Source of the DNA: Sphingobacteriia bacterium | Lineage (GTDB): Bacteria; Bacteroidota; Bacteroidia; Bacteroidales; UBA7960 | Length of the DNA: 59,848 nt | Assembly: GCA_011390785.1 (NCBI GenBank) | Contig: JAABRR010000028.1 | Location: 1 to 59,848 of the forward strand | Direction of reading: 5' to 3' | Part shown: piece by piece, positions 1 to 59,848 of the stretch | How the letters are laid out: each line of letters starts with the position of its first letter | How positions within the stretch are numbered: position 1 is the stretch's first letter | Translations under genes and position numbers: made by a program | Notes under the pieces: generated by a model | Told to the model about the DNA's origin: nothing | The model's input: the letters and a program-made list of their open reading frames with translations, nothing else | The model's database searches: none

Positions 1-851
1 TCATTTTCATTGCTGGTAACACTGTAGAGGTATTCTGAACTGAAATTGTTTTCAATTTCAAATACATCGGCATAGTTGGGAACCAGTGCATGCTTACCTG
101 AGTTGATTACCCTGTCAGCATAATCAATTACCTTATCGTAGTAGGAAGCATCATACTGGGCAGCGTAAAGGGCAGCCCTGGCAGCAAATGCCCATGCAGC
201 AGTTTTGTGCACCAGACCCCATTCGTTGGTGGGTAGTTCATCAAAATACGGCAGATAGTTTCCTGCTTCTTCCATGTCTGCAATTATCATATCGTAATTG
301 TCCAAAACGGATTCAGGACGTGGAACATCGATGTCTTCAACGGGAGTATCTTCGGTAACGATCGGAATACCACCATTAGGGCCATTGTCGCCATACCATG
401 GAGCCAGCCACAGATAAGCAAATCCGCGCCAGAAGTAGGCGTTTCCAAGTACTTTGTCTTTGATAGCAGGAGCAAGGTTTTCAGATGCAGGCACCTGCCT
501 GATAATACCATTGGCAAAATTAATGGTACGATACATCCAGGGCCAGTTGTCTCTTACATCACGGGTTGCTGAACCATCATCCAAAAAGTTGGCGATGTTG
601 GCAGCTTCGGCTTGTGAGCGACCGGTAATCATGTCGTCGCTGGCATTTTCGTACCAGAAGAAACCACGTCCTGTTAACCCTTCTCTGTATTGCCATTCAT
701 AAAGAGCATAGGCAGTTTGCATGGCCTGTTCGTTGGTAAGGTTGCCCAGGTCGCTGGGCTGTCCGTAGGGTTCAAATTCGAGGAAGTCTTCGCAGGATAC
801 CACCACAAACAGCGAAACTAATATTGTTAGGATTAAATTTTTCTTTTTCAT
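1..851 (-). CDS. SusD/RagB-family outer-membrane nutrient-binding lipoprotein (partial, C-terminus outside window)
   Basis: The reading frame starts at the ATG complementary to 849-851 and runs off the left edge, giving 283 codons. The N-terminus is a lipoprotein signal ending in VVVSC with Cys at about residue 20, followed by the EDFLEFEP-type start common in SusD proteins. Helical, aromatic-rich sequence follows (for example RGFFWYENASDD and AYFWRGFAYLWLAPWYG). SusD proteins sit on the cell surface as a lid over a SusC transporter and bind glycans or other oligomers. The SusC partner lies 12 bases upstream on the same strand, so the two are surely co-transcribed. No glycoside hydrolase is visible, so the substrate cannot be read from this window. 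The family call is confident. Confidence 0.93.
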   Translation of the reverse strand, partial: MKKKNLILTILVSLFVVVSCEDFLEFEPYGQPSDLGNLTNEQAMQTAYALYEWQYREGLTGRGFFWYENASDDMITGRSQAEAANIANFLDDGSATRDVRDNWPWMYRTINFANGIIRQVPASENLAPAIKDKVLGNAYFWRGFAYLWLAPWYGDNGPNGGIPIVTEDTPVEDIDVPRPESVLDNYDMIIADMEEAGNYLPYFDELPTNEWGLVHKTAAWAFAARAALYAAQYDASYYDKVIDYADRVINSGKHALVPNYADVFEIENNFSSEYLYSVTSNEN

Positions 852-863
852 GATTTTAAAGTT

Positions 864-3800
864 TTAGAATGATACATTAACACCAATACTATACATTCTT
901 GAAACAGGGAATCTGCCACCGTCGAGGCCTCTGTTGCCTACTTCGGGGTCGAATGCTGTGTACTCAGTAAAGGTAAGCAGGTTTTCACCATTGGCATAAA
1001 TTCTCACTGTGCTTCCGGAGTCCATTCCCAGGCGGGTTGTAACGGATGCAGGAATAGTATAAGCTACCTGGAGGTTTTTCAGTCTGAGATAGTCTCCTTT
1101 ATCAAGGAAATAAGAAGATACTCTTGAGTAGTTACCATTGGGATCGCTAATGAATGAAAGACGTGGGATGCCTGAATCAGGGTTGTATTCCCATGAATCC
1201 AGGATGTCGGTGGTCATATTCCAGCCTTTTAAACCAGAAGAAGACATGGCTTTTACACCATTGTAAATTTTTACACCAGAAACTCCCTGCCAGAACATAT
1301 TAACGCTGAAGTTTTTCCATTCGGCTCCAAGATTAAAGCCATACGAAAAATCAGGGAAATCATATGCACCCATATATTGGCGGTCTCCATCGTTTATGAT
1401 ACCATCGTTGTTGTAGTCAACGAATTTAATATCACCGGGTTGTGCGTTGGGTTGTATAGGTGTAGAAGTGCCGGTTTCAGGGTTGGTCCATGTATAGGAA
1501 TCGATTTCTGACTGGGATTGGAATAAACCATCAGCTTCAATAAGATAGTAACTGTACCATGCCTGGCCTACTGTAGATTGCAGCGGATTTTGTGAGTTTA
1601 CACCATCACCATGAGAAATAAATTCACGTGCTCCGATATTGATTACATTGTTTTTAACAGTACCCAGGTTACCACTTAAACTGAGGTTCAGATCTCCTAT
1701 GTTTTGATTATAGGTAGCAGAGAATTCCCAGCCATAGTTTTCAACTTCACCAATATTTACTTCAGGAGGTGATGCAACACCTGCCACAGAAGGAATAGGC
1801 ATGGTTTCGATAAGGTCTTTGGTAAGTTTACGGAAGTAATCAACAGTTACAAACAATGCGTTGTTGAACAACCCAAGGTCTAAACCAAAGTTGCTTTGTT
1901 CTGTACGTTCCCACTTAAGGTTGGTATTTGGGATGGTACTCTGGTAAATCCCAAAAACATGGTTTCCGGCATCAGGACCCAGGAATACTCCCCAATCACC
2001 CACAGCCAATGGCGGAGAATAAATAAAACGTCTTACAGATCTGATATTACCTACCTGTCCCCAGCTGGCTCTTAGTTTTGCAAAGCTAAGCTGTTCAGAT
2101 TTTGGCATAAATGGTTCTGATGTAATTTTCCATGCACCGGATACGGCGGGGAAAATGTCAGAGTTATTTCCGGGAGCGAGTTTGGATGAGGCATCCCTAC
2201 GTAAACTGGCATTAATAAAGTAGCGGTCGTCGTAGGAGTAAGATGCACGTCCTAAAACTGATACAGTTGCTTCTTCCCAGATGTCTTCACCGGGTTTGGC
2301 ATAGCCAAACTCATTGGCATTTTCGAAAATGGTAAAGTTTTCGTATTCGAAGTCAAAACCTCTGGCCTGTGCGTTGGTCCAACGATTCATGTTGTAATTC
2401 AAGGTAAAACCACCGAGCAAAGAAACATAATGCTTGTCGTTGAAAATCTGGGAATAAGATGCGATGTTATCCCAGTTCCACCGGGTATTGAGTGAATTGG
2501 AAATGCTTCGATAGTTTTGATCAACAGTACGGCCGGGAGCAGTAAAGCGGGCTGTAAAGGCTTCGTTTCTTGAACTGGCTACATTGTAAGCAAAATCACT
2601 CTTGAGTTCCAACCCATCTATAGGCTTTAACTGTAAAGATGTTAAAGAGTAAACGCGGTTGTAGGGATTATTTTGGCGTCTGTTTTCCAGCTGCGTAACA
2701 GGGTTGAACAAGTCGGCTTCAACGCTGAAACCTTCTGCCAGTGCCCATCTGGGAACAGTACCGCCGGGCAGGACATTACCGGCATCGTCGTATTCAAAAA
2801 CAGTGGCATATCTTGGGTATGCCATGGCAGCAAAAACGGCTCCTGTATGGCCATCGCCAATGCTGCTTTGTCCGTTGCGATAATTATAATGCAGGTTTTG
2901 ACTAATTGTTGCCCAGGAGTTCAATTTCATATCAACTCTTAAGCGGGTGGTTAAATCGCGGTTGAAGGTATTGATAATGGTACCCTGCACATCGTCATAA
3001 CTAACAGATGCAATGGCTTTAAGATCTTCTGTCCCTCCGCTTATGGTCATGTCGTAGTGTTGCATGTAGCCAGGACGGAAAATAGCATCCACCCAGTCGG
3101 TACGGGTAACATTTCCATAGGGGAAACGCAGTGGATCATAAACCGCAGGAGTTGTCCGGTTGGCAGCCGCCGAAGCATCTCCCCAAACCTTATTGAATTC
3201 TTCTGCAGTAAGCACTTCAGGGGTTCTCCATGCCTGCTGAACGCCATTCCAAACATTGGCTTCAACTTTCATTGCACCTTCAGCAGCTTGCTTTGTGGTT
3301 ATAATAATAACACCACCTGATCCGGCATAGGCACCATAGATCGCTGCAGATGCAGCATCTTTCAATACGGTTACCGATTCAATGTCGGCAGGATTAAAAG
3401 GAGCGTCGGGCACCCCATCTACAATGTATAGTACACCGTCGCCGCTTCGGTTACCTTTACCCCGAATGCTTATTGTGCCACCATCAGTAGGTGATCCACT
3501 TTGTTCTACACGAACACCAGGAACTTCTCCCTGCAAAAGGGTTCCCAAAGATGACGGGCGGCCTTTAAAATTGTCTTCAACGTTTACTGTTGAAACGGCT
3601 ACTGATAAATCCTGTTTCCTTGTGCTGGCATAACCAATCACAACAAATTCATCCATACCGATCATTTCCATTTCCATGGCAACATTAATTATGCTGCGCC
3701 CGTCAATGGCTGTTTCAATGGTTTTTAATCCAACAAAAGAAAATACCAATGTTTGAGCATCATCAGAAACTGTTAAGGAGTAATTACCATTTTCGTTGGT

Positions 3801-3959
3801 GGTAGTTCCTGTGAGCGTACCTTTTACTGAAACTGTTACACCAGGAATTGTATTACCGTCTTCAGCCGAGGTCACAACACCGGTAACAGTTCTCTGAGCG
3901 CTTAACTGAAAACTGATCAGTGTAAGAGCAACTGTTAATAATGATAGTACTTTTCGCAT
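864..3959 (-). CDS. SusC/RagA-family TonB-linked outer-membrane transporter
   Basis: This 1031-residue protein has a signal peptide ending in LSAQ (about residue 21). A carboxypeptidase-like regulatory domain follows (about 22-105), then a TonB plug with the typical RGKGNRSGDGVLYIVDG and VTVLKDAASAAIYG stretches (about 160-210), then a long beta-barrel ending in Phe (SIGVNVSF). The length is normal for SusC. These transporters import bulky substrates across the outer membrane using TonB energy, with SusD as the lid. The gene is first in the susC-susD unit and faces a LacI regulator across an 880-base gap, which suggests LacI control. No anti-sigma or hybrid two-component regulator is seen nearby. 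Confidence 0.96.
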   Translation of the reverse strand: MRKVLSLLTVALTLISFQLSAQRTVTGVVTSAEDGNTIPGVTVSVKGTLTGTTTNENGNYSLTVSDDAQTLVFSFVGLKTIETAIDGRSIINVAMEMEMIGMDEFVVIGYASTRKQDLSVAVSTVNVEDNFKGRPSSLGTLLQGEVPGVRVEQSGSPTDGGTISIRGKGNRSGDGVLYIVDGVPDAPFNPADIESVTVLKDAASAAIYGAYAGSGGVIIITTKQAAEGAMKVEANVWNGVQQAWRTPEVLTAEEFNKVWGDASAAANRTTPAVYDPLRFPYGNVTRTDWVDAIFRPGYMQHYDMTISGGTEDLKAIASVSYDDVQGTIINTFNRDLTTRLRVDMKLNSWATISQNLHYNYRNGQSSIGDGHTGAVFAAMAYPRYATVFEYDDAGNVLPGGTVPRWALAEGFSVEADLFNPVTQLENRRQNNPYNRVYSLTSLQLKPIDGLELKSDFAYNVASSRNEAFTARFTAPGRTVDQNYRSISNSLNTRWNWDNIASYSQIFNDKHYVSLLGGFTLNYNMNRWTNAQARGFDFEYENFTIFENANEFGYAKPGEDIWEEATVSVLGRASYSYDDRYFINASLRRDASSKLAPGNNSDIFPAVSGAWKITSEPFMPKSEQLSFAKLRASWGQVGNIRSVRRFIYSPPLAVGDWGVFLGPDAGNHVFGIYQSTIPNTNLKWERTEQSNFGLDLGLFNNALFVTVDYFRKLTKDLIETMPIPSVAGVASPPEVNIGEVENYGWEFSATYNQNIGDLNLSLSGNLGTVKNNVINIGAREFISHGDGVNSQNPLQSTVGQAWYSYYLIEADGLFQSQSEIDSYTWTNPETGTSTPIQPNAQPGDIKFVDYNNDGIINDGDRQYMGAYDFPDFSYGFNLGAEWKNFSVNMFWQGVSGVKIYNGVKAMSSSGLKGWNMTTDILDSWEYNPDSGIPRLSFISDPNGNYSRVSSYFLDKGDYLRLKNLQVAYTIPASVTTRLGMDSGSTVRIYANGENLLTFTEYTAFDPEVGNRGLDGGRFPVSRMYSIGVNVSF

Positions 3960-4222
3960 GAGTTAATAAGTTTAATTAATTTTTTATTGATTTTGATTGA
4001 GTAGATTTTGCTGTTTCCAGTCAAAAATGCGTGGGTTTTGTTTGGTTGTTTTTCAAGTCATACAGGTAAAAATTAAATGAATAATTTGATTTAATTTGAT
4101 GTGTTTGTTGATGTAATTATCGTAAAATTACCCAGTGCAGACCCGTTTTTTTTTGCCTTAGGTTTCGGGTGTATGTCAATAAGAAAATGAACAATACAAT
4201 TTGAATTTTTAAAAGTAAAATA

Positions 4223-4236
4223 CTAAATCGATTTAG
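4223..4236. promoter_or_regulatory. Candidate LacI-family operator (CTAAATCGATTTAG)
   Basis: This is a perfect 14-base inverted repeat with a central CG, the symmetry typical of LacI/GalR operators. It lies between susC (start 3959) and a LacI-family regulator (start 4840). The pairing with that regulator is inferred from position and symmetry only. Confidence 0.5.
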
Positions 4237-4780
4237 CAAAATAAAAAATGATTATTTTTGATTTTTTATAAATTTATAATTGATTTGCATCCTTATAAGC
4301 ATATGTTAATATTTGTCGAAATAGTTTCATTTAACCTGTTTAAAGTCATTGTTCAATCAAAGAGATGGTAATTTTTCAATTTGTTGAATAAATGAATTAT
4401 TTAATATGCTAATTTTAGATAGACTAATTGGAATTTAACTAATTACATGTGAACATATATTTTAAAATTACGTTTAATTACTTAATAAAAAATTAAAGAT
4501 CAAATGTTTTGAATTTACAATTCAATTCTTTAGTTTTAGAAAATATTTTAAAAAGATGGTTATTGTATCTTATTTTTTTTTGTTTTTGCATTAGATTTTA
4601 AAATCAATTGGTCAAAGTAAAGGATTATATTTTACTTAAATGTTAAGTTCGTTTTAATAAATTGCAAAACCGTTTTAGTTGTTTTTTTAAACTTAATTCC
4701 AACTGTGATGAATTTTAATATTGTTAATAATTTATCAGCTCTAAAATAAAGTATTAAGGTCCATTATTCAGGCATATGGT

Positions 4781-4788
4781 TAATTTTG
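4781..4788 (+). promoter_or_regulatory. Candidate -7 promoter box for the LacI gene (TAATTTTG)
   Basis: It matches the Bacteroidota primary sigma -7 consensus TAnnTTTG and ends 51 bases before the GTG start. No clear -33 TTG was found at the usual spacing. Confidence 0.4.
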
Positions 4789-4839
4789 TCCGAATTATTT
4801 ATTAAAAATCTGATTTAATTAAATTTAAGGATTATTGAT

Positions 4840-5871
4840 GTGGCTAAAAAAGTTTCTATTAGTGATGTTGCCAAAAGTCTTGGCATGTCTAAAACTGTTG
4901 TCTCTCTTGTAATAAATGGTAAAGGCGATTTGCACCGGATCAATAAGGATACTCAGCAAAGGGTACTTTTAAAGGTAACAGAAATGAATTATCAGCCCAA
5001 TGTGCTGGCACGGGGGTTCAGAACAGGTAAAACCAATACCATTGGTTTAATTGTAACTGAAATTTCCAACACCTTTTATTCTAAAGTTGCCAGTTATATA
5101 GAGGAACTTGCCTGGCAACAAAATTATAGTGTTGTAATTTGCAGTACCAACGAACTGGTAGAAAAGGAGAAAAGACAAATTAAGCTTTTGGTTGACAGAA
5201 AAATTGATGGCATAATCATTTCTTCATCACAAAAAACATCCGATTCATTTGATCACCTTTTGGAAGAAGGAATTCCTCACGTTTTAATTGACAGAAGTTT
5301 TGAAAACTCAAAGTCGCCCAGTGTTTCGGTAGATAATTTTGGGGGAGCCAGAATGGCTGCCCGTCATTTAATAACACAGGGAATTACTGATATTGCACTT
5401 GTGGCATTAAAAGGCGAACATGTGTCTACAACACGCGACAGGATAGCCGGTTTCAGATCTTCACTGAGCGATCATAATCTATCGATCCCCGAAAGTCGGA
5501 TTATTCATGCCAAACCCAGGTATATTCATGATACTATAAAAAACAGTTTGCAGTCATATTATTATCAAAATAAGATGCCACGGGCAATTTTTGCTATTGA
5601 TAATAATTTAACCTTCATTTGTTTGGAATACCTTCAAAAACTTTCAGTAAAAATACCTGCCGAAACAGCCCTGATCGGGTTTGATGATCTTCAGTATTTC
5701 CGCTATACTGACCCATCCATTTCTGCTATAGAACAGCCGGTTGAGAAAATCGGTGAAGCTGCGTTTAACCTGTTGCTTGAGCAAATAAAAGACAATTCAT
5801 TAATGGGTAAACAAAACTCAGTGTTATTACCGGTAGATATCAACATACGCAGGTCATCTAAAATTATATAG
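4840..5871 (+). CDS. LacI/GalR-family transcriptional regulator
   Basis: This 343-residue protein has an N-terminal LacI helix-turn-helix (about 3-50; VSISDVAKSLGMSKTVVS). A periplasmic-binding-protein-like effector domain starts at TNTIGLIVTEISNTFY (about 61) and ends with a typical IGFDDLQYFRYTDPSISAI stretch. The start is GTG at 4840: the overlapping ATG at 4838 is out of frame, and the in-frame stop upstream (4825-4827) leaves no ATG. Such regulators bind palindromic operators and release or bind DNA with a sugar-like ligand. The divergent susCD pair and the downstream sugar dehydrogenase are its likely targets. Confidence 0.93.
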   Translation: MAKKVSISDVAKSLGMSKTVVSLVINGKGDLHRINKDTQQRVLLKVTEMNYQPNVLARGFRTGKTNTIGLIVTEISNTFYSKVASYIEELAWQQNYSVVICSTNELVEKEKRQIKLLVDRKIDGIIISSSQKTSDSFDHLLEEGIPHVLIDRSFENSKSPSVSVDNFGGARMAARHLITQGITDIALVALKGEHVSTTRDRIAGFRSSLSDHNLSIPESRIIHAKPRYIHDTIKNSLQSYYYQNKMPRAIFAIDNNLTFICLEYLQKLSVKIPAETALIGFDDLQYFRYTDPSISAIEQPVEKIGEAAFNLLLEQIKDNSLMGKQNSVLLPVDINIRRSSKII

Positions 5872-5904
5872 TCTTTCAAAAAACAATTTCTATTTCTAAT
5901 ACCT

Positions 5905-5912
5905 TATCTTTG
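5905..5912 (+). promoter_or_regulatory. -7 promoter box TATCTTTG upstream of the PQQ-type dehydrogenase
   Basis: Exact match to TAnnTTTG, ending 24 bases before the ATG at 5937. It implies the dehydrogenase can be transcribed apart from the LacI gene. Confidence 0.6.
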
Positions 5913-5936
5913 TAGTAAATTGAAAAAATTATTACT

Positions 5937-7076
5937 ATGAAAAGATATTTTTTAGCATTGGCAATTTTATTGCCTTCTTTGTTTTTTGTTTTGCTGGCTT
6001 TAGGCTCATGCAACTCTAATCAGAAAGATACTAATACCACTTATGAAGAGTTGTCTTTTACTGTTGATACATTGGCTTCCGGTCTGGATAGCCCCTGGGG
6101 TATGGAATTTCTTCCTGATGGTAGGATTCTACTTGTTGAAAAACCTGGCAGACTCAGAGTGTGGTCAAAGGGTATACTTGAAGATGATCCTGTTTCAGGT
6201 TTACCTGAGGTATGGGCACATGGCCAGGGTGGGTTACTTGATGTAAAAATGCATCCCAACTATGAAGAAAATCAAATAATCTACATTGCTTATTCAACGC
6301 GTGGCGAAGGTGGAGGAAATACAGCCATAGGTCGTGGACGTTTGGTCGATAACAATTTGGTTGATTTTGAAAAAATCTTCCAGGGTTTACCCTACTCTTC
6401 TGCAGGTGTGCATTTTGGAAGTCGTATTTTGTTTGATGAAGATGGGTTTCTTTATACCACTATTGGCGATAGAGGCAGGCAGGATAACGCGCAAACACTT
6501 GAGAATTACAACGGTAAAGTAATCAGGATGAAAGATGATGGCAGTACCCCTGATGATAATCCCTTTATTAATGAACCCAACGCGATGCCCCTTATCTGGA
6601 CGTACGGACACAGGAATATCCAGGGTATGGCATTTCACCCTGAAACCGGCGAACTGTGGACTCATGAGCACGGGCCTAAAGGGGGTGATGAGATTAATGT
6701 TATTATTAAGGCTGAAAACTATGGTTGGCCAAAGGCAACATTTGGGATTAACTATAGCGGAACGATCATTACCAATGATACTACCCTGCCTGGTATGCGC
6801 GATCCTATTCTTCAATGGACTCCGTCAATCGCCCCCTGTGGTCTTGAAATTGTTAGTAGTGATAAATATCCGCATTGGCAAGGTAACCTTTTGGTTGGTG
6901 CTCTTGCCGGCCAACATATACAACGTGTAGTTGTGGATGGAAGAAACGTTGTTGAGACTGAAAAACTATTGCAGGATTTTGCCCGTTTCAGAGCCATCAG
7001 GCAAGGACCTGATGGATATATTTACGTGGTTACCGAATCTCCAGGTTTGTTTATCCGTTTGGTGCCGCAACCATAA
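5937..7076 (+). CDS. PQQ-dependent aldose sugar dehydrogenase-like lipoprotein (glucose/sorbosone dehydrogenase fold)
   Basis: This 379-residue protein has a lipoprotein signal peptide ending in LALGSC (Cys about residue 25). The mature part has the six-bladed propeller motifs of the soluble aldose sugar dehydrogenase (YliI/Asd) group: LDSPWGMEFLPDGRILLVEK near the N-terminus, IGDRGRQDNAQ, then TYGHRNIQGMAFHP and EHGPKGGDEINVI. Family members oxidise aldoses to lactones with PQQ as cofactor in the periplasm. Whether this host makes PQQ cannot be judged here. It sits 65 bases after the LacI gene with its own -7 box. The alternative is a related propeller without PQQ; the family call is firm, the substrate is unknown. 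Confidence 0.88.
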   Translation: MKRYFLALAILLPSLFFVLLALGSCNSNQKDTNTTYEELSFTVDTLASGLDSPWGMEFLPDGRILLVEKPGRLRVWSKGILEDDPVSGLPEVWAHGQGGLLDVKMHPNYEENQIIYIAYSTRGEGGGNTAIGRGRLVDNNLVDFEKIFQGLPYSSAGVHFGSRILFDEDGFLYTTIGDRGRQDNAQTLENYNGKVIRMKDDGSTPDDNPFINEPNAMPLIWTYGHRNIQGMAFHPETGELWTHEHGPKGGDEINVIIKAENYGWPKATFGINYSGTIITNDTTLPGMRDPILQWTPSIAPCGLEIVSSDKYPHWQGNLLVGALAGQHIQRVVVDGRNVVETEKLLQDFARFRAIRQGPDGYIYVVTESPGLFIRLVPQP

Positions 7077-7219
7077 AATTTCTTGAAAATAAAAAATTCC
7101 ATGTCTTAGTTTTATTCAGTAATATGCTATACAGGTTGCTGTATTAAATAAAATTAAGTGAGATGGGTATAATAAATTGAAGACAAAAGTATTTAAGTAA
7201 ATTGAAATTTTAAGAAGAT

Positions 7220-9412
7220 ATGAGATTACTGATTGTTTCTAACCGTTTACCGGTTTCGCTAAAGAAGGATAAGGGAAAATTTGAATTTGAAAAAAGTGCT
7301 GGTGGATTGGTTTCCGGACTTACAGACTATCTGGATGGTTTGGGGAAAGCAAAAGGAGAAATTACAGACTATATTTGGATGGGATGGCCCGGTATGACCA
7401 TAGAAAAGGAAGATGAGGAATATGTTCGAAAAACTGTTCAGAAAGAGTATAGCGCATCACCTGTTTTTTTGTCGCAAAAATTAATGGACAAGGTTTACCT
7501 GGGTTTCTGTAACAAAACAATCTGGCCTCTTTTCCATTATTTCCCCAACTATGCCAGTTTCGATAATGAATTCTGGACTGAATATGTAAAAGTGAACGAG
7601 ATTTTTCGCGATGAAGTACTTCGTATCATGAAGCCTGATGATATATTGTGGGTGCACGATTATCATTTAATGCTCTTACCGGCTATGCTTCGCGAAAAAG
7701 TAAATAATCCAATTGGATTTTTTCTTCATATACCTTTCCCATCTTTCGAAATGTATCGTTTGTTTCCCAAAGAGAGCAGAAACGGTATTCTTGAAGGATT
7801 ACTGGGGTCTGATTTGATTGGTTTTCATACCTATGATTATGCACAATATTTTTTAAGGTCTGTTTTGAGAATTCTTGGTAAGGAAAATCATATGGGTACA
7901 ATTGATTTGGCCGATAGAATGGTTAAAGCCGCCAGTTTTCCGATGGGTATTGAGTATAATAAGTTCAATACTATGGATGTATCGCCCTTCAGTTCGGAAA
8001 AGCCTGATGGTGATAAACCTAAGGTTATTCTTTCGGTTGACAGACTTGATTATTCCAAAGGTATTATCAACCGACTGGAAGGGTTTGAATTATTTTTGAA
8101 AAATAACCCACAGTGGCATGGTAAGGTATTTTTAAACATGATTGTGGTGCCATCGCGTACGGGAGTAACATCTTATCAGAAAATTAAACGGCGGCTCGAT
8201 GAGTTGGTAGGATTAATTAATGGTAATTATGGAAATGTTTTCTGGACCCCTATTATTTACCAATATACATCACTATCTCATAAAGAGTTGATTGCCCGCT
8301 ACAGGATGAGTTCTGTTTCCTTGATTACCCCTTTAAGAGATGGGATGAATCTGGTTGCCAAAGAATATGTAGCATCTTTAACTGACAAACGGGGTGTTTT
8401 AATTCTCAGCGAATTTACCGGTGCAGCTAAGGAACTGAGCGAAACCATTATCATAAACCCCAATAATATTGACGAAATAGCCAATGGTATTGCAGAGGCA
8501 CTTTCTATTCCCGATGAAGAGCAAATCAGACGGAACACAATTATGCAAAAAAGACTGAAACGCTATAATGTTACCCGTTGGGCGAATGATTATGTTGATG
8601 GACTACTTGAAATAAGTCAGGCATCAAAATACACATCAAAAGTTAAGCTTTTTAAATCAGAACATACCAAAGAGCTTATAGGGGATTATAAGAAATCAAA
8701 GAATCGGATTATTATTGTTAATTATGATGGTACCCTTGTTCCATTTGCCCGTAATCCTGAAAATGCCAAGCCTGATCCGGAGTTGCTTCAACTCCTTTCT
8801 AACCTTAATAAAACCAGCAGAACTGATATTGTGATTGTTAGCAGCCGGGGAAAAGATGATCTGGATTCATGGTTGGGAAAGACCCCCATTAACTTAACTG
8901 CTGAACATGGTACATGGATACGAGAAGCCACTGATACAGAATGGAAATTGTTTAAGCCTCTTTCCAACAATTGGAAAACAGATGTTTTACCAATAGTTGA
9001 AATGTATACTGATCGTCTACCTGGTTCTTTCTATGTAGAAAGAGACTATTCCATTTCATGGCATTATCATAAATCAGATATTGAACAGGCATCTTTTCTT
9101 TCCAAAGAAGTTAGCGATCATCTTCTGTCAATAACTACCAATATCGGAGTTCAGGTGCTTCAGGGACATAAAGTTATTGAAGTGAGTAATTCCGGAATTA
9201 ATAAAGGAGAACTGGCCATGCACTGGATATCTCGCAAAGACTACGACTTTATTCTTGCCATGGGGGCAGGTTGGTCAGATGAATTGCTGTTTCATACCCT
9301 TCCCGAACATGCATGGACCATTAAAGTGGGTGTTCTGAAAACCGCTGCCAGGCATGTTATAAAAAAGCAGGAAGATGCTCTTGCATTGTTAAAACGTCTT
9401 GACCAGCAATAA
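7220..9412 (+). CDS. otsA: Bifunctional trehalose-6-phosphate synthase with a degenerate trehalose-phosphatase domain
   Basis: The 730-residue protein is an OtsA-OtsB fusion. The N-terminal glycosyltransferase-20 part (about 1-465) keeps the expected motifs SNRLPV, VHDYHLMLLP, FLHIPFPSFEMYR, VDRLDYSKGI and TPLRDGMNLVAKEY, so it should make trehalose 6-phosphate from UDP-glucose and glucose 6-phosphate. The C-terminal HAD phosphatase part (about 490-730) is recognisable but altered. Motif I reads NYDGTL (N501 in place of the nucleophilic Asp), and the usual GDDxTDE metal-binding motif reads GAGWSDE (682-688). The phosphatase may therefore be inactive or regulatory. The gene ends 4 bases before a convergent MscS-like channel gene. 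No separate otsB is visible in the window. Confidence 0.93.
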   Translation: MRLLIVSNRLPVSLKKDKGKFEFEKSAGGLVSGLTDYLDGLGKAKGEITDYIWMGWPGMTIEKEDEEYVRKTVQKEYSASPVFLSQKLMDKVYLGFCNKTIWPLFHYFPNYASFDNEFWTEYVKVNEIFRDEVLRIMKPDDILWVHDYHLMLLPAMLREKVNNPIGFFLHIPFPSFEMYRLFPKESRNGILEGLLGSDLIGFHTYDYAQYFLRSVLRILGKENHMGTIDLADRMVKAASFPMGIEYNKFNTMDVSPFSSEKPDGDKPKVILSVDRLDYSKGIINRLEGFELFLKNNPQWHGKVFLNMIVVPSRTGVTSYQKIKRRLDELVGLINGNYGNVFWTPIIYQYTSLSHKELIARYRMSSVSLITPLRDGMNLVAKEYVASLTDKRGVLILSEFTGAAKELSETIIINPNNIDEIANGIAEALSIPDEEQIRRNTIMQKRLKRYNVTRWANDYVDGLLEISQASKYTSKVKLFKSEHTKELIGDYKKSKNRIIIVNYDGTLVPFARNPENAKPDPELLQLLSNLNKTSRTDIVIVSSRGKDDLDSWLGKTPINLTAEHGTWIREATDTEWKLFKPLSNNWKTDVLPIVEMYTDRLPGSFYVERDYSISWHYHKSDIEQASFLSKEVSDHLLSITTNIGVQVLQGHKVIEVSNSGINKGELAMHWISRKDYDFILAMGAGWSDELLFHTLPEHAWTIKVGVLKTAARHVIKKQEDALALLKRLDQQ

Positions 9413-9416
9413 TTAT

Positions 9417-10349
9417 TTATTTCTTGAATTTTTGATCTTCCACCATCTTGATTCTTGTTTTGGGTAAGCACTCAGGATACTCTTTTTGGATAAACTCAAT
9501 TAATTTTTCTCTTACATAAACCCGAAGGTCCCATGCCTGGGGACTAGTGGCTGCGCTCATAAGTGCTCTTATTTCCAGAGTAGTTTCTTTTGCATCGGTT
9601 ACCTGTAGTACATTTACTTTTTTATCCCAGTAGGGGCTTGATTCCAGTAATCGGGTAAGCTCCTTGCGCAAAGGTTCAAAAGGTATGTTATAATCGGTAT
9701 AAATAAATACTGTTCCCAAAATATCTGCTGATGTGCGTGTCCAGTTCTGGAAAGGCTTTTCAAGGAAATAGGTAGATGGCACTACAAGTCTGCGTTTATC
9801 CCATATTCTCACAACCACATATGTTAGGTTTATTTCTTCTATCCAGCCCCATTCATTTTCAACGATAACCACATCATCTTGCCTGATAGGTTGTGTAATG
9901 GCAATCTGAAGGCCAGCCAGCAATGTTCCGATAGCTTTTTGAGCCGATAAACCCAGAATAAGTCCTGCCACCCCAGCTGATGCAAACAAGCTTACACCTA
10001 TGTTTCTTACACTATCAAAAAGCATTAAGGTAACAGCGGTGCTTATTACAACAATAATGAAAACAAGTATTTTTTCCAGAATATTAAATTGCGTATAAAT
10101 CTTTCTGCTTTTCAGGTTGTCAACACCGTTTAAATCATAATGAGTAAGCAATTGCGATTTGCCAATTCTGACAAAAACAATAGTTGTCCAGGCTATGCTG
10201 ATAACAAATAAAACTTCACCGGCTTTAACAATACCTGATGTAAAATCAACCGGAATTATGCTTATGTATTCAGGTGCTAATCTAAAAAACTGAGCCGTAA
10301 TAAACAGAATTACGGGAATAAGAAATCGCTTAATTAACTTTATTATCAT
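9417..10349 (-). CDS. MscS-family mechanosensitive ion channel
   Basis: This 310-residue protein has about four hydrophobic segments. The last is rich in Gly and Ala (SLFASAGVAGLILGLSAQKA, about 127-146), as in the pore helix of MscS. The beta domain follows (IRQDDVVIVENEWGWIEEINLTYVVVRIWDKRRLVVP), then a C-terminal alpha/beta domain. Channels of this family open under membrane tension and release solutes during hypo-osmotic shock. It is convergent with the trehalose synthase gene, with a 4-base gap. A second, smaller MscS-like gene lies at 32255-33025. Confidence 0.92.
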   Translation of the reverse strand: MIIKLIKRFLIPVILFITAQFFRLAPEYISIIPVDFTSGIVKAGEVLFVISIAWTTIVFVRIGKSQLLTHYDLNGVDNLKSRKIYTQFNILEKILVFIIVVISTAVTLMLFDSVRNIGVSLFASAGVAGLILGLSAQKAIGTLLAGLQIAITQPIRQDDVVIVENEWGWIEEINLTYVVVRIWDKRRLVVPSTYFLEKPFQNWTRTSADILGTVFIYTDYNIPFEPLRKELTRLLESSPYWDKKVNVLQVTDAKETTLEIRALMSAATSPQAWDLRVYVREKLIEFIQKEYPECLPKTRIKMVEDQKFKK

Positions 10350-10377
10350 GATATATTGGTTTTAGTTCCTGTTATCA

Positions 10378-10385
10378 CAAATGTA
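10378..10385 (-). promoter_or_regulatory. -7 promoter box (TACATTTG on minus strand) for the MscS-like gene
   Basis: The plus strand reads CAAATGTA, the complement of TAnnTTTG, 29 bases upstream of the start at 10349. Confidence 0.45.
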
Positions 10386-10473
10386 AACGTTAACAACATA
10401 GACCCCAAATCTATCATTAATTCTTTTAGAAATTATTTCCATCTTCGGCAATATTTTAACTGATTTAACATTA

Positions 10474-10481
10474 TATCTTTG
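10474..10481 (+). promoter_or_regulatory. -7 promoter box TATCTTTG for the 171-residue membrane protein gene
   Basis: Exact TAnnTTTG match. Its final TTG (10479-10481) happens to be in frame with the downstream gene, which makes a longer but improbable reading frame. The real start should lie downstream, at 10542. Confidence 0.6.
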
Positions 10482-10541
10482 TTGTTAATTATATTAGATT
10501 ACGGAAAACTATACAATCTGCAAAATTCTAAACAAAGTTTT

Positions 10542-11057
10542 ATGAAAGAAATTCTGATGACCCTGCAATATATTTTACCATCGGTGGTAGTTTTTCTGGC
10601 TTCGTGGTTTATTCTGAAAGAATTTTTCAAACAGGAAAAAGACAAAAAGCACCTTAAGTTGGTTGAAGAAAAACAAAGAATATCTTTACCCTTAAGACTT
10701 CAGGCTTATGAAAGGATGGTATTATTACTTGAAAGAATTTCTCCGGGTAACCTGGTAATGAGGATTCATCAGCAAGGACTTACCGTTGCACAGTTTCAAA
10801 AGAAGCTAATCCAGGGAATAAGAGATGAATTTGATCATAATCTATCGCAGCAATTGTATATTTCAGTGGATGCATGGGAGATGATAAAGCGTGCCAAAGA
10901 AGAGCTGATAAGGCAAATAAACGCATCCGCAGCAAAACTTTCTGCTGACGGGCCATCAACTGATCTAAGCCTTAAAATTATGGAAATGAACATAGAGAAA
11001 TCTGCTACAAGAAAAGCACTTGATTATTTGAAAAGTGAGGCCAACAAATTTATGTAA
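10542..11057 (+). CDS. Conserved-looking membrane-anchored protein of unknown function
   Basis: This 171-residue protein is counted from ATG 10542; an in-frame TTG at 10479 is rejected because it is part of the promoter -7 box. One hydrophobic segment near the N-terminus (ILPSVVVFLASWFIL, about 10-24) anchors it. The remaining cytoplasmic part is charged and helical (KEFFKQEKDKKHLKLVEEKQ, LRLQAYERMVLLLERI). I recognise the general pattern of a small Bacteroidota protein with an N-terminal anchor and no enzymatic motif, but cannot name the family with confidence. It is followed after 46 bases by a ThiS-like gene on the same strand. Confidence 0.7.
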   Translation: MKEILMTLQYILPSVVVFLASWFILKEFFKQEKDKKHLKLVEEKQRISLPLRLQAYERMVLLLERISPGNLVMRIHQQGLTVAQFQKKLIQGIRDEFDHNLSQQLYISVDAWEMIKRAKEELIRQINASAAKLSADGPSTDLSLKIMEMNIEKSATRKALDYLKSEANKFM

Positions 11058-11103
11058 CATAGTCTTCTTTATTATTTTCAAAACAACAGATTAAAGTGAG
11101 TTT

Positions 11104-11310
11104 ATGGAAATCGAAATTAATAATCGCAAGGAAATAATTCCAGACAAAGAAAAGCTTACGGTAAAAGAGTTGCTCGAATTAAAAAACTTTTCCTATAAAA
11201 TGTTAATGGTAAGAATTAACCAAACTTCCATAAAAACAGATCAATATCAATATGCTACCATAAATCATGGCGATAGGGTCTCTGTTATTCATTTAATGTC
11301 AGGGGGGTAA
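11104..11310 (+). CDS. ThiS-like sulfur-carrier protein
   Basis: This 68-residue beta-grasp protein ends in HLMSGG, and the terminal Gly-Gly is the site that is adenylated and thiocarboxylated in ThiS/MoaD proteins. The core VKELLELKNFSYKMLMVRIN and INHGDRVSVIH fits ThiS, including the G-D-x-V-x-V-I stretch before the tail. ThiS supplies sulfur for the thiazole ring of thiamine. No thiF, thiG, thiH or thiamine riboswitch is visible nearby, so it stands alone and its pathway partner is elsewhere or different. The gene ends 4 bases before the convergent DUF5103 gene. Confidence 0.85.
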   Translation: MEIEINNRKEIIPDKEKLTVKELLELKNFSYKMLMVRINQTSIKTDQYQYATINHGDRVSVIHLMSGG

Positions 11311-11313
11311 GTT

Positions 11314-12717
11314 TTAAATGTTTGAGTTAATATGCTGAATACCTATGAGACTATCAAAAATTTCACCTGGTTTTCGGTAATAGATATAAACAGTATAAGT
11401 ATTTTCTGTTACAGAGTGGCTTCCTTCAAAAATTGCCTCATTTGCTTCATCACTGTCATCTGCCAAAAGGGCATACTGATAATCATAGAAGCCTTGTTTT
11501 AGAAGTAATTTTTTCTCATATTGAGCATCACGATAATTATACTCCATTTTGTTGGAGGGATTTTGATTCCAATTGGTTAATTTTCCCAGAATGTAAACGT
11601 TTCCATCGGTAAAGGGTTTTTCATGAGGCAGGGTAAAATGAACCCAGGCATAATCACCTTCCAGAAAATCATCAGGGTAGTCATCATTTTTTATCAGAAA
11701 TTGCCCATTGATATCACTTTGTGTTGTATATCGTAAAAATCTTCTGTTTCTATCAGGTTTAAGAACAATATCCCAACCATTTGGCAATGAATTAATGGTT
11801 TCTACATTCATACTTCTGTAGCGAAGACTTTTTGTGTCAAAGTTTCTGAATTCATTTCCCCCTCTGAAAACATTTCCATCTTCGTAATCGTAAATTAACA
11901 AATTGCCTTGCACAAGCCTGGGCTTTAGGTCTATAATGGCATTGTCCCATCGTGCGTTCTGAGTTACAACCACTTTTATGTCGCGATAGGGATTTGAAAT
12001 AGGATAGAGACTTGTATTAACCGTAAAATCAATTTCCTGGTGTGTAGTTCTTATATCAAGGTTTGTGGCTTGTTTAACGCTGGCATCAATTGTAATATTT
12101 TGTTGAAAAACCATAAATCTTCTGGTTATTACTACCTTTTGCGGATCATTATCAACGAAAACTTTCAGTAAATAATTACCTGTTAAAATTGGTTGCATAT
12201 TCTCATTAGGGAAAACAAAATGATAATGGGTGTAACTTGTTCGGGTGTTGCGAGAGAACGCATAATTTCTTATCTGATCTTCGTAGAACCCTTGAATATA
12301 TTCATATTCAGCAAGATCAGAAGGTTGCCATAGAGCATTGCAATGGATGATCGTGTAAGAGTAGTTTTTAAAGTCTCCATCTAAGTCATCAAACCGTATT
12401 TCCAGTTTTTCATCCGTATTTAATTCTATAATAGGGGTTGAAAATTCCCATCCTATACGGTTAAACAAAACCGTTTTAATGTTGTTTTGATAGTCGAAAT
12501 CACCAAATCGAATATAGTTCTTTTCATAGTAGTCATTGTCTGGCGGCTGAATTACTGTGGTTTCAGATTCTACTGCTTCGTTTTCTGTAATTGAAGAAAT
12601 ATTTCTATTAATAGCTGAAGTGCATTGAAAATAGGAAGCAGAAAAAAGAATTAAGAAAAATGTTTTCAGTCTATCTTGTGATAAATGACTTAATATATAT
12701 GGAAATTCGTTTTTCAT
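11314..12717 (-). CDS. DUF5103 / type IX secretion system plug-domain protein
   Basis: This 467-residue exported protein has a hydrophobic N-terminal signal (about 17-33) ending near a Cys (SYFQC). The N-terminal beta-rich part contains RFGDFDYQNNIKTVLFNRIG-like sequence and YTIIHCNALWQPSDLAEYEY, typical of DUF5103. An Ig-like C-terminal part (GNVYILGKLTNWN, about 372-384) resembles a carbohydrate-binding-like E-set domain. Members include the Plug protein that closes the SprA translocon of the type IX secretion system in Flavobacterium. No other T9SS core gene is in the window. The role is inferred from family knowledge. Confidence 0.85.
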   Translation of the reverse strand: MKNEFPYILSHLSQDRLKTFFLILFSASYFQCTSAINRNISSITENEAVESETTVIQPPDNDYYEKNYIRFGDFDYQNNIKTVLFNRIGWEFSTPIIELNTDEKLEIRFDDLDGDFKNYSYTIIHCNALWQPSDLAEYEYIQGFYEDQIRNYAFSRNTRTSYTHYHFVFPNENMQPILTGNYLLKVFVDNDPQKVVITRRFMVFQQNITIDASVKQATNLDIRTTHQEIDFTVNTSLYPISNPYRDIKVVVTQNARWDNAIIDLKPRLVQGNLLIYDYEDGNVFRGGNEFRNFDTKSLRYRSMNVETINSLPNGWDIVLKPDRNRRFLRYTTQSDINGQFLIKNDDYPDDFLEGDYAWVHFTLPHEKPFTDGNVYILGKLTNWNQNPSNKMEYNYRDAQYEKKLLLKQGFYDYQYALLADDSDEANEAIFEGSHSVTENTYTVYIYYRKPGEIFDSLIGIQHINSNI

Positions 12718-12822
12718 AAAATGAGATTTTATATGTTTGCTGAAGTATTTAATTATTTAGATACAATGTGTTTTTTCTGGCATAATATAAATAAATTTAT
12801 TTCAAAGATGCGAAATTATCAA

Positions 12823-12830
12823 TAAATTTG
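12823..12830 (+). promoter_or_regulatory. -7 promoter box TAAATTTG for the nqr operon
   Basis: Matches TAnnTTTG and lies 36 bases before the ATG at 12867. As at 10474, its last three bases (TTG, 12828) open an in-frame but improbable longer frame for nqrA. Confidence 0.55.
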
Positions 12831-12866
12831 CCATTTAAAAATCGTTCAAAAACAGAACTTATTAAA

Positions 12867-14228
12867 ATGTCGAAGCCTATAAAAATTAAGAAGGGATTAA
12901 ATATCCCTCTAAAAGGAGAAGCGGAAAAAATTCTTGACAGCGCGCCCCGCTCTGTAAAGTATAGTGTTTGCCCGACAGATTTTCATAGTCTCACTCCAAA
13001 AATGCTTGTAAAAGAGGGAGAAAAAGTTAAAGCAGGTGCACCTTTGTTTTTCGATAAATATAATGAAAAAATTATTTTTACTGCACCGGTTAGCGGAACT
13101 TTCTCTGATTTGGTTAGAGGTGAGAAACGCAGAATTTTGCGTATTGTTATTGAGGCTGATCAGGTGGATGAATACGTTGACTTTGGAGCTGCAGATCCTC
13201 TTAAATTATCCGGAGATCAGGTTAAGGAAAAAATCCTGAAAAGTGGCTTATGGCCTTCAATCAGGCAACGACCCTTTGATATTATTGCCAAACCTGATGT
13301 TCCACCCAAGGCAATTTTTGTTTCAGCCTTTGATAGCGCCCCTCTTGCTGCTGATCTGGATTTCATTATCAATGGTCAGGAAAAGGAGTTTCAAACAGGG
13401 CTTAATGCCCTTACCAGGCTTACCGAAGGTAAGGTTCATTTGAGCCTAAACAGTGATCTTACCTTAAACAAAGGTTTTGTTGATGCGAAAGGGGTTAAGA
13501 TTCACAGTTTTACAGGTCCACACCCTGCCGGTAATGTTGGTATACAAATCCATCATATTGATCCTGTTGACAAAGGAGATGTTGTATGGTATGTGGGTGT
13601 TCAGCAATTGATCATGATTGGAAGGTTGTTTGAAAAGGGAATATACGATGCCTCTCAAATAATTGCCCTTACTGGTTCTGAAGCTCTTAATCCACGGTAT
13701 TACAAAGTTGTTGGTGGTGCAAGAATTTCGGATATTGCTACAAAGCATATCCGCACCGAAGAAGGAATGACAGTGAGAATAATTAGTGGTAATGTACTAA
13801 CAGGGACCAAAGTTGATTTAAATGACAGCATCAGGTATTATGATAATCAGATTACTTTAATCCCAGAAGGAAATACCCCGGAAATTTTTGGCTGGATTGC
13901 ACCAAATTTAGATAAGTTTAGTATCTCCCGATCATTTCCTGCTTTTTTAATGCCCTGGAAAAAATTCAGACATAACACCAATATTCGAAGTGGTGAGAGG
14001 CCCTTTGTAGTAACCGGATTATATGAAAAAGTTCTGCCAATGGATATTATGCCCATGCAACTTCTGAAATCTATCATGATCAATGATATAGACATGATGG
14101 AAAAATTAGGTATTTATGAAGTGGCTCCCGAAGATTTTGCACTTTGTGAATATGTTTGTCCATCAAAAATCGATATTCAGGATACCATACGTGAGGGACT
14201 TGACGTAATTATGACGGAGTTCTCTTAG
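12867..14228 (+). CDS. nqrA: Na+-translocating NADH:quinone reductase subunit A
   Basis: The protein is 453 residues from ATG 12867; the longer frame from TTG 12828 overlaps the promoter and is rejected. The N-terminus IKIKKGLNIPLKGEA and the stretch YSVCPTDFHSLTPKMLVKEGEKVKAG are typical of NqrA, and the C-terminal part has CEYVCPSKIDIQ. NqrA is the peripheral subunit that binds quinone in the Na+-pumping NADH dehydrogenase. It is the first gene of nqrABCDEF, all on the plus strand with short gaps. The length fits the family. Confidence 0.96.
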   Translation: MSKPIKIKKGLNIPLKGEAEKILDSAPRSVKYSVCPTDFHSLTPKMLVKEGEKVKAGAPLFFDKYNEKIIFTAPVSGTFSDLVRGEKRRILRIVIEADQVDEYVDFGAADPLKLSGDQVKEKILKSGLWPSIRQRPFDIIAKPDVPPKAIFVSAFDSAPLAADLDFIINGQEKEFQTGLNALTRLTEGKVHLSLNSDLTLNKGFVDAKGVKIHSFTGPHPAGNVGIQIHHIDPVDKGDVVWYVGVQQLIMIGRLFEKGIYDASQIIALTGSEALNPRYYKVVGGARISDIATKHIRTEEGMTVRIISGNVLTGTKVDLNDSIRYYDNQITLIPEGNTPEIFGWIAPNLDKFSISRSFPAFLMPWKKFRHNTNIRSGERPFVVTGLYEKVLPMDIMPMQLLKSIMINDIDMMEKLGIYEVAPEDFALCEYVCPSKIDIQDTIREGLDVIMTEFS

Positions 14229-14281
14229 GTATTTATTAAAGTCTTTTTAAAATTAATATATTCATTCAAAAAGAAAAAAAA

Positions 14282-15454
14282 TTGAAGGCATTAATCAATT
14301 TAGTAGAAAAGGTAAAGCCTAATTTTGAGAAGGGAGGACGGTTTGAGAAATTTTACCGAACCTTTGAAGCATTTGAAACTTTTCTTTATGTTAAGGGCGA
14401 TGTTACTCACAATGGGAGCCATATTCGCGATGCAATGGATATGAAGCGTACTATGATTCATGTTATCATAGCTTTGATACCTCCATTACTATTCGGAATT
14501 TGGAATGTTGGTTTTCAGCATTATAAAGCACTTGGTCTGGAAGTTCAGTTTCTTGATCAGGTTTTATTTGGTGCTATTAAAGTGATCCCTATTATAGTAG
14601 TTAGTTATGCCGTGGGGCTGGGTATCGAATTCGCATTTGCCAATGCCCGAAACCACGAAGTTAATGAGGGTTTTCTTGTATCTGCAATGCTCATTCCCCT
14701 TGTGTTACCCGTTACCACTCCACTCTGGATGGTTGCTGTTGCTACTGCATTCGCTGTTGTTATCGGAAAAGAAGTATTTGGTGGAACAGGAATGAATATT
14801 CTCAATCCTGCACTTTTGGCAAGAGCATTCCTGTTCTTCGCTTACCCATCTTATCTTTCCGGAGAAATTTGGATAGATACTACTCTTCAGGAAGGGCAGC
14901 AGCTGATAGATGGTTTCTCTGGTGCCACATCTTTAGCGATTATGGCCGCAGGAGAAGGTACCATGCCATCTGACTTTGATCTTTTCTTTGGGTTTATACC
15001 AGGCTCCATAGGCGAAACGTCAACCCTTGCAATTCTTTTAGGAGCTTTTGTTTTAATTGCTACAGGTATTGGAAGTTTACGAATTATGACATCAGTATTC
15101 ATTGGGGGTTTTGCAATGGGCTTACTACTCAATATTTTTGCGGTAAACGATTTTATGGCTATGCCGGCTTACAGACATCTTATTATGGGAGGGTTTGCCT
15201 TTGGTGCAGTTTATATGGCTACCGATCCTGTTTCTGCTTCCCAAACAGGTACTGGTAAATACATTTATGGTTTTCTCATCGGTGTATTAACTGTGCTTAT
15301 CAGGGTTTTAAATCCGGCTTATCCTGAAGGAATGATGCTTGCAATACTATTTATGAATGTATTTGCACCTCTTATTGATCATTATGTAGTGCAGGCAAAC
15401 ATTAGAAAACGCCTTACGCGTATGAAAAAGGTGAGATTACAAACCCAGGCTTAA
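14282..15454 (+). CDS. nqrB: Na+-translocating NADH:quinone reductase subunit B
   Basis: This 390-residue integral membrane protein has about ten hydrophobic segments. The start is TTG at 14282, giving the expected N-terminus KALINLVEKVKPNFEKGGRF. The FMN attachment motif SGAT (T216) is present in DGFSGATSLAIM, so FMN can be linked by phosphoester. NqrB forms much of the Na+ channel and also binds riboflavin. The needed flavin transferase ApbE is encoded at 19804. It lies 53 bases after nqrA. Confidence 0.96.
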   Translation: MKALINLVEKVKPNFEKGGRFEKFYRTFEAFETFLYVKGDVTHNGSHIRDAMDMKRTMIHVIIALIPPLLFGIWNVGFQHYKALGLEVQFLDQVLFGAIKVIPIIVVSYAVGLGIEFAFANARNHEVNEGFLVSAMLIPLVLPVTTPLWMVAVATAFAVVIGKEVFGGTGMNILNPALLARAFLFFAYPSYLSGEIWIDTTLQEGQQLIDGFSGATSLAIMAAGEGTMPSDFDLFFGFIPGSIGETSTLAILLGAFVLIATGIGSLRIMTSVFIGGFAMGLLLNIFAVNDFMAMPAYRHLIMGGFAFGAVYMATDPVSASQTGTGKYIYGFLIGVLTVLIRVLNPAYPEGMMLAILFMNVFAPLIDHYVVQANIRKRLTRMKKVRLQTQA

Positions 15455-15475
15455 AAACCTTAAAAGAGAATAAAA

Positions 15476-16168
15476 ATGACTAACCGATATGTTTTTATGT
15501 ATGCATCTGTAATGGTTGTGGTTGTAGCCTTGGTGCTTTCACTTGCTGCTACTTTACTAAAACCCTTGCAGGAAAAAAATATGCGCATCGAAAAAATGCA
15601 AAATATCCTTTCTACCATTGGAATCACAGCCAATCGCACTGAAGCTATTGATCTATATGAACAGTATGTTAAGGAGAGTAAGGTACTAAATAACAGTGGT
15701 GAGCAGGTTGATGGCGATGCTTTTGAAATTAACCTTCAGGATGAAAACCGTAAGCCTGCTGATGAAAGACAACTTCCACTTTATATTGCTGATGTTGACG
15801 GGCGCATTTTTTATATTGTACCACTTAGAGGAACCGGATTGTGGGGGCCTATTTGGGGATATCTTAGCTTCAACGAAGATTTAAGTACTATTGCCGGTGC
15901 AAATTTTGATCATGCCAGTGAAACTCCCGGACTGGGAGCTGAAATTGCTGATGCCCCTTTTCAGGAGCAGTTTCTTGGTAAAAAGATTTTCGACAACTCG
16001 GGAGAGTTTAAACCTGTGGTTGTTGTAAAGGGGGGGGCGCAGCCTAATGATAATCATGCTGTTGACGGTATCAGTGGTGGTACTATAACATCCAATGGTG
16101 TAACTGCGATGCTTAGAAATGGTCTGGAAGTGTATAAACCTTACTTCAAAAATCAGAAATCGATATGA
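15476..16168 (+). CDS. nqrC: Na+-translocating NADH:quinone reductase subunit C
   Basis: This 230-residue protein has one N-terminal membrane anchor (VMVVVVALVLSLAATLL) and an FMN-binding domain. The flavinylation motif reads DGISGGTITSNG, with T203 as the predicted site of covalent FMN. NqrC passes electrons from NqrD/E to NqrB on the outer side of the membrane. Its stop overlaps the nqrD start (ATGA at 16165-16168), which points to coupled translation. Confidence 0.96.
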   Translation: MTNRYVFMYASVMVVVVALVLSLAATLLKPLQEKNMRIEKMQNILSTIGITANRTEAIDLYEQYVKESKVLNNSGEQVDGDAFEINLQDENRKPADERQLPLYIADVDGRIFYIVPLRGTGLWGPIWGYLSFNEDLSTIAGANFDHASETPGLGAEIADAPFQEQFLGKKIFDNSGEFKPVVVVKGGAQPNDNHAVDGISGGTITSNGVTAMLRNGLEVYKPYFKNQKSI

Positions 16169-16827
16169 GTGAAGAAAAAAAAACTATCGCTAAAGAAAAA
16201 CTTTTTTCTGCTAAAAATAAAAGATTACTTTCCGATCCTATCGGTAAGAGTAATCCTATTACCGTTCAGGTTTTAGGTGTGTGTTCTGTACTTGCAGTAA
16301 CAGTTCAGCTAAAGGCTTCACTGGTGCTTGCTATAGCTGTTGTTGCTGTTATGGGGCTTGGTAATGTTATTATCTCCCTGCTGCGGCATGGAATTCCACC
16401 CCGGATTCGTATTATCGTACAGCTAACCGTTGTGGCATCATTGGTAATTCTCGTTGACCAGGTTTTAGAAGCTTTCGTATATGACGTGAGCAGGCAATTG
16501 TCCGTATTCGTTGGGTTGATCATTACCAACTGTATCATAATGGGTCGCCTGGAAGCATTTGCTCTCAATAACAAGGTGTGGCCTTCCTTTCTTGATGGTA
16601 TTGGTAACGCTGCTGGTTATGGAAGTATTCTGCTACTCGTTGCTGCCGTTCGAGAATTGTTTGGTTCAGGAAGCCTAATGGGCTATCAAATTGTACCTAA
16701 TGCATTTTACGAATTTGGCTATGTGGATAATGGCCTTATGATTTTGCCCCCAATGGCCCTTATTACCGTGGGAATAATGATATGGGTGCATCGGTCAAGA
16801 GATAAAGAACTCGTTGATGTAAGCTAA
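16165..16827 (+). CDS. nqrD: Na+-translocating NADH:quinone reductase subunit D
   Basis: This 220-residue protein has about six membrane segments. The pair with NqrE forms an inverted-topology dimer that carries a buried iron or 2Fe-2S centre; the Cys in LGVCSVLAVT and in IITNCIIMGRLEAFA fits this. The start overlaps the end of nqrC by four bases. The length is normal. Confidence 0.95.
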   Translation: MSEEKKTIAKEKLFSAKNKRLLSDPIGKSNPITVQVLGVCSVLAVTVQLKASLVLAIAVVAVMGLGNVIISLLRHGIPPRIRIIVQLTVVASLVILVDQVLEAFVYDVSRQLSVFVGLIITNCIIMGRLEAFALNNKVWPSFLDGIGNAAGYGSILLLVAAVRELFGSGSLMGYQIVPNAFYEFGYVDNGLMILPPMALITVGIMIWVHRSRDKELVDVS

Positions 16828-16876
16828 AATATTAACCTTAATAATATTACTGTTCAATACATAAAAAATATTCAGC

Positions 16877-17494
16877 ATGGAAGATTATGTAAACATATTT
16901 GTCAGATCCATTTTTATTGATAACATGATTTTTGCGTATTTCCTTGGAATGTGCTCTTATCTTGCCGTTTCACGTAATGTGCAAACTTCGGTAGGCCTTG
17001 GTCTGGCAGTAGTATTTGTTTTGGGAATTACCGTTCCTGTTAATTACCTTCTTCAAAATTATATTTTAGGAAGGGGAGCTCTTGGCTGGCTCGGGCCACA
17101 ATTTGTATCGGTAGATCTGAGCTTTCTCACCTTTATCATGTTTATTGCTATTATTGCTGCTATGGTTCAGCTTGTAGAAATGCTGATAGAGAAATTCAGC
17201 CCTACTCTCTATAGTAGTCTGGGTATATTCTTGCCTCTTATTGCCGTAAACTGTGCTATTTTAGGAGGATCACTATTTATGCAGGAAAGAAATTATGCCA
17301 ATATAGGTGAAGCTGTTTCATTCGGATTGGGAAGCGGTGTTGGTTGGTTTCTCGCCATAGTTGGTATAGCAGCCATTCGCGAAAAAATCCGCTACTCAAA
17401 TGTTCCGGCACCGTTAAGAGGGTTGGGCATTACATACATAATTACCGGACTTATGGGCATTGCCTTCATGAGTTTTATGGGAATTGAATTATAA
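16877..17494 (+). CDS. nqrE: Na+-translocating NADH:quinone reductase subunit E
   Basis: This 205-residue protein has six membrane segments. It starts [25 protein letters not shown] and carries the second conserved Cys region at [14 protein letters not shown], typical of NqrE and RnfA. Its place between nqrD and nqrF selects NqrE over RnfA. It shares the membrane metal centre with NqrD. Confidence 0.95.
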
Positions 17495-17519
17495 TTTATC
17501 AACCAATTAGTTTTACAAA

Positions 17520-18779
17520 ATGATATTGCTATTAAGTACCAATATGTGGGTTATAACCCTCAGTGTTGTAATGTTCCTGGCTATAATGCTCTTCTTGGTG
17601 GGTATATTGCTTTATGCCCGTCACAAGCTTGTGCCTACCGGTCCGGTAAAAGTTTTTATCAATGGCGAAAAAGAGATTGAAGCCAATGCCGGCGGAACTT
17701 TGTTGAATACACTCTCAGAACAGGGAATATTTTTACCCAGTGCCTGCGGCGGTGGTGGTACATGTGCTGTTTGCCGGTGCCAGGTTCTTGACGGAGCCGG
17801 AGATATTCTTCCTACTGAGGTAGGATACTTTAGCCGAAAAGAAATTCAGGATAAATGGAGACTCGCCTGCCAGGTGAAAGTTAAACAAGATGTGAAGATT
17901 AAGATCCCTGAAGAAATATTTGGTATCAAAAAATGGGAGTGTGAAGTTATTTCCAATAAGAATGTTGCAACATTTATTAAAGAATTTGTTGTGAAACTAC
18001 CCGAGGGTGAAGAGCTTAATTTTCAGTCGGGAGGTTACATTCAAATTGATGTTCCACCCTGCGAGATTGATTTTAAGGATATGAAAGTTCAGGACAAGTT
18101 CCGTGGCGACTGGGATCAGTTAAAAATGTGGGATCTTAAAATGAAGAGTCCAGAACAAATTTTCAGAGCTTATTCAATGGCTAATCACCCGGCTGAAGGA
18201 AATATTATAAAGCTTAACATTCGTATTGCCACACCTCCGTGGGATAGAGAAAAAAATCAGTTCATGAATGTAAATCCTGGTATTTGCTCATCTTACATAT
18301 TTTCTCGCAAGCCTGGGGATAAAGTAACCATTTCAGGACCATACGGAGAGTTCTTTATCAAGAAAACCCAGCGCGAAATGGTTTACATTGGTGGTGGAGC
18401 CGGAATGGCTCCGTTACGGTCACACATTTTCCACCTATTCCAAACCTTAAAAACCGATAGGAAAGTTTCTTACTGGTATGGTGCCAGGTCTAAGCGTGAA
18501 ATATTTTATGAAGACGAATTCAGAAAGATTGAAAAGCAATTTCCGAATTTTAAATTTAACGTAGCCTTGTCTGAACCTCTAAAGGAAGATAACTGGGATG
18601 GATATACAGGATTTATACATCAGGTAGTGTTAGATAATTATCTTAATAAACATGAAGAACCTGAAGAAGTAGAATATTACTTGTGCGGACCTCCTATTAT
18701 GAACGAATCAGTGTTAAAAATGCTGGATAATTTAGGAGTGCCTGAAGAAAATATTGATTTAGATGATTTTGGTGGTTAA
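17520..18779 (+). CDS. nqrF: Na+-translocating NADH:quinone reductase subunit F
   Basis: The 419-residue protein has an N-terminal membrane helix, a ferredoxin domain and an FAD/NADH reductase domain. The 2Fe-2S ligands are Cys76, Cys82 and Cys85 in [11 protein letters not shown] plus the Cys in [12 protein letters not shown] binding is shown by RAYSMANHP (about 217-225) and the NAD part by [13 protein letters not shown]. It ends with the conserved aromatic-type tail NIDLDDFGG. It takes electrons from NADH into the complex. A strong terminator 8 bases after its stop closes the operon. Confidence 0.97.
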
Positions 18780-18787
18780 CTTTACGG

Positions 18788-18811
18788 CCCTGATTCATTC
18801 AGGGTTTTTTT
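18788..18811 (+). terminator. Rho-independent terminator of the nqr operon
   Basis: Stem CCCTGA / TCAGGG around a 5-base loop (18794-18798), followed by seven T (18805-18811). Confidence 0.9.
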
Positions 18812-18831
18812 GTATCTGTTAATTATTTTTA

Positions 18832-19740
18832 ATGGAAAAAACTGCCAATAAGCGTGCCCGTAAAATTATTTGGATCGGTTTTATTGCTAATCTGGTTCTT
18901 ACTGTAATTAAAATATTGGCTGGGATTCTGGCCAAAAGTTCTGCTATGATTGCTGATGGAGTTCATTCCATAAGTGATTTTGCTACAGATCTTGTTGTTG
19001 TAGGTAGCTTAAATGTATCGCAAAGGCCTCGCGATCATAATCATAAATATGGACATGGTAAGGTAGAAACATTGGCAACAGCCTTTGTTGGAGTTATTCT
19101 TATTTTTGTCGGAATAGGATTGTTCTATTCCGGGTTAATGAAAATTTATTCTGTTTCTCAGGGTCAACTACTTGAAAAACCAGGATTGGCTGCTTTATAT
19201 GCTGCTATATTGTCTATAATTTTAAAGGAAATACTTTACCGCTATACCATTAAAGTGGGTAAAGAAACCGGTAGCTCAGCAGTAAAAGCCAATGCATGGC
19301 ATCATAGAAGCGATGCTTTGTCTTCTCTGGGTACTATGCTGGGAATTGCTGGTGCTATTTTTTTAGGAGATAACTGGGTTATTCTTGATCCATTGGCAGC
19401 GGTGATCGTTTCATTTTTTATTTTCAGAATTGCATTTAAAATAACCCGTGATACCCTGTTAGAACTCATTGAAACTTCTCTTCCGAAAGAGCATGAAGAT
19501 GAAATTCTTCAAATTGCATCAGATGTAAAAGGAGTGCATCAACCTCATGAACTCAAAACCAGAAAAATTGGAAACCAAATTGCAATTGATATTCATATTT
19601 GTGTGCAAAATGATCTTAATATTGAGCAGGCCCATAGAATTACTGAAAATCTTGAGAAAGAGCTACGCTCTACCTATGGAGAAGAAACCTATATATCTAT
19701 TCATACTGAACCTTTAAGCCTGCAGAAATCAGAAAAATGA
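18832..19740 (+). CDS. Cation diffusion facilitator (CDF) family metal exporter
   Basis: This 302-residue protein has six membrane segments and a C-terminal cytoplasmic domain (about 210-295). The metal site residues are visible in MIADGVHSISDFATD (TM2) and NAWHHRSDALSSLGT (TM5). CDF proteins of this FieF/MntE-like type export Zn2+, Fe2+ or Mn2+ in exchange for protons. It lies between the nqr operon terminator and apbE, so it is transcribed separately from nqr. The metal cannot be fixed from sequence alone. Confidence 0.92.
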   Translation: MEKTANKRARKIIWIGFIANLVLTVIKILAGILAKSSAMIADGVHSISDFATDLVVVGSLNVSQRPRDHNHKYGHGKVETLATAFVGVILIFVGIGLFYSGLMKIYSVSQGQLLEKPGLAALYAAILSIILKEILYRYTIKVGKETGSSAVKANAWHHRSDALSSLGTMLGIAGAIFLGDNWVILDPLAAVIVSFFIFRIAFKITRDTLLELIETSLPKEHEDEILQIASDVKGVHQPHELKTRKIGNQIAIDIHICVQNDLNIEQAHRITENLEKELRSTYGEETYISIHTEPLSLQKSEK

Positions 19741-19803
19741 TTTGGTTAGAATTATTTATTTTAAGATATACCCTGAAATCCTAACTTAAACTAAAATATT
19801 GAG

Positions 19804-20832
19804 ATGCATTCTTATAAATCTATTTTATATTTGTTTTTTTCTTTATTGATTTTCTCTTCCTGTGGAGATACAACCAGTGAACTGCGCAAAGTATCCTTTC
19901 GAGGAGTGGTTTTTGGTACCTATTATTCAGTTTCATATTTTTCGTATGATGGAAGAAGCTATCAGGCTGGTATTGATAGTTTATTTGAAAATTTCAATCA
20001 GTCTGTTTCTTATTATGTACCCAATTCGGTTATTTCGAAAATAAACCGTAATGAAACAGATTTAATGGATGATTATTTTGGGACAGTTTTAACTGCCAGT
20101 CTCGAAATTGCAGAGCAAACCAATGGTGCTTTTGACCCTACTGTTTCTCCTTTGGTAAATGCGTGGGGTTTTGGCTTTACCGACAGGGAAAAGATGAATC
20201 AGTCAAAAATTGATAGTTTATTGAATTTTGTGGGGTACCAGAATATTGAAATAGACGGTTACAGGTTGAAAAAGGGTTTTCCTGAAATACAACTTGATTT
20301 TAATGCCATAGCCAAAGGCTATGCAGCGGATCTCGCAGGGCAATATCTTACCGATAAAGGAATAAAAAGCTACATGGTTGAAATTGGTGGTGACTTGGTT
20401 ACCAAAGGTAAAAAGGCTGATGGAACCTCTTGGCGTATCGGATTGGAGGAGCCCGCAAAAGATATGTTTGCTGCTCAGGAATGGGCTTTTTTAGTGGAAT
20501 TAGACAACAAGGCAGTCGCTACATCAGGCAGTTACAGAAAGTATTATGAAGATGGTGGACAGCGGTTTTCTCATACTATTGATCCAAAAACCGGAAGACC
20601 AGTAGATCATAATTTGTTAAGTGTTTCGGTATTTGCCAATGATTGTATGACCGCCGACGCTTATGCCACAGCTTTTATGGTAATGGGTTTTGATAAAGCC
20701 CGTAGTTTTATAGAATCAAGAAACGATCTGGACGCCTTTTTCATTTACTCAACTGGGAATGAAGAATATGGTACATATACAACAGGTGGATTAAAGGTTA
20801 TTCCCAGAAGTGAAGTGGAAGCAGGATTGTAA
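19804..20832 (+). CDS. apbE: FAD:protein FMN transferase (ApbE), lipoprotein
   Basis: This 342-residue protein has a lipoprotein signal ending in LIFSSC (Cys about residue 21). Typical ApbE stretches follow: NGAFDPTVSPLVNAWGFG, LDFNAIAKGYAADLAGQYL, YMVEIGGDLVTKG and the metal/substrate part FSHTIDPKTGRPVDHNLLSVSV with CMTADAYATAFMVMG. ApbE moves FMN from FAD onto the Thr of NqrB and NqrC outside the cytoplasmic membrane. Both target motifs are present upstream, so the role in Nqr maturation is well supported. Confidence 0.96.
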   Translation: MHSYKSILYLFFSLLIFSSCGDTTSELRKVSFRGVVFGTYYSVSYFSYDGRSYQAGIDSLFENFNQSVSYYVPNSVISKINRNETDLMDDYFGTVLTASLEIAEQTNGAFDPTVSPLVNAWGFGFTDREKMNQSKIDSLLNFVGYQNIEIDGYRLKKGFPEIQLDFNAIAKGYAADLAGQYLTDKGIKSYMVEIGGDLVTKGKKADGTSWRIGLEEPAKDMFAAQEWAFLVELDNKAVATSGSYRKYYEDGGQRFSHTIDPKTGRPVDHNLLSVSVFANDCMTADAYATAFMVMGFDKARSFIESRNDLDAFFIYSTGNEEYGTYTTGGLKVIPRSEVEAGL

Positions 20833-20994
20833 TATTGTACATCGTGTTACCGGTTATTCTTTGCAAGATATTCAGGAAAATGAAGTATCTTATTTTAATG
20901 TATTTATAAATATTTAAATACTTTTGATTATTATAAAAGAAAAAAGGTCAGCAATTATGAACCTGCAGAACTGTAAAATTAAACTTTTATAGAT

Positions 20995-21234
20995 TCAGGC
21001 CTTGTGTGGCGTAATGTTAATGATCAGATCAGAACTTTTAGCTTCTTTTTCCTGGTTATGACAACTTTCTCCGTCATCAGAAGCGCATGAACAGGGGATA
21101 GCTTTTCCAGTTTTGGGATCAAAAGAACTACCGCAGGTTTTCGTAAATGTACCGCCGGGAATTAAAAACATTTTAACTGCAATTCCGCCAATTGCCAGTG
21201 CAACAAGTGCAATTGCCAATAAAAAAACTTCCAT
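20995..21234 (-). CDS. Small four-cysteine membrane protein, candidate NqrM-type Nqr maturation factor
   Basis: This 79-residue protein has one membrane helix (about 3-26), followed by a short polar tail with four Cys: C34, C48, C50 and C58 (KTCGSSF, PCSC, ESCHN). NqrM (DUF539) of proteobacteria is of the same size and layout, with one helix then four Cys, and is required to insert iron into NqrD/NqrE. The position at the end of the nqr-apbE region, convergent with apbE, supports the same role. The spacing of the Cys residues was not compared with a family model, so identity with NqrM is an inference. Confidence 0.65.
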   Translation of the reverse strand: MEVFLLAIALVALAIGGIAVKMFLIPGGTFTKTCGSSFDPKTGKAIPCSCASDDGESCHNQEKEAKSSDLIINITPHKA

Positions 21235-21433
21235 TATTTTATTAATTAAAGATTGAAATTAGTAGGCTAACAATATCTGGTTTTATTTGTTTGCTTATTT
21301 TTTAATGAAATTGTCTTTAAGCCATAGTATTTATTTGGCTGGCAATATTTCGGACCAATATCTTTTCTTAAAATCTATTTATTTTAACACCGGGTTAAAG
21401 CAAAATACAAGTTGTTATATATCTTTTGAGCTT

Positions 21434-22186
21434 TTAAGTCTTTGTTAATTCCGCCAGAAAAATTGCAGCAGCTATGCTCGCATTTAAAGATTCAGGGAGA
21501 TTTTTGTGTTTTCCTTTTTTCGGAATCACTAACTTACGGCTAATATATTTCTGTATTCCTTCAGAAATTCCTTTTGATTCGTTTCCAATTACCAGTATCC
21601 CATCTGTGGGAAGCTTTGTTGAAAAGAGATCTTCTCCTCCCAGCAAAGCTCCGGCAATGGTTATATGCGGTTTTATTTTTTGAAAAAAAGAATCACCCGA
21701 TTCATAAAAAACCCTTATCCTTAAAAAAGAACCCATCGTTGCCTGAATTACCTTGGGGTTAAATACATCAACACAATCAGGGGAGCAGATAACGTTTTCT
21801 ACCCCAAACCAATCGGCAGTTCTGATAATGGTTCCCAAATTTCCAGGGTCTTGTATATTATCCAGGTAAAGGGTGAATCTGTTTTCGAAATAGATACCCT
21901 CCGGGTCATGTTCTGGTAGCTTAACAATGGCCAATACTTGATTGGGAGTTGTCAGAGTGCTGATTTTTGCCAGCTCTTTTGAGCTTATTGCCTGGCAAAA
22001 AATATCTGATTTCATTTTTGCCTGTTCCAGCCATGACTCCAGGGCAAAAACATGTGTGGTTTTCCAGTTGCTTTTGAGCAATTCAGAAACTATTTTATCT
22101 CCTTCCACCAAAAACAGACCTTCCTGCCGTCTGAATTTTTTCAGGGCCAGTGATTTAATCCATTTAATTTTAGCAGCTGAGATCAT
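21434..22186 (-). CDS. SpoU/TrmH-family RNA 2'-O-methyltransferase
   Basis: This 250-residue protein has an N-terminal substrate-binding part (about 1-90; EGLFLVEGDKIVSELL) and a SPOUT knot domain. All three SPOUT motifs are visible: NIQDPGNLGTIIRTADWFG, LVIGNESKGIS and LPESLNASIAAAIFL. Members methylate ribose 2'-OH in rRNA or tRNA using S-adenosylmethionine. The RlmB/TsnR-like layout suggests 23S rRNA, but the target is not fixed. It has its own -7 box at 22239-22246, embedded in the terminator of the ribosomal operon upstream. Confidence 0.92.
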   Translation of the reverse strand: MISAAKIKWIKSLALKKFRRQEGLFLVEGDKIVSELLKSNWKTTHVFALESWLEQAKMKSDIFCQAISSKELAKISTLTTPNQVLAIVKLPEHDPEGIYFENRFTLYLDNIQDPGNLGTIIRTADWFGVENVICSPDCVDVFNPKVIQATMGSFLRIRVFYESGDSFFQKIKPHITIAGALLGGEDLFSTKLPTDGILVIGNESKGISEGIQKYISRKLVIPKKGKHKNLPESLNASIAAAIFLAELTKT

Positions 22187-22200
22187 TTTTAAACTGATCT

Positions 22201-22239
22201 AAAAAAAGAAACCTGCTCTCATTATAGAAAGCAGGTTTC
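22201..22239 (-). terminator. Rho-independent terminator of the rpsF-rpsR-rplI operon
   Basis: A perfect 10-base inverted repeat, GAAACCTGCT (22208-22217) and AGCAGGTTTC (22230-22239), is followed on the minus strand by seven T (plus-strand A run 22201-22207). It lies 19 bases after the rplI stop. Confidence 0.9.
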
Positions 22240-22246
22240 AAATATA
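22239..22246 (-). promoter_or_regulatory. -7 promoter box (TATATTTG on minus strand) for the SpoU methyltransferase gene
   Basis: The plus strand reads CAAATATA. It abuts the terminator hairpin of the upstream operon and lies 53 bases before the start at 22186, so transcripts from here would lack most of the first hairpin arm. Confidence 0.5.
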
Positions 22247-22257
22247 ATCGTTTTCGG

Positions 22258-22707
22258 TTATTCGGCAATGACTTCGAATTTTATATCGAAGCGAACTTCC
22301 TTATGCAGGTTTATTTTTGCTTTATAAACTCCAACTTCTTTAACAGAATCGCCATCAACCATAATTCTCTTTCGATCAATATCAATGTCATATTGTTTTT
22401 TTATTGCTTCGGCAATCTGCAGTGCATTTACAGAACCAAATATTTTGCCTGATGTACCAACTTTGGCTCCAATTTTTACATGGATGTCAACCATCTTTTC
22501 AGCCATTTTATCGGCTTCTTTTTTCACTTTTTCTTCTTTAAAAGCTCTTTGCTTTAGAGTTTCAGCAAGTTTCTTCTTTTCCGAAGAAATAGCAAGAATA
22601 GCCAGCCCCTGTGGTATTAGGTAATTGCGCGCATAGCCTGGTTTTACGGTTAAAACATCGTCTTTAAACCCTAAGTTGGGTACGTCTTGTTTGAGTATTA
22701 TTTCCAT
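22258..22707 (-). CDS. rplI: 50S ribosomal protein L9
   Basis: This 149-residue protein starts MEIILKQDVPNLGFKDDVLTVKPGYARNYL, matching the L9 N-terminal domain (usual V-GYARNFLIP). A long helix (about 45-75) and the C-terminal RNA-binding domain with KIFGSVNALQIAEAIKK follow. It is last in rpsF-rpsR-rplI, 12 bases after rpsR. Confidence 0.98.
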   Translation of the reverse strand: MEIILKQDVPNLGFKDDVLTVKPGYARNYLIPQGLAILAISSEKKKLAETLKQRAFKEEKVKKEADKMAEKMVDIHVKIGAKVGTSGKIFGSVNALQIAEAIKKQYDIDIDRKRIMVDGDSVKEVGVYKAKINLHKEVRFDIKFEVIAE

Positions 22708-22719
22708 TTTTTAGTCTCC

Positions 22720-22992
22720 TTATTTTAAAAGATCAGCTACGTAAGGCATCAATGCAAGATGTCTCGCTCTTTTTATTGCCTGGGCTACTTTACCCTGATA
22801 TTTCATAGATGTACCTGTAAGACGACGGGGTAAGATCTTGCCTTGTTCATTTACAAATTTTAACAAGAAATTTGCATCTTTGTAATCAATATATTTGATG
22901 CCGGATTTTTTGAACCGGCAATATTTTTTCTTTTTGATATCAACGGCTATGGGAGCAAGATATCTGATTTCAGAGTTTTGTTGATTTGCCAT
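22720..22992 (-). CDS. rpsR: 30S ribosomal protein S18
   Basis: This 90-residue protein carries the S18 core: [54 protein letters not shown]. It pairs with S6 on the 30S subunit. It lies between rpsF and rplI. Confidence 0.98.
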
Positions 22993-23013
22993 ATCTAAAA
23001 TATTTTTGAATGA

Positions 23014-23373
23014 TTAGGATTTAGTTTCTTCTACCTTGGGAGTATTTTTTTCTCTGCGCTTTTTCTCGTTGTAAGCGATAGCAAATTTGTCGAGAGAAAC
23101 AGTGAGGAATCGAATAATACGCTCATCGCGTTTCATTTCAAGTTCCATTTGTGCTACCAGAGTTGGTTCAGCTTTAAACTCGATAAGGTGATAAAAACCT
23201 GTAGATTTTTTCTGAATAGGGTAGGCTAATTTGCGCAAACCCCAATAGTCTTCAAAAACAATCTCAGCTCCTTTGTCTTTCAGATACTTCTGAAACTTCT
23301 GTACCGCTTCCTTCATCTGTTCATCAGATAAAACGGGAGTCATAATGAAAACGGTCTCGTATTGTCTTACCAT
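23014..23373 (-). CDS. rpsF: 30S ribosomal protein S6
   Basis: This 119-residue protein begins [19 protein letters not shown] and carries the S6 motifs [23 protein letters not shown] and [13 protein letters not shown]. It is first in the ribosomal operon, with a -7 box 70 bases upstream. Confidence 0.98.
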
Positions 23374-23442
23374 TTGACTTTGATTTATAAAAGATTAAAA
23401 AATAATGAATTGTGAAAATTATTTCCGATTAAAAACGGAGTG

Positions 23443-23450
23443 CAAAGGTA
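23443..23450 (-). promoter_or_regulatory. -7 promoter box (TACCTTTG on minus strand) for rpsF-rpsR-rplI
   Basis: The plus strand reads CAAAGGTA. A small stem TCCG/CGGA (23424-23439) falls near the predicted 5' end of the transcript. Confidence 0.6.
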
Positions 23451-23544
23451 AGAAAAATATTTTGTAAAATTATGCCGGAATCTAAAAAATTGCATTCCTG
23501 TTTTTTGACGTTGTTTTATTAGAATTTTCAACTCTATAAGTGTT

Positions 23545-23552
23545 TATCTTTG
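23545..23552 (+). promoter_or_regulatory. -7 promoter box TATCTTTG for the EamA transporter gene
   Basis: Exact TAnnTTTG match. Its last TTG (23550) is in frame with the gene and mimics a start; the ATG 33 bases downstream is the likely true start. Confidence 0.6.
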
Positions 23553-23582
23553 TGCCCAAAAAATAAATCATCAAATTTACAA

Positions 23583-24503
23583 ATGAAGCAGGAAAAAAGA
23601 CCTGAATTGCTTGATTGGATTGTGCTGCTGGCACTAATGCTGGTTTGGGGTAGCTCATTTATTTTGATAAAAAGGGGGCTGGAAAGCTTTGATAACCTGC
23701 AGGTTGGTGCTTTAAGAGTAAGTATTTCATTTATTGCTCTGCTACCATTCACAATTAGTCGTATTTCCAAAATTAAGAAAAACAATTTTTATCTTTTTGT
23801 TTTGGCCGGGCTTATGGGAAATGCAATTCCGGCCTTTTTGTTTGCTAAAGCCCAAACTGGTATGGATAGCTTGATGGCGGGTATACTTAATTCTTTAACG
23901 CCCTTGTTCACCCTTTTACTGGGGGTTTGGTTTTTTGGACGTAGAACCCACTGGCTTAATGTTGCCGGGGTTATCACTGGTTTTCTTGGTGCTGCCGGAT
24001 TGCTTTTTGTAGCGGGTGGTATGAGTTTTAATTTTACCATCGTACCAGCAGTGTTTGTAATTTTGGCCACCATTTGTTATGCTATTCAGATGAATTTTAT
24101 AAAAAACTATCTTACTGGCTACGATCCTGTTACTATTGCATCTCTGGCTTTTCTATTCATTGGTATACCATCCATAATATTCCTGTTTTTTTTTACCGAC
24201 TTTGTTTCTCGTTTACAATATATTCCTGGTGCATGGAATGGGTTGGGGTATGTGGTTATTTTATCTGTTTTGGGAACTGCCATTGCCATAATTGCAAACT
24301 TCTGGCTGATCAAACGTACATCTGCTCTTTTTGCGTCTGGAGTAACTTATCTTATGCCTGTGGTTTCAATTGGGTGGGGAATTATTGATGGTGAACCTTT
24401 TTTATTATCCTTTGCGTTTTGGATAGCACTTATTCTTTTAGGAGTTTATTTGGCAAACAGACCTTCTGACAGGATAAAAAAACTATTTGCACTAAAAATA
24501 TAA
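23583..24503 (+). CDS. EamA/DMT-superfamily transporter
   Basis: The protein is 306 residues from ATG 23583. It has ten predicted membrane segments in two EamA repeats. Motifs include LMLVWGSSFILIKRGLESF at the start of repeat one and a second repeat from about residue 150. The family exports or exchanges small metabolites such as amino acids or purines; the substrate cannot be predicted. It is divergent from rpsF and has its own -7 box. Confidence 0.9.
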   Translation: MKQEKRPELLDWIVLLALMLVWGSSFILIKRGLESFDNLQVGALRVSISFIALLPFTISRISKIKKNNFYLFVLAGLMGNAIPAFLFAKAQTGMDSLMAGILNSLTPLFTLLLGVWFFGRRTHWLNVAGVITGFLGAAGLLFVAGGMSFNFTIVPAVFVILATICYAIQMNFIKNYLTGYDPVTIASLAFLFIGIPSIIFLFFFTDFVSRLQYIPGAWNGLGYVVILSVLGTAIAIIANFWLIKRTSALFASGVTYLMPVVSIGWGIIDGEPFLLSFAFWIALILLGVYLANRPSDRIKKLFALKI

Positions 24504-24606
24504 AGTAAAGTCCTGTTTTATGAGAAACCAGGTATATTCTTTCTGATTTATAGAATATTTAACAAAAGACTAACCATAAAACTAAAAGTGATTAATATTT
24601 AAAGAA

Positions 24607-25578
24607 ATGCGCTTTATAACCCGTGACGATTTTATTGAAACCTATGGAAAAATCTATCAACGTGGATTTCGGTATTTTGCCAGTAAACTCAGTTTCTCTG
24701 CAAAAGAAAGAGCTAAAAGTACCTTTAACGAAAAAAATATTGTTAGTTCTTATGCCTGGTCGTTGGTAAGAGTAAGACAAAGATGGAACGAGCTGATTAC
24801 CGGTGATAAGAATGTATTTTATGAGGACTATTTTGTGCAAAAATATCTGGCTGGCCGCTGTAAACTCAAACTATTATCTCTCGGAAGTGGCGTTTGCAGT
24901 CATGAATTAAGATTTGCTGCCCATGCTTGTTTTGATCAGGTAAAGTGTATAGATTTTTCTGATGTTGTTTTGTCTGAAGCTGCTGAAAACGCATCCAAAG
25001 CAGGCCTGAAAAATATGGTTTTTGAAGTTAACGATGTTAATACCATGCAAATCCCGACTCAGGAATATGATGTTATTCTTTTTCATTCATCATTGCACCA
25101 TTTTAAGAATCTGGACGCATTGCTTCAAAAAGTAAAGAACGGTTTAAAAAATACAGGATTGCTCGTAATTAATGAGTATGTTGGTAAAAATAGAATCCAA
25201 TTAAGTATTGCGCAGGTAAAAGAGATAAACCGGTTGTTAAAGCATGAAATCCCGGATGCTTTTAAGATCAGGCAAATTACAGGAATGCGAAAAAATAACT
25301 TCACAGGGCCGGGATGGTTGCGAATGATTATTAGTGATCCATCTGAAGCCATAGAATCAGAAAAAATTCTTCCATTACTAAGAAAGTATTTCGTTGAACT
25401 GGAAGAAAAGAACATTGGAGGTAATATTGTCATTTTTCTACTTAAGGATATAGCACACCATTTTGATAAAGAAACTGAAGAAGCAAACCACTTGCTCAAT
25501 AAAATATTTGAACTAGAAGATAAATTTTTACAATCGCATCCTTCAGATATGGTATTTGGTGTCTACAGAGCCAAATAA
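24607..25578 (+). CDS. Class I SAM-dependent methyltransferase
   Basis: The 323-residue protein has a Rossmann-like methyltransferase core from about residue 88: KLLSLGSGVCSHELRFA (SAM-binding motif I), VKCIDFSDVVLSEA (motif II acidic strand), YDVILFHSSLHHFKNLDALLQ (motif IV) and LLVINEYVG (motif VI). An N-terminal helical part of about 85 residues and a C-terminal extension of about 100 residues flank the core. The substrate is unknown. It stands alone between the EamA gene and rplU. Confidence 0.82.
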   Translation: MRFITRDDFIETYGKIYQRGFRYFASKLSFSAKERAKSTFNEKNIVSSYAWSLVRVRQRWNELITGDKNVFYEDYFVQKYLAGRCKLKLLSLGSGVCSHELRFAAHACFDQVKCIDFSDVVLSEAAENASKAGLKNMVFEVNDVNTMQIPTQEYDVILFHSSLHHFKNLDALLQKVKNGLKNTGLLVINEYVGKNRIQLSIAQVKEINRLLKHEIPDAFKIRQITGMRKNNFTGPGWLRMIISDPSEAIESEKILPLLRKYFVELEEKNIGGNIVIFLLKDIAHHFDKETEEANHLLNKIFELEDKFLQSHPSDMVFGVYRAK

Positions 25579-25734
25579 TGAAATATTGCTGATATCGGAT
25601 GAAAATCAAAAATAAAATCAAAAAATAAATTTTTAATCGTTGTAAGAAATACTGAAATTAAATTGTGCTTGGAATTCAAATTTATAGCACAAGAAAAATG
25701 ATGTAAAAAGCTGATATTGTTTTTGAGAAATTCA

Positions 25735-25764
25735 TTGGTAACTAAATTTTAATTCTTATCTTTG
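25735..25764 (+). promoter_or_regulatory. Promoter of rplU-rpmA (-33 TTG, -7 TATCTTTG)
   Basis: TTG at 25735-25737 and TATCTTTG at 25757-25764 are separated by 19 bases, a good match to the Bacteroidota primary-sigma promoter. The -7 box ends 50 bases before the rplU start. Confidence 0.75.
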
Positions 25765-25814
25765 CACCCCGTTTTATATAGATAAACATTAATAATTTAA
25801 AACAAGCTGTAAAA

Positions 25815-26126
25815 ATGTACGCAATTGTAGAAATAGCAGGACAGCAATTCAAAATCCAAAAAGACCAGAAGATATTTGTACACCGTCTGGATGCTGAAGA
25901 AGGTGCCGAACTTGAGTTCGATAAGGTGCTTTTAAAAGCCGATGGTAACAATGTTGAGGTAGGCGCTCCTGTTGTAGAAGGTGCCAGGGTGAAAGCCAAA
26001 GTTCTGGCACACCTTAAGGCTGATAAAGTTATGGTATTCAAGAAAAAGAGAAGAAAAGGATATCAGAAAATGAACGGTCACAGACAACAAATTACTCAAA
26101 TCCAGATTGAAGAATTCATCGGATAA
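25815..26126 (+). CDS. rplU: 50S ribosomal protein L21
   Basis: This 103-residue protein starts [30 protein letters not shown] and ends with [17 protein letters not shown], typical of L21 (usual [16 protein letters not shown]). It is followed by rpmA after 28 bases. Confidence 0.98.
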
Positions 26127-26154
26127 TTTTGCTAAACCATAATATTAAATTGAT

Positions 26155-26421
26155 ATGGCACATAAGAAAGGAGTCGGTAGTTCACGTAACGGTAGAGAGT
26201 CGGAAAGCAAACGACTAGGCGTGAAACTTTTTGGCGGTCAGGTAGCCAAAGCCGGCAGCATTATTGTAAGACAAAGAGGTACCAGGCACAACCCCGGCAA
26301 ATTTGTTGGAATGGGTAAAGACCATACATTGTATGCTCTGATTGATGGTACCGTAGTATTTAAAAAGAAAGCGGAAGGAAAATCTTTTGTTTCGGTTGAG
26401 CCGGTTGCAAATCAGGCCTGA
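26155..26421 (+). CDS. rpmA: 50S ribosomal protein L27
   Basis: This 88-residue protein begins [24 protein letters not shown] and carries [15 protein letters not shown] and [14 protein letters not shown], all L27 hallmarks. The N-terminal tail reaches the peptidyl transferase centre in the ribosome. It is second in the rplU-rpmA operon, which ends in a hairpin. Confidence 0.98.
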
Positions 26422-26451
26422 TTGATAAAAGAAACTTCTTTACACGAAATT

Positions 26452-26474
26452 AACCCGCCCACCGCGGGTTTTTT
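26452..26474 (+). terminator. Rho-independent terminator after rpmA
   Basis: Stem AACCCGC (26452-26458) and GCGGGTT (26464-26470) with loop CCACC, running into a T stretch. Confidence 0.9.
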
Positions 26475-26514
26475 GGTTTATACATTAATCGTTATTTCCA
26501 TCACAAATTTAATG

Positions 26515-26522
26515 TAACTTTG
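26515..26522 (+). promoter_or_regulatory. -7 promoter box TAACTTTG for serS
   Basis: Match to TAnnTTTG, ending 46 bases before the serS start. Confidence 0.55.
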
Positions 26523-26568
26523 ACCCTTTAGTTTTTATTTAAACCTATATAGTAAAATATTTTGTAGT

Positions 26569-27840
26569 ATGTTGCAAATCAGCTTTATAAGAGATAATAA
26601 GCAGATAGTGATTGATGCCTTGAAAAAGAAGAATTTTGATAGCGAAAATACCATTGAGCGAATCCTTGATGTTGATGTTACCCGTCGCGCTACACAAAAA
26701 AAACTTGACGATACACTGGCTGATAGTAAATCATTGGCGAGGGAAATCGGTAATATGATGAAAACCGGGATGAAAGATCAGGCTAACATACTGCGAGAAA
26801 AAACAGCTGACTTAAAAATTACGGTTAAAGAACTTCAGGAAAAGCTCGCACTTTTAGAAGGTGAACAAAATAGTTTGCTGGTTTTATTACCCAACATTCC
26901 TCATGACTCTGTGCCTGCCGGAAAAACCCCCGAAGATAACGAAGTAGCAGAGCAGCAGGGAAGCATCCCTGATTTATCTGACAATGCCCTGCCTCATTGG
27001 GAACTTACTTTAAAATATGATATTATTGATTTTGAAGCCGGAACCAAAATAACAGGTGCCGGTTTCCCAGTATATAAAGGCAAAGGTGCTAAATTGCAAA
27101 GAGCTCTTATCAACTTCTTCCTCGATGAAGCTATTCAGGCAGGCTACACCGAATACCAGCCACCACTTATGGTAAACGAAGCGTCTGCCTACGCCACTGG
27201 CCAGCTGCCTGATAAGGACGGACAAATGTATCATGCAACCATAGACAACCTGTATCTTATTCCTACCGCCGAGGTTCCTATAACTAATTTATTCCGCGAT
27301 ATTATTTTACAGGAAAGTCAGTTGCCAATAAAAAGTACTGCTTATTCTGCTTGTTTCAGGCGCGAAGCAGGTTCTTACGGAAAAGATGTAAGGGGACTAA
27401 ACCGTCTGCATCAGTTTGATAAAGTAGAAATTGTGCAGGTTACAACCCCCGAAAAAAGTTATGAAACTCTCGAAGAAATGCGCCAATATGTTACCGGTAT
27501 TCTACGTAAACTTGAACTGCCTTTCAGAATACTAAAACTTTGTGGAGGAGATATAAGTTTTGCCAGTGCAATGACCTATGATATGGAAGTATTTTCTACA
27601 GCACAAAAACGATGGCTCGAAGTAAGTTCAATTTCCAACTTTGAAACATTCCAGTCAAACAGAATGAAACTAAGGTACAAGGATAAAGAAGGCAAAATCA
27701 CCCTTGCGCATACCCTTAATGGCAGCGCTCTGGCTCTTCCAAGAATTGTTGCCGCGCTTCTGGAAAACAACCAGCATAAGGAAGGAATTCGAATCCCGAA
27801 AGCTCTTGTACCATACACCGGTTTCGATAACATTAGTTAA
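26569..27840 (+). CDS. serS: Seryl-tRNA synthetase
   Basis: This 423-residue protein has an N-terminal coiled-coil arm (about 30-110) that contacts tRNA-Ser. A class II catalytic core follows with ALINFFLDEAIQAGYTEYQPP (motif 1), FRREAGSYGKDVRGLNRLHQFDKVEI (motif 2) and TLNGSALALPRIVAALLENNQ (motif 3). It charges tRNA-Ser with serine. The size is normal, and it is transcribed alone from its own -7 box. Confidence 0.98.
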   Translation: MLQISFIRDNKQIVIDALKKKNFDSENTIERILDVDVTRRATQKKLDDTLADSKSLAREIGNMMKTGMKDQANILREKTADLKITVKELQEKLALLEGEQNSLLVLLPNIPHDSVPAGKTPEDNEVAEQQGSIPDLSDNALPHWELTLKYDIIDFEAGTKITGAGFPVYKGKGAKLQRALINFFLDEAIQAGYTEYQPPLMVNEASAYATGQLPDKDGQMYHATIDNLYLIPTAEVPITNLFRDIILQESQLPIKSTAYSACFRREAGSYGKDVRGLNRLHQFDKVEIVQVTTPEKSYETLEEMRQYVTGILRKLELPFRILKLCGGDISFASAMTYDMEVFSTAQKRWLEVSSISNFETFQSNRMKLRYKDKEGKITLAHTLNGSALALPRIVAALLENNQHKEGIRIPKALVPYTGFDNIS

Positions 27841-27941
27841 ACCCGGGATTTAACAAAACAAAGCCTTTTCACAATCGTTTCTTGTTATAGATACATTGAT
27901 TTTTCAATGTTTATTAATCTTCGTAATGTTTTTAACGCGAA

Positions 27942-29873
27942 ATGCCTGAATTATTTATGTGCAATTATTACCCATCATTATTTGGGGGTAGGATAGGTAA
28001 GATAATCCTGCTTTCGACTCTGGTCCTTATATCATCATTCTTATACAATATATCTTTTGCGCAGCAAGTAACAGAGCAATCAGCAGATGAACAACTGGCG
28101 GCTCAACTATTAGCCGAAGGCGATTATGAGCGGGCAGCAGCTATTTATGAAGATCTGTTTGAAGACGAAAACGCATCACCGGTAATTTACAATAATTACC
28201 TGCGCTCTCTTCTTGAAATGGAAGAATATCGTAAGGCACAGCGTACGGTAAACGAACAAATAAGCAGAAATCCAGGTAAAGTAAGATTTGAAGTTGACCT
28301 GGGCTATGTTTATACTTTGGCTGAAGATAACCGGAAGGCAAAAAGGTATCTGGAAGCAATGATAAAAGATGTACCTGTTAATCCCAGAGCTATTGTCGAT
28401 CTGGCTAACGCTCTTCTTTTCCGCAATTTTGTTGATTATGCAATACAGACCTACTTAAAGGGAAGAAATCAATTGGGTTCGGAATATCCGTTTAATATTC
28501 AACTGGCAGAAATTTATCAAAAAAAAGGCGACTATGAACTGATGATGCAGGAGTATGTGGAACTGGTAGTTTTGGATGAATCATACATGGAGATGGTGCA
28601 GGGTATTCTTCAGGACGCCCTTAATGAAGATACCGAATTTGTTTATTCAGATGCATTACGAAAAGTCTTATTGATTGGATCACAAAAAAATCCATCTCAG
28701 CCTCTTTATGCTGAAATGTTATTATGGCTTTCCTTACAGCTGGATGATTTTGAAATGGCCCTGCGACAGGCAAAAGTTCTCGACAGGCGTTTTGGACAGG
28801 ATGGTAAGCTGGTAATGGATGTAGCGCAACTTAGTCTTTCCAATAAAAAACTTCAGGTTGCCCGGGAAAGTTTTGAATACATATTAAATTTGGGCGAATT
28901 GAATCCTTATTACCTTGATGCCCTGGTAGGAAATCTTGATGTAAAATATCTTCAGGCTACAACAGGTTACGAAATTAATTACGAGCTTTTAAAAGATGTA
29001 GAGTTACAATACGAGTTAACCATCGATCAGCTGGGAATAGCCCCCCAAACTGTTATATTAATAAGAAATCTGGCAGGATTAAAAGCTTTTTATTTAGATA
29101 AAACGGAAGAGGCTTCATCGCTGTTGATAAAAATTATTGAGATGCCTAATATCTCCAACAGGATAAAAGCACAATGTAGAATTGAACTGGGCGATATTCT
29201 GGTTCTTCGCGGTGAGCTTTGGGATGCCCATTTGCTCTTTGCTCAGGTGGATAAAATGTTTCGTGATGATCCTATTGCTCACGAAGCAAGATACAAAAAT
29301 GCCCGGCTTTCATTTTACATGGGTGAATTCCAATGGGCCAAGGCACAATTAGATGTGCTAAAATCGGCCACATCAAGATTAATTGCAAACGATGCAATGG
29401 CTTTATCAATGCTTATTCAGGACAATCTTGATGAAGATGGAACCTCTGTTCCTTTAAATATGTTTGCCAGGGCACAGATGCATGTTTTTATGAACCATTT
29501 CAACAGGGCACTATCCGTTATTGATTCTATAGAAGCTGCCTTTGGCCGGCACCAAATCATAGATAATGTTTTAATGGCAAAGGCTGATATCTTTAAACGT
29601 ACCGGCGAATATGAAATGGCTGATAAGGTTTTTGCTGATGTTACCCAATTGTATCCTACTGGTTTACATGCTTCAGATGCATTATTTGAAAGAGCATTAC
29701 TCCATGAACGGGTTTTTCTGGATAAAGAAAAGGCTATGGAATTATACCAGCAGCTTATGACGGATTTTCCGGGAAGTTTAAATACTGTAACGGCAAGAAA
29801 CCGATTTCGGTTATTGCGGGGAGATACCTCAGTAGAAGAACAGTTTTTTTATCAACAAACTTTCAGGCCTTGA
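27942..29873 (+). CDS. Exported tetratricopeptide-repeat protein of unknown function
   Basis: This 643-residue protein has a signal sequence (hydrophobic about 22-38, ending NISFAQQ). Many TPR-like helical pairs span its length, for example LAEGDYERAAAIYEDLFEDE, NALLFRNFVDYAIQTYLKG and ADIFKRTGEYEMADKVFADV. An in-frame ATG at 27957 could also be the start. It is probably a periplasmic or outer-membrane scaffold. Its stop overlaps the rsmA start by four bases, which is common for such TPR genes in this phylum, but no shared function is implied. Confidence 0.85.
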   Translation: MPELFMCNYYPSLFGGRIGKIILLSTLVLISSFLYNISFAQQVTEQSADEQLAAQLLAEGDYERAAAIYEDLFEDENASPVIYNNYLRSLLEMEEYRKAQRTVNEQISRNPGKVRFEVDLGYVYTLAEDNRKAKRYLEAMIKDVPVNPRAIVDLANALLFRNFVDYAIQTYLKGRNQLGSEYPFNIQLAEIYQKKGDYELMMQEYVELVVLDESYMEMVQGILQDALNEDTEFVYSDALRKVLLIGSQKNPSQPLYAEMLLWLSLQLDDFEMALRQAKVLDRRFGQDGKLVMDVAQLSLSNKKLQVARESFEYILNLGELNPYYLDALVGNLDVKYLQATTGYEINYELLKDVELQYELTIDQLGIAPQTVILIRNLAGLKAFYLDKTEEASSLLIKIIEMPNISNRIKAQCRIELGDILVLRGELWDAHLLFAQVDKMFRDDPIAHEARYKNARLSFYMGEFQWAKAQLDVLKSATSRLIANDAMALSMLIQDNLDEDGTSVPLNMFARAQMHVFMNHFNRALSVIDSIEAAFGRHQIIDNVLMAKADIFKRTGEYEMADKVFADVTQLYPTGLHASDALFERALLHERVFLDKEKAMELYQQLMTDFPGSLNTVTARNRFRLLRGDTSVEEQFFYQQTFRP

Positions 29874-30649
29874 ATAAAGTAAGACCAAAAAAACATCTTG
29901 GGCAACATTTTTTGCGTGATGAGGTCATAGCTAATCGTATTGTTGGCGGACTTACCATGCATGGAGCATATAATAAAGTTATTGAGGTAGGTCCGGGTAC
30001 GGGAGTATTATCAAAAATTCTATTGCAGGATTCACGGTTTACCTGGTGGGGAATGGATGTGGATTCCGAATCAATTGAATATTTAAGAGCACATTTCCCT
30101 TTTCATACTGATAGAATCATAGAACAAGACTTTTTGAGAGTTAATCTAAAGGAGATGTTTGGTGGTGAAAAGATTGCTGTAATTGGAAATTTCCCTTATA
30201 ACATATCGTCCCAGATCCTTTTTAAAATTCTTGAATACCGCGATTATGTTACCGAAATGGTTGGAATGTTTCAAAAGGAAGTAGCTATGAGGGTGATTGC
30301 AGGTCCGGGTGGAAAAGTCAACGGAATTCTCAGTATTCTCTGCCAGGCATACTTTGAAATAGAATATTTGTTTCAGGTTGATGAGCACGTTTTTGATCCT
30401 CCTCCAAAAGTAAAATCTTCAGTGATTCGTTTTAAACGAAACTCTGTTAAACAATTGGCCTGCGATGAAAGAAAGTTCTTTATTGTTGTAAAAACTGCTT
30501 TTAACCAAAGACGAAAGACTTTGCGCAATTCGTTAAAATCGATACAGGTACCCTGGGATGAATCTGAAATAGGTCTCTTATCGGGTAAACGCGCTGAAGA
30601 ATTGCGGGTAGAAGATTTTGTTCAAATCACCCTGGCATTACAGAAATAA
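29870..30649 (+). CDS. rsmA: 16S rRNA (adenine1518-N6/adenine1519-N6)-dimethyltransferase RsmA/KsgA
   Basis: This 259-residue protein begins KVRPKKHLGQHFL, with the SAM motif KVIEVGPGTGVLS, acidic MDVDSES and the catalytic NFPYNISSQILFKILE (the NLPYN motif). It dimethylates two adenines in helix 45 of 16S rRNA. The start is TTG at 29870, overlapping the TGA of the TPR gene. The size is normal. Confidence 0.96.
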   Translation: MNKVRPKKHLGQHFLRDEVIANRIVGGLTMHGAYNKVIEVGPGTGVLSKILLQDSRFTWWGMDVDSESIEYLRAHFPFHTDRIIEQDFLRVNLKEMFGGEKIAVIGNFPYNISSQILFKILEYRDYVTEMVGMFQKEVAMRVIAGPGGKVNGILSILCQAYFEIEYLFQVDEHVFDPPPKVKSSVIRFKRNSVKQLACDERKFFIVVKTAFNQRRKTLRNSLKSIQVPWDESEIGLLSGKRAEELRVEDFVQITLALQK

Positions 30650-30691
30650 TTTTTATTAATCAGAGTGTTGCCTTTGGCGCATATTAATTGT

Positions 30692-30699
30692 TAATTTTG
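30692..30699 (+). promoter_or_regulatory. -7 promoter box TAATTTTG for the PP2C-like/LysM gene
   Basis: Match to TAnnTTTG, 57 bases before the ATG at 30757. Confidence 0.45.
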
Positions 30700-30756
30700 C
30701 AATAAATATCGATTTATTCTATTTTTTAGTAAACCAACCAGCATACTATTTCAGAT

Positions 30757-32124
30757 ATGGCTAACAGAAAGCTCAGGAATTTTGAATATGCAAATCATAC
30801 CGAAAAGGGAAACCAGGTTATAATTAATACAGATCAGGTAGAATATTTTGATTGTTCTAACGGTAGTGTATTTATTATTTGTCAGGATGATGAAAATGTA
30901 GCTCATGAGGTTAGCCTTTCATCAATGGCTGTGCAAAGAATGAAATACTACCTTGAAAATGAGTATGTTGTTAATCCGCAAAGTGCCCTTTACAATGCAT
31001 TGATATATACCAATGGCTTTATTTTCGAATATGTACGAAAAAATGAAAACTATAAAGGTTCTTACGTGCATTGTGCCTGTGTGCTGGCAAGAGATAATAA
31101 GCTATATTATTCTGTTTTGGGTAATTTGTCCATCTATTATTCCAATGGTAAAAAACTATTTCTTCTAGCTAAAGATACCAGGGAAACCAACAGAGAAAAA
31201 TCTGCTGATAGCAACGAAAAGAGCGAAATCCAGGACGAAGATGGTTACTTATTGGGTATGGCGCGCAATGTGAGTCTGGAAATTAATATTGAACCCCTGG
31301 AACCGATAAATGACGATATGTTGCTTTTATGCAGCAAAGGATTGTATGAATTTGTTGCTGAAAAAAGTATTCAGAAAATATTGGCCGACCCCATGCCTGC
31401 TCAAACAAAGCTTTACAGGTTGTTGGATATGGCTAATATTGCGGGGGGAGAAAATAATATCTCTGTTCAGCTGATCTCATTTTACAATCTTGAAAATACT
31501 GATCGAAAGTTCAAACCTTTTACCTCAAAACGGCCCGGCCTTTTAAAGAGAAAGCCTGAGACAAGATCACCCAAACCAAAGAATGACGAAGAAGATGAAA
31601 ATTCTTCAACTTCGATTCTGGATAAGTATTGGGTTCCTCCATATAAGTATATATTTATCGGATTGGTTGTTTTATTAGTTTCTTATATGTTTTATGATAT
31701 CTTTTTAAAAGATCAGCCAAAAGTTGTGACACAGGAAAAACCCCGGAAGGAAACCCCTGAAGATGCATTACAGGTTACTGATTCCCTTGAAATCCTGGAA
31801 ACACCTTTAGAATCTGAAAATGAAACGGTTAATATTCCTGAAGATCGTTTGTATGTTGTAAAACCGGGAGACACCTGGGGTAAGATATATACTGAATTTG
31901 GTGTTTGTTCATGGTTTATAAGAAATCTTGAATCTAACAAGGGTAAATTTGATGCTGACGAAAATCCTATTGCCGGGAGTAGAATTTTTATACCCATACT
32001 TTATTCTTCCAAGGAAATTTTAAATCCTGATTTTTATCAGGAATTTAGCCTGGAAAAAACAGGTACGCGTTGCGAAAATGCAAATGAAGGGTTTATTGAA
32101 CGTTTTAGGGATTTAAACCTGTGA
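30757..32124 (+). CDS. Degenerate PP2C-like domain, membrane segment and LysM domain protein
   Basis: This 455-residue protein has a PP2C-like N-terminal part (about 1-245), a low-complexity charged linker, one membrane segment (about 298-318) and a C-terminal LysM domain (about 362-413; LYVVKPGDTWGKIY). The PP2C fold is suggested by the order of motifs, but the metal-binding Asp residues are missing: ICQDDENVAHE in place of the DGMGGH region, CSKGL (K194) in place of CSDGL, and GGENNISV in place of GG-DN-T-V. It is therefore likely a pseudophosphatase. The layout resembles a sensor with a cytoplasmic phosphatase-like domain and an outside peptidoglycan-binding domain. It is a plus-strand gene that converges on the MscS-SLC12 operon. 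Confidence 0.75.
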   Translation: MANRKLRNFEYANHTEKGNQVIINTDQVEYFDCSNGSVFIICQDDENVAHEVSLSSMAVQRMKYYLENEYVVNPQSALYNALIYTNGFIFEYVRKNENYKGSYVHCACVLARDNKLYYSVLGNLSIYYSNGKKLFLLAKDTRETNREKSADSNEKSEIQDEDGYLLGMARNVSLEINIEPLEPINDDMLLLCSKGLYEFVAEKSIQKILADPMPAQTKLYRLLDMANIAGGENNISVQLISFYNLENTDRKFKPFTSKRPGLLKRKPETRSPKPKNDEEDENSSTSILDKYWVPPYKYIFIGLVVLLVSYMFYDIFLKDQPKVVTQEKPRKETPEDALQVTDSLEILETPLESENETVNIPEDRLYVVKPGDTWGKIYTEFGVCSWFIRNLESNKGKFDADENPIAGSRIFIPILYSSKEILNPDFYQEFSLEKTGTRCENANEGFIERFRDLNL

Positions 32125-32186
32125 TGTATTAAAAATTAACAACATAACTAAGCAGAATTATACTATTGATTGTTTAAAAACCCCTG

Positions 32187-32244
32187 CACTTAACTGGCAA
32201 ATTATTAATGAATAAAATTAATGAACAGTCTGTTAAGTGTTTTT
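32187..32244. terminator. Possible bidirectional terminator between convergent genes
   Basis: CACTTAAC (32187-32194) and GTTAAGTG (32232-32239) form an 8-base stem around a long loop with an inner ATTAAT repeat. The right arm runs into a T stretch, and a short A stretch flanks the left arm. The long loop makes it uncertain. Confidence 0.4.
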
Positions 32245-32254
32245 CATGCTCCCG

Positions 32255-33025
32255 CTAACTTAAATCAGCATTGATTATTTTACCCGCAAATTCCCCTACA
32301 AGTTGTTTCTCGGTTTGAGCAAAGTATATCTCGTCAAGTGTATAAATGGTAAGTAAAATAACTATAAATTCATCAGATTCTTCATCAATAGTTACTTTAG
32401 GCTTTTTTTTCTGCGAAATCCAGGGCAATAATAAAATAAAAGACTTTATTTTATCCATCAATTCAGAAATATCTGTTTCATCGTTAATATAGGGTATTTT
32501 CATCCTGAAGCTATGACTTAAAAGACTCTGCGATGGAGAATTTTTAAAAACAATATTGCCGGTAATCTTGCTGTAAGGCAAAATTACAAGTCGCCCGTTA
32601 TCATCTTCCAGTTCCAGAAATGTTTTCTTAATTGAAATTATTTTACCTGCAGTATTCGTATCGGCTATTGTTATATGGTCATTGATCTGTAATTGATTTG
32701 ATGTTTTAAAAACAACTCCGGCAATTATATCCTTTAGTCCAAACCAAACAAGATAAAGAATAATAATAATAAAAATAATTGCGGGCATTATTGTTACCAG
32801 ATATCCCTTATTGTAAAGGAATTGGATTGCCCAGATAAGGAAAAGTACCCAAATGGTAAGCTCAGAAACCGGCAGGTATTTGTGAATTAGGAATACTTTA
32901 CTTCTGGAGAGGCGTAAAAATCTCAGTAAATATTTAAATAGCCTGAATCCTATAAAGATTAACAGTGCAAAAAATAAAAATAACAGCACCGACAATGAGT
33001 AAATAGGAGGGGTATAGTAGTCCAT
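32255..33025 (-). CDS. Small MscS-like mechanosensitive channel protein
   Basis: This 256-residue protein has about three to four membrane segments followed by an MscS-type beta domain (IIAGVVFKTSNQLQINDHITI, then GKIISIKKTFLELEDDNGRLVILPYSKI). It lacks the larger membrane part of the channel at 9417-10349. It lies 35 bases downstream of the SLC12-AAA+ fusion gene on the same strand, so the two probably form one operon. That pairing suggests joint work in volume or ion control. Confidence 0.82.
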   Translation of the reverse strand: MDYYTPPIYSLSVLLFLFFALLIFIGFRLFKYLLRFLRLSRSKVFLIHKYLPVSELTIWVLFLIWAIQFLYNKGYLVTIMPAIIFIIIILYLVWFGLKDIIAGVVFKTSNQLQINDHITIADTNTAGKIISIKKTFLELEDDNGRLVILPYSKITGNIVFKNSPSQSLLSHSFRMKIPYINDETDISELMDKIKSFILLLPWISQKKKPKVTIDEESDEFIVILLTIYTLDEIYFAQTEKQLVGEFAGKIINADLS

Positions 33026-33060
33026 TTTTTTATATTTTTTGAAACTAATGGTTAGTAAAA

Positions 33061-36000
33061 CTATAGCAGTTCCTTCTCAATTAATCTTTCACGAATAAAT
33101 GCGTGCAAAGCAGGATTGAGAGTGTAAACGCCCCTTGCTGGTTCAACAAGGATGGCTGCTCTTAATAGCAATTTAATTCTATTTTTTATTTGTTTTGGTG
33201 GCAATAGTATAATTCGCTCCAGTTTGTCGATGTTTAGCCTTTTGTGCAGAATAAACTGCACCAGAAAAATCAGGGTTTCTGGGTTTAACTTACTCATCAC
33301 AGAAAGATCTGGTTTCTTAGGCTGCTTTATATAAATGGTTTCGCCTTCAGCTCTTGTAATATTGGTTATCCATGTTTGAAGGCTCTGACCTATATTTCCG
33401 CGGGTATAATTAAAATAGATATTGAAGAGTCTCGCATAATCCCATGAGCGCATTTCTGATTCTTTTTTCCCGTGGTAAACAAACTGCATATTACCTGCTT
33501 TATGCCTTTGGATGATTATATTTTTAAGTTCTTCGGCATTGAATGGTTTACAATTGATAATCCCCAAAAGATATGTATCCAGGGGCATAAAGTTATTAAT
33601 ACTATTAAATGCATGTATATTTGCGGTAATAATGAAAAGAATTTTGTTTCCATATCTTTCAATAAGAGAAGACAGAAGGCTAATTACCTTCAATCCTTTT
33701 TGTGCTTTTTCCCACCAAAGTTCCAGATCTTCAATAACAATAACAGTTTTTTCCGGAAGATTCTCCAGTGATTTCCTTGTGTTATCAGTATTTTCAAGTG
33801 CTTTTTGAAGAATTCTTATAAATTCCGACTCGCTGGTTGATCCCGCAAAAGGGGGTGTTAGGGTATAGATATTTCTTTTCTGAAGAAAATTATGGATTAT
33901 GTAATTTACAAAGAAGGATTTTCCAGAGTTGTGCTCTCCTGTAACCATTAAAGCTCCGTTAAAACCATTGTTATGACGATCAATAATTTGGCCGGCTTCA
34001 TCTATCTCAGCAGGTTTACCATACCAGAAATCCATAAAGTAATTGTTCTTTCTTAAAAACAAAGACTGATAGTACGCTGGAATTGATGACCCCTTAATTT
34101 TTTTTGGTGAAACAGCTTCAAGTAATTTATGGAAGCTCTTTACCGGGAAGGTTTCATCTGCATCCATATCTTTGGCCTGATCCGCAAAAACAATTCTCTT
34201 GCTTCGATCATACCATATTTTAATCAGATTTCTACGGGCAATATCCTTTACCTGCCTGGCTCTATTGTAAAATGCGTTACTAACAGGGCTTATCTCCTTG
34301 CTTTTTTCGAGTAACCGCATGTTTTCTGCAGTTTTAATAAAAGTGGATAAGCTTAATTGTGTAGCAACCTTGTTATAATTGCTATCGATTTTATCGTTGG
34401 TAACAAGTACCAGATTATAGATTCTTTCCTGTACATCAATTATGCGCAGGCGCTGTGATTCAAAGAATCCATCGAGATCAATATCTTGTTGTTCTTCCTG
34501 ATCAACGGTAAGGGTTACCTTCATTAGCCTGATAATATCCAGGACTTCTCTTTGTATTTCGCCAATTTGTTGTGACAAGTTTCGTATGGTTCTCTGCAGG
34601 GGTGATAACAGGTCGTTTTGTACAATAAAATGCAGTAAACGTGATACTTCTACAATTTGCCTGTTGCTGGCAGTAAGAACTCCCCGTTGCCAGTGCATCT
34701 CGGTGCCTGGTTTAAGCAACTCAAGCTTTCCTGGCATTTTGCTTAAAGTTAGATTTGCTTTTTCCTGTAACAGATCTTCAATTTCTTTAATTCTATTATG
34801 TAAATATTTGTCAGACAGTATTTTGAAATCGGGCAATTCTATTGGTTGTCCGTTTTTTAGTTGCGCCAGGCTGTTCTCTGTAAATTTGAGTAATTGAGAT
34901 GGAAGGTGGATTATGTCCGTACCATCACTGTTATACCATAATTCATTTAAGTCTTTACGTGCTTTCTGGGTATAGTGCCATAGTTTATATTCTGTTTCGG
35001 AAAGACTGATTTCCAAGCTATTTAGATTAATATTTAAATGCTGATGTTCTTTCCAATCGGTAGCAAAATTTGTGAAGGCAATTGTTTCTGTTCTTTTTGG
35101 GTGAGAGGGGTAATGAGATTTCTTTTTTAACCGGTTAGGATTAGCAGAATTGAAGCTGTTGGCAATTTCTGCCAGTATTCTCAGGCTGTGTTGTTCTGAT
35201 ATTTTGAGAAGATTCTTTTTTGACTTAGCAAGAAACTCTTTAAGAAGGGTAAAAGATGATTCTGATTTCTTCTTCTCTGTCAGAATCATTGTACTCTCGA
35301 TGGTATTATTTTGCAGGGCGTTTTCCAGTATGTGCAGACTGTCGCGAAACTCCCTGAAAACTCTTTGTTGTTCTGAAATGTATTTACGCGAAATCTCATT
35401 GAATTGTTCTCCCAGGTCTCTCCGAAGATAAAACCATGAATGGGGATAATACTTGCTTATGATTTTCTTTGACTTTATTCTGAACCGGATAGGTTTTTCC
35501 GGATAGAGCCTTGATCGTACTTTTACTGAGAAGGGAAAATGTATAATCTGGTTTGTTGCCCGTAGTTCTTTGGGGTTAAGAGAAACTTCTATAAAATCTG
35601 GTACTTCATCAATAGATCCGGACACATCCGATTCAAATTTATTAAGGAAGAGACTTAGTTTTTTCTCTTGTTCATCAAGTAACGAAGATTGAATGTAGGT
35701 AAGTATCTGCGCATATCTACTAAAGGTGTTATTACTGAGTTTATAAAATGCATTGTCCAGATCATTCCATGTAGCATTACTAATAAGCAGTCTTTTTGTT
35801 ATTATTTCAAAGGTAGCATTTACCCTGTTTTCGGCATTGGTAATAACTTCGGCATACTCACTCAATATTTTACCAAAGCCTTTTTCAGAAAGTTCAAAAC
35901 TTTTAATGAGCGTTGCGTTTGTAAAATCTTTCAGATAAGTGTTTAATTCGGGCTTTTCAGGCCATTGAATGCTATTGTTGGAAATTTCCGGTAGGCTGAT

Positions 36001-38235
36001 TTTTTTCCCCGGGCTAATTGTTTGGTTTTCGGGGGTGTATTTTATTCCAATGTTTAGTTTTTTAAATTGTGTTGATGCCTTTATTAATACCACCGTTCCC
36101 AGGTCGGCACATAGTTTCATTATCTTATCAACAAATTCATTTTCTTTACCAGATTCCATTTCCGGAATACCTAGAAAAACAATATCAGAATCGACAGATT
36201 CGATCCGGATTATATCATAAAAAGGTTTTTTATCAATTTCGTTATTGATAATAATTATCTCGGCATTGATTCGAAGGTTATCAAGTACTTCTCTTGCGAA
36301 GTTGAAAATATTCTCTCGTTCATCGTTTATGCGGTTTTCTATCATTAATCGCAGTTGGCTATCTTTCCATCCATCTGAGAGCCATAAAAATTTAACCAGA
36401 TTCAAAGCAAGGTTTCCGTTGTTTCCAGAATCTTGCCACCAGATATCTATAACCTTTCTTTTTCCAAACCCCTTTTCACTGTCATAATCCATAAGCAGAA
36501 GGTTCAGATCGAGATCAATGATATGTTTTACAACCTTTGCAAATCTTACAGATGCCGAATTTCTACCTGTCCATCCCATTAAAACAGTGTTGGGTTCAAC
36601 TCCTGCAAATCCGTAATTTTCTGAGATGGTTTCTATTCCCTTAAAAATATCGTTAACAAAATATTCGCGGGTAAATATGCCTGTTTTGGCTTGCAGGGGT
36701 TCGGTGCTGTTTTTTTGAAGAAATCGAGGCCTTGGTTTTTCTTCATATTCATTTTTCTTGAGATTCATTAGGGTTAGCAGGCCATGATTGGCAATAAGTG
36801 CTTTACCCAGTTCGGTAAGATGTGGTCGAGTATCTGGATTTCCACTAAAGAGCATAATGTTGGGTTTCCAGTTTCTTTCTTCAAGGCCTTTGTTGGTAAT
36901 ATGAAGCGAATTTCGTACAAGGTTGGCCCAAACACTCTGCCATACATCACCCGGCTCTAGTTTTTGCTCACGCCGTTTCATAAGGTACCATACTGCCCAA
37001 ATCAGGGCAAAAGCTACTACCATGGCAATGGGATCAATTTGCAGCATTACAATAAAGCTCGCGGCAAATCCAAGCCATCCAACCCAGCGGGGCACCTTAA
37101 AAGATGGTCGAAAATCAGTACTGGCCCAGCTTTCCAAAGAAAACGCCAGGTTTATAAAAGCATAAGCAGTAATGTAAAACATGGATACTACCCTGGCAAT
37201 GGTATTAAGGTCGCCCATCATAATACCTGCCTGAGCAAGAACCCAGGTCATCAAAATGGCTATACGAGGCTCATTATTAATACCAAAACCTATACTCAGA
37301 GGTTTTGGAGCAAGCCTGTCTTTGGCAAGGGCCTGTAAAATTCTTGGGCCACCCAAAATACCACCCATGGCTGATGAGATAGTAGCACCCCATATCCCTG
37401 CCAGCACCAAAACAGGCAAAAAGGCCACCTTTTGTAAGAATGATGAATCTGTTAAAAGTAAATCACGATTAACAAATAAAGCAAAAAGAGTTGCTAAACC
37501 CAGGTAAATAATCAGACCAATGAAAATGGCCCACAAAGTTCCTTTCGGAAGAGATTCTTTGGGATTCTTAAGATCGCCAGACATTGCCACTCCCACAGTA
37601 AAACCTGTTACCGAAGGAAAAAATACTGCAAACAACAACTGAAGAGATGGAGCACTTGTTGCCGGACTTAACGATGGCCCGGTTATTTGATGTGTGGGGT
37701 TAATAAGAATCCCCGCAACTATTGAAGCAATTGACAAACCAATAGCGGTAAGAACAAAATATTGAACCTTTATGGTTAACGATGTGCTGATAAAGGCAAT
37801 AATAACAATAAGCAATAGAAATACTGAAGAAATAATCTTATAGGATGCAATATCCTGTTGAAGATTCAGTAGGTTTCTGATTGAATCTACAGCCAGAAAG
37901 CTTTCAGCAAAACCAACAAGATAGAAGGAAATACTAAGTGCCGTTCCAAGAAAAATAGTAGCTCCGATTGCGCCTCCCATTGGTAATCCCAGACTTCGGG
38001 AAAGCATGTAGTATATGCCACCTGCTTTAATTTTTTTATCTGTGGCAATAGAAGAAAGACTTAAGCCTGTTGTTATCGATATAATATGAGCAATAAGAAT
38101 GATAACAATGGTGTAAAACAATCCGGCCTGACCAACAATCCAGCCAAGGCGAAGATACATAATTACACCCAGGATGGTTAAAATGGCAGGGGTAAAAACG
38201 CCTCCAAAGGTTCCGAATTTTTTAGCTCTTTCCAT
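33061..38235 (-). CDS. Giant SLC12-type cation-chloride cotransporter fused to an AAA+/winged-helix ATPase
   Basis: The protein has 1724 residues. Residues 1 to about 418 are an APC-superfamily transporter with SLC12 hallmarks: LGWIVGQAG in TM1, FFPSVTGFTVGVAMSGDLKNP in TM6 and SSAMGGILGGPRILQALAKD in TM8. About 440-740 resembles the cytoplasmic C-terminal domain of SLC12 carriers (KPNIMLFSGNPDTRPHLTEL). About 750-1390 is a long, mostly helical region without recognised domains. About 1420-1724 is an AAA+ ATPase with Walker A GEHNSGKS (1433-1440), Walker B VIVIED (E1502, D1503), a sensor-1-like IITAN, and a C-terminal winged helix (ARGVYTLNPALHAFIRERLI). SLC12 carriers normally move Cl- with Na+ or K+. 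The ATPase fusion is unusual. No frame break was seen, and the -7 box at 38278 fits this start. Confidence 0.88.
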   Translation of the reverse strand: MERAKKFGTFGGVFTPAILTILGVIMYLRLGWIVGQAGLFYTIVIILIAHIISITTGLSLSSIATDKKIKAGGIYYMLSRSLGLPMGGAIGATIFLGTALSISFYLVGFAESFLAVDSIRNLLNLQQDIASYKIISSVFLLLIVIIAFISTSLTIKVQYFVLTAIGLSIASIVAGILINPTHQITGPSLSPATSAPSLQLLFAVFFPSVTGFTVGVAMSGDLKNPKESLPKGTLWAIFIGLIIYLGLATLFALFVNRDLLLTDSSFLQKVAFLPVLVLAGIWGATISSAMGGILGGPRILQALAKDRLAPKPLSIGFGINNEPRIAILMTWVLAQAGIMMGDLNTIARVVSMFYITAYAFINLAFSLESWASTDFRPSFKVPRWVGWLGFAASFIVMLQIDPIAMVVAFALIWAVWYLMKRREQKLEPGDVWQSVWANLVRNSLHITNKGLEERNWKPNIMLFSGNPDTRPHLTELGKALIANHGLLTLMNLKKNEYEEKPRPRFLQKNSTEPLQAKTGIFTREYFVNDIFKGIETISENYGFAGVEPNTVLMGWTGRNSASVRFAKVVKHIIDLDLNLLLMDYDSEKGFGKRKVIDIWWQDSGNNGNLALNLVKFLWLSDGWKDSQLRLMIENRINDERENIFNFAREVLDNLRINAEIIIINNEIDKKPFYDIIRIESVDSDIVFLGIPEMESGKENEFVDKIMKLCADLGTVVLIKASTQFKKLNIGIKYTPENQTISPGKKISLPEISNNSIQWPEKPELNTYLKDFTNATLIKSFELSEKGFGKILSEYAEVITNAENRVNATFEIITKRLLISNATWNDLDNAFYKLSNNTFSRYAQILTYIQSSLLDEQEKKLSLFLNKFESDVSGSIDEVPDFIEVSLNPKELRATNQIIHFPFSVKVRSRLYPEKPIRFRIKSKKIISKYYPHSWFYLRRDLGEQFNEISRKYISEQQRVFREFRDSLHILENALQNNTIESTMILTEKKKSESSFTLLKEFLAKSKKNLLKISEQHSLRILAEIANSFNSANPNRLKKKSHYPSHPKRTETIAFTNFATDWKEHQHLNINLNSLEISLSETEYKLWHYTQKARKDLNELWYNSDGTDIIHLPSQLLKFTENSLAQLKNGQPIELPDFKILSDKYLHNRIKEIEDLLQEKANLTLSKMPGKLELLKPGTEMHWQRGVLTASNRQIVEVSRLLHFIVQNDLLSPLQRTIRNLSQQIGEIQREVLDIIRLMKVTLTVDQEEQQDIDLDGFFESQRLRIIDVQERIYNLVLVTNDKIDSNYNKVATQLSLSTFIKTAENMRLLEKSKEISPVSNAFYNRARQVKDIARRNLIKIWYDRSKRIVFADQAKDMDADETFPVKSFHKLLEAVSPKKIKGSSIPAYYQSLFLRKNNYFMDFWYGKPAEIDEAGQIIDRHNNGFNGALMVTGEHNSGKSFFVNYIIHNFLQKRNIYTLTPPFAGSTSESEFIRILQKALENTDNTRKSLENLPEKTVIVIEDLELWWEKAQKGLKVISLLSSLIERYGNKILFIITANIHAFNSINNFMPLDTYLLGIINCKPFNAEELKNIIIQRHKAGNMQFVYHGKKESEMRSWDYARLFNIYFNYTRGNIGQSLQTWITNITRAEGETIYIKQPKKPDLSVMSKLNPETLIFLVQFILHKRLNIDKLERIILLPPKQIKNRIKLLLRAAILVEPARGVYTLNPALHAFIRERLIEKELL

Positions 38236-38277
38236 AATGCTGATCTGTAGTTTTTCACCTTGATATTACCTGCAGAG

Positions 38278-38285
38278 CAAATATA
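38278..38285 (-). promoter_or_regulatory. -7 promoter box (TATATTTG on minus strand) for the SLC12-AAA+/MscS operon
   Basis: The plus strand reads CAAATATA, 43 bases upstream of the start at 38235. Confidence 0.6.
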
Positions 38286-38333
38286 ACCAAAACGCATCAT
38301 TATTCAATGAGTTGCGGATAGGGGGCAGAAAAA

Positions 38334-38771
38334 TTATTTGATAGGTTCATAAAGGCATTTTACCATAAAAGTGCCTTCGGGATGTCTGGTTTTTTCTACA
38401 TAAAGCCTGTCTGAAGAAAGGTCTATGATGAACCACTGCTCTTTTGCCTGTTCTAAAATAATTGTACGTTCTCCGCGGGTATACCAGAAATCATTTCGTG
38501 CACCGCCAATGGTTACAAGTCCGTCGGCAGTAAAAATAGTAGGTGCATCCAGATCAATGGGCTCCATTCCTGCTTCTACAATTTGGGGAATTCCCCAGGC
38601 AGTGAGCAGCAGATTATCAAGATCAAATATAAACTCCTTTTCTTTACAGGAAGTATTTGTCAGCCCAACAAGAAGGCCGATCCAAAGAAGCAGCTTAAAT
38701 TTTTTTAAATAATTGGAGCAAAGAGTATTAAAGGGGTTCTGCAGAAAAATACTCAAAAATATGTTTGTCAA
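38334..38771 (-). CDS. Small putative lipoprotein of unknown function
   Basis: This 145-residue frame from a TTG start has a hydrophobic stretch (LLLWIGLLVGLTNTSC) followed by Cys, which looks like a lipoprotein signal with an overlong N-terminus. The mature part is about 100 residues and beta-rich, with TRGERTIILEQAKEQWFIIDLSSDRLYVEK. The stretch LLLTAWGIPQIVEAG resembles small Bacteroidota lipoproteins of the lipocalin-like type, but I cannot name the family. The true start is unclear: no ATG or GTG is in frame before the hydrophobic part. It lies 209 bases after the 1182-residue outer-membrane gene on the same strand. Confidence 0.6.
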   Translation of the reverse strand: MTNIFLSIFLQNPFNTLCSNYLKKFKLLLWIGLLVGLTNTSCKEKEFIFDLDNLLLTAWGIPQIVEAGMEPIDLDAPTIFTADGLVTIGGARNDFWYTRGERTIILEQAKEQWFIIDLSSDRLYVEKTRHPEGTFMVKCLYEPIK

Positions 38772-38980
38772 GTTGTTACATTTATTTTAGAGTTATTGGT
38801 TACAAGGACTATTAAACAACAATTCGTAAAACCTTGCTTTAAAATATCGTTGGTTTTAGGTATAACATCTGTTTCGTTGCCTGCGGCTCGCAGTATTCAT
38901 ATAAAGCTTCACCTTATCGACTTGCACCTGATCTACTTAAAATTTCTTCATCGGAGCCTAAAAAGAAAAAAACCTTAGAA

Positions 38981-41900
38981 TTATCTTTCTATAACAACTA
39001 TTTCTATTCTTCTGTTTCTTCTGCGATTATCTTCTGTATCTCCCGGGGCAAGGGGTCTGGAATCTTTGAGACCAGTAAATTCTATATTGCTGAATCCATT
39101 TCTTACCATGTATCGCATAATAGTTTCGGCTCGTTGCATTGAAATATTTGGATTATCAAGAGTTTCTTCTGCATCTGAGTGTCCTTCAATTCTTATTTTT
39201 ACATTCGGATTTTGTTTCAGCTGCGATATTAACCTGTCGAGTTCAGGTAGTGCTTCGGTGGGTACTTCCAGACTTCCAGAAGCAAATCGAAGGTTATTGA
39301 ACTGGAAGCGAGCTCCAATAGTAATACTTTGCAGTAAAATGTCTCTTTCTGCATCCTGGATGGTTAAAAACTGATCCAGGATCAGCCTTTCTGAATGCAT
39401 CCAGTAGCCATTTGCTGAAACCACAATCATATAGTCTTCGCCTGTGGCAAAACTTGTGGTGTATCTACCTGAATTCCTGTCAGTGGATGTTTGTACGATA
39501 GTATTTCCGTTTCTGTTGTCAACAATCTCTATGGTAGCTCTTATGGGCTGTAAGGTTGTTGCTTCGCGCACCGTACCATTAAGGTTGGTCCTGCCTACCC
39601 GACGAATCTCGGTTTGTATTTCACTTTGGCTTGGGGTAAATTCTATCTGTCTGCGCAATTCATCGAAAACAAAGTTTACTTCAAATTGCTTAAATCCATT
39701 AAGGTTGGCTTTGAAATCGTTTTGCCGCAGAGTGAAATGATCTCTGAAAATATTGTTGATGTTAATAATATAACTGTCAACACTTGGCACATACATTTCA
39801 AAGTTTCCTTCAGTATCGGTCAGGGTAGATACCTGGCGACCCTTACTGTCAGTTGCAGTAATTTTAATATTCGATATTTCAATCCGACCCAATGTTGACA
39901 ACCTGCTTCGGTTCAGTATTACTTTACCAAATATCTTGTTTCTTTCCAGGTAGGGAACAAAAACAGTTTGATCTTCTTCATGACTGATGATTATTTCATT
40001 TTGATCGGGAAAATATTTTGCCTGGTCGCTTCCTATATTCTGTAGCTCAATTTTATAAATGCCACGTGCCAGATTCTCATAAACAATTTCTCCGAAGTTA
40101 TTTGTCAGAAGTCTGCTGGCCACCATAGATCCGGCAACTTCATAATCTGCACCATACTGGCTATACAAAATGGGGTCAATACTGGTAATAGAAACTATTA
40201 CGTCTTTTACTCCTGGTTCATTGGCATCTCTGTTAAGGTTGCCATTCATGTCCTTAAAAAGATTTACTTTCAGATCATAGTACTTGACCCTGGGCTGGTT
40301 CCAGTTGAATTCTTTTTTTATCCGCAGTTCAAAATAGTTGTTGCTGTATGTGTAATTGTCTTCGGTTAAAATATCAGTTGTTATCTGCTGGCTGTTGGTG
40401 TTTAGAATGCTTAATGTATAATCATTCCTAAGATAAAAATCGAGCTGATTATTTAAGATCAGACGTGTGGTTTTGAAAGAGAAATCATGCAAAAAGCTAA
40501 CCTTTGAAGATAATTTTATCTGATCTTTATAAATGAACCTCTCAAAGTAGGGCATTAGCCTTATTGAGTTGGTTGTTATATTATAATAAAACTGTGTAAT
40601 TTCTTGATTTACAGAATAAGGGCCATAAAAGTAGTTGAGGTATAAACCCCAGTATTTTCGCCTGAGGTTGATACTGAGATGGCTACTGAAAGGCCTTTTA
40701 TTTGGGTTATCCATTACAATAGACGGCAAATTTTCGTCGGGTACAGAATAATTGGTAATAAAAGTATAGCCAAATGTTGCGGCAGGATTAAATGTAGTTC
40801 CGAGCCCATCACGTATTCTTACCCCGAGATTTAGTTTTGCCGATTGTGAGCTAAAGGGGTTTATATCATCATAAAGGAAGAACGAATTGGTAGATTTTCT
40901 TTGATAGACCGGACCTCCGTAAATATTAAAATTGCGGTCTATTATTTTCCGCATAATAAGTTTAACATCAGATGTTTCCTGGAATCTTTCGGCAATTGTT
41001 CCCAAAGAAGATTCAATTACGGGTTGATAGTTTCTATCCGTAACCATAAAATCGAAAGAAGTAGTTTCTGTATTTCTGTAATTTATTCTGGCGGTAAATT
41101 CATGGCGCCCGGCGTAATTACCGTAAAACTTTGATGTACCCAATTGCTCTCTCATTCTTATGGAAAACTTTTTAAAAAGGCCGGAATAATCGAGCGTAAG
41201 GCCATACCCAAGTTCTGCAGTATTTACATCATTGTAATCAACAAGGCTAAAACCCAAATTGGCTCTAATTCTGTGTTGATTGGTAATATTTAGCGTTGTA
41301 CCCAGGCCGAAGGTTTGAGCTCGTGAGTTAAGAAAGCGGTTTTGGGTAAACGAGTAGCGGGGTATAAGTCTGAAATCTGTAGCAGTCTCGTCGATAATGA
41401 TTCCGAAATTTGTAATGGGCCTGAAGGGGTTTTCACCCACCAAAACTGTAGTTTTAATATTCTCAGGATAACGAATACTAATAAAAGCTCCTTTCCCAAA
41501 ACCATTTCGCAGTGGAAACCCGTAAATATCTCCCAATCCGGCAGTGAAGTTGGGTGTATTGTATTCTAACCTTATTCGGCTGTATTTCATAAGGTTGGGA
41601 TCGGTTCCGTATTTGTAAAAGTTATAGGTAAGACTTTTCTTTTCCGGAAAGAGTAAAATACCCCTAAAACCGCCCACAAGGTAACTTCTTTGAGTACTAA
41701 GCAGGTTTTGGATTGCAAGCTCTAAGATCAGCATCTTTTCAGAATCAGGTACCTTAAAACTATAGTTGGAAGTGAGCTGATCGAACCAAAAAGATGTTTG
41801 AAAATCTGTTTCTTGCGTTGTCGCTTTCATATCAACACGAAAAAAGTTACCATTTCTAATCGTATTGTCATCCATTTTTCGGGCTTTCATGGTAATAACG

Positions 41901-42529
41901 GTATCAGACCGTGCTTTAATCATCAGATCTTTACTGAAAAGATTCTCTTTTTCATTGGGTATGGAGATATTGTCTGACGATTCGAGTACAATAAAAACCA
42001 TTTCGCTGACATTTCCTTTATTGCTGATTAAAAAAGAAAACTCTGCTTCATTGGTAATCTGATCGAATAGAGAAACCCGCGTAAGGGGCCTTATTCTCAG
42101 ATCTGATCTTCGTGGAATTTTTACAAAGGAGTATGCATTGGCAAGGGTTTGGCCTTGTCTGTCATTAACAGAAGCAATAACAGAATAACCTATTTCTCCT
42201 TCCACACCTTTTGATGGGGCAGCCCTTACAGGCAGTATAATAGAATCTCCGGGTTCGAGGGTATAGCTTCTGGTTTCAGCTATAATTAAAGACCAACCCA
42301 CCGGAAGATTTATTACCGGGATGATTTCTTCGGTAACCTGACCCATATTTTTTATTACTACCACATTAAAAAAGGTAGCTTCGGGCTCTATAACAAGGTT
42401 TTCTTCAAGAAAATAGGCTGTAATAAAAGGAGCGGAGCGGTCAAAGGTATTGATATCCTGTGCACTTGACTGATCTGAAAAGTGTATCAGGGCGACAAAA
42501 AATAGCAAATATGTGAGCAGTTTTCTCAT
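38981..42529 (-). CDS. Large outer-membrane protein: Ig-like domains, beta-barrel, SdrD/carboxypeptidase-like domains, OmpA C-terminus (usher-like)
   Basis: This 1182-residue protein has a signal peptide ending in SSAQ. About 30-250 holds two beta-sandwich domains of NEW3 type (FNVVVIKNMGQVTEEIIPVINLP). About 265-770 is rich in alternating beta strands typical of an outer-membrane barrel. About 770-1060 contains an SdrD-B-like stretch (LFKDMNGNLNRDANEPGVKDV) and two carboxypeptidase-regulatory-like repeats. About 1070-1182 is an OmpA peptidoglycan-binding domain (IEGHSDAEETLDNPN, RRRNRRIEI). It follows two related secreted genes after a 6-base gap, and a PapD-like chaperone lies nearby. The whole suggests an outer-membrane platform for fibre subunits, similar in role to a fimbrial usher. 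The usher role is an inference. Confidence 0.7.
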   Translation of the reverse strand: MRKLLTYLLFFVALIHFSDQSSAQDINTFDRSAPFITAYFLEENLVIEPEATFFNVVVIKNMGQVTEEIIPVINLPVGWSLIIAETRSYTLEPGDSIILPVRAAPSKGVEGEIGYSVIASVNDRQGQTLANAYSFVKIPRRSDLRIRPLTRVSLFDQITNEAEFSFLISNKGNVSEMVFIVLESSDNISIPNEKENLFSKDLMIKARSDTVITMKARKMDDNTIRNGNFFRVDMKATTQETDFQTSFWFDQLTSNYSFKVPDSEKMLILELAIQNLLSTQRSYLVGGFRGILLFPEKKSLTYNFYKYGTDPNLMKYSRIRLEYNTPNFTAGLGDIYGFPLRNGFGKGAFISIRYPENIKTTVLVGENPFRPITNFGIIIDETATDFRLIPRYSFTQNRFLNSRAQTFGLGTTLNITNQHRIRANLGFSLVDYNDVNTAELGYGLTLDYSGLFKKFSIRMREQLGTSKFYGNYAGRHEFTARINYRNTETTSFDFMVTDRNYQPVIESSLGTIAERFQETSDVKLIMRKIIDRNFNIYGGPVYQRKSTNSFFLYDDINPFSSQSAKLNLGVRIRDGLGTTFNPAATFGYTFITNYSVPDENLPSIVMDNPNKRPFSSHLSINLRRKYWGLYLNYFYGPYSVNQEITQFYYNITTNSIRLMPYFERFIYKDQIKLSSKVSFLHDFSFKTTRLILNNQLDFYLRNDYTLSILNTNSQQITTDILTEDNYTYSNNYFELRIKKEFNWNQPRVKYYDLKVNLFKDMNGNLNRDANEPGVKDVIVSITSIDPILYSQYGADYEVAGSMVASRLLTNNFGEIVYENLARGIYKIELQNIGSDQAKYFPDQNEIIISHEEDQTVFVPYLERNKIFGKVILNRSRLSTLGRIEISNIKITATDSKGRQVSTLTDTEGNFEMYVPSVDSYIININNIFRDHFTLRQNDFKANLNGFKQFEVNFVFDELRRQIEFTPSQSEIQTEIRRVGRTNLNGTVREATTLQPIRATIEIVDNRNGNTIVQTSTDRNSGRYTTSFATGEDYMIVVSANGYWMHSERLILDQFLTIQDAERDILLQSITIGARFQFNNLRFASGSLEVPTEALPELDRLISQLKQNPNVKIRIEGHSDAEETLDNPNISMQRAETIMRYMVRNGFSNIEFTGLKDSRPLAPGDTEDNRRRNRRIEIVVIER

Positions 42530-42535
42530 CTGATT

Positions 42536-43081
42536 TTAATCCGCCCATTTGGAGAGTTCAAAAATAATGTCGACAAAATAATAATCAGAGGGGTTGCCCA
42601 GCAAAGCATCTGCACCTGTTCCCAGTTTGTAGGAGATAAAGATAATATTATCTGTAAAATCTCCCTGTGGGGCTGCTTCAATTAGGGTTTGAAAATCGCT
42701 TGTTAAAGTTGTTTCTCCCGGAATAATGAAACCACCTAAGTCATTATTACCCCCTGCATTGTCAACGTTTATTACCAAAAAATCTAAATCAAGGTCATTG
42801 CCATAATCACCTGCCATTACACTGGTATTGGCTTTTATTTGCAATTTCCAGGTAGCTGTGGTGGCAACTCCCAGATCTGTTGTATCTATAAAAGAGATGG
42901 CCAGGCGTGTCCAAAAATTTAACTCCTGACCATCGTTATATTTCCTGAGTGAATTGATATTAAATTGCACGTTACCACCCGTTTCAACAATTATTTGTGA
43001 ATGTGTATTTTGCGCTGTAACAACATTATCGCAATTGCTTGCCATAATAAATAACAATGCAAACATCCAGTAATATTTCAT
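42536..43081 (-). CDS. Secreted subunit-like protein B of the putative fibre locus
   Basis: This 181-residue protein has a signal peptide (hydrophobic about 3-22). The mature part is beta-rich and contains VETGGNVQFNINSLRKYNDG near its N-terminus, followed by about 110 residues ending in DIIFELSKWAD. The same GGN-x-x-FN-x-N-x-L-x-x-Y motif occurs in the neighbouring 199-residue protein, so the two are likely paralogues. It is similar in size to fimbrial subunits with DUF4402-like sequence, an assignment that I could not check. It lies 6 bases upstream of the large barrel gene. Confidence 0.68.
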   Translation of the reverse strand: MKYYWMFALLFIMASNCDNVVTAQNTHSQIIVETGGNVQFNINSLRKYNDGQELNFWTRLAISFIDTTDLGVATTATWKLQIKANTSVMAGDYGNDLDLDFLVINVDNAGGNNDLGGFIIPGETTLTSDFQTLIEAAPQGDFTDNIIFISYKLGTGADALLGNPSDYYFVDIIFELSKWAD

Positions 43082-43173
43082 TCGGGGTGCATATTTAATG
43101 TTTTATCCAGCCATAAATGATTATTTCACAGCTTTCAGGGTTGATAAGTTTAACCGTTTTATTCTATTTTTTA

Positions 43174-43773
43174 TCAGAGCGGTGAGAGAATAAGGAAAAC
43201 GTTGGTGGCATAACGGTCAGCAGCAACATTTTGTTCCAGAATTGACTGATTAATCATACCTCCTTCCTGAGTTCCACACCTCCAGTTGATAACAAAGGCA
43301 TTTCTTTGAATATCACCGGCATTAGAAACCAGGGCAGCTTTACCAACCAGTAATGATTCGGCATCAGTAAGTGGAAAAGCAGCTGCCAAAGCAGGAATAT
43401 CAAAATCTGCTGCATCTCCGGTACCATCATAGGTAACCTGATATCCAATATTATCTAGTGTAAGTGTATTGCCGCCTGATTGATCATCAGTTCCCACCAT
43501 ATTATTCTCTTCAGAGTAAATGTAAACTTCCCAGTCAACCGAAGATGCTATGGTGAATTTAGTATCGTAAGCCTCTGAATTGTCGATACCATTGGCATAA
43601 TCGGCCAGTGTATTAAAGTTAAATTCAATATTTCCACCAGAAACTACATTCAGGCGTAAAATTGAATTCAGAGTTACGGCAACAGGAATAACAGCTCTGT
43701 CGTCTATACCTTGTGCACTGGCGGTTGTTGTTATCAGGAAAAGACCTGAAAGCAAGATGATAACTTTTTTCAT
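43174..43773 (-). CDS. Secreted subunit-like protein A of the putative fibre locus
   Basis: This 199-residue protein has a clear signal peptide (KKVIILLSGLFLITTTASAQG). The mature part begins with a beta-rich stretch containing RLNVVSGGNIEFNFNTLADYANGI, the same pattern as in the next gene. It ends with a hydrophobic strand (ATNVFLILSPL), as pilin-type subunits often do. It is the first gene of the minus-strand operon, with a -7 box 62 bases upstream. A DUF4402-like or fimbrial-subunit identity is likely but not proven. Confidence 0.68.
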   Translation of the reverse strand: MKKVIILLSGLFLITTTASAQGIDDRAVIPVAVTLNSILRLNVVSGGNIEFNFNTLADYANGIDNSEAYDTKFTIASSVDWEVYIYSEENNMVGTDDQSGGNTLTLDNIGYQVTYDGTGDAADFDIPALAAAFPLTDAESLLVGKAALVSNAGDIQRNAFVINWRCGTQEGGMINQSILEQNVAADRYATNVFLILSPL

Positions 43774-43834
43774 TTTTTGAGACGTTTTAGTAAGTGTTTC
43801 TCTTTTTAATTGTGTATTTAATTCTATTAGGCTT

Positions 43835-43842
43835 CAAATATA
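43835..43842 (-). promoter_or_regulatory. -7 promoter box (TATATTTG on minus strand) for the fibre-subunit operon
   Basis: The plus strand reads CAAATATA, 62 bases upstream of the start at 43773. Confidence 0.5.
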
Positions 43843-43930
43843 TATAGAAAAACTTAAACTTTTAATATATTAACGAATAAAAAAGCAAAAACAGGTATTT
43901 TTACCTTATGAAACCTCGTATTTTACCTGA

Positions 43931-45898
43931 TTATCGAAGTTTAAAACCTATAATAAGAACATCGTCAATCTGTTCTCCTTTACCTTTCCATGTTTCAAAT
44001 TCACGTTCAAGTATCTCACGTTGATCAGTCATAGTCTTTTGATGAATGCTCAGAAGTAAATCTGTAAGGTTTTTCATGGAATACTTTCTGCTTTCATCAC
44101 CTCCAAACTGATCAGTATATCCATCTGTTAAAATATAGAAAGTGGTTGGCTTTTTAACCGTTATAGTGTGTTGAGTGTACTTCCGTTCTAATCTTTTGTG
44201 GCTACCCCCAATGGCCATGCGGTCTCCTTTAATGATCTCAAGCTGGCCATCATCAGTTATGTAAATAACCGGGTTGTTGGCTCCCGCAAATTCTACTGTT
44301 TTACTTTCTTTATTAATTACGCACATAGAAATATCCATACCATCCCGGTTGGTGGTTTCTTCTTGTTTAAGGGCATCTTTAACGCCATTGTGCAGTTTGC
44401 TCAAAATCCTGTCGGGGTGAGTAGTACCGCTGTTGGTAATTGAGTCAAGTAAATTATAGCCGATCATAGACATAAATGCTCCGGGTACCCCGTGTCCGGT
44501 GCAATCAACAGCAGTAATTATAAACTTATCTGATTGAAATGGAACCCAACTGCCATCTTTTTCGGGTAAACGTGTTTTATCCCGTGCTTCCTGCAATTCC
44601 TTTTTTGATTGTGTATCTATATAAGCTTCTTTAAACCAGTAAAAATCACCGCTAACCATATCTACAGGCCTGAAAAAGATAAATGATTCGGGTAAATAAA
44701 CTGACAGGTTTTCGATGGGTGGAAACAGGGCCCGTTGAATTTCGCGTGCATAACTTATACTCTGTGTAATACGGAAGTTCTGATCTTCAATTTTCACAAA
44801 GGCCTCCTGTAATTTTTCTTTGGCTTGTTCAATCTGGGTGTTTTTTAGGGCAAGCTGCTTATTGGCGCGTTGTTTGGCTTTGTTGCTGCGGTACATCAAA
44901 ATTACCAAAATCAGAATAAACCCAAGGCCCCCAAGGGTAGAGTAAATAATAAGTTGTTGAAAATTTTGTAGTGCCTTCTGGCGTTCAATTTCGGCTTCAT
45001 TTAGCAGTGCTTTGTTCTCAAGTATTTCTATATCCTGTCTCTGAATTCTTTCAATTCGCTGTTGTTCAATCAGAGCCTCTTCCTGGGCCTGAACAACCGA
45101 AGATATGGAATCCTGTTCTAATTGGAATTCTATCCGGCTTTTTTCCATTTCCAGCTCCCTGATGCGGGCATCAGCCTGCTGTCGTAAAATCTCTATCTGG
45201 CTTTCTTCATCTTTTTGTTCAAACTCGCCTCTCATTGTTTCCCGGGTGATGTGTTGACTTACATCATTATATTTCTGCAGATATTCTTGTCCCAATTTAA
45301 TGTTACCCAGATTATTATAATTATTAGACAATTGTTTATAAATATTGGGTAAAACACTTTCATAATCAATATCCAGTGCAATTTCGAGAGCTTCCTCCAG
45401 CAATAAAATGGCTTCCCGATAATCTTGCTGAAGACTTTTAATATAGGCCATATCAACAAGGGCTGTGCTTATCCCTTTTCTGTCTCCAATTTCTCTGTGA
45501 ATTGCCAGATTTTCCCTGAAAGCTTTTTCTGCCTCAGGAATATTTTCCATATCGAGATAGATAAGGCCAATATTACTGTATAATTTATGGAGATTTTCAA
45601 GGTCATTGAGCCTTCTGTATAAGGGGGCAGCTTTGTAAAAATATTCCACAGCCAAATCAGGCCGCTGATTTTCCCAATAGGTGTAGCTAATTTGGTTATA
45701 ATAGGATACAGCCAGTTGAGAATCTTCCTGATCAAGATAGTATTCGGCAAGCTCCTCAAGTCTTGCAATGCGTTCTATCACCGACTCGGGCAGCACTCTT
45801 AGTTCCTGAGAAAAACCCTGAAAGCCTGCCAGGGAAAAGGTCAGCAATAAAAATAATCTTAGTATTCGGTTGGAACTATGGAAAGGAAGTTGTGTCAT
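43931..45898 (-). CDS. TPR-sensor SpoIIE-family serine phosphatase
   Basis: This 655-residue protein has a signal sequence (LFLLLTFSLAGFQGFSQ). A periplasmic TPR array (about 35-215) follows, then a long coiled coil rich in Glu, Gln and Arg (about 225-310) and one membrane helix (about 315-333). A second coiled coil leads into the C-terminal SpoIIE/PP2C phosphatase (about 390-655). Phosphatase motifs are intact: VSGDFYWF, TAVDCTGHGVPGAFMSMIG, AGANNPVIYI and YILTDGYTDQFGG. It would dephosphorylate a Ser/Thr target, often an anti-sigma-factor antagonist, in response to an outside signal. The target is unknown. Confidence 0.9.
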   Translation of the reverse strand: MTQLPFHSSNRILRLFLLLTFSLAGFQGFSQELRVLPESVIERIARLEELAEYYLDQEDSQLAVSYYNQISYTYWENQRPDLAVEYFYKAAPLYRRLNDLENLHKLYSNIGLIYLDMENIPEAEKAFRENLAIHREIGDRKGISTALVDMAYIKSLQQDYREAILLLEEALEIALDIDYESVLPNIYKQLSNNYNNLGNIKLGQEYLQKYNDVSQHITRETMRGEFEQKDEESQIEILRQQADARIRELEMEKSRIEFQLEQDSISSVVQAQEEALIEQQRIERIQRQDIEILENKALLNEAEIERQKALQNFQQLIIYSTLGGLGFILILVILMYRSNKAKQRANKQLALKNTQIEQAKEKLQEAFVKIEDQNFRITQSISYAREIQRALFPPIENLSVYLPESFIFFRPVDMVSGDFYWFKEAYIDTQSKKELQEARDKTRLPEKDGSWVPFQSDKFIITAVDCTGHGVPGAFMSMIGYNLLDSITNSGTTHPDRILSKLHNGVKDALKQEETTNRDGMDISMCVINKESKTVEFAGANNPVIYITDDGQLEIIKGDRMAIGGSHKRLERKYTQHTITVKKPTTFYILTDGYTDQFGGDESRKYSMKNLTDLLLSIHQKTMTDQREILEREFETWKGKGEQIDDVLIIGFKLR

Positions 45899-45935
45899 TT
45901 TGTTTTACAGTATGTTTGCAATGATAAAATTCAGA

Positions 45936-45943
45936 CAAATTTA
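45936..45943 (-). promoter_or_regulatory. -7 promoter box (TAAATTTG on minus strand) for the TPR-SpoIIE gene
   Basis: The plus strand reads CAAATTTA, 38 bases upstream of the start at 45898. Confidence 0.5.
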
Positions 45944-46111
45944 CTACTTATTGTTTTACTCTAAATTGGCTTTTTAGGTTACATCTAAACAGTAAATGGC
46001 CCGGTGAAATTACCTGGATTTTTTTATATTATCTGTTTTATAAATAATTTGCATAAATTTGCTGCAAGTTATAATTTTATAATCTTTGTAGAAATTAACA
46101 TAATTTGTTAA

Positions 46112-46927
46112 ATGAAATATCTAAGTGTTTTTTCCCGATATTTTTTCTTATTTACTCTCCTGATTGTGGGAAATAATCTTTCTGCTCAGGATTTTGAAGT
46201 AGCCCCGGTTAAAGTTAGCTTTAATGCCACGCCTGGCGAAAGCCAGAGCAGAACTGTAACCATAAAAAACCATGGTAACAGACGCGAAACCATAACCCTG
46301 AGAATGCAGGATTACCTTGTGCAACGGGAAGGCAATACAGAATTGCTCCCTGCTGGGTCTACCCGTAATTCTATTGCCAGCTGGGTTAATTTAAATCCAT
46401 CGTTTGTTGAATTGGAACCTAATGAAACCCGCACAATCCAGTTAAACTTACAGGCACCCAACGACGATTTTAGTTCAAGATGGGGTATACTTAGTTTTAT
46501 TACTACTGCCGAACAAAGTGTTTTTTCTGCCGACAGAGAACTGCAAACAGGCCTTGCTATGGCTGGCAGGATAGATATTATGCTATCCTATAACCCGGCA
46601 AACTCTCAACCCGGTAGGATAGAGATCAGTTCGATGCAAGAGTTAGATAGTGAAAATCCTGATGAGAGGATTTTTTCTGTCAATATTGATAACCTTAGCG
46701 AAAGGATTACCACAACCAAGGTTTTTTTAATTGCATCCAACCTGCAAACAACAGAAGAAAAAAGATACCGAACCATGGAAGTAATCACTTACCCTCAAAC
46801 TACACGTACTGTTCAGTTGACAATGCCCAACGATCTGCCTCCCGGCAGGTATTCACTGGCGGCTATTCTCGATTATCCGGGAAGCGAATCACTCAAAGGC
46901 ACACAAATTATTATAGATGTTGAATAG
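46112..46927 (+). CDS. PapD-like periplasmic pilus/fibre chaperone
   Basis: The 271-residue protein has a signal peptide ending in NLSAQD and two Ig-like beta domains. The first carries FEVAPVKVSFNATPGESQSRTVTIKNHGN and WVNLNPSFVELEPNETRTIQLNL, the layout of fimbrial chaperone N-domains and related Bacteroidota chaperones. Such chaperones cap secreted subunits by donating a strand. It is divergently transcribed from the SpoIIE gene and overlaps the MORN-repeat gene by 11 bases. It is likely the partner of the subunit-like proteins at 42536-43773. Confidence 0.75.
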   Translation: MKYLSVFSRYFFLFTLLIVGNNLSAQDFEVAPVKVSFNATPGESQSRTVTIKNHGNRRETITLRMQDYLVQREGNTELLPAGSTRNSIASWVNLNPSFVELEPNETRTIQLNLQAPNDDFSSRWGILSFITTAEQSVFSADRELQTGLAMAGRIDIMLSYNPANSQPGRIEISSMQELDSENPDERIFSVNIDNLSERITTTKVFLIASNLQTTEEKRYRTMEVITYPQTTRTVQLTMPNDLPPGRYSLAAILDYPGSESLKGTQIIIDVE

Positions 46928-48071
46928 GTACACCAATCCTTTTCTCAAACGCTGTTTATTTTATTGCCTGGTTTCTTTTTCTTTTTTTACCGGAAAGATT
47001 TTAATTGGACAAAATCAGACTTTTATTCTATATCATCGGGGCTCACCGCCAATTGCGAAGGAAATCTTTACAGGCTATCTTCAAAATAATGATACAATTA
47101 AAAATGGTGAGTATAAGTATTATCTCCCCGATGGTTCCTTAAGGCAGAAAGGTGCTTTCGAAAATAATATGCCGGTGGGCTTATGGTCGGTTTTTTATCC
47201 AGATGGTTCTCTGCATCAGAAAATTGAATTTGTAAATGGCAAACGCGAAGGAGATTATAGTGCCTACTTCAAACATAGGGCAATAATGCAAAAAGGCTAT
47301 TATCGTAATGGTTTAATGCATGGCCGTTGGACTACCTTTTTCGATCACGGGCCCGTTGAAACTGTTACCCACTATATCAAGGGTATTCCCAATGGCTTAA
47401 TGCAGGTTAATTACCCCGATGGACAGCCCTACACACAACAGGAAATGAAAAATGGCGAAGAAACAGGCCGGTTTGTTCAGTATCATGAAAACGGAGTTGT
47501 TAACTATGAAGGATCGAAAGAAAACGGATTTTTTAAGGATACATTAAAAACTTTTTATAAAAATGGCATATTACAAAGGAAAGCTATTTATGAAAATGGT
47601 CTTTTACATGGGCCTTTTTTTGCCTGGAAAGATGATGGGACTCTGGAAATAAAATCTTTCTATAAAGATGGCAAATCCCACGGAAAACACTCTGAATACC
47701 ACACAAATGGCAGAGTGGCCATAATGGGTAATTATTTTGATGGAGTGAAAGTTGGTATATGGCATTCCTGGTATCCAGATGCACAGAAATATATAGAAGG
47801 CTCGTTCAATAATAATCTTATTAATGGACTATGGAAGGTTTATCATCCCAACGGATTTATAAAGCAAAGAGGGAATTACATAAATGGCAAAGCAACAGGT
47901 AAGTGGGATTTCTTTTATGATAACGGCTATTTATTTAAGTCCGGATATTTTACAAACGATATGGAACAGGGCATCTGGTTGCTGATATTGAATGAACCAG
48001 ACAATCAGGAAAAAATTGCTGTTTTTTATTGTAACGGCGAGCTGTGTGGGCCGGTCAGAAAGGTCAACTAA
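46917..48071 (+). CDS. MORN/YwqK-type repeat protein, exported
   Basis: This 384-residue protein has a hydrophobic N-terminal signal (RCLFYCLVSFSFFTG) and about a dozen copies of a repeat of about 23 residues. The repeat pattern is G-x-W-x-x-Y-x-x-x-G-x-x-x-x-x-x-x-Y-x-x-G-x-x-x-G, for example GLWSVFYPDGSLHQK and GKWDFFYDNGYLFKSG. This is the MORN_2 or YwqK family, whose members are often listed as antitoxin-like, but the fold is a repetitive beta-hairpin sheet and the role is unknown. The ATG at 46917 overlaps the chaperone stop, so translation is coupled. Confidence 0.85.
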   Translation: MLNRYTNPFLKRCLFYCLVSFSFFTGKILIGQNQTFILYHRGSPPIAKEIFTGYLQNNDTIKNGEYKYYLPDGSLRQKGAFENNMPVGLWSVFYPDGSLHQKIEFVNGKREGDYSAYFKHRAIMQKGYYRNGLMHGRWTTFFDHGPVETVTHYIKGIPNGLMQVNYPDGQPYTQQEMKNGEETGRFVQYHENGVVNYEGSKENGFFKDTLKTFYKNGILQRKAIYENGLLHGPFFAWKDDGTLEIKSFYKDGKSHGKHSEYHTNGRVAIMGNYFDGVKVGIWHSWYPDAQKYIEGSFNNNLINGLWKVYHPNGFIKQRGNYINGKATGKWDFFYDNGYLFKSGYFTNDMEQGIWLLILNEPDNQEKIAVFYCNGELCGPVRKVN

Positions 48072-48278
48072 CGGTAATGTAACCCTCTGAGTGGCTTTTA
48101 GCCGAACATCTTTTGTATATAGGGGAAATACCAGCACGAAAAGCAAACCTGCAGCCCATTAGAAAGGGGGGGGTATACTATCTTACCGACTTACTTAAAT
48201 TATTAACAGTTGGAATTTTGGAAGGGTTTAAAATGGTACATCAGCCTTTAAATCTTTTATATTTAGGTGATTTTTATG

Positions 48279-48286
48279 TATTTTTG
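48279..48286 (+). promoter_or_regulatory. -7 promoter box TATTTTTG for the Mla/MCE operon
   Basis: Match to TAnnTTTG, 57 bases upstream of the mlaD-like start. The surrounding gap (48072-48342) holds no convincing gene. Confidence 0.45.
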
Positions 48287-48342
48287 CTATTCATTATAGT
48301 CAAAAAAAATGCAGGTAAACAATAGAAATCAAAATTTTTAAC

Positions 48343-49341
48343 ATGAAAAAGGCTCAGAAAATTCGTCTTGGAATATTTATCATGTTTGGTTCTGCCTTGC
48401 TTCTTATTCTTATAGGTTTTTTTACCGCCCGTAAGCTGTTCGAGAAAACCGATATTTATTTTGTTGCTTACCGCGGTGTTTCTGTAAGTGGTCTGGAAGT
48501 TGGGAGCCCGGTTAAATATATGGGAATTAATGTAGGATCTATTTCTGCTATCAGCATTGATCCGATGGATGTTAATCAGATCATCGTGCGCCTGTCTCTT
48601 AAAGCAGGCACACCTGTTAAAGCAGATGCCACTGCTGATATCGTTGCTATGGGTATTACAGGGTTAAAAACCATTGAAATAAGGGGTGGAACCAACGAGG
48701 CTCCTTTTCTGAAAGAACAGGATTTCATCAGGCAGGGCTCATCGCTGGTGGAAGATATTAGCGGGCAGGCAGAAGCCATTGCCTTTAAGCTTGAAGAGGT
48801 TTTAAATAATCTTATTGCATTTACAAATCCTGATAATCTTGAAGCCGTTACCAATGTTGTCGACCGCATTACTGTCTTGTCTGACAATGCCAATCAGGCT
48901 ATCCTTTTATTCAATAACGTGGTAGAAGAAAACCGGGATGATTTAAGACAATCAATTTTTGCTACCAACCAAATGGCTGGTAGGTTAGATACCACATCGG
49001 TTGAAATTCTTGCAGCCGGAAAACAATTTAATGCTTTAATGCAAAGCGATACATTGGGGCAAATCCTGGGAAACATTCGCGATATATCTGTTACACTCAG
49101 TGAAACAAACCTAAACGGACTAATTGAAAATCTCGCACTCACTGCCGCTCAAACCAGGCAAATGCTTGTAAGGCTTGATTATGATGTGGAAAGAAGCAGC
49201 AAAGAGTTGAGCGATAATTTGTTACTGCTCGAGCAAACTCTTCAGAACCTGGAAGAAGTCTCAAGAAAGATCAATACCGATCCTTCTGTCCTGATCAGGG
49301 GGAATAGAGCCAAAGATATTCCTGACAGAAGGCTCCAATAA
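48343..49341 (+). CDS. MlaD-like MCE-domain lipid-transport protein
   Basis: This 332-residue protein has one N-terminal membrane helix (about 8-28) and an MCE domain (about 38-118; VSVSGLEVGSPVKYMGINVG). A long helical C-terminal tail with heptad features follows (about 150-310). MCE proteins form hexamers that carry phospholipids between the two membranes. The tail is longer than in Escherichia coli MlaD and resembles PqiB/YebT-type helical needles. It is first in a four-gene set with an auxiliary lipoprotein, permease and ATPase. Confidence 0.93.
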   Translation: MKKAQKIRLGIFIMFGSALLLILIGFFTARKLFEKTDIYFVAYRGVSVSGLEVGSPVKYMGINVGSISAISIDPMDVNQIIVRLSLKAGTPVKADATADIVAMGITGLKTIEIRGGTNEAPFLKEQDFIRQGSSLVEDISGQAEAIAFKLEEVLNNLIAFTNPDNLEAVTNVVDRITVLSDNANQAILLFNNVVEENRDDLRQSIFATNQMAGRLDTTSVEILAAGKQFNALMQSDTLGQILGNIRDISVTLSETNLNGLIENLALTAAQTRQMLVRLDYDVERSSKELSDNLLLLEQTLQNLEEVSRKINTDPSVLIRGNRAKDIPDRRLQ

Positions 49342-49386
49342 ATTGCTTTTTATTTGAATGATACATCAATCAAAAAAAATACTGAG

Positions 49387-49989
49387 ATGAACAGAATTAT
49401 TTATTTATTTACCTTATCATTGATTTTGTTTTCGGCTTGCCGAAGCAATAAGCCTGTAGCCCCAAGCTTTTTTATTATTGAGTATCCTGCCGACAGATTG
49501 CAGAGCGATACATTGGAACCCCTTGGGTTTACCTTGCAAATTCAGGATATAGATGTGCACCCTGCTTATGGAACCACTCAAATTGCCATCAGAGAAGAAG
49601 AGAATAAAATCAACTACTTTGTCAATAATCAATGGGCTTCCAGGCCACAACAGAATTTTGAGCGTTTTGCAGTAACCTATTTCAGCCGAAACAATATTTT
49701 TCAAACTACAGAACGTCGATTCTGGAATAATGAACCCGATTACAGACTCTATATTTCAGTGTATAACCTTGAGGTTGTGCGCGATAATAAGGACTTTACG
49801 GCACGGCTTCATTTGGAATTCAGGCTGGAATCTATTTCAGGAGAAATTATTGACCGCCATATTAGTGATAATTTCAGATTACTTGAAAAACGAAACCTGA
49901 ACGTTTTTGCCACGGCAATCAATAATATGTTTTACGAAGAGTTGAACTATTTTGCCAAACGCATTCATTTTTTGTTGTCGCCGGCCTGA
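49387..49989 (+). CDS. ABC-type transport auxiliary lipoprotein (PqiC/ABC_trans_aux-like)
   Basis: The protein is 200 residues from ATG 49387; an in-frame TTG at 49354 is rejected because it does not fit a signal. The lipoprotein signal ends in LFSAC (Cys about residue 16). The mature part has an SPxxYxL-like start (PSFFIIEYPADRL), LQIQDIDVHPAYGTTQIAIR and a C-terminal helix. The pattern fits the family of small lipoproteins that accompany MCE systems. It lies between the mlaD-like and mlaE-like genes. The family call is fair rather than certain. Confidence 0.72.
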   Translation: MNRIIYLFTLSLILFSACRSNKPVAPSFFIIEYPADRLQSDTLEPLGFTLQIQDIDVHPAYGTTQIAIREEENKINYFVNNQWASRPQQNFERFAVTYFSRNNIFQTTERRFWNNEPDYRLYISVYNLEVVRDNKDFTARLHLEFRLESISGEIIDRHISDNFRLLEKRNLNVFATAINNMFYEELNYFAKRIHFLLSPA

Positions 49990-50100
49990 TTTATCAGTTG
50001 TTGGATAAACAGATTTCCGGTTTTTTTGGGGTCCGAAACCGCGTTTTCTTTTATTATTATGGATAGGTTCAATTTCTCCTTTTAATCAATTTTACACCTG

Positions 50101-51234
50101 ATGTTAAAAAGATTGCTCAAATATCGTAAACGTAAATCCGAAAATTCAATTTACAGAATTGAAAATGATACCTTATTTCTGAGCAAAGGTCTAACGCTTG
50201 ATACAGTTCCGAAATTCTCTGCCGGTATTTTAAATGATCTGAAAAGTATAAAAAGCCAAAATCTTATCATTAATCTTCAGGATTTAAAAGATATTGATGG
50301 TGCAGGAGTTACTGCACTTTTCTGGTTAAAGACCATGCTTAGGGAGAAAGGGGTGTCTGTAAGAATAGAAAATGCTGATATCCACATTAATAAAAAGATA
50401 GACCTTTTTAAGCCAGAGATAATTGATATTCGTGATAAAAAAAAAGAAGCAGGTTTTTTTGAATCTATTGGAGATAACCTTTATCAGTTTGTGTCTTCTT
50501 ATTTATATGAATTTATGGTTTTGGCAGCCAATGTTTTTTATTTTTCTGCTACCGATATTTTTAAAAAGAGAAAACGCAGAAAAGGCGAATTTACCAACCA
50601 GGCTGTTCTTATTGGCGTAAATGCAACACTCATCATAGTGATTATGTCATTTGTTATTGGCCTGGTACTGGCATTACAGTCTGCACAACAATTGCGCGAC
50701 TTTGGCGCTAACATTTATATTGTTGACCTTACCGTTATTGCCATGATGAGCCAGATGGGACCACTTATAACCGCTATCCTGGTTGCTGGAAGAAGCGGTT
50801 CTGCCATTGCCGCCGAAATAGCCACTATGAAAGTTACTTCCGAATTAGATGCCCTGCAAACCATGGGCTTAAATCCTATTCGGTTTGTTGTTGTACCCAA
50901 ACTTTATGCAAGCCTTGTTACAATGCCTTTTCTTATCCTTTTATCAAGTGTGGCAGGTATTGTGGGCGGAGCCGTAGCAGCATATGTTTATCTGGGGATT
51001 ACTCCTGAAGTATTTGTGAACCGAATGGTTGATTCTGTCAGCAACAAACAATTGATAACATCATTTGTAAAAAGCCAGGTATATGCCAGCCTTATTGTTC
51101 TGACCGGAAGTTTTTACGGTTTCAGGGTTCTGAGAGGGGCTGAAGGAGTGGGGAAAGCAACAACAGCAGCGGTAGTTGTGGCAATATCACTTGTTATTAT
51201 TGCTGATAGTGTGCTGGGTTTGATGTTTTTCTGA
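50101..51234 (+). CDS. MlaE-like permease with fused N-terminal STAS (MlaB-like) domain
   Basis: The 377-residue protein begins with a STAS domain (about 15-105; DLKDIDGAGVTALFWLKTML), which corresponds to MlaB of Escherichia coli. An MlaE-type permease follows with about five membrane segments and the motifs MSQMGPLITAILVAGRSGSAIAAEI and DALQTMGLNPIRFVV. It would form the inner-membrane channel of the MCE transporter. Fusion of the STAS part means no separate mlaB is needed. Confidence 0.93.
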   Translation: MLKRLLKYRKRKSENSIYRIENDTLFLSKGLTLDTVPKFSAGILNDLKSIKSQNLIINLQDLKDIDGAGVTALFWLKTMLREKGVSVRIENADIHINKKIDLFKPEIIDIRDKKKEAGFFESIGDNLYQFVSSYLYEFMVLAANVFYFSATDIFKKRKRRKGEFTNQAVLIGVNATLIIVIMSFVIGLVLALQSAQQLRDFGANIYIVDLTVIAMMSQMGPLITAILVAGRSGSAIAAEIATMKVTSELDALQTMGLNPIRFVVVPKLYASLVTMPFLILLSSVAGIVGGAVAAYVYLGITPEVFVNRMVDSVSNKQLITSFVKSQVYASLIVLTGSFYGFRVLRGAEGVGKATTAAVVVAISLVIIADSVLGLMFF

Positions 51235-51284
51235 TCAGCAAAATTTATTTGATTAAAAGTTTTTTCCTAATTCTATGGATCTTT

Positions 51285-52046
51285 ATGCAAAAAGAGAAAA
51301 TTATAGACGTAAAAAACCTGGGTGCTTCATTTGATGGAACTGTAGTTTTGTCGGATGTTTCTTTTAGTGTATATCAAGGAGAAGTTACTGTTATCTTAGG
51401 TTCAAGCGGCTGTGGAAAATCTACCGTGCTCAGGCATATACTCAGTTTATACCCCTTGTTACAAGGGGATATTACCATTCTTGGAAAACAGTTGGGGAAT
51501 CTTACAGAAGATCAGCAACTTGATTTGTATCTCCAAATGGGAGTCTTTTATCAGAATGGAGCCTTACTCAACTCTATGACAGTAGAAGAAAATGTTGCTC
51601 TGCCCCTTAAACAGCATACCAAACTTCCTGATCATTTAATCCATGATATTGTTCGCATGAAACTGGGCCTTGTTAATCTTGAACATGCAATAGATCAGTT
51701 TCCTTCTGAATTAAGTGGTGGTATGCTCAAAAGAGCAGCCCTTGCCCGAGCTATTGTTATGGACCCGCCAATAATGTTTCTCGATGAGCCTGGCGCCGGT
51801 CTCGATCCAATTTCTTTGGAAGCACTTGATAAACTCATCATCAATCTTAAAGAACAACTCGGTATGACCATTGTACTGGTTACCCACGAAGTTTCCAGCA
51901 TCCTGCGTATTGCTGACCGTATTGTTTACCTTGAAAAAGGAAGAGTTCTTTTCGAAGGAACTTTAAGGGATGCCTTGAAAAGTGGTATCGAATCGGTTAG
52001 TAATTTCTTCTCTGTTATTAATGATGCCGATAAAATAAAGTCCTGA
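51285..52046 (+). CDS. MlaF-like ABC transporter ATPase
   Basis: The protein is 253 residues from ATG 51285; the in-frame TTG at 51249 is less likely. Walker A is LGSSGCGKST, the signature is LSGGMLKRAALARAIVM, Walker B is IMFLDEPGAGLDP, and the switch His lies in VTHEVSSI. It powers the MlaE-like permease and ends the operon. Typical MlaF length. Confidence 0.95.
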   Translation: MQKEKIIDVKNLGASFDGTVVLSDVSFSVYQGEVTVILGSSGCGKSTVLRHILSLYPLLQGDITILGKQLGNLTEDQQLDLYLQMGVFYQNGALLNSMTVEENVALPLKQHTKLPDHLIHDIVRMKLGLVNLEHAIDQFPSELSGGMLKRAALARAIVMDPPIMFLDEPGAGLDPISLEALDKLIINLKEQLGMTIVLVTHEVSSILRIADRIVYLEKGRVLFEGTLRDALKSGIESVSNFFSVINDADKIKS

Positions 52047-52099
52047 GAACTTCTGGCTTTAATCACCATATTTTTCTCTAAAATATTCTTTTCTGTTAT

Positions 52100-53542
52100 A
52101 TGAAATTACACCGCTTTACTTCCCCCCAGAAATCAAAAAACATTATTTACTTAATTAAGGATACTTCAGTTCTTGACCAACTCACTCTCCTTGACAGGGA
52201 GAAAGAATATATCATTTTTCAGAAGAAGGAGAGCGATAAAAATTCTTTTTGCTTTAACCGGCTTGGGTTTTATGAGATGATAGAAATCGTTGGTGAAGAC
52301 TCCTCATATGCTGATATGGAGAAGCTTCGAAAACGAGGCGACAGAGTATCTTCTTTTTTAACTGCCGAAAACCAGGGTAGTGTTGTTTTGAAAGCTCCAG
52401 AAATGGAAATTTCTTCCATATTGGCATTTATTGAAGGTATAATGCTTGGGGGCTATCATTTTTTACCTTACAAAACAAAGGATGAAAAAGATAAAAGCAT
52501 TATGCTGAAAGATCTTTTTATAGATTGTGTTCAATTTACCGATCAACACCTTGAAAACTTTAGTAATCTAATGGAGGCCGTTTATCTTACACGCGATTTG
52601 GTAAATGAACCTCCTAACAAACTTGATGCAGCTGTTTTTTCAAAAAAAATGGCACGTTATGGGCGTGAGGCCGGCGCGTGGGTAGATATTTACGGCAAGG
52701 AGAAAATTATTGAACTGGGCATGGAAGGATTGCTTACTGTAAATAAGGGGAGCAAAACAGATCCAAACTTTACTGTTATTGAATGGAAGCCATCGGTTGT
52801 AACCCAAAAGCAACCCATTGTTTTGGTTGGAAAGGGTTTGGTATTTGATACCGGTGGCATCAATCTGAAGCCCGGCAATGGTCTGGATACAATGAAAAGC
52901 GATATGGCAGGCGGAGCTGCTGTTTTTGGCACTCTTTACGCCCTGGCCCGTAACAAAATTCCTTTGCATGTAATTGGACTGATACCCGTTACAGATAACC
53001 GGCCGGGGGAAAATGCAATGGTTCCGGGTGATGTTATCTCAATGGGAAACGGGAAAACAGTAGAAATCATAAATACAGATGCTGAAGGCCGCCTTGTGCT
53101 CGCCGATGCGCTGCTTTTTGCCCGTAGGTTTGATCCAAAACTGGTAATTGATGTGGCTACCCTAACCGGAGCTGCCGTTGCCGCTTTGGGCAGATTTGCC
53201 ATTGCTGGTATGCAGCAGGATGCTGACTCTTACATGAAGAAACTCATTGAAAGCAGCATGAGGGTTTATGAAAGGGTGGTTGAGCTGCCATTTTGGGATG
53301 AGTACGGAAAAGATATTGAATCTGATATTGCCAATATCCGAAACATCGGGAAAGGAAAAGGTGCAGGTACAATCACTGCGGGAAAATTCCTTGCCCATTT
53401 CATAGAATACCCATGGATACACCTCGATATTGCCACCATGGCTTTCATGGACGGACGAGAGTCTTACATGGGCAAAGGGGCAACAGCCGCAGGAGTAAGA
53501 CTCCTTTATGATTTCCTTGAACGTGAGTCGGTAGCAGGCTAA
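52100..53542 (+). CDS. Leucyl aminopeptidase, M17 family
   Basis: This 480-residue protein has an N-terminal macro-like domain and a C-terminal catalytic domain (about 175-480). The metal and active-site motifs are present: VGKGLVFDTGGINLKP, MKSDMAGGAA and the signature NTDAEGRLVLADAL. M17 enzymes are hexameric cytosolic peptidases that remove N-terminal residues. The gene starts 53 bases after mlaF, and the function is unrelated. Confidence 0.95.
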   Translation: MKLHRFTSPQKSKNIIYLIKDTSVLDQLTLLDREKEYIIFQKKESDKNSFCFNRLGFYEMIEIVGEDSSYADMEKLRKRGDRVSSFLTAENQGSVVLKAPEMEISSILAFIEGIMLGGYHFLPYKTKDEKDKSIMLKDLFIDCVQFTDQHLENFSNLMEAVYLTRDLVNEPPNKLDAAVFSKKMARYGREAGAWVDIYGKEKIIELGMEGLLTVNKGSKTDPNFTVIEWKPSVVTQKQPIVLVGKGLVFDTGGINLKPGNGLDTMKSDMAGGAAVFGTLYALARNKIPLHVIGLIPVTDNRPGENAMVPGDVISMGNGKTVEIINTDAEGRLVLADALLFARRFDPKLVIDVATLTGAAVAALGRFAIAGMQQDADSYMKKLIESSMRVYERVVELPFWDEYGKDIESDIANIRNIGKGKGAGTITAGKFLAHFIEYPWIHLDIATMAFMDGRESYMGKGATAAGVRLLYDFLERESVAG

Positions 53543-53605
53543 GCAATAGATAAAACAATTGATATGCTGATCTGCTATATCCTTTCTCTGATTTCTTAAT
53601 TATTG

Positions 53606-53613
53606 TAACTTTG
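53606..53613 (+). promoter_or_regulatory. -7 promoter box TAACTTTG for pdxA
   Basis: Match to TAnnTTTG, ending 27 bases before the pdxA start. Confidence 0.55.
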
Positions 53614-53640
53614 CGAAAATCTTAACTTTCTTTTTTAATA

Positions 53641-54783
53641 ATGGAAAACGAAACAGAATATCAACACGAAAAAATAAAACCCCTTCGCATTGGCATTACC
53701 CAGGGCGACGTAAACAGCGTTAGCTACGAGGTAATTTTAAAAAGCCTGCAGGATTCAAGAATTCTTGAATTTATTACACCCGTTATTTACGGGAGTTCAA
53801 AAGTGGCATCCTATCACCGTAAAGCTCTTAAACTTCCCGAAGTCAATTTTAACATCATCCGTTCTGCCAACCAGGCTGTTGATGAAAAAGTAAATTTTGT
53901 TAATGCTGTAACACAGGAGATTAAGGTGGAATTGGGGCAAAGTACAGATGTTGCCGGTCATGCTGCCTGGCTTTCTCTGGAAGCTGCTACCCAGGATCTG
54001 GCACAGGGAAATCTCGATGCGCTGGTTACAGGTCCTATTAATAAACAAAATATTCAAAGCAAAGACTTCGATTTTCCGGGGCATACAGAATATCTGGCAG
54101 ATAAATTCAATGCCAAAGATGTTCTTATGCTAATGGTAAGCAACATAATGCGCATCGGGGTAATTACCGGTCATGTTGCCCTACGCGATGTACCGGCCAG
54201 GATTACCGAAGATTTACTGCTACAGAAAATCCGAATCATGCACAATTCCTTAATCCGCGATTTTGGAATTAAAAAACCACGCATTGCCATTTTGGGGTTA
54301 AACCCTCACGCCGGAGATAAAGGAATTTTGGGTATTGAAGAAGAAACGGTTATCATTCCCACCATTCAAAAAGCCTTCAACGATGGCGTGTTGGTTTTTG
54401 GGCCATACCCTGCTGATGGCTTCTTTGGATCATCTGCTATGAAAGGGTTTGATGGGGTGCTCGCTATGTATCATGACCAGGGGCTCATACCCTTTAAAAG
54501 CCTTGCTTTCCAATCGGGGGTTAATTTTACTGCCGGTTTGCCGGTTATACGAACCTCTCCGGCACATGGAACAGCCTATGAGCTGGCAGGTAAAAACATT
54601 GCATCTGAAGAGTCGTTTCGCGAAGCGATATATCTGGCCATTGATGTGCACCGAAACAGAATGTTTTTTGACGAAATAACTGCCAATCCGCTAAAAGTTT
54701 CTTCTCTGGATGCTGACAACGATACGGATAAAAATGCTCTGAAAGCTTTCAAAGATGATTCTGAAGAGCCACTGCTTTTATAA
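53641..54783 (+). CDS. pdxA: 4-hydroxythreonine-4-phosphate dehydrogenase (PdxA)
   Basis: This 380-residue protein has the PdxA landmarks: LRIGITQGDVNSVSYEVILK near the N-terminus, VTGPINKQNI, FPGHTEYLADKF, ILGLNPHAGDKG, YPADGFFGSS, LAMYHDQGLIPFK and TSPAHGTAYELAG. It oxidises 4-phosphohydroxy-L-threonine in pyridoxal phosphate synthesis by the PdxA/PdxJ route. The N-terminal loop differs from the usual GDPxGIGxE, in the way of Bacteroidota members, with two Ser in place of Gly. A PLP-dependent alanine racemase is encoded next. Confidence 0.95.
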   Translation: MENETEYQHEKIKPLRIGITQGDVNSVSYEVILKSLQDSRILEFITPVIYGSSKVASYHRKALKLPEVNFNIIRSANQAVDEKVNFVNAVTQEIKVELGQSTDVAGHAAWLSLEAATQDLAQGNLDALVTGPINKQNIQSKDFDFPGHTEYLADKFNAKDVLMLMVSNIMRIGVITGHVALRDVPARITEDLLLQKIRIMHNSLIRDFGIKKPRIAILGLNPHAGDKGILGIEEETVIIPTIQKAFNDGVLVFGPYPADGFFGSSAMKGFDGVLAMYHDQGLIPFKSLAFQSGVNFTAGLPVIRTSPAHGTAYELAGKNIASEESFREAIYLAIDVHRNRMFFDEITANPLKVSSLDADNDTDKNALKAFKDDSEEPLLL

Positions 54784-54827
54784 TCACTTACCGAAATTGC
54801 CCATGCTCATGTTAACCCGCAACACCC

Positions 54828-57323
54828 ATGTCACAGTCCTATTCTATTCATGAGCTGGCGAGTATAACAAAGGCTTCCTTGCATGGAAAGATATTTGACG
54901 ATCAGCGTTTTTCCTGGTTGTTAACCGATAGCCGGAAAATTTCTTTTGCCCGGTCAGCCGTTTTTTTTGCACTGAAGACCCATAAAAATGATGGACACAA
55001 ATACATTGGCGGGTTGCTGGAAAAGGGAGTATCTTGTTTTGTTGTTTCCAGGCTTCCTTCCAACAAATCTTTCCTTGCAAAGGCCACCTTTTTACTTACG
55101 ACTGATACCCTTAATGCCCTGCAAATGCTTGCAGCAGCTCACCGCAGCAGGTTCAGATATCCCGTTTTAGGAATAACCGGCAGCAACGGAAAAACCATTG
55201 TAAAAGAATGGCTGGCACAACTGCTCTCACCAACATTGAATGTAGTAAAAAGTCCACGTAGCTTTAATTCTCAAACCGGTGTGCCGCTGTCTGTCTGGAA
55301 TATGGATTTTTCTAATGAGTTGGGAATCTTTGAAGCCGGAATATCACAACCCGGAGAAATGGCGAGACTGGAAAAGATAATCAGGCCAGACACAGGCATT
55401 TTTACCAATATAGGCCCTGCACACGATGAAGGATTCTCTGATCTGGAACAAAAAATAGAGCAGAAACTCAGGCTCTTCGAAAATAGTGAGATGCTCATAT
55501 ACAGCTCCGAAAATTCCATCCTTGACGATAAAATCCTTGAATGGTCAAAGTCGCATCCCCGGGTTTCTTTAAGAAGTTGGGGCAATCGCATTACCGATAC
55601 GATCCGGGTAAATAAAAAGGATTCTGAAAGGGCGGATTTACTTCAAATCTTTTATCTGGATCGCAGGTATGATTTTCAGATCCCATTTACTGACAAAGCT
55701 TCAGTAGAAAATTTAATACATTGCCTTGCCTTTATTCTTATCAATAATCTTTATGAACCCGGACTCCCGGCAAGGGTGATGAAACTTGAACCTGTTGCCA
55801 TGAGAATGGAGATGAAACAGGGGATAAATAACTGCCTTCTTATCAATGATGCTTATAACGCTGATATTTATGCCCTGGGCATAGCACTTGATTTTCTCGC
55901 TTCTTCTTCCGGAAAATTGAAAAAGATGCTTATCATTTCTGATATTCTTCAGTCTGGTCTTCCTGCTGAAGAGCTCTATTCAACAGTGGCTGCCCTGCTA
56001 AAAGAAAAAAACATCGATGTATTAGTGGGTATTGGAACCGATATTTCAAAATTTGTCCATACGTTTTCTTTCCTGGAAGCATATTTTTATCCTGATACAA
56101 GGGCTTTCTTGCTAAACCATGATCTGTCAGGATTTATTGATTTAGGTATTTTGCTGAAAGGGGCGCGCGATTTTGGGTTCGAGCGCATCGGTCAGAAGCT
56201 GCAATTGCAGGATCATCAAACCGTACTGGAAATAGATCTCGATGCCATGGTCCAAAACCTGAACGTTTTTCGCTCGTTGCTGAATCCTGATATTCGTACA
56301 ATGGCCATGGTAAAGGCTTTTGGCTATGGAAGCGGAAGTCATGAGATTGCCGGTGTACTGCAATTTCATGGGGTCGATTACCTTGCTGTGGCTTTTGCCG
56401 ACGAAGGGAATATCCTTCGTGCCGCCGGAATACATATGCCCATTGTAGTGCTAAATCCTGAACTACACAATCTTGATATTCTTTTCCGGTATAATCTTGA
56501 GCCTGAAATTTACTCACTAAAACTTCTTAAAAGACTCTTGCACGAGATACAGCACTTCTCTGCCTACCATCCTGAAAATCCCTTCCCTATTCATATAAAA
56601 CTGGATACAGGCATGCATCGGCTGGGCTTCATGGAATCGGAGCTTAACGAATTACTTTCTCTGCTTAAAAATAATACATCCGTAAAAGTGGCATCTGTAT
56701 TTTCTCATCTTGCTGCCAGCGATCTTCCTGAATTTGATGATTTTAGCATGCACCAGATTGCTAAATTCACCCGCCTTTCTTCAATTATAGAAACCACCCT
56801 CGGATACCCTTTCTTGCGGCATATTGCCAATACAGCAGCTATTTCGCGTATGCCGCAGGCTCAGTTCGATATGGTTCGTTTGGGTATTGGCCTTTATGGA
56901 GTTGATGGCAGCGGCAAGATGAGCAGGCAATTGCAGAATGTAACCACTTTCCGGTCGGTTATTTCACAGATCAGAGTGTTGCAGGCTGGCGAATCGGTGG
57001 GCTACAACCGTTCGGTAATTTTGCAACAACCCACTAAAATGGCAGTGGTTCCGGTGGGTTATGCTGATGGTCTCGACCGGCGATTGGGAAACGGTAAGGC
57101 GTTTATGTGGGTGAGAGGTCAAAAGGTACCTACGTTGGGCAATATCTCTATGGATATGTGCGCGCTCGATATTACCGGCACCGATGCACAGGAAGGGGAT
57201 GAAGTAATCATTTTCGGTAAGGAATTACCAGTGCAGGAAATGGCAGCCCGTTTGGAAACCATTCCCTATGAGATTTTCACCAGCATCCCGCCACGGGTAA
57301 AACGGGTGTATTATAGTGAGTAG
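54828..57323 (+). CDS. murF: Bifunctional UDP-MurNAc-tripeptide:D-Ala-D-Ala ligase / alanine racemase
   Basis: The 831-residue protein is a MurF-Alr fusion. The MurF half (about 1-460) has the ATP loop LGITGSNGKTIVKEWL and INDAYNADIYALGIALDFL. The Alr half (about 463-831) has the PLP lysine in MAMVKAFGYGSG, the substrate part LDTGMHRLGF, the Tyr in SVGYNRSVIL and the closing VPVGYADGLDRRLGNGK. It makes D-Ala and adds D-Ala-D-Ala to the peptidoglycan precursor. This fusion is well known in Bacteroidota. No residue loss was seen in either half. Confidence 0.95.
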   Translation: MSQSYSIHELASITKASLHGKIFDDQRFSWLLTDSRKISFARSAVFFALKTHKNDGHKYIGGLLEKGVSCFVVSRLPSNKSFLAKATFLLTTDTLNALQMLAAAHRSRFRYPVLGITGSNGKTIVKEWLAQLLSPTLNVVKSPRSFNSQTGVPLSVWNMDFSNELGIFEAGISQPGEMARLEKIIRPDTGIFTNIGPAHDEGFSDLEQKIEQKLRLFENSEMLIYSSENSILDDKILEWSKSHPRVSLRSWGNRITDTIRVNKKDSERADLLQIFYLDRRYDFQIPFTDKASVENLIHCLAFILINNLYEPGLPARVMKLEPVAMRMEMKQGINNCLLINDAYNADIYALGIALDFLASSSGKLKKMLIISDILQSGLPAEELYSTVAALLKEKNIDVLVGIGTDISKFVHTFSFLEAYFYPDTRAFLLNHDLSGFIDLGILLKGARDFGFERIGQKLQLQDHQTVLEIDLDAMVQNLNVFRSLLNPDIRTMAMVKAFGYGSGSHEIAGVLQFHGVDYLAVAFADEGNILRAAGIHMPIVVLNPELHNLDILFRYNLEPEIYSLKLLKRLLHEIQHFSAYHPENPFPIHIKLDTGMHRLGFMESELNELLSLLKNNTSVKVASVFSHLAASDLPEFDDFSMHQIAKFTRLSSIIETTLGYPFLRHIANTAAISRMPQAQFDMVRLGIGLYGVDGSGKMSRQLQNVTTFRSVISQIRVLQAGESVGYNRSVILQQPTKMAVVPVGYADGLDRRLGNGKAFMWVRGQKVPTLGNISMDMCALDITGTDAQEGDEVIIFGKELPVQEMAARLETIPYEIFTSIPPRVKRVYYSE

Positions 57324-57387
57324 GGTTTGAGATAAAAGCGGACTCCATAATTTTATAAATTTATCGAAACACTTAATCTTTTAAAAA

Positions 57388-57765
57388 ATGAAAAAAACTA
57401 TTCAAACAACCAAAGCCCCTAAGCCCATTGGCCCCTATAACCAGGCTGTAATGGCAAACAACACCCTCTATGTTTCCGGGCAAATTCCTATGAACCCAGC
57501 CACATCTCAACTCGTAAAAGGCGATATAAAGGATCAGACACGACAGGTGATGGAGAATATCGGGGCCATCTTAAAAGAGGCAGGACTCGATTTTTCGAAT
57601 GTGGTAAAATGCAGCATCTTTATCTCCGATATGAAGAATTTCCCTTTGATAAACGATGTGTACGGGCAGTATTTTCAGGATGATGCTCCCGCCCGCGAAA
57701 CCGTTCAGGTTGCCGGATTGCCAATGGCCGTTGATGTTGAGATTAGCTGTATTGCAATTATCTGA
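57388..57765 (+). CDS. ridA: RidA-family 2-iminobutanoate/2-iminopropanoate deaminase
   Basis: This 125-residue protein has the RidA pattern IGPYNQAVMANNTLYVSGQIP, the conserved Arg in PARETVQVAGLP and the closing VEISCIAI. RidA hydrolyses reactive enamines and imines released by PLP enzymes such as threonine dehydratase. The length is normal. Confidence 0.96.
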   Translation: MKKTIQTTKAPKPIGPYNQAVMANNTLYVSGQIPMNPATSQLVKGDIKDQTRQVMENIGAILKEAGLDFSNVVKCSIFISDMKNFPLINDVYGQYFQDDAPARETVQVAGLPMAVDVEISCIAII

Positions 57766-57836
57766 TGTATTGTTGCAGTCTGTTAGCTTACACCTTGAAT
57801 TACTGGAAATTACTTTACTAGAACCCTTATTTTACC

Positions 57837-59848
57837 ATGTATAAATTTTCAACTTTTTTTCTCTTTCTATTTCTCCCTTTATTTTCGAATGCAGTGGAGG
57901 GTATGTGGCTCCCCTCCAACATTCATCAAAATATTGAAGAAATGCAAAAGATGGGTTTTCGGCTCACGGCCTCCGATCTTTACAGCCACGACAGTATTAG
58001 CATAAAGGACGCGGTGGTTCGCTTTGGTGGCGGCTGCACCGGGTCTTTTATCTCCGATCAGGGTTTGGTGGTTACCAATCATCATTGCGGATTTGGACAA
58101 CTGCAAAGGCACGCTACGGTTGAAAATGATTATATTACCCATGGATTCTGGGCATCAGGGCAAGAGGAAGAGTTGGCCTGCCAGGGACTTACCGTTACCC
58201 AACTGGTGAGAATGGAAAATGTTACCCGACAGATTCTGGATAGCATAAAACCTGATCTTTCTGAAAAGGATTTCCTGCAGGCGGTAAAAAGGGCTTCCGA
58301 TAAACTTGCCGCAGAAGCATCCCAAAATGGCATATATGTGGCTACTGTCGATCCCTTCTCGTATGGGAATGAATACCACCTTTTTGTATACAGAGTGTTT
58401 AAAGATGTAAGGTTGGTGGGAGCACCTCCCTTTTCTATCGGCAAATTTGGCCAGGAAGATGATAACTGGATATGGCCGCGCCATACCGGCGATTTTATGC
58501 TCTTCAGGGTATATGCCGATGCTGATAATCAGCCTGCTGAGTATAATGTTGATAACCAGCCCTATCAACCGGAGAAATTTCTGCCTGTTAATCCAGCATC
58601 ACCAAAAGAAAATGATTTTACCCTGGTATATGGTTTCCCTGGAACCACCCAAAGATACCTGGTATCTGATCATGTTGACTATATCATTGCGAAGGAAAAT
58701 CCGATGGGTATTGATATACGTACACGCATACTGGATATTTACGATGAACATATGATTGCCAACGATACCGTTCGGATTCAGTATGCCAGCAAATATGCCG
58801 GTATTGCCAACGCATGGAAAAAATGGATCGGTCAGAATATTGGGTTGCAAAAAATGGGTGTTATTACCCTGAAGCAAAAGCAGGAAGATGATTTTGCACA
58901 GTGGATGGCTGCTGATTCTGATCGCAAAAGCCGGTATGCAGGTTTAATGGAATCTTTTTATAAAACTTTGCCCGATTACCTTTCCTACGAATTCGCCTAT
59001 CGTTTATATGTTGAAACTGCTCTGAAAACCGAAGTGCTCCGTTTTACCCGTCAATTCAGTACCTTAAAATTGTTGGCAAATCAATCGGATCCAGATGAAA
59101 ATGCTATAGAAGAAGAGCTGATAAAATTGAAGAATGCTACGGCTTCATTTTCCCGGAACTACCATGCCCCTATTGACAGGCAGGTTCTGGCTATGGTAAT
59201 GAATGAATATTATAATTTATCTGATGAAGGAATGATCCCTCCTGTTTTGGAGAAAGCCTATAAGGCCAATAAGGGTGATATGACGAAATATGCAGACCGT
59301 TTGTTCTCTCGTTCCATGTTTGTTTCCGAAGAAAAGACCATGAATTATCTTGAAAATTTTAGGCCTAAGCGTATACGAAAACTGGAAAAGGATCCTGTTT
59401 TTCAGCTGGCTGAAGGGATTACCCAATTTGTTTTAACGGAAGTAAGGATTCCACGGTCTGCATCGCAGGTGATGGTAGATAGCCTTTATCGTGTTTATAC
59501 CCATGCATTGCAGCTTATGGATACTGAAAACCGGTATTCACCCGATGCCAACAGAACCATGCGCATTACCTACGGACGGGTGGAAGGCTCTCTGCCCCGC
59601 GATGGGATGGAATATCTGCCCCATACCTTTACCGATGGCATTCTGGAAAAAGCCTCATTGCCCAATGCCCGGTTCTATGAAATTCCTGAACGCCTGGAAT
59701 CCCTTTTGCAGAATCATAAGTTTGGCGCATATGCTGATGATGGAAAACTGATGGTTAATTTCCTTTCCAGCAACCATACTACCGGGGGTAATTCCGGTAG
59801 TCCGGTTTTAAATGGCGACGGACATTTTATGGGAATCAATTTCGACCG
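57837..59848 (+). CDS. S46-family dipeptidyl peptidase, DPP11-like (partial, C-terminus outside window)
   Basis: The frame starts at ATG 57837 and gives 670 full codons before the window ends. The signal peptide is about 20 residues. The catalytic His lies in VVTNHHCG (H82/H83), and the catalytic Ser is S653 in GGNSGSPVLN. The last two bases, CG, begin a codon that must be Arg, 18 residues after that Ser. In Porphyromonas gingivalis this position is Arg in DPP11 (Asp/Glu-specific) and Gly in DPP7, so the enzyme is likely DPP11-like. These periplasmic enzymes release dipeptides for growth on protein. Only about 50 residues should be missing. Confidence 0.93.
   Translation, partial: MYKFSTFFLFLFLPLFSNAVEGMWLPSNIHQNIEEMQKMGFRLTASDLYSHDSISIKDAVVRFGGGCTGSFISDQGLVVTNHHCGFGQLQRHATVENDYITHGFWASGQEEELACQGLTVTQLVRMENVTRQILDSIKPDLSEKDFLQAVKRASDKLAAEASQNGIYVATVDPFSYGNEYHLFVYRVFKDVRLVGAPPFSIGKFGQEDDNWIWPRHTGDFMLFRVYADADNQPAEYNVDNQPYQPEKFLPVNPASPKENDFTLVYGFPGTTQRYLVSDHVDYIIAKENPMGIDIRTRILDIYDEHMIANDTVRIQYASKYAGIANAWKKWIGQNIGLQKMGVITLKQKQEDDFAQWMAADSDRKSRYAGLMESFYKTLPDYLSYEFAYRLYVETALKTEVLRFTRQFSTLKLLANQSDPDENAIEEELIKLKNATASFSRNYHAPIDRQVLAMVMNEYYNLSDEGMIPPVLEKAYKANKGDMTKYADRLFSRSMFVSEEKTMNYLENFRPKRIRKLEKDPVFQLAEGITQFVLTEVRIPRSASQVMVDSLYRVYTHALQLMDTENRYSPDANRTMRITYGRVEGSLPRDGMEYLPHTFTDGILEKASLPNARFYEIPERLESLLQNHKFGAYADDGKLMVNFLSSNHTTGGNSGSPVLNGDGHFMGINFD

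Follow-up and report, generated by a model that had tools for sequence, protein, structure and literature searches.

The analysed stretch of DNA (the window, 59,848 nucleotides of a contig from a Sphingobacteriia bacterium) carries a gene in which an SLC12-type cotransporter is fused to a long helical region and a predicted AAA+/STAND-type ATPase domain, and this gene is followed on the same strand by a gene for a short MscS-family protein. The fusion and its pairing with the MscS gene recur in several phyla, and the linkage to MscS follows the ATPase module and not the transporter. We consider it rather probable, judging from the sequences, that the module is a nucleotide switch that binds the MscS ring and ties Na+/K+/Cl- import by the SLC12 part to the state of the MscS protein.

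The fusion gene occupies positions 33061..38235 (stop codon included) on the minus strand. The original prediction, made from the window's letters without database searches, had described one uninterrupted frame here and named no strand; the frame of 1724 residues is indeed free of stop codons. An SLC12/APC transmembrane core is formed by residues 13–428 (36952..38199, minus strand), the same residues that are covered by AA_permease (PF00324, E 8.4e-49), and is followed by an SLC12-type cytoplasmic C-terminal domain at residues 429–740 (36016..36951, minus strand), parts of which align with the C-terminal domains of NKCC1 and the KCCs. The Pfam family of the latter domain, PF03522, is matched from residue 470 with 34.8 bits against a cut-off of 27 if residues 1–740 are scanned alone, and with 26 bits in the whole protein, and both SLC12 assignments of the original prediction are therefore borne out by Pfam. 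The best solved relatives in the PDB are NKCC1 and the KCCs, and the NCBIfam K-Cl cotransporter family TIGR00930 is matched below its cut-off (362 bits against 953).

NKCC-type ion-site residues are present in the fusion protein as Y105, P207, T210, A284, S287, S288 and Y358. According to the available part of PMC7889885, the ion sites of human NKCC1 include an Ala and two Ser residues in TM8, a Tyr in TM3, and a Pro and a Thr in TM6. Among the 72 of 93 fusions that were aligned, namely those whose N-terminal motif was found, the Na+/K+ site residues A284, S287, S288, Y105, P207 and T210 are kept in 71–72 sequences. The Tyr in TM10, with a role as second Cl- site, is kept to the same degree (71–72 of 72), and the equivalents of N298 and W300 in TM1 of human NKCC1 are mostly T and L in the fusions. 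From the conserved ion-site residues, Na+-coupled import of K+ and Cl- in the manner of NKCC is the most likely activity of the SLC12 part.

Residues 741–1400 match no Pfam family above cut-off, in agreement with their earlier description as uncharacterised helical sequence, and in the members scanned the helical region stays below the cut-off of every Pfam and NCBIfam family. The predicted model shows about 600 residues of long helices with small strand insertions (residues ~755–1360, 34156..35973, minus strand), and a profile-profile comparison gives signs of an internal duplication (probability 92%, E 5e-7). The helices are followed by the putative AAA+/STAND-type nucleotide-binding domain (residues ~1385–1643, 33307..34083, minus strand) with an intact Walker A motif, GEHNSGKS (residues 1433–1440, 33916..33939, minus strand), and an intact Walker B motif, VIVIED with Asp 1503 (33727..33744, minus strand), followed by LELWWE; both motifs lie where they had been placed from the sequence. 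A winged-helix-like region is predicted at the C-terminus (residues ~1644–1724, 33064..33306, minus strand).

The AAA+ assignment with its winged helix needs some qualification, as the Pfam scores of residues 1401–1724 of the fusion itself are below cut-off (AAA_16 24.4 of 32.6, AAA_22 18.7 of 27). It rests on the predicted structure and on a homologue, L205, that passes the AAA_22 cut-off (32.5 against 27), and with these it stands for residues 1385–1724 as a model-based call. The model of residues 721–1724 has a mean pLDDT of 79.7 and a pTM of 0.56. Among the Foldseek matches listed, the best by E-value are Orc/Cdc6 proteins (best E 6.5e-7), and CED-4, Apaf-1, plant NLRs and RuvB are also found; the TM-scores are low, 0.14–0.49 by target length among the matches listed, because the whole 1004-residue model was compared. 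The matches to CED-4, Apaf-1 and the NLRs might suggest a STAND-type immune sensor, with the MscS pore or the transporter as effector in abortive infection. Such a role seems unlikely, considering that the PADLOC models gave only one weak match (E 0.007) in the four proteins scanned, that long helices are found where STAND sensors usually carry repeats, and that the module occurs jointly with one MscS subfamily and in operons with K+ carriers.

The partner gene, encoding a 256-residue MscS-family protein, is located at 32255..33025 on the minus strand, 35 bp beyond the end of the fusion gene. Its predicted model has three transmembrane helices, a beta domain and an alpha/beta domain, and among the matches listed against solved structures it resembles MscS-family proteins along its length; these matches are MscS-family entries or entries titled only membrane protein, with E-values of 6e-12 to 3e-8 and low TM-scores (0.31–0.46). 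A second MscS-family gene of the window (9420–10361, minus strand; PF00924, 47.8 bits) lies away from any module. Upstream of the fusion gene there is a small lipoprotein-like frame without a Pfam family (38334–38771, minus strand), and small predicted lipoprotein genes, alike by eye, are found upstream of three fusions without a seen MscS neighbour (L041, L057 and L072). A promoter scan of positions 32000–39100 gave hits near chance (26 against 23.6), and no clear operon boundary was detected there in the promoter and terminator scan.

A frame error or an assembly join between the transporter and the ATPase was looked for and is ruled out by relatives in the same and other genomes. On another contig of the same genome there is a full-length fusion paralogue, 33% identical, which has an MscS gene after it. 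Further full-length fusions come from Bacteroidota, from Myxococcota and from several more phyla, so the fusion is no artefact. The same genome also carries a stand-alone module of 1015 residues followed by MscS. Interruptions that might be sequencing errors or real splits are seen in two loci, one between the SLC12 part and the module (L105, 5879–11020) and one within the SLC12 part (L035, 7720–12927).

In the survey of 149 genomes of the order, some match was found in 67, and in many of these it was confined to the SLC12 part. The survey table contains 26 genomes with a fusion match and two with fragments, and since the fusion lacks the AAA+ domain in two genomes, 26 are ATPase-bearing. A scan of named contigs, of which the best 80 of 158 confirmed places were used, gave carriers in Bacteroidales, Ignavibacteria, Delongbacteria, Calditrichaeota, Latescibacterota and SAR324, and in the Myxococcota Enhygromyxa, Plesiocystis, Sandaracinaceae and Polyangia; a phylum survey contributed 40 of the places listed. 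Altogether 150 module genes are non-redundant by their last 250 residues, with close relatives still included and rows with an AAA E-value above 1e-12 left out of the counts. The SLC12 fusion accounts for 93 of these and a fusion to a CPA-type antiporter for six, and the rest are stand-alone, shortened or at a contig end. The search profiles for MscS, AAA and SLC12 were built from early survey matches, and the locus counts therefore depend on them. A scan for viral relatives with a single protein, which reaches close relatives only, found none, and tblastn against plasmids matched 24 records in part, always over less than 80% of the query, with all ten of the matches listed in the SLC12 part.

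Among the 145 non-redundant loci that lie away from a contig edge, 134 have an MscS gene adjoining the module. The recurrence of the fusion across Bacteroidota with the same neighbour, which the original prediction had put forward for survey, holds, the neighbour being the MscS-family gene. It is located downstream on the same strand in 123 loci, often with overlapping stop and start codons (within 400 bp in 121, at 420 bp in L089, and in the next gene in L221), and directly upstream of the module in 11 loci, which form a separate clade with a G+C content of 52–71%. The 11 loci left over are without an MscS neighbour; eight of them are full-length SLC12 fusions, and the modules of the other three are cut at the 5' end. 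The Pfam family PF00924 is matched by all 62 members of a partner alignment made up of the window protein and 61 proteins from named loci, and the Pfam check covered these 62 and a few others of the 134; the partner in L062, which Pfam does not detect, was counted as MscS and had also gone into the MscS search profile.

Conservation of the neighbour through the SLC12 part itself is ruled out by the stand-alone SLC12 genes. In the 24 of 33 such places in the order survey that served as control, no gene is immediately followed by MscS; a divergent MscS neighbour is seen at one gene, and at another an MscS gene lies about 1.1 kb upstream. Because of this control we conclude that the MscS linkage follows the module and not the transporter. 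Three modules of about 340–430 residues (L198, L199 and L200) consist of an AAA+ domain with little helical region and are followed by MscS. Several fusions have a longer MscS-family gene (about 560–640 codons) upstream of them on the other strand, namely in L044 (11121–12863) and L045 (1561–3339, the one checked with Pfam), with similar frames in L092, L093, L106, L114, L119, L131, L143, L144, L149 and L152.

The pairing is also seen at the level of whole genomes. In the 149 genomes of the order, a short MscS protein (E 1e-25 or better) is present in 24 of the 26 with an ATPase-bearing fusion or fragment and in none of the 123 others (Fisher 1e-25); the profile was built from fusion neighbours, so the test concerns the occurrence of this subfamily elsewhere and not MscS generally, and scoring did not extend to all first-look candidates for a short MscS in every genome. 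Of the 26, the short MscS is missing from G098, a genome whose unpaired fusion keeps the ATPase domain, and from G114, where the contig ends inside the ATPase domain. Three genomes with unpaired fusions (G016, G077 and G098; the named loci L082, L087, L090 and L103 are likewise unpaired) were searched whole, and a short MscS was found elsewhere in G016 and G077 and not in G098. G141 has one beside its other fusion, and G070, with its fusion at a contig edge, also carries one. The two fusions that consist of SLC12 and helical region and end before the AAA+ domain (L057, 8077–12006, and L072, 29–4054, both on the minus strand) belong to G102 and G076, and in neither genome was an AAA+ module (E 1e-8) or a short MscS found, with the contig in G076 ending 25 bases past the stop codon of the fusion. 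The helical region kept without AAA+ and MscS suggests that it has some use of its own.

An incidental neighbourhood, with a C-terminal part that is a passive tether or a relic, is very improbable indeed. The 11 of 145 modules without an MscS neighbour would fit such an explanation, and it is opposed by the stand-alone SLC12 control, by the joint presence in genomes just described, by the conservation of the motifs and by the opposite gene order in a separate clade.

Seven named genomes have two fusions, and five of them have two complete pairs that could be compared. The two MscS proteins inside one genome are only 17–25% identical, and the nearest MscS locus in another genome shows 31–92% identity, indicating that paralogous pairs keep their own MscS partner. 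In six of ten cases AAA+ and MscS have their nearest relative outside the genome at one and the same locus, and over all pairs the nearest neighbours coincide in 44 of 71. The Spearman correlation of pairwise identities is 0.59 for AAA+ against MscS and 0.55 for the transporter against MscS, values to be expected also from shared descent alone.

Other forms of the module occur as well, and their helical regions are homologous to that of the SLC12 form by profile comparison (99.2% for stand-alone, 98.8% for CPA-fused and 96.5% for upstream-MscS modules); the match between the CPA and upstream-MscS forms is weak (24%). Stand-alone modules of about 1000 residues adjoin MscS without any transporter fusion. 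The CPA-type fusions are followed by MscS in six of six loci. The gene order read there is constant: first a membrane protein of about 414 residues (in L064 without a Pfam match), next the fused module and MscS, and last the TrkH-like and TrkA-like genes. The CPA search profile was built from one protein (L064), and Pfam detected the PF00999 antiporter domain in L064 and L205 and not in L206, TrkH in L064 and L192, and TrkA in L203. TrkH is also found directly upstream of a related long module (L207), and CPA genes are found upstream of a stand-alone module (L066) and near the module of L062. In the AAA+ tree the SLC12 fusions, the CPA-type fusions and the upstream-MscS modules form clades with SH-aLRT values of 97, 99 and 100, on which these statements rest as the tree is a quick one with no mixture model and a long-branch warning; of the 104 rows in the SLC12 clade, 11 are shortened, split or without a detected SLC12 part. 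As the SLC12 and CPA fusions fall in separate clades, the tree suggests that transporters were joined to the module at least twice.

The ATP-site motifs differ in their conservation between the forms. The Walker A Lys is present in 92 of 93 SLC12-fused, six of six CPA-fused, 16 of 25 stand-alone and none of 11 upstream-MscS modules. For the Walker B Asp the counts are 89 of 93, none of six, four of 25 and none of 11, respectively. An Arg-His pair past Walker B is found in 92 of 93 SLC12-fused, 19 of 25 stand-alone and all 11 upstream-MscS sequences, a conservation that extends to modules with a lost ATP site. Walker residues are missing from many modules without SLC12, and ATP hydrolysis is consequently not essential to the whole family. 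The covalent fusion and the intact Walker motifs could be taken to mean that ATP hydrolysis drives transport directly, as in a primary-active chloride/potassium pump, an explanation that we regard as highly improbable, since the NKCC ion-site residues are kept, the AAA+/STAND switch fold is not that of a known transport ATPase, module homologues occur without a transporter, and two fusions are without the AAA+ domain.

The forms also differ in the pore helix of their MscS partners. An Ala/Gly-packed TM3 has a role in the gating of MscS channels, and this packing is absent from the partners of the fused forms. The fraction of Gly and Ala in TM3 is 0.15 in 82 SLC12 partners and 0.12 in six CPA partners; the 23 stand-alone partners reach 0.42 and the 11 upstream-MscS partners 0.51, a difference between classes that rests on few independent clades; for the partners of shortened modules it is 0.21 (cut at the 5' end), 0.38 (short) and 0.25 (L207). 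Without the Ala/Gly-rich helix, the partners of the fused forms may not be ordinary tension-gated channels.

The main rival to our reading is that the module is mainly a regulator or anchor of MscS, to which the transporter was joined later for co-production and co-placement, the ATPase not controlling transport. The stand-alone modules of about 1000 residues beside MscS agree with this, as do the non-fused modules generally, with partners that keep the Ala/Gly-rich pore helix (0.42 and 0.51) and with Walker motifs of their own that are often degenerate. We hold it to be the less likely course, though one to be taken seriously, because the motifs of the ATP site are best preserved where the module is fused to SLC12, and it is there that the ordinary MscS pore helix is lost, and because several other versions are located with monovalent-cation carriers (CPA with TrkH/TrkA, and L066 and L062 near CPA genes).

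Under the preferred reading, of a nucleotide switch between transporter and MscS, the fusion gene and its neighbour would together encode a unit of ion and volume homeostasis, with the fusion protein as its large subunit. The helical region and the AAA+/STAND domain would constitute a nucleotide-dependent regulatory arm and no transport motor, acting together with the adjoining MscS protein and contacting its ring through the helical arm, the AAA+ domain or both. Depending on whether ATP or ADP is bound, the arm would tie the transporter's salt uptake to the state of MscS, so that uptake and MscS-mediated release are kept from opposing each other, and the module alone, or with a CPA-type antiporter and TrkH/TrkA, might exert a like control over other K+/Na+ carriers. 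The sequences themselves show the fusion, its pairing with MscS, their joint presence and loss, and the conservation of the motifs; from these we infer the physical contact, the direction of control and the transport and ATPase activities. The original prediction had suggested that the fusion couples ion flux to nucleotide state, which is possible for the fused form, or that it remodels a partner, for which the MscS protein is now the candidate; its account of the parts held, the identity of the neighbour as MscS had been missed, and the ATPase module proves to occur also alone or fused to CPA.

A more specific version, possible at best, is that a ring of AAA+/STAND domains on the MscS heptamer locks NKCC-type import against release, and that in the fused versions MscS is an ATPase-controlled channel or a ring scaffold, with mechanosensing replaced by nucleotide switching. 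Were this true, it would be a bacterial counterpart, in one complex, of the control of cell volume in animals, where sodium/potassium/chloride-type transporters set the volume; MscS is an osmotic safety valve.

The results outline an ATPase-module family linked to MscS and joined, in several phyla, to monovalent-ion carriers of different kinds; in the members scanned it stays below the cut-offs of the Pfam, NCBIfam and PADLOC families. It becomes testable how ion uptake and MscS-type release are coordinated in bacteria so that neither works against the other, and so does the nucleotide control of SLC12-type transporters, which according to the available part of PMC8280820 is open for the animal proteins too, in some of which adenine nucleotides bind to the C-terminal domain. 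The original prediction knew of no described system of this kind, and in the open-licence literature searched, including the available part of PMC7159879, no description of the combination of fusion, module and MscS was found.

Compared with the SLC12 cotransporters NKCC1 and KCC, the fusion has the same transmembrane core and C-terminal domain and most of the NKCC Na+/K+ site residues, but the matched solved animal proteins and the stand-alone relatives of 740 residues do not have its approximately 1000 extra residues with AAA+, and the fusion also has a dedicated MscS partner. The partner resembles MscS channels in matching PF00924 and in its fold-model matches along its length, but differs in its 256 residues, in the missing Ala/Gly pattern of the pore helix and in belonging to a subfamily that occurs only with the fusion in the genomes searched. 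The module shares a predicted AAA+ core and winged helix with Orc/Cdc6 and the STAND NTPases CED-4, Apaf-1 and NLR, but is joined to long duplicated helices and to membrane transporters, and we know of no Orc/Cdc6 or STAND NTPase that regulates an ion carrier. A further comparison is with the Ktr/Trk systems of K+ uptake. TrkH/TrkA-like genes are part of the CPA-type operons; in Ktr/Trk the RCK subunits provide a nucleotide-responsive cytoplasmic control of K+ flux, with domains that differ in fold from the AAA+ module. Judged by these comparisons, each part comes from a known superfamily, and it is the combination of the parts that appears to be new.
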